Below, in pieces: positions 1 through 47,855 of a DNA stretch of 47,855 nt. The number at the start of each line of letters is the position of its first letter. The stretch's first letter is position 1. Source of the DNA: Deltaproteobacteria bacterium. GTDB lineage: Bacteria; Desulfobacterota; Binatia; UBA9968; JAJDTQ01. The DNA is taken from NCBI GenBank assembly GCA_028818775.1, contig JAPPNE010000046.1, forward strand, positions 1-47,855, given 5' to 3'. Made by a program: the position numbers and the translations under genes. The notes under the pieces were generated by a model. It made no database searches. It saw only the letters and a program-made list of their open reading frames with translations, and had not been told where the DNA came from.

Positions 1-15
1 GCGGGTCCTTTTCGC

Positions 16-79
16 CGTCGGCTGCGTTGCTCTTCCTCGCGTGGTACCCGCCACTGCTCGTCATCGCGCCTTGCCGACG
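16..79. repeat. Hairpin-forming intergenic repeat (REP-like)
   Basis: The ends form a perfect 7-bp inverted repeat (CGTCGGC at 16-22, GCCGACG at 73-79) around a GC-rich core with smaller self-complementary pieces (around GGTACC). It lies upstream of the first gene and has no coding signature. The style resembles short interspersed palindromic elements of high-GC genomes. No second copy occurs in this window, so repeat status is inferred. Confidence 0.3.
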
Positions 80-120
80 ACAAAAATGCCCTCGCGGATA
101 CATCAAGCTATTTGTGACGC

Positions 121-130
121 AGGACACTAG
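121..130 (+). repeat. Short repeated motif AGGACACTAG, copy 1
   Basis: A 10-mer that recurs at 16969 (same strand) and 10311-10320 (opposite strand). All three copies are in non-coding gaps next to gene ends. It contains CTAG, usually a rare tetranucleotide in bacteria. Function unknown. Confidence 0.35.
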
Positions 131-155
131 CCTGCTTTCCGTGGAGAACCTGTTG

Positions 156-2198
156 ATGAACCGCTTGGCCAACGAGACTAGCCCGTATCTGCTGCAGCAC
201 GCCGGCAATCCGGTGGACTGGTACCCCTGGGGCGAGGAGGCCTTCGCCAAGGCGCGGGCGGAAGACAAGCCGATCCTCCTGAGCATCGGCTACTCGGCCT
301 GCCACTGGTGCCACGTGATGGAGCACGAGTCCTTCGAGAACGAGTCCATCGCCGCGCTGATGAACGAGAACTTCGTCAGCATCAAGGTGGACCGGGAGGA
401 GCGCCCCGACCTGGACGAGATCTATATGAATGCCGTGCAGATGCTCACCCGGCGGGGCGGCTGGCCCATGACGGTGTTCCTTACCCCCGAGGGGAAACCC
501 TTCTTCGGCGGCACCTACTACCCGCCCGAGGACCGGCAGGGCATGCCGGGCTTTCCGCGGGTGCTCCTGGCGGTGGTGGAAGCCTACCGGAACAAGCGCC
601 AGGACGTGGCCCGGAACGTCGACCAGATCGTGACCGCGCTGGACCGCATGAGCGTGCTCAGCGAGACGGGCCAGGAGATGAGCGTGGAGGTGGTGACGCG
701 CGGGGCCGAGGGTCTCACGTCCGCCTACGACGCCGCCCACGGCGGCTTCGGCCGTGCGCCCAAGTTCCCCAACGCCGGCGTGTTCAACCTGTTCCTGCGG
801 GCCTACCGCCTGTCGGGCAACCGCCGCTACCTGGAGATGATCACCGAGACCCTCCGGAAGATGGCCGAGGGGGGCATGTACGACCAGCTCGGCGGCGGCT
901 TCCACCGTTACTCGGTGGACGACAAGTGGCTCGTGCCCCACTTCGAGAAGATGCTCTACGACAACGGCCAGCTCGCGCAGGTCTACGCCGAGGCCTACCG
1001 CATCACCAAGGACGGTTTTTTCAAGCGCGTCGTAGAGGAGACCCTGGAATACGTGCTGCGCGAGATGTGCCAGCCCGAAGGCGGCTTCTACTCCGCCCAG
1101 GATGCGGACAGCGAGGGCGAGGAAGGCAAGTTCTTCGTGTGGTCGCGCGACGAAGTCCTGGACCTCCTCGGCAAGGAGCGCGGCGACATCTTCTGCCGGG
1201 TCTACGACGTCACCGACCTCGGGAACTTCGAGGGCAAGAACATCCTCCACCCCATCCTGACCGTCGAGCAGGCGGCCAAGTACTTCCGCAAGGAAGAGCG
1301 GGAGATCGAGGCCGTCCTGGCGGAGTGCCGGGCACGCCTGTTCGAGGAGCGGGAGAAGCGGGTCAAGCCGTTCCGGGACGAGAAGGTCATCATTTCCTGG
1401 AACGGCCTGATGCTGTCGGGCGTGGCCGCGGCCTACGCCGTCACCGGCGACGCGCGCATCCGGGAGGCGGGCGCCCGCACGGTGGATTTCATCTTCACGC
1501 GCATGTTCGAGAACGGCCTGCTGCTGCACACCTACAAGGACGGGCAGGCCAAGCTGCTGGGCTATCTCGACGATTACGCGTTCCTCATCGCCGGCCTGCT
1601 GGATCTCTTCGAGGCGACCTTCGAGCCCGAGCTGCTGGAACGCTCCAAGGCTCTCGCCCGGACCATGGTGGAGGAGTTCTGGGACGAGGAGAACGGCGGG
1701 TTCTTCTATACCGGCAAGTCCCACGAGCAGCTCATCAGCCGCACCAAGCCCGGGTTCGACAGCTCCATTCCCTCGGGCAACTCGGTGGCGGCCATGGACC
1801 TTCTGCGCATCCACCACTACACCGGAGACCCCGACCTGCTCGACCGCGCCGAGAAGACTCTGCGCCTGCACTACGACGCCATGGCCAAGGAACCCTTCGG
1901 CCTGTCCAACATGCTCGGCGCGCTGGACTACCATCTCTCGCGGCCCGCGGAGATCGTGCTGGTGGCGGCCAGGGACGACGCGGCGGCGGGCGCACTGGCC
2001 AAGGAGATCCAGCACAGCTACCTGCCCAACAAGACGCTTCAGTGGGTCAGCCCCGAAGCCCGGCTGGAAGAGATTTCGCCGCTGCTGGAGGGGAAAACAC
2101 AAGTCGGCGGCAAGCCCACGGTGTACGTGTGCCGGGACTTCACCTGCGCCCCGCCCGTGACGGACTGGGAGGGGTTGAAGCCGTTGCTGGAGGAGTAA
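156..2198 (+). CDS. Thioredoxin-fold DUF255 protein, YyaL/SSP411 family
   Basis: A 680-residue cytosolic protein of the YyaL (DUF255) family. An N-terminal thioredoxin-like domain carries a CHWC motif in [14 protein letters not shown] about residue 50. A long alpha/alpha-barrel part follows that resembles N-acylglucosamine epimerase-type (six-hairpin) folds. Conserved blocks include the N-terminal [17 protein letters not shown] and later SWNGLM and YLDDYAF. The biological role of the family is poorly defined; a redox or sugar-related function has been suggested. The reading frame is open from base 27, but family similarity starts at the ATG at 156, preceded by GGAGAA at a suitable distance. 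Length is normal for the family. The next gene lies 93 bp downstream on the same strand and shows no functional link. Confidence 0.9.
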
Positions 2199-2291
2199 AC
2201 CAGGAGAGCGGACGAAAAAAACCCAGGGGGGTCGGATCTTGGACAATGACTTGGTTGTGTTAACCCACTGAATTCATACGAAAGGTAGAAG

Positions 2292-3386
2292 ATGTCGGAG
2301 AAGATCAAGCTGGGAGTCATCGGCGCCAACCCCACGCGTGGCTGGGGTCCGCGCGCCCATCTACCCGCCATCGTGGCGAGCCGGGACGTCGAGTTGACCG
2401 CGGTGTGCACCAGCCGCAAGGAGAGCGCGGAGGAATCGGCCGCCAAGTTCAACGCGAAGATGGCGTTCCACGACTATCGCGAGATGCTGGCCTGTCCGGA
2501 GGTGGAGGCGGTGGCGGTGCTCCTGCGGGTGCCCGCCCACTACCAGGTGACGATGGATGCCCTTGCCGCGGGCAAGCACGTGTTCACGGAGTGGCCGCTG
2601 GGAAAGACCCGCGCGGAGGCGGTGGAGATGCGCGACCTGGCGGAGGCCAAGGGCGTCAGGCACATGGTGGGCCTGCAGGCCAGGGCCAACCCCGCCATCG
2701 TCCATGCCCGGGAGCTGGTGGCGGACGGCTACGTGGGCGAGGTCATGGCCTGCCACGTGAGCGTGGCCCGCGGCGGCGTGCTGCGGCGCCCGTCGGACCG
2801 GACGTGGCAGAAGGACAACGCGCTGGGCGCCACCACCCTGACCATCGCGTGCGGCCACACCATCGACGCGCTGCGCTACGTGGCGGGAGATTTCAGCCAG
2901 GTGTCGGGCCTGGTCAGCACCCAGGCGCGCCAGTGGTACGAGACCGACACCCAACGGTACGTGGACGTCACCGGCCCCGACAACGTGCTCGTGAGCGGCC
3001 GGCTGGCCAACGGCGCCGTCGCTTCGGTGTACGTGTCCGCTGTCCCTGTCGGCGTCGCCGGCTACCGCATGGAGATCTACGGCCGGGAAGGCACGCTGGT
3101 GGCGTCGTCTGACAACACGCCGCAACTCAAGGTCGTGCGCCTTCAGGGCATCCGCGCCGGAGACTCCGGCCTCCAGGACCTCGACGTGCCGGCCGACCGT
3201 GTGCACGCCCCGTCGGACACGCCCGAGGGCGAGCCCAAGAACGTCGGCGAAATGTACGTCCGCTTCGCCGGCGCCATCCGCAACGGCGGCGAGTGCGATC
3301 CCGATTTCAACGACGCCGTGGACACGCACCGGCTGATCGACTCCATTACGGAAGCGTCGGAGGAAGGGCGGACCGTGGGGTTGTAA
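2292..3386 (+). CDS. Gfo/Idh/MocA family protein, Gal80-like subgroup
   Basis: A 364-residue NAD(P)-binding Rossmann protein with a C-terminal Gfo/Idh/MocA alpha/beta domain. The dinucleotide-binding segment reads KLGVIGANPTRGWGPRAHLP near residues 5-24. The usual catalytic EKP motif is replaced by E100-W101-P102 (FTEWPLGK), so the lysine that acts in proton transfer in classical family members is absent. EWPLG followed by GLQAR is the pattern of Gal80-like members, some of which are sensors rather than enzymes. A ribosome-binding sequence (AAAGG, 7 nt before ATG) supports the start. The stop codon directly abuts the next ATG with no spacer, which suggests co-translation with the unknown membrane protein. 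The substrate cannot be predicted. Confidence 0.85.
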   Translation: MSEKIKLGVIGANPTRGWGPRAHLPAIVASRDVELTAVCTSRKESAEESAAKFNAKMAFHDYREMLACPEVEAVAVLLRVPAHYQVTMDALAAGKHVFTEWPLGKTRAEAVEMRDLAEAKGVRHMVGLQARANPAIVHARELVADGYVGEVMACHVSVARGGVLRRPSDRTWQKDNALGATTLTIACGHTIDALRYVAGDFSQVSGLVSTQARQWYETDTQRYVDVTGPDNVLVSGRLANGAVASVYVSAVPVGVAGYRMEIYGREGTLVASSDNTPQLKVVRLQGIRAGDSGLQDLDVPADRVHAPSDTPEGEPKNVGEMYVRFAGAIRNGGECDPDFNDAVDTHRLIDSITEASEEGRTVGL

Positions 3387-5579
3387 ATGGCCCGGACGAG
3401 CGCCTCCATCGGCTGGTTGGTCGCGGGATGCTGTTTCACGGTCGTCGGCGGCTCTCTCCTTCTCCTGACCTCGGTAGAAGAAGCGGGGATCGCGCTTATC
3501 CTGCTCGGCGCTGGTGCGTTCGGTTTCGCGGCGGGCCGCGTGCGATCGGCCAGCGTCGACCGAAGGCTCGTTACGGAGATCGAGCAGCACATCGACGAAC
3601 TGCGTGAACGCGACCTGAGAGAGGTTGAGAAGCGCTGGCTTGCTGAAGGCGTGTCGCCGGTGGAGCAGGCTTGGAGCGTTCTCAACCGGTCGCACGCTTC
3701 CGAAGCGGACGGGGCACGGTCGGAACTCGACGTTCGGCTCGGGAGAATGATCGAGGCCCGCTGCGACCGCGTCTGGGACGGTATCCGCGACCGGCGCTAC
3801 GTGAAGCAAGAGAATGGGGAAATCGGCGGCGTCGACGGCCGCGCCGTTTTCGAGGAAATCCGGGAGGTTGTGGTAGAAGTCGCCCAACTGTACGGAAAGG
3901 ATGCCGAGAAGGCGGAGCGCGATGCGCGCATCGGTGACATCGCGCTTGCGGCGCGGTCTGCGATCGGCGACCTCCTGCAAGTCGCGCGGCAGGTGCCGGT
4001 CATCGACGTCACCGGTTGGACCGTGAGAGAAGTGATGGAGTGGCTCGAACGGGTGCAGAAGGTTCGCCGCCTCTACCGGATGTACACACCTTGGCAGCAT
4101 TATGTGCGCGGCGCGGCGCTGGCTGCCCGCATTGCCCTCGGTGTGAATCCGGTGACGCTGGTAGCGTCGACTCTCGCTTGGGAGGCATCTACGCGGGTCG
4201 GCAAACACGTGACCCGGAAGTACGCCGAGGTCTGGCTGAAGGAACTGCTGGAAGGCTCGGTCGCGCTGGTCTATCTGCAGGTGGCGCGCACCTACGATCC
4301 GGCTCGTGTTGTCCGGAGCGTTGACTGGCTGGCACTCGTCGAGGCGCTTCGCATTCACAGCCTGGTTCCGGGCGTCGACCACAACCGCAAGCTCCTGCTG
4401 GACCATATTCTGCACGCGCAGATTCCGGACGAGTTCGCGAAGTTGACGTTGCTGCGCGCACTTGCCGCGGACGGTGAACCGGATTCCGCGTTGACGGCGC
4501 CCGTCGACTTGGCGTCCCTACGCCCGGCGCAACGCCAGGCAATCGCCGAGTGTCTCCGCGCGATCCTGCGGGACATGCGGGGATTGAATGAGCCGAAGGC
4601 CAGCCAGGCGATCGAGGAAGCGGAGAAACGGCTGTCGATGGGTTTGCAGGTCGATCTGATCGCTGCCGGCAGCCGTGAGGAGGTACGCATCGAAGAGGGG
4701 TTCATCCAGCTCGGGATGCTTGCCCGCGACTGGTGTCGACTCGACTTCCGGGAAGCGCGGCAGGTGATCGAAGGCAGCGCGTTCGCCGCGGCGGCGCGCA
4801 AGCGTATCGGTGACGCCGATGCGAACCGCACGCTGTTGGAGAAGGCGATGCCGGTCGCCTTCGACGATGGCGGTGTCGACTCCGACGCCGTTGGGGAATG
4901 CGAACGACAGTTGATCGAGCCGCCGCGCGATTTGGTCGGAGACCCGCTGGCCGAACCATTGATGGCGTCCTTCGTCGATCTGCTGGCGACGAAGGCTCCG
5001 GCGGATTGGCCGGTCGAACACGACCATATGGTGCTCTTCAATGCTTCGGTGTTGCTTCCGGAACGCAGGCAGGTCACTGAGGTCTGGTCGCGATATCTGC
5101 AGGCGGTGGAGTCGCGGCTGCGCGATCGCCTGAGGCACGGGACGCTGTCTACCGTCCCGCCAGGGTCGGCGCCGGCTGTCCTGCGGCAGATCGGCGATCA
5201 GGAACTCCCTGCGCCCGCGGGCCGCGTCGTCACTGCCGACGTTCGGAACCGGGCCGTCGCGGTGTTCGAGGCCTCGTCCGGCAACGGGCGGGCGCGCTGG
5301 GTGCTTCTGTTCGATGACCGTGTCGTTGTCGGGGCGGTTCCGAAGGAGGATCTGTCGCTCGACGACGGCGAGAGCTCGACCTACGTGATAGACGAGGTCC
5401 GGTTCGGCCGTCTGTCACGCACGCTGGCCGATGCGCTCGTCATCCATTGCGGTGAGAACCAGCCTCTGATCGTCGATGGTCCCGTGGCGGGCACCTTCGC
5501 GGGGTACTTCGGTCCCCTGCTCGAATCGCTGAGCCTCGATCCCGCTGCACTCGAGATCGAGAGCGTCCAGAACCCGTGA
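3387..5579 (+). CDS. Unknown membrane-anchored protein, 730 aa
   Basis: I do not recognise a family. The N-terminus has two closely spaced hydrophobic helices (about residues 8-27 and 31-50), which would make a membrane hairpin. A charged helical region follows (about 55-110). Near residues 225-270 an aromatic stretch (RRLYRMYTPWQHYVRGAALA) leads into a moderately hydrophobic segment that may contact the membrane. The remainder looks soluble and alpha-helical, with a probable beta-rich C-terminal domain (about 595-730). No catalytic motif, P-loop or metal site was found. The ATG immediately follows the TAA of the Gfo/Idh gene, so translation is probably coupled. Codon choice is looser and less GC3-biased than in neighbours such as the atp genes, which hints at different ancestry. 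A large reverse-strand ORF overlaps it but has no recognisable product. Confidence 0.75.
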   Translation: MARTSASIGWLVAGCCFTVVGGSLLLLTSVEEAGIALILLGAGAFGFAAGRVRSASVDRRLVTEIEQHIDELRERDLREVEKRWLAEGVSPVEQAWSVLNRSHASEADGARSELDVRLGRMIEARCDRVWDGIRDRRYVKQENGEIGGVDGRAVFEEIREVVVEVAQLYGKDAEKAERDARIGDIALAARSAIGDLLQVARQVPVIDVTGWTVREVMEWLERVQKVRRLYRMYTPWQHYVRGAALAARIALGVNPVTLVASTLAWEASTRVGKHVTRKYAEVWLKELLEGSVALVYLQVARTYDPARVVRSVDWLALVEALRIHSLVPGVDHNRKLLLDHILHAQIPDEFAKLTLLRALAADGEPDSALTAPVDLASLRPAQRQAIAECLRAILRDMRGLNEPKASQAIEEAEKRLSMGLQVDLIAAGSREEVRIEEGFIQLGMLARDWCRLDFREARQVIEGSAFAAAARKRIGDADANRTLLEKAMPVAFDDGGVDSDAVGECERQLIEPPRDLVGDPLAEPLMASFVDLLATKAPADWPVEHDHMVLFNASVLLPERRQVTEVWSRYLQAVESRLRDRLRHGTLSTVPPGSAPAVLRQIGDQELPAPAGRVVTADVRNRAVAVFEASSGNGRARWVLLFDDRVVVGAVPKEDLSLDDGESSTYVIDEVRFGRLSRTLADALVIHCGENQPLIVDGPVAGTFAGYFGPLLESLSLDPAALEIESVQNP

Positions 5580-5760
5580 GATTGTCAAGAATCGGGCGCG
5601 CGCCCAGCCATCAAGCGCGTCGCACGGAACTCGGCAGGGAAGGACATTGCCGCGCAAGCGCGTTCCGTCGGTGGCAATGCGTGATTCAGAAGCCGGCTGA
5701 GAGTGGTCCGAAGGGCCTGCGGCGTTGGAGGGCGTCCGCAAAGAGTGCGACGGTGCTTGT

Positions 5761-6819
5761 TCAGCAACGCCGTGCCGCCGCGGCGCGGGCGAGGTCTTCG
5801 AGCATGGGGACGGTGGTTTCCCAGTCGATGCAGGCGTCGGTGACGCTCTGGCCGTAGGTGAGTGGGGTGTCGGGTTTGATGTCCTGGCGGCCGGCGACGA
5901 GGTGGCTTTCCATCATGACGCCACAGATGTTGTCGGAGCCCGAAGCGACTTGGGCGCACACGTCGTCGCATACCTCGGGCTGGCGCCGGTAGTCCTTCTG
6001 GCTGTTGCCGTGGCTGCAGTCGACGAGGATGCGATGCGGCAGATCGGCGGCGCGCAGGGCTTCCGCTGTTTCATCGACCACGCCTCGGTCGTAGTTCGGT
6101 CCGGCATTGGAGCCGCGCAGGATGACGTGGCAACTCGCGTTCCCGGACGTGGAGATGATTGCGGCGGTTCCCTGATCGGTGACGCCGAGGAAATGGTGCG
6201 GGTGCCGCGCGGCGCGCACGCCGTCGATGGCGATCTGGATGGAGCCGCCGGTGCCGTTCTTGAAACCGACCGGCATGGACAGGCCCGAGGCCAGTTCGCG
6301 GTGGACCTGACTTTCCGCGGTCCGTGCGCCGATGGCGCCCCACGAGACGAGGTCGGCGGTGAACTGCGGGGTGATGGTGTCGAGGAACTCGGAACCCGCC
6401 GGCACACCCATGTTCGCGAGCTCCAGCAAGAGCCCCCGGGCAATCCGTAATCCCTGGTTTATGTTGAATTTTCCGTCGAGGTTGGGGTCGTTGATCAGCC
6501 CCTTCCAGCCGACCGTGGTGCGCGGCTTCTCGAAGTAGACGCGCATCATGATGTAGAGGTCGCCGGCGAGACGGTCTGCTTCCTGTTTGAGACGGCCGGC
6601 ATACTCCAGGGCCGCATCCGTGTCGTGAATGGAGCAGGGACCGGCGATCACCAGGAGTCGTCGATCCCGTCCGTTGAGGATTTCGTCAATGTCGTGCCGG
6701 GCATTGGTCACCGTGGCCGTGGCCTGGCCGGTAATCGGCAGCTCCTCGTTTACCAGGATCATTGGCGGCACCAGTGGGCGCAGGTTTTCGACTCTGAGGT
6801 CTTCGGTTGTCCGTTCCAT
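5761..6819 (-). CDS. aroG: 3-deoxy-7-phosphoheptulonate synthase, class I (AroG type)
   Basis: Condenses phosphoenolpyruvate and erythrose 4-phosphate to DAHP, the first committed step of the shikimate pathway, in the cytosol. The 352-residue product has the class I AroF/G/H blocks: an N-terminal DDLR-like TEDLRVENLRPLVPP, the PEP-site GPCSIHD, KPRTTVGWKGLINDP, GARTAESQVHRELASGLSMP, and the metal/active-site DCSHGNSQK near the C-terminus. Length matches the roughly 350-residue E. coli enzymes. Start chosen at the internal ATG (6819), where family similarity begins; a GTG at 6843 is in frame, and neither has a clear Shine-Dalgarno sequence. It is the only minus-strand gene, convergent with the unknown 730-residue gene and divergent from mnmE. 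Its pathway partners aroC, aroK, aroB and aroQ lie about 12 kb downstream. Which aromatic amino acid inhibits it cannot be told. Confidence 0.95.
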   Translation of the reverse strand: MERTTEDLRVENLRPLVPPMILVNEELPITGQATATVTNARHDIDEILNGRDRRLLVIAGPCSIHDTDAALEYAGRLKQEADRLAGDLYIMMRVYFEKPRTTVGWKGLINDPNLDGKFNINQGLRIARGLLLELANMGVPAGSEFLDTITPQFTADLVSWGAIGARTAESQVHRELASGLSMPVGFKNGTGGSIQIAIDGVRAARHPHHFLGVTDQGTAAIISTSGNASCHVILRGSNAGPNYDRGVVDETAEALRAADLPHRILVDCSHGNSQKDYRRQPEVCDDVCAQVASGSDNICGVMMESHLVAGRQDIKPDTPLTYGQSVTDACIDWETTVPMLEDLARAAAARRC

Positions 6820-6923
6820 GGCGTTAAGTCGGGTATCTAACACAGTTTTTCAGGATAGGCGAATACGGGGAGTTGGTGCTGTGCCGGGATGATGAGGCGG
6901 ACGCGGGATTCCGCCGGATAGGA

Positions 6924-6929
6924 TATAAT
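6924..6929 (+). promoter_or_regulatory. Possible -10 element of the mnmE promoter
   Basis: A perfect TATAAT lies 33 bp before the mnmE start in the divergent aroG/mnmE gap. No good -35 hexamer stands 16-18 bp upstream, so the promoter call rests on the -10 alone. Confidence 0.35.
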
Positions 6930-6962
6930 GGTGCCCGCAAGCGCAGACCGGAGTCCTTCCTG

Positions 6963-8330
6963 ATGTACCGAGCGGATACCATCGCGGCCGTGGCGACGCC
7001 CCCTGGCGAAGGGGGAGTCGCCATGGTGCGTTTGAGCGGACCGGATGCGGAGCGTATCGGGCGGGATATCCTTGCGCGGAAGGACAACGAGTGGGAATCG
7101 CACCGCCTGTATCACGGGAGGGTGCGGGACCCGGGCAGCGGCTCGGTGGTGGACGAGGTGATGTTTGCCTTCCTTCGGGAGCCCGGGAGCTATACCGGTG
7201 AGGACACCGTCGAGATCCATTGCCACGGGGGCCCCTACGTGGTGCGGCAGGTGCTCGGGCTGGCGCTCGCGCGCGGCGCACGGCACGCGGATCCCGGGGA
7301 GTTCACCAAGAGGGCTTATTTGAACGGACGGTTGGATTTGGCGCAAGCGGAGGCGGTGCTGGATCTGATCCGGTCACGCACCGACAAGGCCGCCGGGATC
7401 GCCCTGGGCCAGATGGAGGGCGGCCTTTCCCAGGAGGTTCAGGCTCTCCGCGAACAATTGGTGGATACGCTCGTACAGGTGGAGGCGGCCATCGATTTCC
7501 CGGAGGAAGAGATCGAGTTGCTGCAGCGTGAGGCGTTGAGCCGAAAGGTCGCGGGGGTGGTCGAAAGGGTTTCCACCCTCGCCGACAGCTACGAATGGGG
7601 CCGCTTGATCCGCGAGGGCGTGCGGGTGTGCATCGTGGGGCGGCCAAACGTCGGCAAGTCGAGCCTGCTGAACGCACTGTTGGGGGTCGACCGGGCCATC
7701 GTTACGTCCACGCCGGGGACCACTCGCGACTTCATCGAAGAGACCGTGAACCTCAACGGCTTGCCCGTGGTGCTGTGGGACACGGCCGGTATCCGGGGCG
7801 AGACCGAGGGCGTGGAGCAGATCGGCATCGACGTGACGCTGAAGAGGCTCGCCGAGAGCCAGGGATGTATGCTGGTCCTCGATGGGTCGGGTCCGCTAGC
7901 TCCCGAAGACATGGACGTGATGGAGCGGGTGCGCGGGATGGCGGGCCTCGTGGTCGTCAACAAGGCCGACCTGGAACAGCACATCGACTGTTTGGCGGTG
8001 TCCGGCCGTGTGCCCGACCTGCGGCAGGTGGCCGTGTCCGCTTTGACGGGACAGGGGCTGGATGCCTTGAAGGGCTTCTTGCGGGACTGTTTTCTGGACT
8101 CGGCGGAGGAGCCGGAGATCGTCGTGACCAATGTGCGTCACAAGGCAGCCCTGGACCGGGCCAAGGCGAGTCTTGTGGAGGTGCGTCGGGCCATCGACCA
8201 GGGCCTTCCGCCCGACATCGTGGCGGTAGACCTGCAGGAGGCTCGGGACAGTCTCGAGGAGATCATCGGCACCGTCACCAATGAAGACATCCTCGACCGC
8301 ATCTTTTCACAATTCTGCATCGGCAAGTGA
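6963..8330 (+). CDS. mnmE: tRNA uridine-5-carboxymethylaminomethyl(34) synthesis GTPase MnmE
   Basis: A GTPase that, with MnmG, installs the cmnm5 group on wobble uridine 34 of several tRNAs. The 455-residue protein begins with a tetrahydrofolate-binding TrmE N-domain ([20 protein letters not shown]). A helical domain with an inserted Ras-like G domain follows: G1 GRPNVGKSS (about 226-234), G2 TTRD, G3 DTAGIR, G4 NKAD. It ends in the family hallmark FCIGK with the catalytic cysteine. The frame is open further upstream, but ATG 6963 ([11 protein letters not shown]) matches family starts and has GGAG upstream. mnmG follows after 74 bp, so the two subunits of the complex are probably co-expressed. 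Confidence 0.97.
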
Positions 8331-8404
8331 CTGGTCCCACGCCTTGTTCGTGGAAGTCGGCCGAGCATTCTGCCACAATTGAGGTTCAAGCCATTCAGCA
8401 AAGG

Positions 8405-10303
8405 ATGTTTCACGTGAAACAATCGTTTGGAGGAGCCGGCAGGATCTACGATGTCGTCGTCGTAGGTGCCGGGCACGCAGGCATCGAAGCGGCTTTGGCG
8501 GCCGCGCGCATGGGTTTCGACACGTTGATGTTGACCCTAAACCTGGACCATATCGGCCAAATGTCCTGCAATCCGGCCATCGGAGGCATCGGGAAGGGCC
8601 ATTTGGTCAAGGAAATCGACGCGTTGGGCGGCGAGATGGCCCGGGCCATCGACGAGACCGGCATCCAGTTTCGCGTTCTGAACACCAAGAAGGGACCCGC
8701 GGTGAGAGCATCCCGCGCCCAAGCGGACAAGGCCCTCTACCGGCAGCGAATGAAGCGGGTAGTGGAGCGGTGCGAGAATCTCACCCTCAAACAAGCCAGC
8801 GTGGAAAGCCTGTTGTGCCGTGATGGCGTAGTGGTAGGGGTGGAAACCCAGATGGGTGAGGTGTTCGAGGGCAAGAAGACGATATTGACTACCGGTACCT
8901 TCCTGCAGGGCCTCATCCATGTCGGCGACCGCAACTACTCCGGGGGTCGAGCGGGGGATTTCGCCGCGCAGGGCCTCAGCAAGTCGTTAAGCGACCTGGG
9001 TTTGCGGCTGGGGCGCCTCAAGACGGGCACTTGTCCCCGTTTGCATGCCGATTCCATCAACTATTCCAAGTTGGATGTGCAGTACGGAGATGAGAACCCG
9101 GTCCCGTTCTCATTCGGCACCGAACAGATCGCGCAGAAACAGATCCCCTGCCATATCACCTACACCAACCGCGCGACCCACGACATCATCCGAGCGGCCA
9201 TTCACCGCTCGCCCATGTATTCGGGAGTGATTCAGAGCCGCGGTCCACGGTACTGTCCTTCCATTGAGGACAAGGTCGTCCGTTTCGCGGACAAGCAGCG
9301 GCACCAGATCTTCCTGGAGCCTGAGGGGTACGACACGGTCGAGGTCTATCCCAACGGTATCTCCACGAGCCTTCCCCTCGACGTCCAGTTGGAGATGGTG
9401 CGCAGCATCCAAGGCCTTGAAAATGCTGAGATTATGCGGCCGGGCTACGCCATCGAGTACGACTACGTGGAACCCACGCAGCTCAAGCCCAGCCTGGAAA
9501 CCAAGGCCCTTGAGGGTCTGTATCTGGCCGGCCAGATCAACGGGACCACCGGATACGAGGAGGCCGCCAGCCAAGGCCTTATGGCGGCCATCAATGCGTG
9601 TCTCAGCCTCAGGGGCGAGGATCCGCTGGTTCTTTCCCGTGACCAGGCATACATCGGTGTCCTGATCGACGACCTTGTCACCAAGGGAACCGACGGCGAG
9701 CCCTACCGGATGTTTACTTCGAGGGCCGAGTACCGGCTGCTGCTCCGGGAGGACAATGCCGACCTTCGACTCACCGAGCTGGGTTTTCGTATCGGTTTGG
9801 CCACTCCGGCGGCCCATGATCGTACGGCCCGAAAGCAGGAACAGATCGCCGAGTGGACCGGGAAACTGGAAGCCATCCGCGTCAATCCATCGCCATCCGT
9901 CCAGGCACGACTGAAGACCCTGGGAACGGCGCCCGTTCGCAACATCACGCCGCTGGCGCAACTGCTCCGCCGTCCGGAGATCTCGTTCGTGGATCTTCAG
10001 GCCTTCTGCGCCGACTTGACGGAGGTGCCTTCCGATGTGGCCCTCCAGGTGGAAGTATCAATAAAGTACAGTGGTTACGTGGACCGTCAGACGCAGGGAT
10101 TGAAGCGGTTTCAGAAGATGGAGAACGTGGCCCTTCCCGAGGACCTCGACTACGCAACCATCGACGGGTTGTCGCGGGAGATCAAGGAAAAGCTCACACA
10201 CGTGCGACCGCGCTCCCTGGGCCAGGCCTACAGGATCTCGGGGGTGACCCCGGCCGCCATCTCGGTGCTCTCCCTGTATCTCTACAAGTTGAAGGCAGGC
10301 TGA
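8405..10303 (+). CDS. mnmG: tRNA uridine-5-carboxymethylaminomethyl(34) synthesis enzyme MnmG
   Basis: The FAD-dependent partner of MnmE in wobble-uridine modification. 632 residues, normal for the long form. An N-terminal FAD-binding motif [20 protein letters not shown] begins about residue 14. The GidA signatures [17 protein letters not shown], the segment [39 protein letters not shown], and a C-terminal helical domain for MnmE/tRNA contact are all present. The start at 8405 gives MFHVKQ, which is encoded by a parS site lying across the start codon; GTG 8414 is an in-frame alternative. The ATG has no well-spaced Shine-Dalgarno sequence. rsmG starts 37 bp downstream, the usual gidA-gidB order. 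Confidence 0.97.
8406..8421. promoter_or_regulatory. parS: parS centromere site 1, inside the mnmG start
   Basis: TGTTTCACGTGAAACA is a perfect 16-bp palindrome matching the broadly conserved chromosomal parS consensus bound by ParB/Spo0J. It starts one base into the mnmG ATG and so encodes the FHVKQ residues after the initiator Met. parA and parB are 2.7-3.5 kb downstream and an identical site lies at 11053. Confidence 0.93.
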
Positions 10304-10308
10304 AGGGA

Positions 10309-10320
10309 CCCTAGTGTCCT
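10309..10320 (-). repeat. Short repeated motif, copy 2 (inverted)
   Basis: CCCTAGTGTCCT is the exact reverse complement of AGGACACTAGGG at 16969-16980. It lies 6 bp after the mnmG stop. Together with ACTAG at 10324-10328 it can form a small 5-bp hairpin (CTAGT at 10311). No T-run follows, so it is not a standard terminator. Confidence 0.35.
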
Positions 10321-10340
10321 GCAACTAGGTGTTGTGAACG

Positions 10341-11006
10341 GTGTCGCGCAAAGACCTCGCCAGCGCCGAGCAACTCATGATCGACGGTGCGAGATCCTTC
10401 GATCTTGAGTTGTCGCCTCGCCAGCTTGCGGCCTTTGCCGGCTATCAACATCTCCTTTCCGTCTGGGGCGCCAGGCTCAACCTCACCGCGATCCGTGAAG
10501 ACGCGCTCGTGGTGCGACTGCATTTCCTCGACTCCCTCTCGGTCGTGCCCCTCTTGAGCCGCGCGGATGCCCTCATGGACATCGGCAGCGGGGCGGGTTT
10601 CCCTGGAATCCCCATCAAGCTCGTGTCTCCGGAAAAACCGGTCTATCTGGTCGAACCGCGCCGCAAGCGTGCGAATTTCCTGCGGCATGTCATAAGGGAA
10701 CTCGACTTGACGGATGCCCATGTGATCGAGAGCCGCGCCGAGGACATGCCGACCGCGGACATTCCCCCAATGATGGAGACCGTCACCCGCGGGTTTTCCG
10801 ATATCCCGGAGTTCGTGAAGGCAAGCGGCAAGCTTCTCGGTCCGAACGGTACAGGCGTTCTCATGCAAGGCCCCAAGGGCCCGGCAAGATTGGATGAGCT
10901 TCGAGGTTGGCTTTCCCTTTATGGGTTCACGGAAGGCCCGACCGTTCGATTCTCCCTTCCTTTCGGAAGCGAGCAAAGGACGGTGCTCACCTTCAAGAAG
11001 GTGTAG
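10341..11006 (+). CDS. rsmG: 16S rRNA (guanine(527)-N7)-methyltransferase RsmG
   Basis: Methylates G527 of 16S rRNA using S-adenosylmethionine; loss gives low-level streptomycin resistance in several bacteria. 221 residues, GTG start. The early block LAAFAGYQHLLSVWGARLNLTAI contains the RsmG W-x-x-x-x-NLT pattern. The SAM motif DIGSGAGFPGIPIKL lies about residues 80-94, and VEPRRKRANFLRHV is the family's motif II region. The segment TVTRGFSDIPEF corresponds to the usual SRAV-type region. Located between mnmG and parAB as in many genomes. AGGTG upstream is a plausible but distant ribosome-binding site. Confidence 0.95.
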   Translation: MSRKDLASAEQLMIDGARSFDLELSPRQLAAFAGYQHLLSVWGARLNLTAIREDALVVRLHFLDSLSVVPLLSRADALMDIGSGAGFPGIPIKLVSPEKPVYLVEPRRKRANFLRHVIRELDLTDAHVIESRAEDMPTADIPPMMETVTRGFSDIPEFVKASGKLLGPNGTGVLMQGPKGPARLDELRGWLSLYGFTEGPTVRFSLPFGSEQRTVLTFKKV

Positions 11007-11052
11007 GCTCGGACGGCGGTCCCATCCCTGCGCCGTTCCGGGTTCCGTTCGT

Positions 11053-11068
11053 TGTTTCACGTGAAACA
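11053..11068. promoter_or_regulatory. parS: parS centromere site 2, upstream of parA
   Basis: A second perfect TGTTTCACGTGAAACA in the 146-bp gap between rsmG and parA, about 85 bp before the parA start. Identical to the site at 8406. Two exact copies of a 16-bp palindrome within 2.7 kb beside parAB make chance very unlikely. Confidence 0.95.
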
Positions 11069-11112
11069 TGCACGACGCTTCCTTTCGAAGCCTCGGCGTG
11101 TTAAGAACTTGG

Positions 11113-11129
11113 GGTGCCTAGTTGGCACC
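11113..11129. promoter_or_regulatory. Inverted repeat upstream of parA, possible operator
   Basis: GGTGCC and GGCACC arms (11113-11118 and 11124-11129) flank a 5-nt centre, 24 bp before the parA start. A TTGGCA that could act as a -35 overlaps the right arm. No T-run follows, so an operator or weak hairpin is more likely than a terminator. Autorepression of parAB is common, but no binding protein is implied by the sequence itself. Confidence 0.35.
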
Positions 11130-11152
11130 TAACCTATTGATTATTAAAGAGT

Positions 11153-11938
11153 TTGAGCAGGATCATCGCCATAGCCAATCAGAAGGGCGGGGTCGGGAAA
11201 ACCACCACGGCCGTGAATCTGGGCGCGTCCCTGGCGGTCGCCACCAAACGTACGCTTTTGGTGGACATGGATCCCCAAGGCAACAGCACGACCGGTTTCG
11301 GCATCGACCGCGACGCCCTCAACAAGAGCATCTACGATGTGATGATCGAGGACTGTTTCGCCACCGAGGCGCTATGCGCGACGGAATTGCCCCTCCTGTT
11401 CCTCCTGCCGGCCAACCGTGACCTCGTCAGCGCCGAGTTGCGCCTGATGGACATGGAGAACCGCGTTGAAAGGCTCCGGGACGCCCTGGACACGGTCAAG
11501 AACCGGTTCGACTACATCCTCTTGGATTGCCCCCCTTCCCTGGGACTGCTCACTCTCAACGCGCTGGTCGCCGCCGACTCCCTGCTGGTACCGCTTCAGT
11601 GCGAGTACTATGCGCTTGAAGGTCTCAGCGCGATTCTTGATACGATGAAGCGTGTGCAGGACGCGTACAATCAGGATTTGAAGCTCGAAGGGGTCGTTCT
11701 TTGTATGTACGACGCCCGCAGCAACCTGTCCGCGCAGGTGGCGGAGGATGTTCGCGATCATTTTCCGGAACAAGTGTTCCGCAGCGTCATCCCCCGAAAC
11801 GTCCGCCTGAGCGAAAGCCCCAGCCACGGCAGGCCGGCGCTGCTGTACGACCCCAGGTCCAAGGGGGCACAGGGTTACCTGGGCCTTGCGGCCGAAGTAA
11901 TGGACCGTCAGAAGGAGTCCACCCATGCAGAAGCCTAG
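11153..11938 (+). CDS. parA: Chromosome-partitioning ATPase ParA (Soj)
   Basis: A deviant-Walker ATPase that binds DNA non-specifically as an ATP dimer and moves ParB-parS complexes to segregate origins. 261 residues, the size of small chromosomal ParA/Soj proteins without an N-terminal HTH. The deviant Walker A is QKGGVGKTTT at residues 10-19 with the signature lysine K11. Walker A' VDMDPQGNSTTG and Walker B-type ILLDCPPSLG follow. The TTG start at 11153 gives MSRIIAIANQKGG, the usual start position. No ATG is available, and the best purine run (AAAGAG) lies almost against the start. parB overlaps its last 14 bp in another frame, which implies translational coupling. Confidence 0.97.
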   Translation: MSRIIAIANQKGGVGKTTTAVNLGASLAVATKRTLLVDMDPQGNSTTGFGIDRDALNKSIYDVMIEDCFATEALCATELPLLFLLPANRDLVSAELRLMDMENRVERLRDALDTVKNRFDYILLDCPPSLGLLTLNALVAADSLLVPLQCEYYALEGLSAILDTMKRVQDAYNQDLKLEGVVLCMYDARSNLSAQVAEDVRDHFPEQVFRSVIPRNVRLSESPSHGRPALLYDPRSKGAQGYLGLAAEVMDRQKESTHAEA

Positions 11939-12788
11939 ACTGGGACGGGGCCTTGACGCCCTGTTGCCGAAGAGCACGCCGGCGGTCCGGGAACCCGCGC
12001 CAGAGCCCGCGCCCACGGCGGTGCATCCCTCCTTGATCATCCCCAATCCGAATCAACCTCGGCGGGTCTTTGACGAGGCCAAGATCGACGAGCTGGCCGG
12101 ATCCATCGAGGCCAGCGGCATGCTGCAACCCTTGGTCGTGCGCACGAGCCCCAACGGCTACGAGCTGATCGCCGGCGAACGCCGCCTGCGCGCCGCCCAG
12201 CGGCTGGGCCTCTCCGAAGTGCCTGTAATCGTTCACGAAACACTGGACCCGAACACACTCTTGCTGGCCCTGGTCGAGAACCTTCAACGCGAGGACCTGA
12301 ATCCCATCGAGGAAGCCGCCGCTTTCGCCGAGTTGCAGGAACAGTTCAACATGACTCAGGAACAGGTCGCCGGAAAGGTCGGCAGGAGCCGTTCCGCGGT
12401 GGCCAATTCGTTGCGCCTCCTGGCGCTGCCCGACGAAATCAAGCAACACGTGGCCCGCGGCGCGTTGCCCGCCGGCCAGGCCCGGGCGCTCCTCGCCCTG
12501 GAAGACCGCGCCCTGCTCGCGGCCGCCGTGCGCGAAGTCATGGCCAAGGACCTGTCCACGCGCGACACCGAGGCCCTGGTGAAGCGGCTCAAGCGTGAAA
12601 AACGTCCTAAAATTGAGAATCGACTGGATCCCGACCTCACAAACCTGGTCGAAACCCTGCAGCGCCGCCTCGGCACCCGTGTCCGTCTCATGCACCGCGC
12701 CCGCGACGGCAAGGGCAAGCTGGAGATCGAGTACTACTCGCAGGACGACCTGGGGCGGATCACCGACATGATGATGGGAAACGGGTAG
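11925..12788 (+). CDS. parB: Chromosome-partitioning protein ParB (Spo0J)
   Basis: Binds parS and spreads as a CTP-dependent clamp, loading SMC and stimulating ParA. 287 residues. The N-terminus MQKPRLGRGLDALLP is the usual ParA-contacting peptide. The nuclease-like CTP-binding domain includes the GERRLRAAQ motif. A central helix-turn-helix follows (about residues 140-175, TQEQVAGKVGRSRSAVANSLRLL), then a short dimerisation tail. GGAG 7 nt before the ATG supports the start, inside the end of parA. Its two likely targets, at 8406 and 11053, are in this window. Confidence 0.97.
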   Translation: MQKPRLGRGLDALLPKSTPAVREPAPEPAPTAVHPSLIIPNPNQPRRVFDEAKIDELAGSIEASGMLQPLVVRTSPNGYELIAGERRLRAAQRLGLSEVPVIVHETLDPNTLLLALVENLQREDLNPIEEAAAFAELQEQFNMTQEQVAGKVGRSRSAVANSLRLLALPDEIKQHVARGALPAGQARALLALEDRALLAAAVREVMAKDLSTRDTEALVKRLKREKRPKIENRLDPDLTNLVETLQRRLGTRVRLMHRARDGKGKLEIEYYSQDDLGRITDMMMGNG

Positions 12789-12821
12789 TCGGAAACCGAT
12801 GAACCGTCACTCGCACGCGCT

Positions 12822-12850
12822 TTGACAAGGTCGGACTTGGATGTTATAGA
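12822..12850 (+). promoter_or_regulatory. Sigma-70-type promoter of the atp operon
   Basis: TTGACA (12822-12827), a 17-bp spacer and TATAGA (12845-12850), in the gap between parB and the first atp gene. Transcription would start near 12857 and leave a leader of about 110 nt. Confidence 0.6.
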
Positions 12851-12915
12851 GCGACCCGTGGCAGTCAGTTGAACGAGGGGTGCCTTCCTCCGACTGCATG
12901 CGCAGACCCGTCAAG

Positions 12916-12935
12916 CACGGTCCGTTTGGGCCGTG
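12916..12935 (+). promoter_or_regulatory. Leader hairpin of the atp operon
   Basis: CACGGTCC and GGGCCGTG arms pair over 8 bp (one G-U) around a GTTT loop. A T-rich stretch follows (TTTCGTGTATTTT). It lies in the predicted atp leader, 33 nt before the b' start. It could be a weak terminator/attenuator or an mRNA-stability element; function inferred only from position. Confidence 0.35.
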
Positions 12936-12968
12936 TTTCGTGTATTTTCAGCAATACAACGCGCAGCA

Positions 12969-13397
12969 ATGATCAGCGTAGACTTATCCTTGGTGGTCCA
13001 AATCGTCCTGTTCCTGATCCTGTGGAGCATTCTTCGCCGGGTGCTCTTCGGGCCGGTGGGGCGTCTGATGGCGGAACGGGAGCGCCGGACTGAGGGGGCG
13101 CACGCCGAGGCGCGTACACTGACCGACGAAGGCAAGGCGCTGCAGGAGCAGTACGACGCCGCCATCGCCAAGGCGCGGGCGGAAGGCGAAGCGATCAAGG
13201 GAGAGATCCGGGAAGAAGCCCAGCGCGCACGCAACGTGATCCTCTCCCAGGGGCGTGACGCGGCGACACAAAAGATCCAGGAGATCCGCGAAGAGGTCCG
13301 CAGGGAGATGGAGGCGGCGCGCGCGGTCGCCGCCGGCAACGCCGAGACGCTGGCGCAGGAGATGGCGGAGAAGGTGCTGGGCCGGAAGCTGACATGA
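12969..13397 (+). CDS. ATP synthase F0 subunit b' (AtpF')
   Basis: One of two b-type peripheral-stalk subunits that hold F1 against F0. 142 residues. A single N-terminal membrane helix (about residues 3-22, LSLVVQIVLFLILWSILRRV) leads into a long charged helix rich in E, R, A and Q, typical of stator coiled coils. The frame is open from 12933, but ATG 12969 puts the membrane helix at the N-terminus as expected. The last codons overlap the next gene (ATGA). A b'/b pair is seen in photosynthetic bacteria, alphaproteobacteria and deltaproteobacteria-type lineages. Confidence 0.88.
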   Translation: MISVDLSLVVQIVLFLILWSILRRVLFGPVGRLMAERERRTEGAHAEARTLTDEGKALQEQYDAAIAKARAEGEAIKGEIREEAQRARNVILSQGRDAATQKIQEIREEVRREMEAARAVAAGNAETLAQEMAEKVLGRKLT

Positions 13398-13936
13398 GGG
13401 TCGTAACCGAAATGTTCGTGTCCGTGGCGTGGGCCGCGACCGGCGGCGAAGCCCACGCGCCGTCGATCACCGAGTTGTTCTTCCCGCTGATCAACTTCCT
13501 GATCTTCGCGTACCTGGTCAAACGCTTCGGTCTTCCAATCATCAGGGACCATCTCAAGCAGCGGCGCGAGGGCATGATCGCCGCGGTGGACACGGCCCAG
13601 AAGGCCAAGGCCGAGGCCGACGGATACGTTCGGAAGTATCAGGAATTGTTGAAGGTTCTGGACGACGAGTGCGAGCGGATGCGGGAGGGGTTGCGGGCGG
13701 AGGGCGAGCGCGAGCGGGCACGGATCGTGGCCGAGGCGGAGGAGTCCTCCGCCAAGCTGATGGCAGACGCGGACTTTCTGGCGGAGCAGGAGGTCAAGAT
13801 GGCGCGCCAGGAGATCCGCGCCGAGATGGCCTCCCAGGCCGAGGCCGCGGCGATACGGCTGCTCCGGCAGCACATGGCCGCCGCCGACCAGGATCGCATG
13901 GTGCAGGGCTTCTCGCAGCAAATACAGGAGCTTTGA
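13394..13936 (+). CDS. atpF: ATP synthase F0 subunit b (AtpF)
   Basis: Second b-type stator subunit, 180 residues. A short polar N-terminus of about 27 residues precedes the membrane helix (FFPLINFLIFAYLVKRFG, about 29-46). An uninterrupted charged helix follows to the end, as in b subunits that dimerise with b' and bind delta. The ATG overlaps the stop of the previous gene by 4 nt, so translation is probably coupled. The first residues MRVVTEMFVSVAWAA look partly signal-like. A later Met (residue 7) is a possible alternative start. Confidence 0.9.
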   Translation: MRVVTEMFVSVAWAATGGEAHAPSITELFFPLINFLIFAYLVKRFGLPIIRDHLKQRREGMIAAVDTAQKAKAEADGYVRKYQELLKVLDDECERMREGLRAEGERERARIVAEAEESSAKLMADADFLAEQEVKMARQEIRAEMASQAEAAAIRLLRQHMAAADQDRMVQGFSQQIQEL

Positions 13937-14029
13937 CGCCGAACCCGGGGAAACCGGTCGTGCCGCGGATGACGCGACGAAATGACGTTGCGCCGCGGGC
14001 AATCGAGAGGACGCCAGGGTCTATAACCG

Positions 14030-14566
14030 ATGACCGAAGGAAAGATCAGCCGCCGCTATGCCAGGGCGATCTTCGAGCTCGCCGCCGGCCGCGAGGAAGC
14101 CGTCGCGGCGGAAATCGACGGGTTTCTCGAAGCGTACGAGCAACCCGACCTCAGGCACGTGTTGGGCAACCCCGCCTTCAACGTGGAGCGCCGCAAGGAT
14201 ATCGTGGCCGAGCTGGCGGGACGGATGGGACTGTCCGAGTTGACCACCCACTTCGTCTCGCTGTTGTTGACGCGGGAGCGTCTGGATGGGCTTCCGTCCA
14301 TCGCGCGCCACTACCACGGCCTGCTGGACGACGCGCGCGGACGCGTCAACGCCAAGGTCCTCGTCTCCCAGCCCCTGGCCGACGAGCAGCGCGAGAGCCT
14401 CGCGTCCGTGGTGAGCCGCATGACCGGCAAGACCGCCGTCCTCACCGAGGAACTGGATCCGTCCATACTCGGCGGCATCATCGTCGAGGTAGGCGGCAAG
14501 GTCTATGACGGCAGCGTGCGCGCGCAACTTCACAGCCTCAGGCAGAGCATCGAGAGGACTTACTAG
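14030..14566 (+). CDS. atpH: ATP synthase F1 subunit delta
   Basis: Links the b/b' stalk to the top of the alpha3beta3 head (OSCP homologue). 178 residues. The N-terminal helical domain begins ISRRYARAIFELA, the standard delta/OSCP opening. The C-terminal part contains VVSRMTGKTAVLTEELDPSILGG-like and IIVEVGGKVYDGSVRAQL sequences, the family signature before the final helix. A 93-bp gap separates it from atpF, larger than elsewhere in the operon. atpA starts 27 bp downstream. Confidence 0.95.
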   Translation: MTEGKISRRYARAIFELAAGREEAVAAEIDGFLEAYEQPDLRHVLGNPAFNVERRKDIVAELAGRMGLSELTTHFVSLLLTRERLDGLPSIARHYHGLLDDARGRVNAKVLVSQPLADEQRESLASVVSRMTGKTAVLTEELDPSILGGIIVEVGGKVYDGSVRAQLHSLRQSIERTY

Positions 14567-14593
14567 GCACGCAACAGTCCAAGGGAGCCAGCC

Positions 14594-16102
14594 ATGGAGA
14601 TCGGCACCGCCGAGATAACCAGTATCATCAAGAAGCAGATCGAAGACTACGACAAGGCCGTCAAGGTCGAGGAAGTCGGCACGGTGCTTTCCACCGGCGA
14701 CGGCATCGCGCGCATCTACGGTCTGGACAACGCCGCGGCGGGCGAGTTGCTGGAGTTCCCCAACGACGTGTACGGCATGGCGTTGAACCTCGAGGAGGAC
14801 AACGTCGGCGCCGCGCTCTTCGGCGAGTCGCACCTGATCAAGGAAGGCGACCGGGTCAGCCGCACGGGCCGCATCGTCGAGGTGCCCGTGGGCGCCGCCC
14901 TGCGCGGCCGGGTGGTGTCTCCCCTCGGCGAGCCTCTCGACGGCCGGGGACCCATCGAGACCGACCAACGGCGCCGGGTCGAGCTCAAGGCGCCGGGCAT
15001 CGTCGCGCGCCAGCCGGTCATGCAGCCGCTGCAGACGGGCCTCAAGGCCATCGATTCGATGATCCCCATCGGCCGCGGCCAGCGGGAGCTGATCATCGGC
15101 GACCGCCAGACCGGCAAGACCGCGGTGTGCATCGACACCATCATCAACCAGAAGGGCGGCGACGTCACCTGCATCTACGTGGCCATCGGCCAGAAGCGTT
15201 CCACCGTCGCGCAGGTGGTGGACGAGCTGCGGCGCGCGGGCGCCATGGACTACACCATCGTGGTGGCGGCCACGGCATCGGAGTCCGCGCCGCTGCAGTA
15301 CATCGCGCCCTACAGCGGCTGTACCATGGGCGAGTACTTCCGCGACAACGGCCAGCACGCGCTGGCCATCTACGACGACCTCTCCAAGCACGCGGTGGCC
15401 TACCGGCAGCTCTCCCTGCTCTTGCGCCGGCCGCCGGGCCGGGAGGCCTTCCCGGGTGACGTCTTCTACCTGCACTCCCGGCTGCTGGAGCGCGCGGCCA
15501 AGTTGAGCGACGAACAGGGTGGGGGCTCGCTTACGGCCCTGCCGATCATCGAGACCCAGGCGGGCGACGTGTCCGCTTACGTCCCCACCAACGTCATTTC
15601 CATCACCGACGGCCAGATCTATCTCGAGACCGACCTCTTCTACTCGGGCGTCCGCCCGGCCATCAACGTCGGCCTCTCGGTTTCCCGTGTCGGCGGCAAC
15701 GCGCAGATCCGCGCCATGAAGCAGGTCGCCGGCGGCCTTCGCCTGGACTTGGCCCAGTACCGCGAGATGGCCGCGTTCGCGCAGTTCGGCTCGGACCTCG
15801 ACGCCGCCACCCAGCGGCAGATCGCCCGCGGCAGCCGGCTCGTGGAGATCCTCAAGCAGGGCCAGTACGAGCCCATGCCGGTGGAGCGGCAGGTGCTCAT
15901 CATCTATGCCGGCACCAACGGCTTTGTCGACCAAGTCGATCCCGACAACCTGCAACGGTACCAGAGCGAGTTGTTCGAGTTCGTGGAGTCGCAGCACCCG
16001 GACCTGCTGCCGTCCATCGTCGAGAAGGGCCAGATCGACGACGACGTCAAGGGAACGGTCGAGAAGGCGTTGCAGGAATTCAACCAACGGTTCGAAGCGT
16101 AA
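14594..16102 (+). CDS. atpA: ATP synthase F1 subunit alpha
   Basis: The non-catalytic nucleotide-binding subunit of the F1 head, alternating with beta. 502 residues, standard length. The beta-barrel domain is followed by the P-loop [15 protein letters not shown] about residues 170-184. [20 protein letters not shown] and [14 protein letters not shown] are further alpha-subunit blocks. A strong ribosome-binding site (AAGGGAG) precedes the ATG. The stop codon is immediately followed by the GTG of atpG. Confidence 0.98.
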
Positions 16103-16960
16103 GTGCCCTCCCTCAAGGACATAAGAAAGCGCATCGCCTCGGTGCGCAACACGCAGCAGATCACCAAGGCGATGAAGATGGTGGCGGCGGCGAAGCTGCG
16201 CCGGGCGCACGACGCCGCGGTGGAGTCGCGGCCGTACGCCGAGAAGATGAGGGAACTGCTGGCGAACCTGTCCGCGCGGGTGTCCGAGGACAGTCATCCG
16301 CTGCTCGTGGCGCGCGAGGAGAAGCGCATCGACGTGCTCTTCGTCACCACCGATCGCGGCCTGTGCGGCGGTTACAACAGCAACCTGTTCCGCCTGTCCG
16401 AGAACTTTCTCGGGGATCATCCGGAGCAGGACGTGTCCTACCGGTTCGTCGGGCGCAAGGGCGCGGACTTCTACCGCCGCCGCGGCAGGAGCGCCATGGA
16501 CGACTCTCCGGTCACGTGGAACGCGCCGCCGGAGGAGATCGCGGCGGCGGCCGCCAACCGCTTCATCGGCCGTTACCTGCGCGGCGAGTCGGACGGCGCC
16601 TACATCCTCTACAGCCGGTTTCGCTCGGCGCTCTCGCAGGTGCCGACGGCGGCCCGGCTGATTCCCGTGGCGCCCGCCAAGGTGGACGAGGACCAGCAAC
16701 TGACCGAGTACCTGCTCGAGCCTAGCATCGGCGACCTGCTCTCCACCCTGCTGCCCAAGAGCGTGGAGGTGCAGATCTACCAGGCCTTGCTCGAAGCGGT
16801 CGCGGGCGAGCACGGCGCCCGCATGACCGCCATGGAGTCCGCCACCAGCAACGCTTCCGACCTGATCAGCCACCTGACGCTCCAGATGAACCGGGCGCGC
16901 CAGGCGGCCATCACCAAGGAGCTGCTGGAAGTGGTGTCCACGGCGGAGGCACTGGGCTGA
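16103..16960 (+). CDS. atpG: ATP synthase F1 subunit gamma
   Basis: The central rotor shaft that couples F0 rotation to catalysis. 285 residues. The N-terminal helix PSLKDIRKRIASVRNTQQIT and K-A-M-K-M-V-A-A-A-K-L block are canonical. TTDRGLCGGYNSNLFR is the middle signature, and the C-terminal helix NRARQAAITKELLEVVSTAEAL ends the protein as expected. It starts with GTG directly after the atpA stop, so translation depends on coupling to atpA. Confidence 0.97.
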   Translation: MPSLKDIRKRIASVRNTQQITKAMKMVAAAKLRRAHDAAVESRPYAEKMRELLANLSARVSEDSHPLLVAREEKRIDVLFVTTDRGLCGGYNSNLFRLSENFLGDHPEQDVSYRFVGRKGADFYRRRGRSAMDDSPVTWNAPPEEIAAAAANRFIGRYLRGESDGAYILYSRFRSALSQVPTAARLIPVAPAKVDEDQQLTEYLLEPSIGDLLSTLLPKSVEVQIYQALLEAVAGEHGARMTAMESATSNASDLISHLTLQMNRARQAAITKELLEVVSTAEALG

Positions 16961-16968
16961 AGGACGAC

Positions 16969-18535
<1,567 letters not shown>

Positions 18536-18538
18536 ATC

Positions 18539-18949
18539 ATGGCCGGTGAAATCTCACTTAGAGTCGTCACGCCCGTCCGCCTGGTGCTGGAAGAGCAGGT
18601 GGACGAGTTGACCGCGCCCGGTCCCTTGGGCCAGCTCGGCATCCTGCCCGACCACGCCGCGCTCATGACCACCCTGGACGTCGGCCAGCTCAGCTACAAG
18701 CAGGGCGGCTCCAACTCGGTGGTCACCCTGGCCGGCGGCTACGCCGAGGTGCTCGACAACGTCGTCACCGTGCTGGCCGACGCGGCCGAGTTCCCCGAGG
18801 AAATCGACACCGCCCGCGCCGAGAACGCCCGCGCCCGCGCCGAGCGCGCCCTCGAAGAGACCGACCCCACCGACGAAGAAGTGCTCGTTGCGGCCCGAGC
18901 CGCGCTGCAACGCGCCCTGGTGCGCCTCGAAACCGCCGCACGGCGCTGA
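18539..18949 (+). CDS. atpC: ATP synthase F1 subunit epsilon
   Basis: Regulatory and coupling subunit at the foot of the gamma shaft. 136 residues. The N-terminal beta-sandwich contains RVVTPVRLVLEEQVDELTAP and GQLGILPDHAALMTTL. The C-terminal helical hairpin (about 85-136) is rich in A, E and R, the inhibitory element of many bacterial enzymes. Starts 3 nt after the atpD stop and ends the operon; aroC begins 93 bp further on. Confidence 0.96.
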   Translation: MAGEISLRVVTPVRLVLEEQVDELTAPGPLGQLGILPDHAALMTTLDVGQLSYKQGGSNSVVTLAGGYAEVLDNVVTVLADAAEFPEEIDTARAENARARAERALEETDPTDEEVLVAARAALQRALVRLETAARR

Positions 18950-19042
18950 ACCCTCCAAACATCCGCCAAGAACCGGCTTCGTCATTCCAACGCGTTTCGT
19001 GTGCGCTGGCCGGGGCCGCGCATTTGGGTTAAGGTATTGGAC

Positions 19043-20239
19043 ATGTTGCGTTATTTCACTGCAGGCGAGTCCCACGGGCCGTGCCTCACCACCATCATCG
19101 AGGGGGTGCCGGCGGGATTCGACATCGACATCGAGAAGGTCAATCACGATCTCTGGCGGCGCCAGCAGGGTTACGGCCGCGGCGGCCGGATGCTCATCGA
19201 GAAGGATGAGGTGCAGGTACGGTCCGGGTTGCGGTGGGGGAAGACCATCGGCTCGCCGGTCACCTTCGGCATCGACAACCGCGACTGGAAGAACTGGACA
19301 AAGAAGATGTCTCCGTACGCGGAGGACGAGGGTCAGGCGATCCCGGTCAAGAAGCCGCGTCCGGGGCACGCGGACCTCACCGGCGTCCTCAAGTACGGCC
19401 ACTCGGACATCCGCAACATCCTCGAGCGCGCCAGCGCCCGCGAGACCGTCTCACGGGTCGCGGTGGGGTCCTTCTGCAAGCAGCTCATCGAGCCGTTCTC
19501 GGTCCAGGTGAGGGGCTACCTGCGCTCCCTGGGCGGCATCGAGGCGGACGTGGACGGGAAGAGCTACGACGAGATCTACGAGCTGGCGGAGAATTCCCCG
19601 GTGCGCATGGCGGACCCGGAAGCCGAGAAGAAGGCCATCGCCCTCATCGACGAGTGCAAGAAGGAAGGGAACACCTTGGGCGGCGTCTTCGAGGTGGTGG
19701 CCACCGGCGTCCCGCCGGGCCTGGGAAGCCATGTCCACTATGACCGGAAGCTCGACGGCCGCCTGGCTCAGAGCCTCATGAGCATCCAGGCCATGAAGGG
19801 AGTGGAGATCGGCCGCGGCTTCGACATGGCCATGCGACGCGGGTCCGAGGTGCACGACGAGATATTCTTCGACCCCCAGCACATGATCTCCGACACCAGG
19901 CCGCGAATGCAGCCTACGGACTTCTACCGTGGCAGCAACAACTCGGGCGGGCTGGAAGGCGGCATGACCACGGGCGCGCCGTTGGTGGTGCGGGTGGCGA
20001 TGAAGCCGATCTCGACCCTCATGAGCCCGCTCCAGTCGGTGAACCTCGACACCAAGCAGCCCGAGGACGCCTCGGTGGAGCGCTCCGACGTCTGCTCGGC
20101 GCCGGCCGCGGCCGTCATCGGCGAGGCCATCGTGTCCTTCGAGCTGGCGCGGGCGTTCCTGGAGAAGTTCGGCGGCGACTCGCTGGCGGAAATCACCCGC
20201 AACTACGACGGCTACCTGGATCAGATCAAGAGCCTCTGA
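19043..20239 (+). CDS. aroC: Chorismate synthase
   Basis: Converts 5-enolpyruvylshikimate-3-phosphate to chorismate with reduced FMN as cofactor. 398 residues. The N-terminal FTAGESHGPCLTTIIEGVPAG, the internal RASARETVSRVAVG region and the C-terminal SDVCSAPAAAVIGEAIVSFELA are family blocks. The frame is open from 19001 but ATG 19043 (MLRYFTAGESHG) is the normal start. First gene of a compact aroC-aroK-aroB-aroQ run; aroK follows at once in the same reading frame. Confidence 0.97.
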   Translation: MLRYFTAGESHGPCLTTIIEGVPAGFDIDIEKVNHDLWRRQQGYGRGGRMLIEKDEVQVRSGLRWGKTIGSPVTFGIDNRDWKNWTKKMSPYAEDEGQAIPVKKPRPGHADLTGVLKYGHSDIRNILERASARETVSRVAVGSFCKQLIEPFSVQVRGYLRSLGGIEADVDGKSYDEIYELAENSPVRMADPEAEKKAIALIDECKKEGNTLGGVFEVVATGVPPGLGSHVHYDRKLDGRLAQSLMSIQAMKGVEIGRGFDMAMRRGSEVHDEIFFDPQHMISDTRPRMQPTDFYRGSNNSGGLEGGMTTGAPLVVRVAMKPISTLMSPLQSVNLDTKQPEDASVERSDVCSAPAAAVIGEAIVSFELARAFLEKFGGDSLAEITRNYDGYLDQIKSL

Positions 20240-20248
20240 GGCCGCGTC

Positions 20249-20827
20249 ATTACGGATTACGCGAACATCGCTCTGACCGGTTTCATGGCCGCCGGCAAGA
20301 CCGTGGTGGGCCGGAGGCTGGCGCGGTCCCTCGGCTGGTCGTTCCTGGACCTGGACGCCGTCATCGAAGCCAAGGAAGGGCGCGCCGTGCGGGATATCTT
20401 CAGCGGTCGATATTCTGGCGGACGCGAAACGGATGCCGTGATCCGTGGTCTATTGACTGAAGAGGTGTTGGGCGGAGAGCACTATTTTCGAGAACTCGAA
20501 AAGGAGGCCCTGTCATCGGTTTTGGAAGGGTCCGGGCAGGTCATCGCCCTGGGCGGCGGCGCAGTGGTGGATCCGAACAACCTGACGCTGCTCAAGCAGC
20601 GCAGCCTGCTGATCTGGCTCAGGGTGTCGCCCCGAACGGTTTTGGGCAGGGTCGGACGGACCGAGGACCGCCCGTTGCTCCAGGGTCCGGACCGGCTCAA
20701 GCGGATCAAGGAGTTGTCGGCGCAGCGGGAAGGCATCTATGCCGAGGCCCATGTCGCCGTAGACACGGACGGGCTGACCGTGGACCAAGTGGTGCAACGC
20801 ATCCAACAGCAGCTATGCAGACCGTAA
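20249..20827 (+). CDS. aroK: Shikimate kinase, probable ATT start
   Basis: Phosphorylates shikimate to shikimate 3-phosphate using ATP. The P-loop is GFMAAGKT preceded by beta strand NIALT. The first in-frame ATG (20285) lies inside the P-loop and would delete its first glycine and strand 1, so translation must begin earlier. Between the aroC stop and that ATG the frame has no ATG, GTG or TTG. ATT at 20249 has GAGG 7 nt upstream and gives a normal N-terminus (ITDYANIALTGF); CTG 20273 is a weaker alternative. About 192 residues, longer than the usual 170. Between VRDIF and GEHYFRELE some 21 extra residues are inserted compared with E. coli AroK, in the shikimate-binding region, from locally more AT-rich DNA. 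The LGGGAV motif, the R-P-L-L segment and conserved arginines are intact. The end overlaps aroB by 13 bp. Confidence 0.85.
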   Translation: MTDYANIALTGFMAAGKTVVGRRLARSLGWSFLDLDAVIEAKEGRAVRDIFSGRYSGGRETDAVIRGLLTEEVLGGEHYFRELEKEALSSVLEGSGQVIALGGGAVVDPNNLTLLKQRSLLIWLRVSPRTVLGRVGRTEDRPLLQGPDRLKRIKELSAQREGIYAEAHVAVDTDGLTVDQVVQRIQQQLCRP

Positions 20828-21897
20828 CCGTCGATCTGGGACAGCGTTCGTACCCCATCGAACTGGGAGAGGGGCTCCTGTCCCGTGTGGGCGAGTTGAT
20901 GAAGGCCCAAGGGATAGGCGGCCGCGTCGGCGTCGTGTCGAATCCCGCGGTGGCGGACCTCTACGCCGGGGAGGTGCGGGAGTCTCTCCGCGACGCGGGC
21001 TACGAGACCGCGCTGGTGCTGATCCCGGAGGGCGAGGCGTACAAGAACACGGCGTCCCTGGGGTTGATCTACGACGCGCTGGTGGAGCACCGCTTCGACC
21101 GGAGCGCCACGCTCATCGCCCTGGGCGGCGGGGTCATCGGCGACGTCACCGGCTTCGCCGCGGCCACGTTCCTGCGCGGCATCGGCTACGTCCAGATCCC
21201 CACGACGCTGCTGGCGCAGGTGGACGCCAGCGTGGGCGGCAAGACCGCGGTCAACCACGAGCAGGGCAAGAACCTCATCGGCGCCTTTCACCAGCCGCGC
21301 CTTGTGGTCATCGACCTGGACACTCTGCGCACGCTGCCGCGGCGCGAGTACGCCGCGGGCATGGCCGAAGTCATCAAGTACGGCATCATCGAGGACGCGG
21401 CGTTCTTCGTTTTCCTGGAGCAGGAGATGGACGCCCTGCTGCGGATCGACGCGAACGCCGTGGAGCACGCGGTGGCGACGTCGTGCCGCATCAAGGCCGG
21501 GGTGGTGGAGCAGGACGAGCGCGAGACCGACCGCCGCGCCATCCTGAACTTCGGCCACACCATCGGCCACGCGCTGGAGGCCTTTACCGGCTACGAGCGC
21601 TTCCTTCACGGCGAGGCCGTGGCCGTCGGCATGATCCAGGCGGCGGCGCTGTCCGCGGGACAGGGCCTGTGCAGCGCCGCCGAGCTGCGGCGCATCGAGG
21701 CGCTGGTGCGCAGGGCGGACCTGCCCTGGCGGATCCCGGACGACATCGCCCTGGAGGACCTCATCGCGGGCATGGCGTTGGACAAGAAATCGCATGCCGG
21801 CAAGATCAAGTTCGTCTTGTGCGAAGGAATCGGCGGCACGCGTTTCCAATGGTTCTCCCCGGAAGAGATCGTCCGGGAGCTGGCGTCCGGCCTCTGA
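20815..21897 (+). CDS. aroB: 3-dehydroquinate synthase
   Basis: Closes the carbocyclic ring: DAHP to 3-dehydroquinate, using NAD and a divalent metal. 360 residues. Recognisable blocks are [63 protein letters not shown] and the metal-binding [12 protein letters not shown] with H-G-E-A-V. Normal length and intact. Its start lies in the last codons of aroK, so the two are probably translated together. Confidence 0.97.
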
Positions 21898-21994
21898 TCC
21901 TCGCTCGGGCGTCCGTTCATCGGCCGGTGACCCGGGACATTGGAACGCACGGGGAATTCTCCCTTACCGGCACCGGCCTCGGGAGTTCACGATC

Positions 21995-22438
21995 ATGCCT
22001 GAAACCAAGATCCTGGTCCTCCACGGACCCAACCTAAACCTGCTCGGGTCGCGCGAGCCGGAGATCTACGGCCGCGACACCCTCGCGGACATCGACTCCC
22101 GCGTGGACTCCCTGGCCGCCGAGTTGGGCGTCGCCGTCGAGGCGCGCCAGTCCAACCACGAAGGCGAACTGGTCACCTGGGTCCAGCAGGCCGGCGCGGG
22201 AGGCTTCGGCGCCGTGATCATCAACGCCGGCGCGTACACGCATACGAGCATCGCCCTGCGCGACGCCCTGGCCGCGTGCGGGTTGCCGGTGATCGAGGTG
22301 CACCTGTCCAACATCTACAAGCGCGAACCGTTCCGGCACACGTCGCTGATCGCCGACGTGGCGGTGGGGCAGATCGCCGGCTTCGGGGCCGGGAGCTACC
22401 TCCTGGCGCTGCGCGCCGCGGCCGGGATCCTGACGTAG
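21995..22438 (+). CDS. aroQ: 3-dehydroquinate dehydratase, type II
   Basis: Dehydrates 3-dehydroquinate to 3-dehydroshikimate. 147 residues, the size of the small dodecameric type II enzymes. The sequence [21 protein letters not shown] opens the protein and supplies the flexible loop with its catalytic arginine and tyrosine. [27 protein letters not shown] and [17 protein letters not shown] complete the active site. The frame extends upstream, but ATG 21995 fits the family. A 97-bp gap separates it from aroB. A long inverted repeat follows immediately and may end the transcript. Confidence 0.96.
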
Positions 22439-22442
22439 AGGT

Positions 22443-22541
22443 CCTTCGACTTCGCTCCGCTACGCTCAGGACGAACGGAAGGTGAAACCTCTCACCGTTC
22501 GTCCTGAGCGTAGCGGAGCGCCAGCGGAGCGAAGTCGAAGG
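22443..22541. repeat. Long imperfect inverted repeat
   Basis: The left arm (22443-22478) and right arm (22495-22541) are reverse complements over about 36 bp. The right arm carries an extra 11 nt (AGCGCCAGCGG) that repeats the CGGAGCG/CAGCGG theme. The loop is about 16 nt. The sequence family (CTTCGACTTCGCTCCGC... with TCAGGACGAAC) looks like a dispersed palindromic element of high-GC genomes. It sits between the aroQ stop and the MFS gene start and would form a very stable RNA hairpin. Confidence 0.7.
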
Positions 22542-22551
22542 GCGGAACCCG

Positions 22552-23739
22552 ATGACTTTTCCCCTGTTCATCCTCACCCTGGTCACGGTCACCCACGTCA
22601 TCGGGGCGTCGGCGCAGTACGGCATCAACACGTTCGCTCCGTTCTACCAGGAGGAACTGGGTCTGACCCGCGCCCAGGTGGGCCTCTTCTTCACGGCCTT
22701 TTACATCGGCATGGCGGGCTTTTCCTTCCCCGCCGGCTGGTTGAGCGACCGTCTCGGCGTGCGCCGGGCGTCCTTCATCGGCCACGTGTTCGCGGGGACC
22801 GCGGTCCTGTTCGCCTCCTCGGCCGAGTCGTTCGGCTGGGCCTTCACCTGCTTTCTGCTGACCGGGCTGGGCTACAGCTTCCTCAACCCCGCCTCCACCA
22901 AGGGAGTGCTGATGTGGTTCCAGCGCCAGCGCGCCACGGCCATGGGCATCAAGCAGACCGGCGTGCCCGCGGGCGGGGTGCTCACGGCGCTGGTGGGCGC
23001 GCCCCTGGCCGCGGCTTTCGGCTGGCGCGCGGCCTTGGCCGGGATGGGGATCATCAACGTGGTCTTCGGCGTGGCGTTCTGGTTCCTCTGGCGCGAGCCC
23101 GACGGCATGGACGGGACGGCCGGCGTCCGGACCGGCGCGGCCGCGAACCCGCCGCTGCCCCTCCGAAGCCTGCTGGCCGTAAGCTGCGGCACCGCCCTGC
23201 TGCTCATCGGACAAATGTCGCTGCTGACCTACCTGCCCCTGTTCCTCAAGGAGCGGCTCGCCTTCTCCACGGTGCACGCAAGCCAGTGGCTGTCCATCAC
23301 CCAGGGCGGAGCGGTGCTCGGCCGCGTGGGCTGGGGCACGGTGAGCGACCGCGTCTACGGCGGCAGACGCAAGGTCGTGCTGGTGCTCATCGGCGTCATC
23401 TCCGTGCTCCTGTGCGCGGGGTTGAGCGCGCTCGGCAAGGGGGTCTCTCCCTTCATCCTGGTGCCGTTGACCTTTCTCGGCGGGTTCACCATGATCGGCT
23501 ATCAGGGCGTGTCCTATTCCCTCATCAGCGAGATCGCGGGCCAGTCCAGGGCGGGGATGGCCCTGGGCCTGATGATCACCATCAACGCGCTGGGCACCGT
23601 GGTGGGTACCCCTACGTTCGGCTATATTGTCGATGCCACCGGTTCCTACGTTATCGCATGGCAGGCACTGGCGTGCGTGCTGGCCCTGGGAACGGCGAAC
23701 ATCGCCGTCTTCGTCGCGGAGCCCCGCGGAGCCGAGTAG
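22552..23739 (+). CDS. Major facilitator superfamily transporter
   Basis: A 395-residue inner-membrane protein with about 12 predicted hydrophobic helices in two halves. The loop 2-3 signature [12 protein letters not shown] matches the MFS pattern G-x-x-x-D-R-x-G-R-R. The second-half repeat [16 protein letters not shown] is also present. The central loop after helix 6 (about residues 180-205) is short and polar. The substrate cannot be assigned; organic-anion or sugar-acid carriers have similar loops. It lies just downstream of the long inverted repeat, which occupies its expected leader, so its expression may be affected by that hairpin. Confidence 0.88.
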
Positions 23740-23806
23740 CAGCCTTTGTCGGGGGGTTGCCAAATGGCGCAGCAAGCGGTCCACGAGAATGCAGCCGGGT
23801 AGGGCA

Positions 23807-25687
23807 ATGACGGAATTCGCGGCTTACGGCAACCGGCGGGTCCTGGTCGTCGACGACCAGAAGGAGATCCACGACGACTTCAGGGAGATGCTGATGCCCA
23901 CCGTGGCGGAGTCGCCGGCTGATGAACTGGCGGCCGCGTTCGTCTCCGAAAAGACGCCGCGGGTCTTTCTGCCGGAATTCGAGCTTCTCCACGCGGGCAC
24001 CGGAGCGGAAGCTTGCGCGATCGTGAGGGCCGGCAAGGAGGCCGGCCGTCCCGTCGCGGTCGCCTATGTCGACGTCAGAATGCCGCCCGGGATGGACGGT
24101 ATCGAAACCATCCGCCGGTTGAGGGAAGCGGACCCCGAGGTGGAGATCGTCATCATGACCGCCTACAGCGACAGGCCGCTGCCCGAGATCCTCCGCGACG
24201 TCGAAGCGCTTCACAAGCTGCTGTACATCAGGAAGCCCTTCTCCAGGGAGGAGATTCAGCAGATGACGCTTGCGCTCGTGGGCAAGTGGAACGTCGAGCA
24301 GCAGTTGGCCGAGAAACGGCGCGAGGCGGCCGTCGGCCAACAGAGACTGAGAGCGGTGCTCGACGCCACCGAGGACGCCATCGCCATGTATGACCTCGCG
24401 GGTTGTCTGTTGTTTGCCAACAAGGCCTACGAGACGCTGTTCGGCGTGACCGAAGCCGAGTTGAAGCGCCTTCCGGCCGACGACCTGGCCGCGCGTCTCC
24501 TGGAGAACTTCGAGCAGCCGGAACAGTGGAACAGCGAGGGGAGAATTCGCTTGAAGAACTGCGCCGAACCGGAGGGCGAGACCGCCGGGAAGCAGTCCGG
24601 GTACGGTGTCTTCTATCGGTCCACGGGGCTCGTGCGCGAAGGCGGGGACGTGATCGGCAGTGTCATCGTCTACCGTGACATGTCCAAGGAAGCAGAGACG
24701 GAACGAGCCAAGGCCGAAGTCCTGCGGCTGCGCGGCGAACTGGAGGCCACGTACTCCTTCGACGGCATCGTGGGCGCCAGTCCGCAGATGCAGCGAGTCT
24801 ACACATTGATGCGGCAGGCTGTCGAAAGCGACATCACCGTCCTGCTGGAAGGCGAGAGCGGCACGGGGAAGGAGCTGGTGGCGAAGTCACTGCACTTCAA
24901 CAGTTGGCGCCGGGCGGGACCGTTTCTGGCCATCAACTGCGCGGCCATTCCGGAGACCCTCATCGAGAGCGAGCTTTTCGGCCACGAGCAGGGCGCCTTC
25001 ACCGGGGCGAGCTGGCAGAGGGTCGGCGCCTTCGAGCGCGCTTGCGGCGGAACGATCCTGCTGGACGAGATCGGCGACATGCCGCCGGCCCTTCAGGCCA
25101 AGCTGTTGCGCGTGCTGCAGGAACGGGAGATCCAGCGGGTGGGCGGAGCCGTCATGATCCCCGTGGACGTCCGGGTCATCGCAGCGACCAACAGGGACCT
25201 GGAGGCCGCGATGAAGGCGGGCGATTTCCGGGAAGACCTGTACTACCGGGTCACGGCCTTCCCGATCGTGATCCCGCCGCTCCGCCAACGCCCCGAAGAC
25301 ATCCCGCTCCTGGCGGATCACTTCCTGAAGAAACACGCCCAACCGGCCGGCAAGCGCATGAGCGGCATCTCCACCGCCGCGATTGCCCTGTTGCTCCAGT
25401 ATGACTGGCCCGGCAACGGACGGGAGTTGGAGAACGCCATCGAGCGCGCCCTTCTGCTGGAAGACACACCGGTGCTCCAGGTCCACAACCTCCCCACGCA
25501 AATCTTGCGGGCCGACGCTTCGCGGAACGCCCGCGGACCGATCCTCTCGCTGGTGGAGGCGGAGAGACGCACATTGGCCCGGGCGTTGGAAGTCAGTGGC
25601 AACAACGTCACCCGGGCAGCGCGGCTGCTGGGCATCAACCGGGGTACGCTGCACCGCAAGCTGAAGAGATATGGCCGGCTCTGCTAG
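23807..25687 (+). CDS. Orphan sigma-54-dependent response regulator (REC-PAS-AAA-HTH)
   Basis: An enhancer-binding activator of RNA polymerase-sigma-54, 626 residues. The receiver domain (about 10-160) has acidic pair D16-D17, phospho-acceptor D89 (in [12 protein letters not shown]) and K143 (RKPF). It carries a longer-than-usual insertion before strand 2. A PAS-like domain follows (about 180-300, [27 protein letters not shown]). The sigma-54 AAA+ domain (about 325-560) has Walker A GESGTGKE (349-356), the GAFTGA loop (396-401) and Walker [14 protein letters not shown]-terminal Fis-type helix-turn-helix ends in [23 protein letters not shown] 23807 is chosen because GGTAGGG lies just upstream; the frame opens earlier inside the MFS gene. 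No histidine kinase gene is adjacent. A palindrome and a -24/-12 promoter follow directly downstream, which suggests a local target. Confidence 0.93.
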
Positions 25688-25703
25688 AATGAGTGTTGCA
25701 AGA

Positions 25704-25718
25704 TGCGACAGTGTCGCA
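25704..25718. promoter_or_regulatory. Palindrome, putative activator (UAS) site A
   Basis: TGCGACA-G-TGTCGCA is a perfect 7-bp-arm palindrome, 17 bp after the regulator stop and about 180 bp upstream of the -24/-12 promoter. Its preceding context (GTGTTGCAA) recurs at 25803. Size, symmetry and distance fit an enhancer site for a Fis-type sigma-54 activator; that the neighbouring regulator binds it is inference. Confidence 0.5.
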
Positions 25719-25803
25719 AAATAGATAATGTATCTTTCTTGCCTCCAGCCCATCGGGAAAGTATGGTTTTTTGCTGATGGGGTGGTCTTGGTCCCGGCTA
25801 GGG

Positions 25804-25837
25804 TGTTGCAAAACGCAGCATGTCCGCCATCGCAACA
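25804..25837. promoter_or_regulatory. Inverted TGTTGC/GCAACA half-sites, putative UAS B
   Basis: TGTTGC (25804-25809) and GCAACA (25832-25837) form a spaced inverted repeat. The segment GTGTTGCAA-ACGCAGCA resembles the 25693-25710 segment GTGTTGCAA-ATGCGACA. The pair lies 60-95 bp upstream of the -24/-12 promoter. Confidence 0.35.
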
Positions 25838-25896
25838 TGCCCTTTGGATTCTCTCAACTACTTGATTTATATTCAGTTTTTCATTCCCGACCCCTA

Positions 25897-25912
25897 TGGC
25901 ACCTGGTTTGCT
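25897..25912 (+). promoter_or_regulatory. Sigma-54 (-24/-12) promoter
   Basis: TGGCACCTGGTTTGCT matches the sigma-54 consensus TGGCAC-N5-TTGCW at every specified base, with correct spacing of the GG and GC elements. It is the only such match noticed in the window. It lies between a sigma-54 activator gene and a small ORF. Transcription would start near 25923. Confidence 0.7.
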
Positions 25913-25933
25913 CCACAACGCCGTCATACAGGG

Positions 25934-25955
25934 CCGATGGAGGCTCGTCCATCGG
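25934..25955 (+). promoter_or_regulatory. 5'-leader hairpin before the small ORF
   Basis: CCGATGGA and TCCATCGG pair perfectly over 8 bp around a 6-nt loop. The hairpin lies between the predicted sigma-54 start point and the GGAG ribosome-binding site. It may protect the 5' end or affect translation. Confidence 0.45.
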
Positions 25956-25973
25956 CGCCGTGTGGAGTCAGAC

Positions 25974-26201
25974 ATGCGACATGCACGTTCCAGGGTTCGG
26001 CTTGAGGTTGAGGTCATCGAAGAGTTCGACGCGCGAGAGTTCTCTCGCATGAGGACGGTCCAGTCTTATGGTTTGCCCACGGGTTGGACGCCCGCCAAGG
26101 TCAACGATCTGCTCCTCGCCAACGGATTGACACCCGAGGATACGTGGCTCCCGGCCCCCGAGGCGGTCCCGCCATTTTGGAGATCCGGCAACCGCGGTTG
26201 A
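25974..26201 (+). CDS. Small unknown protein, 75 aa, behind a sigma-54 promoter
   Basis: No family recognised. The start is well supported: ATG with GGAG 6 nt upstream, in a leader downstream of the -24/-12 promoter. The N-terminal half is charged (RLEVEVIEEFDAREFSRMR). The C-terminal half is proline- and tryptophan-rich (YGLPTGWTPAKVNDLLLANG, then TWLPAPEAVPPFW). No signal peptide or membrane helix. Third positions are mostly G or C, as in real genes here. It is followed by about 190 bp before gyrB. The frame is open further upstream, to 25896, but that part overlaps the promoter. It could instead be part of a non-coding RNA. Confidence 0.5.
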   Translation: MRHARSRVRLEVEVIEEFDAREFSRMRTVQSYGLPTGWTPAKVNDLLLANGLTPEDTWLPAPEAVPPFWRSGNRG

Positions 26202-26258
26202 TCCGCTCCCGGCCCCCCTTCCGCGTCCCTCGCGGACGTATCCGGCTGCTCTGGTGCG

Positions 26259-26288
26259 TTGGCGTTCCCGGCGCGCAAATGCTATTAT
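26259..26288 (+). promoter_or_regulatory. Probable sigma-70 promoter of gyrB
   Basis: TTGGCG (26259-26264), an 18-bp spacer and TATTAT (26283-26288). Transcription would begin near 26295, giving a leader of about 95 nt. The rest of the gap before gyrB shows no other clear signal apart from the adjacent inverted repeat. Confidence 0.45.
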
Positions 26289-26303
26289 TGGTACTGAACT
26301 CGG

Positions 26304-26317
26304 CGTTCGTCCGAACG
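26304..26317. promoter_or_regulatory. CGTTCG/CGAACG inverted repeat near the gyrB start point
   Basis: Perfect 6-bp arms separated by 2 bp, followed by a third CGTTCG at 26321. It lies just after the predicted gyrB transcription start. It may be an operator; nothing identifies a binding protein. Confidence 0.25.
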
Positions 26318-26354
26318 CTTCGTTCGATAGTGTCTCCGAACCCTCGAAATGTAA

Positions 26355-28847
<2,493 letters not shown>

Positions 28848-28984
28848 TGTCTCCTGGTCTCCTTCGATCTCTCTTCGCCGCGGCCAGGACCATCGGACAG
28901 GCTGACATGGTCCGCCCGTACGCGGGGCGTAGCCCGGCGTAGCCGAAGACCCCGCCCGTTGCCGACAAGGAACAACCCTGCACA

Positions 28985-31453
<2,469 letters not shown>

Positions 31454-31536
31454 GCGGCATTCCCGCATCCCCGCCAGTTCGCGGAACAGGCTGTGTCACA
31501 TGTGCCGGACACGAAATGGCACGAACGCCACTTACC

Positions 31537-31563
31537 GTCATTCCCGCGGAAGCGGGAATCCAG
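31537..31563. repeat. CGTCATTCCCGC palindromic repeat
   Basis: ATTCCCGC and GCGGGAAT (31540-31547 and 31552-31559) are perfect 8-bp arms around GGAA, within the widely dispersed CGTCATTCCCGCGNAAGCGGGAATCCAG-type element of proteobacterial genomes. It lies between gyrA and gpsA and may form a transcript-ending or mRNA-protecting hairpin. Confidence 0.65.
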
Positions 31564-31606
31564 GCGGGGCGGGGTTTGGGCAGCACAACCCTCATAGACT
31601 CCGGTC

Positions 31607-32602
31607 ATGTCCATCGGCATCATAGGCGCGGGCGGCTGGGGCACCGCCCTGGCGGTGCTGCTGTGCAGGAAACACGACGATGTCTCCTTGTGGTGCCATT
31701 CCGCGGAAACGTTTGCGCGTATCCGGGAGACCGGCGAGAACGCCGTCTACCTGCCCGCCGTCAAGCTGCCTGACCGCCTCCAGGTCACCCGTTCCCTGGA
31801 AACTGCGGCATCCGGCCGCGAACTGCTCCTGTGCGTGACACCGTCCCACGCTCTGCGCGAGGTCATGACGCGGGCGGCGGCTTTCGTGACACCCGACACC
31901 ATCGTGTGCTGCGGCTCCAAGGGAATCGAGGAGTCCACCCTGATGACCATGGGCGATGTCCTGGCGGAGGTTGTGGGTCACCCTCGCCGGCACGCGTTCC
32001 TGTCCGGACCCACCTTCGCCCTGGAGGTGGCGCAGGGCCGGCCGGCCGCCATCACGGCGGCGAGCGCCGACCCCGATGTGGCGCGCGAGGTGCAGGAAAG
32101 CCTCGGCTCCCCTGAACTCCGGGTCTACTCGTCAACCGACGTGGTGGGCGTCCAGATGGGCGGCGTGATCAAGAACGTCATCGCCATCGCCGCCGGCGTC
32201 AGCGACGGCCTTGAGTTGGGCCACAACGCCCGGGCCGCGCTCATCACCCGAGGGCTCGCCGAAATGACCCGTCTGGCGGTGAAGATGGGCGCCGATCCGG
32301 TCACCCTCGCCGGCCTTCCGGGCCTCGGCGACCTCGTGCTCACCTGCACCGGCCAGCTCAGCCGCAACCGCAAGGTCGGCTTCGAGCTCGGCCAGGGACG
32401 CCGGCTCGCGGACATCGTCGCGGGAACCCGGATGGTCGCCGAGGGCGTCCGAAACACCCGAACCGTCCACCTCCTGGCCCAGCGGTACGGCGTCGAGATG
32501 CCCATCGTGGAGCAGATGCACCGCGTCCTCTACGAGGACAAAGCCCCGCTCCAGGCCGTCCGCGACCTCATGGGCCGCACACAGAGAGCGGAGGCGGATT
32601 GA
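31607..32602 (+). CDS. gpsA: Glycerol-3-phosphate dehydrogenase [NAD(P)+]
   Basis: Reduces dihydroxyacetone phosphate to sn-glycerol 3-phosphate, the backbone precursor of phospholipids. 331 residues. The N-terminal dinucleotide-binding motif is [16 protein letters not shown]. The catalytic-lysine region lies in [20 protein letters not shown]. The motifs [22 protein letters not shown] and [13 protein letters not shown] are all standard for the family. The ribosome-binding site is weak. The 153-bp upstream gap holds the CGTCATTCC palindrome. Downstream lies the GPP34-P450 islet. Confidence 0.96.
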
Positions 32603-32663
32603 AAGGGCAGAACCAGGGATCGACGCGATTCCTTGTCCGCCTAATCGCCAATCATAAACATTT

Positions 32664-32691
32664 TTGAGTTTTTGGTAGACAGGTGTATCCT
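32664..32691 (+). promoter_or_regulatory. Possible promoter of the GPP34-P450 gene
   Basis: TTGAGT (32664-32669), a 16-bp spacer and TATCCT (32686-32691), in an unusually AT-rich patch after gpsA. A start near 32698 would leave a leader of about 115 nt. Confidence 0.35.
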
Positions 32692-32812
32692 GAGCAATGC
32701 ATCTGCGGCACCTGGGTTCAAATGAGGCCTCGCCGCGGAGGTGGCTGGCGGTGAGCGAGCCGAATCCAAGGTCCAGCCGCAGGTCGGCAACGGGCGAAAA
32801 CAAGGAATAGTC

Positions 32813-34810
32813 ATGCTCAGGTATGCCGAGGAAATCCTGGTTCTCGTTCTTGACGAAGGGCGAGGGGAATTGGCTCCAGGCATTCCAGAGCGCTCGCTCG
32901 CCCTGGCGCTCGCCGGAGCGGTGCTGATGGACCTTGCACTCGAAGACCGCATCGATACCGATTCCGAGCGGCTGATTCTCCTGGATGCCACTCCATTGGG
33001 CGACGACATCCTCGATCCGACGCTGGCCGAGATCGCCGGCGCCGACCATGCGCATGACACGGGCTACTGGCTCGAAAGGACGGCCGGACGGGGAGACCGG
33101 ATCCGTGAGGCCGCGCTCACGCGTCTGACCGATCGCGGCATTCTGAGGTCCGAGGCGGACGGGCTGCTGTCGCTGGTTCCCTCGGTGTCTCGCGCGCGGC
33201 GCTATCCCGTGGCGGACGGTCAGTGGGTCGAAGAGACCAGGCTGCGAATCATGCGGCTTCTGTTCAGCGACGATATTCCCGATCCCCGCGATGTCGGGAT
33301 CGTCGCCCTTGCCGACGCGTGCGGCATATTTCGCACTATTCTGGCGCCGGACGAGCAGTCGCAGGTGCGTGACCGTATCGACCTGATCCGGAAGCTCGAC
33401 CTGATCACGAGGACAATGGGCCGGGCGATCGAGGACCTCGGCACGCCGGACGAACCGCTTGCGAAGCCTGCGCGACCGAAAGAGATCCCGGTCGCCCCGG
33501 GTCTTCCCTTCTTGGGCAACGGCCTCGCCATGAGTAAAGGGCTGGCGCCTTTCCTCGTCCGCCAGTACAGGGAACTCGGACCGATCTTCAGGATTCGCGC
33601 TCCCGGACGCGCATTCATATGCATGGCCGGCCCGGAGGCGACCGACTTCCTTGCGACTCACGGTGGCAAGGTATTCCGGTCGCTGGAGCCGATGGCGAAC
33701 TTCCACAACCAGATGGGCGCCTCGCGCTCGATCCTGACCATGGACGGCGTCGACCACACCACCATGCGGAAGGTCCAGGCCAAGGGATACTCCGCAAGCG
33801 TCGCGAGGGACAACGGCATGGAGATCGTGGACATCGCGCGCGCTGAGATCGCGGATTGGCCGGTGGGGAAACCGTTCGAGGTGTTGCCGGCGTTCCAGCG
33901 ACTCGTTGCCGAGCAGATGGGCCACATGATGACGGGTCTTTCGCCCCGCGGCTACACGAATGACCTGACCACGCTGCTGCGCGGGCTGCTTCTGAGTTCG
34001 GCGGTGTTCCCCAAAATCATGAAGTTGCCGCGTTTCAGGCGCGCCCGTGCGCGCGCCTTCGAGTTGGCGGAGAAACTCCTCGCACACAAGGAGCGCAATG
34101 GTCCGCGCAAGAGGAACCCGGATTTCGTGGATCTCATGCTCGAGCTCCGCGCCATCGATCCGCAGCTCGTTCCCGAGACCAACATGCCTCTGAATGTAGT
34201 GGCCCCGTACCTGGTGGGACTGGACACGACCGCGAGTACCTGTTCGTTCATGCTCCACAACGTCTTGAAGCGCCCGGATCTCATGGAGCTCATGACCGCC
34301 GAAGCAGACGCCTTCTTCGACGAGGGCCTGGAGCCGGACGAGGGGCTGCCGCGGCTGGATGTCTCGCGCCGGGCGGTGATGGAGACGCTTCGGCTCCATC
34401 CGGTCTCACCCGCCGTGCTTCGAACGGTCAGCAACTCTTTCGTGTTCGCGGGTCACACCGTTCCCGCGGGCCGGCTCGTCATGATCGGCACGTCGGTGGG
34501 ACACGGGCTCGAAGAGTACTTTCCCCAGCCGGAGAGCTTCGACATCGACCGCTACACGCCGGCTCGGGGCGAGCACCGGCAGCGGGGCGCCTACGCCCCC
34601 TTCGGGGCCGGCGGTCACCGGTGTCTCGGAGCCGGTCTTGTTCCCGTGCAGCTCGTCCTCACCATGGCGACGATCCTGCGCGAGCTTGTTCTGCAGCCGC
34701 TCGATCCCCACTACGCGTTGCGGGTGCGGTCATTCCCGACGATGCAGCCCGTCGGTTTCAAGGTCCGTATCCTCGGTCGCCGGTCACGCCACGGCTCGGC
34801 GACGAACTAG
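32813..34810 (+). CDS. GPP34 (GOLPH3-like) domain fused to a cytochrome P450
   Basis: A 665-residue two-domain protein. Residues 1 to about 205 match GPP34/GOLPH3: EEILVLVLDEGRGEL, ALAGAVLMDLALEDRI, LLDATPLGDDILDPTL, then LTRLTDRGILRSE. GOLPH3 binds phosphatidylinositol 4-phosphate and recruits glycosyltransferases; what bacterial GPP34 domains bind is not well established. A proline-rich linker (about 210-228) leads to a complete P450. It has the I-helix oxygen-activation motif GLDTT (469-473), the ExxR pair E524/R527 in ETLRLHP, and the haem loop FGAGGHRCLG with thiolate ligand Cys604. No N-terminal membrane anchor is present, so GPP34 may supply membrane attachment. AAGGA 6 nt before ATG 32813 supports the start; the frame opens at 32741. 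No fused reductase or ferredoxin is present, and none is seen nearby. The membrane acyltransferase follows after 4 nt. Confidence 0.9.
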   Translation: MLRYAEEILVLVLDEGRGELAPGIPERSLALALAGAVLMDLALEDRIDTDSERLILLDATPLGDDILDPTLAEIAGADHAHDTGYWLERTAGRGDRIREAALTRLTDRGILRSEADGLLSLVPSVSRARRYPVADGQWVEETRLRIMRLLFSDDIPDPRDVGIVALADACGIFRTILAPDEQSQVRDRIDLIRKLDLITRTMGRAIEDLGTPDEPLAKPARPKEIPVAPGLPFLGNGLAMSKGLAPFLVRQYRELGPIFRIRAPGRAFICMAGPEATDFLATHGGKVFRSLEPMANFHNQMGASRSILTMDGVDHTTMRKVQAKGYSASVARDNGMEIVDIARAEIADWPVGKPFEVLPAFQRLVAEQMGHMMTGLSPRGYTNDLTTLLRGLLLSSAVFPKIMKLPRFRRARARAFELAEKLLAHKERNGPRKRNPDFVDLMLELRAIDPQLVPETNMPLNVVAPYLVGLDTTASTCSFMLHNVLKRPDLMELMTAEADAFFDEGLEPDEGLPRLDVSRRAVMETLRLHPVSPAVLRTVSNSFVFAGHTVPAGRLVMIGTSVGHGLEEYFPQPESFDIDRYTPARGEHRQRGAYAPFGAGGHRCLGAGLVPVQLVLTMATILRELVLQPLDPHYALRVRSFPTMQPVGFKVRILGRRSRHGSATN

Positions 34811-34814
34811 AAGC

Positions 34815-36077
34815 GTGCGGGACAAACTCACCGCGAAGCAGGGATCACCACACGGCGTGCCGGAAGCCACACTCAGTCCAGTAGCCGGTGTCCGGCCCCA
34901 GGCAACTATCCCGCGGTACCATTCGCTCGACCGGCTGCGCGCGATCGTGATGATGCTCGGAGTGGTCCGGCACTCCGCGATGAGCTACGAACCCACGGTT
35001 TTCGCGGCGTGGCCGTACAGGGACGCCGATGCCGACATCCTCGCTCACTGGGTGATCGTCTTCATCCGTGTGTTCCAGTTGCCGGTCTTCTTCGCGATTT
35101 CGGGGTTCTTCGCCGCATACCTGCTCGAGACGCGCGGCATCCAGGCGTTTCTGCGGCAGCGATGGAGCCGGATCGGGGTGCCGTTCCTGGTGGCTTGGCC
35201 CGTCCTGGCAGTGACGATGTATTTCATCGTGCCGTTCACCGCCCAGTTCAGTTCCGTCCCGCCGACCCACGTCTACAGCCTGGAGGAGCTTACGTCGTCC
35301 GGCGCACTGCGCTACCTGTTCATGCATTTGTGGTTCCTCTACCACCTGATGATCCTGTGCGTGGTCGCCGGCGCAATGAGCCTGCTCGCCCGCCGCATCC
35401 CCGCGGCCGCGCGTGAACGTGTGCTGGACTTTCTCGAGCGCGTGGTGCACCGGGGAGGCATCGGGGTCCTGGCTGTCCTGGCGGGCGTCGTCCTGTACCG
35501 GATGGAGTCGTGGGCGATCGACTACTACGCGGGCCCGCTCCCGCCCCTGCGCATGCTGGGGCTGTTCGGCCTTTTCTTCGCATTCGGGTGGCTGCTTTTC
35601 CGCCGCCGGGAAGCGCTGGAGGGCTTCAAGCGCCCTGCATGGATCTCCCTCGCCGCGGGAGCCATCTGTTTCGTGGGGTACCTCGCCTTCCTCGAACTCG
35701 GCTGCAACCCTGATCCGGGCAAGACCTGCACCGGGACTTCGGAGGTCCATCATCTGGGGGCAGTGGTTTTCCTTTCGCTGTCCATGTGGTTCCTGGCCTA
35801 TGGCCTGTTCGGGTTGTTCCTTCGCTACATGAACCATCCGAGCCCCCGCTGGCGGTACATGGCGGACGCCTCTTACTGGATCTACATCGTCCACGTGCCG
35901 TTCGTTATCCTGCTGCCCCTGCTCCTCGCGAACATGCCGGCACCGGGGATCGTCAAGGTCGCGCTGGTCGTGGCCATGGCAACCGGCCTCATCCTGGTAA
36001 CCTACCGGTACTTCGTGCGGTCGACGTTTATCGGGGAACAGCTTAACGGTCGCCGTTACCCGCGGGCCGCGTCTTGA
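34815..36077 (+). CDS. Integral membrane acyltransferase (acyltransferase-3 / OpgC-like)
   Basis: A 420-residue polytopic membrane protein, about ten hydrophobic helices, of the acyltransferase-3 superfamily that O-acylates sugars, glycans, antibiotics or lipids. The opening RYHSLDRLRAIVMMLGVVRH has the LD-x-LR block and the conserved histidine at the end of helix 1. FQLPVFFAISGFFAAYLL and FLRQRWSRIGVPFL are typical of helices 2-3. The final ASYWIYIVHVPFVILLPLLL is a conserved closing segment. The first 35 residues are polar and may lie in the cytosol. The GTG start 4 nt after the P450 stop suggests coupling; alternative starts lie a little downstream. Paired expression suggests that one hydrophobic product is both oxidised and acylated, which is inference. 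Confidence 0.85.
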   Translation: MRDKLTAKQGSPHGVPEATLSPVAGVRPQATIPRYHSLDRLRAIVMMLGVVRHSAMSYEPTVFAAWPYRDADADILAHWVIVFIRVFQLPVFFAISGFFAAYLLETRGIQAFLRQRWSRIGVPFLVAWPVLAVTMYFIVPFTAQFSSVPPTHVYSLEELTSSGALRYLFMHLWFLYHLMILCVVAGAMSLLARRIPAAARERVLDFLERVVHRGGIGVLAVLAGVVLYRMESWAIDYYAGPLPPLRMLGLFGLFFAFGWLLFRRREALEGFKRPAWISLAAGAICFVGYLAFLELGCNPDPGKTCTGTSEVHHLGAVVFLSLSMWFLAYGLFGLFLRYMNHPSPRWRYMADASYWIYIVHVPFVILLPLLLANMPAPGIVKVALVVAMATGLILVTYRYFVRSTFIGEQLNGRRYPRAAS

Positions 36078-36110
36078 CCGCCGCAGACAGGTACAACGGC
36101 GAGGCGTTGT

Positions 36111-36126
36111 GCCGCCTACCGGCGGC
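36111..36126 (+). other. Short GC hairpin after the acyltransferase gene
   Basis: GCCGCC and GGCGGC arms around TACC, 33 bp after the stop codon. It lacks a T-run, so it is at best a weak terminator. Confidence 0.25.
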
Positions 36127-36196
36127 GCCTTCGGCAAATTGACAAGCCCACCCCTGTATGCCAGAAATAGGGACATTGACGAATGAAGGTGCGGAA

Positions 36197-36358
36197 ATGA
36201 AACGGACGTATCAACCGAGCAATCTGAGGCGCAAGAGAACCCACGGCTTTTTTGCACGAATGGAGACCCCCGGCGGGCGGAATGTCCTGAAGCGCCGGCG
36301 GGCCAAGGGAAGAAAGCGGTTGACCGTCGTCATCCCACCCAAGGGTCCTCGCTCCTAG
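36197..36358 (+). CDS. rpmH: 50S ribosomal protein L34
   Basis: A small basic protein of the large ribosomal subunit. The N-terminal [20 protein letters not shown] and the [20 protein letters not shown] block are diagnostic. 53 residues, about 8 longer than the typical 44-46; the tail [11 protein letters not shown] is the extension. The frame opens at 36158 but L34 starts at ATG 36197. It heads the classical rpmH-rnpA-yidD-yidC-jag run, but no dnaA lies upstream; the acyltransferase gene does. Confidence 0.97.
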
Positions 36359-36367
36359 GACGGCCCG

Positions 36368-36724
36368 TTGTCCCGTGTGCGGGAGAGTTTCCCGAAGGAA
36401 GCCCGCCTGACCAGACGTTCCGAGTTCCTGCTGCTGGGCCGCAGGGGCCGGAAGTTCTTCACGCCGCACTTCATCATCATCCGTAAAGACAACGACCAGC
36501 TCGGCAAACGGCTGGGGGTCACGGTCAGTTCCAAGGTGGGGAACGCGGTGGTGCGCAACCGCGTGAAGCGCATGCTGCGCGAGTTCTTCCGCCGCGGGCA
36601 GGAAAACTTTCGCTCTGATCAGGATACCGTGGTGATCGCGCGCAAGGGTGCGGGAGATCTGAGCTACGCGGCGGTGACCGCCGAGCTCCGCAAGGTGATC
36701 GGTCCGAAGCCGAAAACCCGGTAA
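36368..36724 (+). CDS. rnpA: Ribonuclease P protein component
   Basis: Protein subunit that binds the 5' leader of precursor tRNA and supports the catalytic RNase P RNA. 118 residues. The N-terminal LTRRSEF and the RNR motif region [20 protein letters not shown] are conserved. TTG start at 36368, with GTG 36377 as an alternative; both lie just after rpmH. The RNA component gene was not seen in the window. Confidence 0.93.
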
Positions 36725-36729
36725 GAGGG

Positions 36730-36951
36730 ATGACGACCATCGCCCGCACCGTCGTGCGCATCTGCATCAGGGCCTACCAGCGGCTTCTCTCGCCGTTGCT
36801 GCCGCCCTGCTGCCGCTACTTCCCCACTTGCTCGGCCTACACCCTGCAGGCGGTGGACCGTCACGGCGTCGTCAAGGGCCTCTGGCTGGGCGCCCTGAGG
36901 ATCCTGCGCTGTCACCCGCTCCATGCCGGCGGCTATGACCCGGTACCGTAG
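36730..36951 (+). CDS. yidD: Membrane protein insertion efficiency factor YidD
   Basis: A 73-residue peripheral membrane protein that aids YidC/Sec-dependent insertion. [39 protein letters not shown] and [20 protein letters not shown] form the complete three-cysteine-block pattern. Starts 5 nt after rnpA and ends 6 nt before yidC, so the three genes are one transcription unit. Confidence 0.95.
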
Positions 36952-36957
36952 GCGTTC

Positions 36958-38691
36958 ATGGAAAAACGAGCTTTCATCGCGGTCATCATCTCGATCCTCA
37001 TCATCATCCTCTACCAGGAGTACATGAGGCGGTTCTATCCGCCGGTGGAGCCGCCGGCGCGGGAAACCGCGACGCAGCCCCGCAAGGAGCAGCCGGCCCC
37101 GAACCTGGTTCCGGAGCAAACCCCGTTGGCCGTGCCGGCGCCGGCGACGCCCCCGTTACCGGCGCCGCCCCCATTGCCGGAAACCGCGTCGCCGGGCACG
37201 GTCCCGGTTGAGCAGGGACCGAGGCCTTCCGTCAGGGAAGTGACGGTGGAGACCTCCGGCTACATCGCGCGCTTCACCAGCCAGGGAGCCCGGCTCACGA
37301 GCTTCCGCCTGAAGCGCTACCGTGACGATATCGCCGAGAACAGCCCGCTGATCGACATGGTTTCCCACCTCCCCGGCATGGAGTACCCGTTGGGGCTGCG
37401 CGTGCGCGGCACGCGGTCGGGGACGGACCAGGGCATCGTGTACGACGTCCAGGGCGCGGACCTCAAGCTGGGAACGGCCGACAGCGGCAGCCTCACCTTC
37501 TCGGGCGTTACGCCGGCGGGGCGCCGCGTGGTCAAGCAGTTGACCTTCAGCGGTTCCAGCTACGCCGTGGACGTCGCCGTGTCGATGGAAGGGTCTCCTC
37601 AGGCGCCGGGCCTGCTCTTTACGACTCACGGCCAGAGCAAGGGGGTCAAGAAGGACGCCAGGTTCGAGGGCGTCATCGCGTTGCGCGGCGGCGACCTCCT
37701 GCGTCCTTCGGAAATCGACACCAAGACCCCGCTCAAGCTGGACGGTGGGCTCTCCTGGGTCGGTTTCGGCCAAACCTATTTCGTCAGCGCGTTCCTGCCC
37801 CCGGAGGGCGTGGACACGAGCGCCACGGTGGTCAACAATCTCTCGCCGGAACGGCGGGAAGCCATGTCCGGCTGGTTCTCGATGGCGGACTATTCGGACA
37901 CGGTATTCGCCCTGGAGATCCGCACCCTGGGCAGCGCGGGTGCGCCGGGCACTGCCCGCTACCAGCTCTTCATGGGGCCCAAGGTCCTCAACCTGCTCAA
38001 GTCCTTCCGGCGCGGCCTCGATGAGTCCATCGATTTCGGCTACTTCGGCTTCATCTCGGTGCCGATGCTGCAGGCGATGCATTTCTTCCAGACCTATACC
38101 GGGAACTACGGCCTGGACATCATCCTGCTCACGCTCATCATCAAGCTGCTGCTGTGGCCGCTGACGCAGAAGAGCTTCGTCTCCATGAAGCGCATGCAGA
38201 AGCTCCAGCCGCAGATGCAGCGCCTCAAGGACAAGTTCGGAGACGACAAGACGCGGCTCAACAAGGAGATGATGGACCTCTACAAGCGGAACAAGGTGAA
38301 CCCGCTGGGAGGCTGTCTGCCGATGCTCCTGCAGTTCCCCTTCTTCATCGGCTTCTACAACGCCTTGCTGACGCCCATCGAATTGCGCCACGCGAGCTTC
38401 CTGTGGATCAAGGACCTGTCGCGTCCCGACTGGGAGTCGCTGCCGTTCACCCTGTTCGGGTTCGAAGCCGGCATACCGGTGCTGGTGCTGCTCATGGGAG
38501 CGAGCATGTTCATCCAGCAGTGGATGTCGCCGGCCATCGGCGACCCGAACCAGCGGCGCATGATGATGCTGATGCCGCTGATATTCACCGTGATATTCGT
38601 GAGTTTCCCGTCGGGGCTCACCATCTACTGGTTCGTCAACAACCTGCTGAGCATCCTTCAGCAGTACATGATCAACCGCAAAGAGCGCTGA
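36958..38691 (+). CDS. yidC: Membrane protein insertase YidC
   Basis: Inserts proteins into the inner membrane, alone or with SecYEG. 577 residues. An N-terminal membrane helix (about 5-20) precedes a proline-rich linker (about 25-85) and the Gram-negative-type periplasmic beta-supersandwich domain (to about 340). The conserved five-helix core follows. KRNKVNPLGGCLPMLLQFP and FFIGFYNALL are diagnostic, as is the last-helix sequence FPSGLTIYWFVNNLLSILQQ. The large periplasmic domain indicates a Gram-negative (diderm) cell. Confidence 0.97.
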   Translation: MEKRAFIAVIISILIIILYQEYMRRFYPPVEPPARETATQPRKEQPAPNLVPEQTPLAVPAPATPPLPAPPPLPETASPGTVPVEQGPRPSVREVTVETSGYIARFTSQGARLTSFRLKRYRDDIAENSPLIDMVSHLPGMEYPLGLRVRGTRSGTDQGIVYDVQGADLKLGTADSGSLTFSGVTPAGRRVVKQLTFSGSSYAVDVAVSMEGSPQAPGLLFTTHGQSKGVKKDARFEGVIALRGGDLLRPSEIDTKTPLKLDGGLSWVGFGQTYFVSAFLPPEGVDTSATVVNNLSPERREAMSGWFSMADYSDTVFALEIRTLGSAGAPGTARYQLFMGPKVLNLLKSFRRGLDESIDFGYFGFISVPMLQAMHFFQTYTGNYGLDIILLTLIIKLLLWPLTQKSFVSMKRMQKLQPQMQRLKDKFGDDKTRLNKEMMDLYKRNKVNPLGGCLPMLLQFPFFIGFYNALLTPIELRHASFLWIKDLSRPDWESLPFTLFGFEAGIPVLVLLMGASMFIQQWMSPAIGDPNQRRMMMLMPLIFTVIFVSFPSGLTIYWFVNNLLSILQQYMINRKER

Positions 38692-38746
38692 CAGCCCGCG
38701 ACGGCAGTCCCGCAGGCTGTCGCGCCCCGTGGAGGAGAGGCCTGTG

Positions 38747-39592
38747 ATGAAGCAAGTGGAAACGGAAGGGGAAACCCTTGACGAAGCCATCGCCAAGGCG
38801 CTGAGTCTGCTGGGCGTCGAGCGGGACGAGGTGTCCCTGGATATTCTGGCGGAAGAGAAGGCGGGAGTGCTCGGTTTCGGGCGCCAGAACGCGCGTGTCC
38901 GCGCCACCGTTCGGACGGCGGTGACGGCCGTGCCGGATGAGGCGGCGTCCGATCCGGGTTCCGGAGATGGGGCGCGGGAGAGCGAACCCGTGGAAGCGGC
39001 GGTCGAGGTCGACGCGCCCGGCGCCGCCGCCGATCTGTCCGGGTCGGACGAGCCCGCGGAAGATCCGTCCGCGGATGTCGACGAGAGCGTGGCGGAGGCC
39101 CGGAAGGTCGGTGTCGAGGTGCTCACGGAGATACTGCGCCTGATGGGTGTCGATTCCAGGGTCGTGGTCAAGCCGGGGCACGATTCCACGGAAGTCGTGC
39201 TCGACATCCAGGGCGACAGCGGCGCCCTCCTGATCGGCCGCCGGGGTCAGACCTTGGAAGCGCTGCAGCACATCGTCAGCCGCATCGTCGCGGAGAAGGT
39301 CGGACCGGACGGTCCGCAGCCCATCGTCGACGCCGAAGACTACCGCGGCCGGCGTGTCCGCACCCTGGAGGACATGGCCCTCCGACTGGGCGAGAAGGCC
39401 AAACGCAGCCGCAAGACCCAGAGCATCGACGCGCTCAACGCGCGCGACCGGCGCGTCGTCCACATGGCGTTGAAGGACGACCCTTGGCTCACCACCAAGA
39501 GCCAGGGCCAAGGCGCCTTCCGCCGCCTCCTCATCGTCCCCGAGGGGGACCGGCGTTCGCTCGACGAGGAGGGCGTCGGCGACGACCGGTGA
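38747..39592 (+). CDS. jag: Jag/KhpB RNA-binding protein (Jag-N, KH, R3H)
   Basis: A single-stranded nucleic-acid-binding protein linked to cell-envelope control and small-RNA biology. 281 residues. The Jag-N domain (about 1-60) includes LDILAEEKAGVLGFG. An acidic, alanine-rich linker (about 65-125) is followed by a KH domain with the GxxG loop GRRG. The C-terminal R3H domain carries the R-R-V-V-H signature (ARDRRVVHMAL). GGAGGAGAGG 6 nt before ATG 38747 sets the start; GTG at 38744 is adjacent. Normally sits between yidC and mnmE, but mnmE is 30 kb away here. Confidence 0.94.
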   Translation: MKQVETEGETLDEAIAKALSLLGVERDEVSLDILAEEKAGVLGFGRQNARVRATVRTAVTAVPDEAASDPGSGDGARESEPVEAAVEVDAPGAAADLSGSDEPAEDPSADVDESVAEARKVGVEVLTEILRLMGVDSRVVVKPGHDSTEVVLDIQGDSGALLIGRRGQTLEALQHIVSRIVAEKVGPDGPQPIVDAEDYRGRRVRTLEDMALRLGEKAKRSRKTQSIDALNARDRRVVHMALKDDPWLTTKSQGQGAFRRLLIVPEGDRRSLDEEGVGDDR

Positions 39593-39651
39593 GGGGTTCC
39601 CCGCGCTCCGGCAAGTTCCGAAAAAATTCTCCGCAAGGGTGATCCGGCCTA

Positions 39652-39679
39652 TTGACTTGGGTGGGTGCAGGTCTATAAT
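39652..39679 (+). promoter_or_regulatory. Sigma-70 promoter of the tetR-RND operon
   Basis: TTGACT (39652-39657), a 16-bp spacer and a perfect TATAAT (39674-39679). The start point near 39686 falls on the operator palindrome, so bound repressor would block initiation. Confidence 0.75.
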
Positions 39680-39685
39680 TTTCAT

Positions 39686-39703
39686 TGACCGGCTGGCCGG
39701 TCA
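39686..39703. promoter_or_regulatory. TetR-family operator palindrome
   Basis: TGACCGGC-TG-GCCGGTCA has perfect 8-bp arms and a 2-bp centre. It lies between the -10 element and the tetR start codon, the classic place for TetR/AcrR autoregulation. Confidence 0.7.
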
Positions 39704-39712
39704 TGTTGAGAA

Positions 39713-40312
39713 ATGCCTATCGTTGTCGACAAGGAGCGCAAACGCGCCGAGATCCTGGAAGCGGCGATGCTGGTCTTCGCCAGCAAGGGCTTTCATCGCG
39801 CCAAGATGGAGGAAGTGGCGGCCGCCGCGCAGATCGGCAAGGGCACCATCTACGAGTACTTCACCAGCAAGCCGCAAATGCTGCAGGCCCTCCACGGCCA
39901 CATGCTGGGCAAGCTCAAGGACTACTACAGCGAGAAGCTCAAGGGCATCGAGGAGCCTCCGGAGATCCTCGCCCACTTCCTGGCCGCGGCCCTCGCGAGC
40001 TTCCGGGAATGGGAGCCCTTCTTCTACGTCTTCTGCGACGTCTGGGCCGAAGCCGGCCGGGCCGAGCAGCAGAACCTCCTGCGGATGCAGTTGCGCGAGT
40101 CCTACCAGTCCTCCATCGACGACCTCACCGGGGTGGTCGAGGCGGGGGTGGCCGGCGGATTCTTCCGTTGCGAACAGCCCCGGCTGGCGGCCGAGTACAT
40201 TCTCGCCTGCGTCGACGGGCTGGCGCTCCACTGGCTCTATGACCAGGAGGCGTTCGACCTGGGCGAGATGACCGAGTCCCTGACCCGGACGGTCCTGAGG
40301 AGCCTGTCGTGA
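39713..40312 (+). CDS. TetR/AcrR family transcriptional repressor
   Basis: A 199-residue one-component regulator. The N-terminal DNA-binding domain (about 8-55) carries RAEILEAAMLVFASKGFHRA and the helix-turn-helix AAAAQIGKGTIYEYFTSK. The C-terminal ligand domain is helical and too variable to indicate an inducer. It overlaps the RND adaptor gene by 4 nt (GTGA), so repressor and pump are made from one transcript. The palindrome at its promoter indicates negative autoregulation with relief by a pump substrate. Confidence 0.93.
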   Translation: MPIVVDKERKRAEILEAAMLVFASKGFHRAKMEEVAAAAQIGKGTIYEYFTSKPQMLQALHGHMLGKLKDYYSEKLKGIEEPPEILAHFLAAALASFREWEPFFYVFCDVWAEAGRAEQQNLLRMQLRESYQSSIDDLTGVVEAGVAGGFFRCEQPRLAAEYILACVDGLALHWLYDQEAFDLGEMTESLTRTVLRSLS

Positions 40313-41559
40313 AAGTCCGCATCGCCGTCTCCGTATTGTTGATCCTGCTCCTGAGCGCGGTGACCGCGGTGGGCGTGTACGTGATCCAGGACGTGGAGGA
40401 GAAGCCGCCGGTCGAGCCCGAAGCGGTGCCCGTGCCCGTGGAGGTGGCCGCGGTCACGGCCGCGGACTTCGTGCACCGGATCGAAGCCTTGGGGAGCATC
40501 GCCGCGGTGCGCGAGGGGCCGGTCAGCGCCGAGGTCGCCGGCCGCATTGTCGAGATCCCGGCGGACGTCGACCTGGGGAGCGAGGTGGCGGCCGGCGATC
40601 TGCTGGCCAGGGTGGATCACCGGGACTACGAGATCGCGGTAAGGAAGGCCGCGGCCCAAGTGTCCGGGGCCAGGGCGCGGCTGCGCAAGGCCGCGGTGGA
40701 CATCGAGCGGCAGCGCAAGCTGGTGAGCCTCAACGGGGAACAGTTCCGGCTCGCGCGCGCGGAGCACGACCGCCTCGTCAAGCTGCGCGAGAAGGGGCTC
40801 GTGTCCAGTCAGGAAGTCGAACGGCAGGAGCTTTCCTGGCGGCGCATCGAGGAGGAGCTCGAGTCGGCCCGGAGCGGACAGCGCCAGACCGAAGCCCTGT
40901 ACGCCATCGCCCAGGCGGACCTCGACCTCGCCGGCGCGCAGTTGGAACAGGCTCGGGAGACGCTGCGCGACACCGGGATCCGGGCGCCCTTTGCCGGCAT
41001 CATCGCGCGCAAGAGCGTCACCCTTGGGGAGCGGGTCGCGCCGGGCCAGGTGCTCTTCCAGCTTTCCGACGTGGAGACGGTGAAGCTCGACGTGCGTATC
41101 CCGGCCTCCGAGATTCAACAAATCGACCCGCGGGTCGCCGCCAGCGTGCGGGTGACCGGTCTCGAGCGGGAACTCACCGGACAGGTGGCCAACATCGGCC
41201 CGCGCGCCGACCCGGGCACACGCTCCTTCCCCGTGGAGATCTTCCTGTCCAATCCGGAGCGCCGGCTTCTTCCCGGAATGTTCGCGCGGGCCATGATTCC
41301 GGTCCGCGCCTATCCGGCGGCCATTCTGATCCCGCGGGAGAGCGTCCTCTTCGAGGGCGGCGGAGCCACCGTCTTCGTGGCCGACCCTGATTCCGGCCGC
41401 GCGGCGCGGCGCGCGGTGCGCATCGCCGGGCGTTTCGGCGCGCGCTACATGATCGCCGGGGGCCTTGAGCCCGGAGACCTCCTCGTCATCGCCGGGCAGC
41501 GCCTGCTGCTGGACGGCGCGCGCATTCGCGTGGTCACGCGCCGGGATCTCTCCTCATGA
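40309..41559 (+). CDS. RND efflux periplasmic adaptor (membrane-fusion protein)
   Basis: Bridges the inner-membrane RND pump to an outer-membrane channel. 416 residues. An N-terminal hydrophobic anchor or signal (about 4-24, RIAVSVLLILLLSAVTAVGV) has no lipobox cysteine. The lipoyl half-motifs, a long alpha-hairpin (about 110-220, rich in R, E, A, L) and TGIRAPFAGIIARKSVTLGERVAPG follow. The beta-barrel and membrane-proximal domains complete it. GTG start inside the tetR stop. The pump gene overlaps its end by 4 nt. No TolC-like gene is in the window. Confidence 0.93.
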   Translation: MKVRIAVSVLLILLLSAVTAVGVYVIQDVEEKPPVEPEAVPVPVEVAAVTAADFVHRIEALGSIAAVREGPVSAEVAGRIVEIPADVDLGSEVAAGDLLARVDHRDYEIAVRKAAAQVSGARARLRKAAVDIERQRKLVSLNGEQFRLARAEHDRLVKLREKGLVSSQEVERQELSWRRIEEELESARSGQRQTEALYAIAQADLDLAGAQLEQARETLRDTGIRAPFAGIIARKSVTLGERVAPGQVLFQLSDVETVKLDVRIPASEIQQIDPRVAASVRVTGLERELTGQVANIGPRADPGTRSFPVEIFLSNPERRLLPGMFARAMIPVRAYPAAILIPRESVLFEGGGATVFVADPDSGRAARRAVRIAGRFGARYMIAGGLEPGDLLVIAGQRLLLDGARIRVVTRRDLSS

Positions 41560-44500
41560 AGAGGGTGATCGAGTTCTCGATCGGGAACCCCGTCATCGTC
41601 AACCTGGTGGTGCTCCTGATCCTCATCTCGGGCGTGATCGCCTTCGTCGGGATGAAGCGGGAGTTGTTCCCCGATTTTTCCCGCCGCGTGATTCGGATCG
41701 ACACGACGTATCGAGGGGCCTCGCCCGAGGAGGTGGAGGAGCTCATCACCGCCAAGATCGAGGACCGGGTCCGCAACGTGGACGGCGTCAACGAGATGCT
41801 CTCCACTTCCCGCGAGGGACAGTCCGAAATCCGCCTCCGGATGCAGTCGGATACCGAGATGAGCCGCGCCCTGGGGGACGTGCGCGCCGCCCTGGACCGG
41901 GTCGTCGGACTGCCGGAGGAGGCCGAGGAGCCCCGGGTGAGCGAGGTCCTGTCCGCCATCCCGGTGATCACCGTCGCCTTGAGCGGCGACATCCCCGAGC
42001 GGGAGCTGGGGGAGATCGCCAAGGATGTGCGGGACCAACTCAGGCGCGTGGACGGCGTCGCCACCGTCTCGATCTTCGGCTTGCGCGAGAACCGGATCCT
42101 CATCGAGATCGACCCGGAACGGCTCGACCAGTACCGGCTGAGCCTGGACGAGATTCGCGCCGCCGTGGCCAATCAGAACCGCAACGTGCCCGGCGGCGCG
42201 CTGAAGACCGCCCGCGGCGAGATCCTGGTGCGGACCCTGGGGGTGGCCGGAGGCGTGGCCGACGTGGAGCGCATGATCCTCCGTTCCACCGACACCGGGC
42301 ACGCCCTTACGGTGGGCGACGTCGCTACGGTGCGCGAGTCCTTCGAGGACCCCACGGCGCTGTCGCGTTACGGCGGCAGGCCGTCGATGAACCTCGTGGT
42401 CATCAAGGAGGACAGCGGCGATGCCATCAGCGTCTCGGAACGCGTCCGCGACTCCGTGGCGGATCTCCGCGGGACCTTGCCGGAAACCGTGTCCATCGGC
42501 ATCTTCAACGACTTCTCGGTGTACATCCGGAACCGTCTGGGCACTCTGGGCGAGAGCGGCGCCATCGGCCTGAGCATCGTGCTGGCCACGCTGTGCCTGT
42601 TCGTGCGCGGACGCATCGCCGTGTTGACCGCCCTGGGCATACCGTTCGCGGTGCTGGGCTGTCTGGTGCTGATGTCGGTCTTCGACTACAGCCTGAACAT
42701 GATTTCCGCCTTCGGCCTGATCCTGGTCCTCGGCCTGTTGGTGGACGATGCCGTCATCGTGACCGAGAACGTGTACCGCTACGTGGAGCAGGGTCTGCCG
42801 CCCAAGGAGGCGGCGCTCCAGGGCACCTACGAGGTCGCCTGGCCGGTGGTCACCACCGTGGTCACCACGGTCGCCGCGTTCGTTCCGTTCCTGCTGATCC
42901 CGGGCACCATCGGCTTCTTCATGGAGCCTCTTCCCATCGTTGTCACCTTCGCGCTGCTGCTCTCGCTGCTCGAGGTGCTGTTCATCCTGCCGTCGCACCT
43001 GTCGGACGTCATCACGCCCGCTTATGCGGACAAGCTCCGGCGCGGGGAGCGCCTGTGGCTCACCCGAATGCGCCGTCGCGAGCGCCTGATCGGTCTCCGC
43101 CGCATGCACGTGCGTGGCCAGCGCACATGGCTCGCCGGCCTGCGCGGGGCCTACGAAAAGGTCCTCGGAGTCGCGGTCCGCTGGCGTTACGTGGCGGTGA
43201 GCGTGATCGTCGCCGGCAGCGTGCTGCTGGCGGTGGCGGCCCAGTACCGGGTGCCCTTCGTGCTCTTCAGCGAGTTCGAATCGAGCCAGTTCTTCATCAA
43301 CTTCGAGACGTCCGCCAACGCCAAGCTGGAAGACACCGAGGCCGTGGCCGTTCAGGCGGAGGAGATCGTGCTGGGGTTGCCGCCCGGCGAGCTCAGGTCC
43401 CTTTCCACCACCGTCGGCGTCGCCTTCCTGGACGCGAACCGCGTGGTGCGGGGAAGCAACGTGGGGCAGCTCACCCTGGAGCTGCAGGACGACCGCGTGC
43501 GCAGTTCGGCCGAGGTCATCGAGGACCTCCGGGGCAAGATGGAACGGATACCGGGCATCACCAAGCTCCAGTTCCTCAGTCTCCAGGCCGGTCCCGGCGG
43601 GCCGGACATCGAGGCCCGCGTCATCGGCGAGGACCTCGCGAGCCTCCGGCGGCTGACCGATGAGGTCAAGGCCTTTCTGGCCACCCTGCCGGGCGTACGG
43701 GACATCCGTGACGACATGGTCGCCGGCAAGGACGAGATCCGCATCAGCCTCAAGCCGGAAGGCCGCGCGCTGGGTCTCGACGTGAGCGGCATCGCACGCC
43801 AGGTGCAGCAGGGATTTCAGGGGGTCGAGGCTTCGAGCATCCAGCGCGGAGACGAAGACGTGCCCATCGTCATCCGGTTCCCCGGGGACCAGCGCGGCCA
43901 GGTCGACACCGTGTCGCGCATGAAGCTCACGCTGCCTTCCGGCGAGCGGGTCTTCCTGAGCGACGTCGCCGACATCGGCACCGGCATCAGCGCGACGCAG
44001 ATCAACCGGGACGACCAGAAGCGGGCGTTGAGCGTCTTCGCCGAGGTGGAGACGGGCAAGACCACCGTGGTGGAGGTCACGAACGCGTTGCAGCGGCAGT
44101 TCGCCGACGCCGGCCGCCGCTACCCGGGCCAGCGGGTCGTGGTCAAGGGCGAACGGCAGGAGATGGAGGAGTCGCTGGGTTCCTTGCCGCAAATCTCCCT
44201 GATCACGTTGTTCGTCATCTACTTCGTGCTGGGCTCCCTGTTCAAGTCGTTCGTGCAACCGTTCATCGTCATGGCCGCGATCCCCTTCTCCTTCGGCGGC
44301 ATCGTGATCGGCCATCTCGTCATGGGCGAGAACCTGAGCTTTCTGTCCCTCCTGGGTTTCGTCGCCCTGGCGGGGGTCGTGGTCAACGATTCCCTCATCC
44401 TGGTGGACTTCATCAACCGCAGCCGGAGGAGGGGCACGTCGGCCTACGACTCCATCATCCAGTCCGGCGTCATGCGCCTGAGGCCCGTCATGCTGACCAC

Positions 44501-44777
44501 CGTCACCACCGTGGGCGGCCTCGTCCCGCTGGCCTTCTTCGCCACCGGCCAGGCCAAGTTCCTTTCGCCCATGGCCATCTCGGTGGTGTGGGGCCTGTCC
44601 TTCGCGACCATCCTGACGCTGATGCTCACGCCCTGCCTCTACGCCATCCTCGACGACGTCAAGGCCTTCGCTCGGCGATTGTTCCGCGTCGGCGCCGCGA
44701 CGCCCCTGGAGGCTTTTTCCGAGAATCCACTTGGCAGCCTTCCGACCCCCTCTCCCTCTGGGAGAGGGCCGGGGTGA
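41556..44777 (+). CDS. RND family efflux pump permease
   Basis: A proton-driven inner-membrane efflux transporter, 1073 residues, with the 12-helix, two-large-loop layout of AcrB relatives. Helix 1 is NPVIVNLVVLLILISGVIAF. The helix-4 segment FGLILVLGLLVDDAVIVTENV holds the paired acidic residues of proton relay. LSFLSLLGFVALAGVVVNDSLILVDFINR and the following RLRPVMLTTVTTVGGLVPL are the corresponding second-half blocks. The last 20 or so residues (ending SLPTPSPSGRGPG) are read from a dispersed palindromic repeat rather than from ancestral coding sequence. Substrate unknown; toxic organic compounds are likely from the TetR pairing. Confidence 0.94.
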   Translation: MKRVIEFSIGNPVIVNLVVLLILISGVIAFVGMKRELFPDFSRRVIRIDTTYRGASPEEVEELITAKIEDRVRNVDGVNEMLSTSREGQSEIRLRMQSDTEMSRALGDVRAALDRVVGLPEEAEEPRVSEVLSAIPVITVALSGDIPERELGEIAKDVRDQLRRVDGVATVSIFGLRENRILIEIDPERLDQYRLSLDEIRAAVANQNRNVPGGALKTARGEILVRTLGVAGGVADVERMILRSTDTGHALTVGDVATVRESFEDPTALSRYGGRPSMNLVVIKEDSGDAISVSERVRDSVADLRGTLPETVSIGIFNDFSVYIRNRLGTLGESGAIGLSIVLATLCLFVRGRIAVLTALGIPFAVLGCLVLMSVFDYSLNMISAFGLILVLGLLVDDAVIVTENVYRYVEQGLPPKEAALQGTYEVAWPVVTTVVTTVAAFVPFLLIPGTIGFFMEPLPIVVTFALLLSLLEVLFILPSHLSDVITPAYADKLRRGERLWLTRMRRRERLIGLRRMHVRGQRTWLAGLRGAYEKVLGVAVRWRYVAVSVIVAGSVLLAVAAQYRVPFVLFSEFESSQFFINFETSANAKLEDTEAVAVQAEEIVLGLPPGELRSLSTTVGVAFLDANRVVRGSNVGQLTLELQDDRVRSSAEVIEDLRGKMERIPGITKLQFLSLQAGPGGPDIEARVIGEDLASLRRLTDEVKAFLATLPGVRDIRDDMVAGKDEIRISLKPEGRALGLDVSGIARQVQQGFQGVEASSIQRGDEDVPIVIRFPGDQRGQVDTVSRMKLTLPSGERVFLSDVADIGTGISATQINRDDQKRALSVFAEVETGKTTVVEVTNALQRQFADAGRRYPGQRVVVKGERQEMEESLGSLPQISLITLFVIYFVLGSLFKSFVQPFIVMAAIPFSFGGIVIGHLVMGENLSFLSLLGFVALAGVVVNDSLILVDFINRSRRRGTSAYDSIIQSGVMRLRPVMLTTVTTVGGLVPLAFFATGQAKFLSPMAISVVWGLSFATILTLMLTPCLYAILDDVKAFARRLFRVGAATPLEAFSENPLGSLPTPSPSGRGPG

Positions 44778-44780
44778 GGG
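44748..44780. repeat. CCCTCTCCC palindromic repeat overlapping the RND gene end
   Basis: CCCTCTCCC and GGGAGAGGG (44748-44756, 44760-44768) are perfect 9-bp arms around TCT, followed by CCGGGGTGAGGG. This is a common dispersed element in high-GC bacterial genomes. The RND stop codon lies inside its tail. It probably also serves as a transcript-end hairpin. Confidence 0.75.
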
Positions 44781-44795
44781 TGCCCGATCGGGAAT

Positions 44796-44824
44796 TTGAC
44801 AGCCTCCAAGGCGCTTCCTATAAG
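44796..44824 (+). promoter_or_regulatory. Sigma-70 promoter of proS, leaderless arrangement
   Basis: TTGACA (44796-44801), a 17-bp spacer and TATAAG (44819-44824). The -10 element ends 7 nt before the proS ATG, so transcription should begin at or within a base of the start codon. Confidence 0.7.
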
Positions 44825-44831
44825 TGATCGC

Positions 44832-46547
44832 ATGCGCTGGCGAACGTCGTTCATACCCACCATCAAGGAAGAGCCGTCGGACGCGGAGGTGGTCAGCCAC
44901 CGGCTGCTGGTGCGCGCCGGCATGATCCGGCAGGTCAGCCGCGGGGTGTACGACTTTCTCCCGCTGGCGTTGCGCACCCTGCGCAAGATCGAGGCCATCG
45001 TGCGCGAGGAGATGAACCGGGCCGGCGCCCAGGAGCTGCTGATGCCGGTCACCTCGCCGGCTGAGCTGTGGCAGGACAGCGGCCGCTGGGAGGTCTACGG
45101 CAAGGAGCTGCTGCGCTTCAAGGACCGTCACGAGCGGGACTTCTGTCTCGCCCCGACCCACGAGGAGGTCATCACCGACATCGTGCGCCGGGACGTCCGC
45201 TCCTACCGCGAGCTGCCCATGAACCTCTACCAGATCCAGACCAAGTTCCGTGACGAGGTGCGCCCGCGCTTCGGCTTGATGCGCGGCCGCGAGTTCATCA
45301 TGAAGGACGCCTACAGCTTCCACCTGGACCGGGAGGACGCCGAGCGCGAGTACCGCAACATGTACGACACCTACCGGCGCATCTTCACCCGCTGCGGCCT
45401 GAGCTTTCGCGCGGTGGAGGCCGACTCCGGCGCCATCGGCGGCAGCCTGTCGCACGAGTTCCAGGTGCTGGCGGAGTCGGGCGAGGACGCGCTGGCCGCG
45501 TGCGGCGCCTGCGACTACGCCGCCAACGTGCAGAAGGCGGAGTCGCGGCTGGCGGAAACCGAAGGCGGCGCGGGCGGCGCCGAGCCGGAAGTCGTGCCCA
45601 CGCCCGGCCTCAAGACGGTCCCGGAGGTGTCCGAGTTCCTGAAGGTCCCGCCGGAGCGCTTCATCAAGACCATGATCTACCGGAAGCCGTCCGGCGGGCT
45701 GCTGGCCGTGCTGGTGCGCGGCGACCACGAGGTCAACGAGACCAAGCTGGGCAACCTGCTGGACACCATCGCGGTGGAAATGGCCGACGAGGACGAGGTG
45801 CTTGAGGCCGTGGGGGCGCCGCCGGGTTTCCTCGGGCCCATGAACCTGCCCCTGGAGGTATGGGCGGACCACGCCGTTCAGGGCATGACCGACGCGGTCA
45901 CCGGCGCCAACCAGGGCGACGCCCACACCGTCCACGTGGACCAGACCCGGGATTTCACCCCCGCCCGCTTCGCCGACCTGCGCCTGGTCCGGGCCGGAGA
46001 CCGGTGCGCGCGTTGCGACGAGGGCGTCATCGAGGAGCATCGCGGCATCGAGGTGGGACACGTCTTCTATCTCGGGAGCAAGTACAGCCAGGCCATGAAC
46101 GCCACGATCCTCGACTCCGGGGGGCAGGAGCGCATCATGGAGATGGGCTGCTACGGCATCGGCGTCACCCGGCTCATGGCCGCCGCCATCGAGCAGAACA
46201 ACGATGCCGACGGCATCATCTGGCCTCTGTCCATCGCGCCCTTCGCCGTCGAGCTGCTGCCCCTCAACTACAAGGAGGACGCCGTGCGGGAGGTCACCGA
46301 CCGCATCTACGACGGCCTGCGCGAGGCCGGCCGCGAGGTCCTGCTGGACGACCGCGACGAGCGCCCCGGCGTCAAGTTCAAGGACGCCGACCTCGTGGGC
46401 ATCCCGCTGCGGGTCACCATCGGCGCCCGGGGCCTGGCCAAGGGGAACGTGGAACTGCGCTGGCGCAAGGACGGAGCCACCGAGGACGTCCCGGTGGACG
46501 AGGCCGTGGCGCGCATCGGCGCGGCACTGGAGAGTGCGACAACATGA
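44832..46547 (+). CDS. proS: Prolyl-tRNA synthetase (bacterial type, with editing domain)
   Basis: Charges tRNA-Pro with proline and edits mischarged alanine. 571 residues, the length of the bacterial form. The N-terminal catalytic part has FIPTIKEEPSDAEVVSHRLL, MPVTSPAELWQDSGRWEVYG (motif 2 region) and LAPTHEEVITDIVRRDVRSY. The YbaK-like insertion editing domain lies at about 230-390. Motif 3 is in MEMGCYGIGVTRLMAAAIEQ. The C-terminal anticodon-binding domain contains LLDDRDERPGVKFKDADLVG. Start at ATG 44832 fits the family exactly, and no Shine-Dalgarno sequence precedes it. Overlaps pyrF by 4 nt. Confidence 0.97.
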   Translation: MRWRTSFIPTIKEEPSDAEVVSHRLLVRAGMIRQVSRGVYDFLPLALRTLRKIEAIVREEMNRAGAQELLMPVTSPAELWQDSGRWEVYGKELLRFKDRHERDFCLAPTHEEVITDIVRRDVRSYRELPMNLYQIQTKFRDEVRPRFGLMRGREFIMKDAYSFHLDREDAEREYRNMYDTYRRIFTRCGLSFRAVEADSGAIGGSLSHEFQVLAESGEDALAACGACDYAANVQKAESRLAETEGGAGGAEPEVVPTPGLKTVPEVSEFLKVPPERFIKTMIYRKPSGGLLAVLVRGDHEVNETKLGNLLDTIAVEMADEDEVLEAVGAPPGFLGPMNLPLEVWADHAVQGMTDAVTGANQGDAHTVHVDQTRDFTPARFADLRLVRAGDRCARCDEGVIEEHRGIEVGHVFYLGSKYSQAMNATILDSGGQERIMEMGCYGIGVTRLMAAAIEQNNDADGIIWPLSIAPFAVELLPLNYKEDAVREVTDRIYDGLREAGREVLLDDRDERPGVKFKDADLVGIPLRVTIGARGLAKGNVELRWRKDGATEDVPVDEAVARIGAALESATT

Positions 46548-47281
46548 CGGCTGATGGCTTCGGAGTCAAGGAACGGCTGATCGTCGCGCTGGACTTGGCC
46601 GACCCGGAAAAGGCCTGGTCCCTCGCGACCCTGCTGGCGCCGGAAGTCGGCATGTTCAAGGTCGGCAAGCAGCTTTACGTGAGTGCCGGGCCGGACATCG
46701 TCCGCACCATCCACGAACTCGGCGGCGAGGTCTTCCTCGACTTGAAGTTCCATGACATCTCCAACACCGTGGCCGCCGCGGCCGTGGAGGCTGCCCGGCT
46801 CGGGGTCCGGCTGTTCAACGTCCACGCCTCAGGAGGCCCGGAGATGATGCGGCAGACCGCGGCAGCGGTGGAGAAGGTCTGCGGGGAGGAAGGCTTGCGG
46901 CGCCCCTCGGTGCTGGGCGTCACGGTCCTTACGAGCCTCGACGACTCGGACCTCGAGACGCTGGGGATTCAGGGAGGCGTGCGCGCCCAGGTCTTGCGGC
47001 TGGCGGGGATGGTTCAGGAGGCTGGCCTCGCAGGGGTGGTCTGCTCCGCCCAGGAGGCTTCGGACATCCGGCGCTCTTGCGGCGAAGCCTTCCTGCTGGT
47101 GACGCCGGGCATTCGCCCCGCGGGCCGGCAGGCGGGCGATCAGAAGCGGATCATGACCCCCGGGGACGCGCTGCGCGCCGGCATCGACTACATCGTGGTG
47201 GGCCGGCCCATCACCGGGGCGGACGACCCGGCGGCGGCGGCGCGGGCGGTGGTGGCGGAGATGGCCGAGGCTGCCGGGTGA
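46544..47281 (+). CDS. pyrF: Orotidine 5'-phosphate decarboxylase
   Basis: Makes UMP from OMP, the last step of de novo pyrimidine synthesis. 245 residues, a TIM barrel. LIVALDLADPEKA opens the barrel. The catalytic D-x-K-x-x-D array is in FLDLKFHDISNTVAAA. The phosphate-binding VTPGIRPAGRQAGDQKRIMTP and YIVVGRPITGADDP are intact. The ATG overlaps the proS stop (ATGA), so it is translated from the proS transcript. The upstream open frame inside proS is a shadow. Confidence 0.96.
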   Translation: MTADGFGVKERLIVALDLADPEKAWSLATLLAPEVGMFKVGKQLYVSAGPDIVRTIHELGGEVFLDLKFHDISNTVAAAAVEAARLGVRLFNVHASGGPEMMRQTAAAVEKVCGEEGLRRPSVLGVTVLTSLDDSDLETLGIQGGVRAQVLRLAGMVQEAGLAGVVCSAQEASDIRRSCGEAFLLVTPGIRPAGRQAGDQKRIMTPGDALRAGIDYIVVGRPITGADDPAAAARAVVAEMAEAAG

Positions 47282-47338
47282 CCTGGTGTCGACCCCGCCC
47301 CTACAACGTTCACCATTGAGATGTTAGGTTAGGAACCC

Positions 47339-47855
47339 ATGCCCGTAGCCACCATTGAAGAAGCGCTGGAAGACATCCGTCAAGGCAGGATGGTCATCCT
47401 GATGGATGACGAGAACCGCGAGAACGAGGGCGACCTCACCATGGCCGCGGAACTGGTCACCCCCGAGGCCATCAATTTCATGGCCACCTGGGGACGGGGC
47501 CTGATCTGCCTTCCGCTGACCGAGGACAAGGTCGCCCAGCTCGGCCTCACCATGATGGTGCGCGACAACACGGCCCCCTATGGCACCGCCTTCACGGTCT
47601 CCATCGACGGCGTCAAGAACGTCACCACCGGTATTTCCGCCTCCGACCGCGCCGAAACGATCCTTGCCGCCATCGCGGACGACGCCGCCCCGGGAGACCT
47701 GTGCACACCCGGGCACATCTTCCCCCTGCGCGCCAGGAACGGCGGCGTGCTCGTGCGCACCGGCCAGACCGAGGGCTCCGTGGACCTGTGCCGGCTGGCG
47801 GGGCTCAAGCCCGCCGGCGTGATCTGCGAGATCATGAAGGACGACGGCACCATGG
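47339..47855 (+). CDS. ribB: 3,4-dihydroxy-2-butanone 4-phosphate synthase, RibB or RibBA (partial)
   Basis: Converts ribulose 5-phosphate to the four-carbon riboflavin precursor. The frame is open to the window edge; 172 residues are visible. [20 protein letters not shown] begins the protein and [15 protein letters not shown] holds the acidic metal-binding residues. [12 protein letters not shown] and [20 protein letters not shown] are catalytic-site blocks, followed by [20 protein letters not shown]. Whether a C-terminal GTP cyclohydrolase II domain follows (RibBA) cannot be seen. No riboswitch-like leader is evident in the 57 bp before it. Confidence 0.93.

Follow-up and report, generated by a model that had tools for sequence, protein, structure and literature searches.

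The window, meaning the whole stretch of 47,855 nucleotides analysed here, carries on its forward strand a GPP34-P450 fusion gene at 32813–34810, exactly the coordinates given in an earlier note made from the sequence alone. The gene is a single frame of 665 codons with no internal stop; it starts with ATG, is preceded by an AAGGA-like ribosome site (32802–32806), and encodes a protein of 665 aa. Pfam placed a GPP34 (GOLPH3/Vps74-like) domain at residues 5–207 (32825–33433; PF05719, 118.8 bits against a cut-off of 29.1, E 4e-34), covering positions 2–199 of the 201 in the profile, and a cytochrome P450 domain at residues 227–629 (33491–34699; PF00067, 157.8 bits against a cut-off of 22.8, E 5e-46). 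A short linker (residues 208–226; 33434–33490) joins them. These results bore out the architecture that the note had described, GPP34 followed by a complete P450 in one open reading frame, and the HMM search it had proposed for GPP34 in residues 1–205 returned the match at 5–207. The P450 catalytic motifs, which it had listed as all present, were intact: the I-helix oxygen-activation motif VGLDTTAS (residues 468–475; 34214–34237); the ExxR motif ETLR (residues 524–527; 34382–34393), with E524 and R527 invariant in the alignment; and the heme-ligand loop FGAGGHRCLG (residues 597–606; 34601–34630), whose heme ligand Cys604 (34622–34624) was invariant across 58 aligned fusions. As also claimed, no hydrophobic anchor was found at the N-terminus of the fusion; hydrophobicity peaks within the P450, along the helix at its heme cysteine. 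The full-length model had a mean pLDDT of 85; owing to its pTM of 0.67 and a low-confidence linker (pLDDT below 50 at residues 211–221), the relative placement of the two modelled halves is untrustworthy.

A gene for a membrane acyltransferase (Acyl_transf_3; 34815–36077, forward strand; best NCBIfam relative MdoC) follows, with a likely GTG start 4 bp 3ʹ of the fusion stop, and the two genes sit between gpsA and rnpA. In seven genomes of the same genus, gpsA lay next to rnpA and the interval held no homologue of either member of the pair, and two of the seven carried the pair at another site. On account of these empty sites, the presence of the pair elsewhere in two congeners and the 4-bp gap, we conclude that the fusion and the acyltransferase move and are inherited together. 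The window also holds housekeeping genes (8327–31453 and 36368–41556), including mnmG, parB, ATP synthase, chorismate/dehydroquinate synthases, gyrB, gyrA, rnpA, yidC and jag, after which come a TetR regulator and then an HlyD-type pump subunit.

The source records are metagenome-assembled and stray contigs are possible in bins, so the join between GPP34 and P450 might be an artefact of assembly or binning, a possibility that the note had itself named. Full-length fusions of 84–85% identity were present in two genomes of the same genus, and scanning with each species represented by a single genome recovered 80 loci, 76 of which were fusions (34–86% identity). The same join with its short linker in 76 loci of other genomes, several of them on contigs that are complete or of megabase size (L069, L073, L076, L078 and L103), rules out an assembly join of two genes and makes an artefact of any such kind vanishingly improbable; the fusion is real and conserved. 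Eight of the 76 fusions, the Gemmatimonadota copies L049–L056, were all interrupted at an identical codon following residue 608, just past the heme-loop codons. Beyond the break they shared a common sequence of up to ~135 bp (e.g., L056:11825–11953), after which the contigs ended or diverged, and a partial copy also lay at L048:3287–3405. This sequence has the appearance of a repeat or a mobile element; a group II intron or other known RNA element was set aside, as no Rfam match was found in the four of the eight loci checked.

The fusion loci spanned about ten phyla by phylum label (Gemmatimonadota, Acidobacteriota, Binatota, Pseudomonadota, Rhodothermota, Nitrospirota, Latescibacterota, Deinococcota, Bacteroidota and others). 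Phylum labels changed 29 times in the fusion tree, against a minimum possible of 11, and closely related copies fell under different phyla, such as Gemmatimonadota L070 and Gammaproteobacteria L072. Because the tree scatters the phyla and places close copies under different phylum names, its whole pattern indicates horizontal transfer of the fusion, and bin errors may explain part of it. A sampling of the window's phylum gave a GPP34 match in one genome out of 198, and in the phylum of L063 the cut-off was passed in 28 genomes out of 297, about half of these 28 having fusion-sized frames; the family is thus patchy and not lineage-wide. The window's genome (G000) also contains two stand-alone GPP34 genes in tandem (contig C36:37022–38797; L116:8014–9840), which adjoin UbiD, class II aldolase, HlyD and TauD-type genes. 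At L088, L090 and L112, two distinct GPP34-P450 fusions lie near each other in one pump-containing region. A viral origin was rejected, as no relatives of the fusion were found among the viral contigs searched, and no single place in any of 72,556 plasmid records spanned 80% of the query. The isolate names RHO, COS, SB06xx, Palauibacter rhopaloidicola, bin119 and bin18 resemble, we presume, marine sponge series, and the fusion-bearing bacteria appear from these names to be mostly marine-sponge-associated; this reading covers the names just listed and not the jk18x and p16x series, from which the nearest relatives of the window come.

Searched against solved structures, the profile of the N-terminal half matched human GOLPH3, a membrane adaptor of the Golgi, and yeast Vps74 (E ~1e-11; GOLPH3 3kn1, E 1e-11), and the model of this half (pLDDT 92) aligned with TM 0.77 to GOLPH3 (9qpq_B) and 0.75 to 3kn1. 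Mean pairwise identity was 50% for GPP34 and 42% for P450; as GPP34 identity was the higher in 1511 of 1653 pairs, the domain is, by this sequence comparison, under strong constraint. The residues of GOLPH3 that contact PI4P, which we take to be W81, R90, R171 and R174, correspond to about Pro25, about Ala34, about Asp95 and Arg98, respectively, with Pro in 46, Ala in 54, Asp in 34 and, a partial retention, Arg in 32 of the 58 fusions. Since three of the four contact residues (W81, R90 and R171) are lost, PI4P binding by the GPP34 of the fusion is unlikely; the phosphoinositide-pocket analogy suggested by the earlier note did not hold, and casting the fusion as a PI4P effector by analogy with GOLPH3 is unsupported. 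A conserved basic stretch after Arg98 (Arg127 in 50, Arg130 in 43 and Tyr131 in 57 of the 58) is a candidate contact site. It is plausible that GPP34 brings the fusion to the membrane, and its ligand may be another lipid or a protein partner.

A protein partner would fit a different role, in which GPP34 is a docking module and the P450 is held in a tailoring complex by a membrane partner, be it the acyltransferase, a cyclase or a pump, without lipid binding, on the model of GOLPH3 with glycosyltransferase tails. The tight operon partners of the fusions are membrane proteins or membrane-associated enzymes, and the PI4P residues have been lost while the GPP34 half is highly conserved, both consistent with docking. 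However, the clades differ in their partner (acyltransferase, sulfotransferase or Rieske enzyme), so that one surface would have to fit several, and we regard docking of this kind as rather unlikely.

For the P450 half, the best solved match by both sequence and fold was CYP51 from the M. capsulatus CYP51-ferredoxin (E 2.5e-32). CYP51 membership is defined by at least 40% identity to members and HT(S) in the I-helix; the window's P450 shows only 23–24% identity to the nearest solved CYP51 and has DT, not HT, and was ruled out as a CYP51, while some fusion subfamilies have a CYP51-like HT. The NCBIfam equivalogs pentalenene oxygenase and albaflavenone monooxygenase were likewise rejected, as the scores (85.2 against 800 bits and 80.9 against 700 bits) fell below the cut-offs. 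Among the 72,556 plasmid records, the top match was a P450 on Planktothrix agardhii plasmid p2 (WP_227398350.1; 33% identity over the P450 half), which, unlike the fusion, has no GPP34; the 187-aa gene preceding it, considered as a GPP34, proved to be a truncated P450. The Planktothrix cluster contains genes for squalene epoxidase, a squalene-hopene-type cyclase, squalene/phytoene synthase and a KshA-Rieske enzyme.

P450-only close relatives (L099, L100 and L102) also lay within the fusion tree, and as these have no GPP34, the domain is not essential to the P450 chemistry; no significant match to a GPP34 remnant was found upstream of the P450-only L095, L099, L100 and L102. In a large subfamily, the L082–L114 type (e.g., L097 and L103), the I-helix was one residue shorter and read AG-HYLGSA or AS-IYLGSG, the usual acid/threonine pair being absent. 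This suggests altered or non-monooxygenase chemistry for this type, so that monooxygenase activity need not extend to the whole family.

In several clades, partner genes lay within a few bp of the fusion, on either side. Sulfotransfer_3 genes occurred near 19 of the 80 loci, commonly 12–13 bp downstream and in other clades upstream, and genes for Acyl_transf_3 (10/80), KshA-type Rieske oxygenases (10/80), flavin amine oxidases (9/80), RND pumps (22/80), HlyD (10/80) and OEP (10/80) also recurred. An ecdysteroid-kinase-like gene was present at L058 and again adjoining the unfused P450 of L099. At L063, L067, L069 and L071, the stop of a squalene-hopene cyclase gene (DCDDTA motif) overlaps the fusion start as ATGA, giving operons laid out as cyclase-fusion-sulfotransferase or cyclase-fusion-pump. 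Genome G044 has two sulfotransferase matches genome-wide, one of which adjoins the fusion; a rough binomial estimate, in which the count of independent clades is a judgement, made chance adjacency very small. A complete sterol pathway was not seen beside any fusion in the neighbourhoods of the 80 loci. The neighbours point to polycyclic isoprenoids, and the nearness to CYP51 and the Planktothrix cluster agree with them on such a substrate. The suggestion in the note that the oxygenase is placed on a membrane or on a lipid-linked substrate sits well with neighbours such as a triterpene cyclase, sulfotransferases, acyltransferases and Rieske enzymes of the steroid-hydroxylase type. The broad horizontal spread, the probable sponge association and the isoprenoid link go beyond what that note could see from the letters.

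The window's genome has squalene-synthesis genes, and neither a squalene-hopene nor an oxidosqualene cyclase was found in it or in three congeners, so that the substrate there has to be linear, imported or the product of an unrecognised cyclase. On contig C59 of this genome (L119:8251–16840), a squalene/phytoene synthase pair, an amine-oxidase gene and IspH stand in a row, and the group also holds an MMPL protein with a sterol-sensing-domain match. Such a row in a genome with no cyclase would suit another isoprenoid, e.g., a C30 carotenoid or squalene, in place of a cyclised triterpenoid or sterol; the flavin amine oxidases that recur next to fusions count in the same direction, as does the pigment production that a survey reports for Binatota (PMC8262859). 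However, other lineages combine the fusion with a squalene-hopene cyclase in one operon and place it beside KshA-type steroid oxygenases, and we consider an uncyclised substrate fairly improbable.

With no cyclase in its own genome, the enzyme might also attack sterols of the host sponge or foreign terpenoids, as detoxification or for food, with the products exported by the RND, HlyD and OEP pumps encoded beside many fusions. The KshA-type Rieske neighbours would fit such an attack, as enzymes of this type act in steroid breakdown in known bacteria. Yet sulfotransferases and acyltransferases cap oxygens and do not degrade rings, and the cyclase-fusion-sulfotransferase operon has a biosynthetic layout, which leaves an attack on host sterols or foreign terpenoids quite unlikely in our judgement.

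The reading we prefer is that the fusion is a triterpenoid- or sterol-tailoring monooxygenase held at the membrane by its GPP34 adaptor, with the product then acylated or sulfated; we put its chance of being right at about even. The P450 itself would be soluble and would gain membrane contact from the N-terminal GPP34, which would replace a transmembrane helix, or would be held at membrane partners. The P450 half would hydroxylate a polycyclic isoprenoid, most likely a membrane-resident triterpenoid or sterol, and the adjoining enzyme would cap the new oxygen, by acylation in the window's lineage and by sulfation in others. The decorated lipid would be kept in the envelope or exported, and the gene pair would spread horizontally among bacteria, apparently mainly sponge symbionts. 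More tentatively, bacterial GPP34 could be a membrane-recruitment module for triterpenoid/sterol-tailoring oxygenases in a horizontally shared sponge-symbiont pathway to acylated or sulfated polycyclic isoprenoids. If true, symbionts would make isoprenoids of this kind that have so far been credited to the sponge or are of obscure origin. The source of sponge steroid-like lipids is debated (PMC9531527), and the fusion marks candidate symbiont genes for them. A conserved fusion with a guessable substrate class also offers a handle on the role of GPP34 outside the Golgi, and bears on whether membrane adaptation can be uncoupled from the sensing of PI4P. We know of no function for bacterial GPP34 proteins.

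P450 fusions and GPP34 are each already known, and their combination is undescribed as far as checked: in the literature searched, which took in few subscription papers and in which the name GPP34 belongs mostly to insecticidal proteins or to eukaryotic cell biology, the architecture was unreported and no function was given for bacterial GPP34. Compared with GOLPH3/Vps74, the N-terminal half shares the fold (TM 0.77) and a significant profile match over the whole GPP34 domain, but it is bacterial, is fused to an oxygenase, has only ~17% identity and lacks W81, R90 and R171. The M. capsulatus CYP51-ferredoxin, like the fusion, is a bacterial P450 to which a further domain is attached, a ferredoxin there and an N-terminal GPP34 here. 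Ircinia symbionts carry steroid gene clusters (ERG24-CYP51-LSS) under horizontal transfer (PMC9531527). The operon is a different one and the main text of that study contains no GPP34, but these clusters, like the fusion as we read it, represent isoprenoid-oxidising P450 genes moving horizontally across sponge-symbiont phyla.
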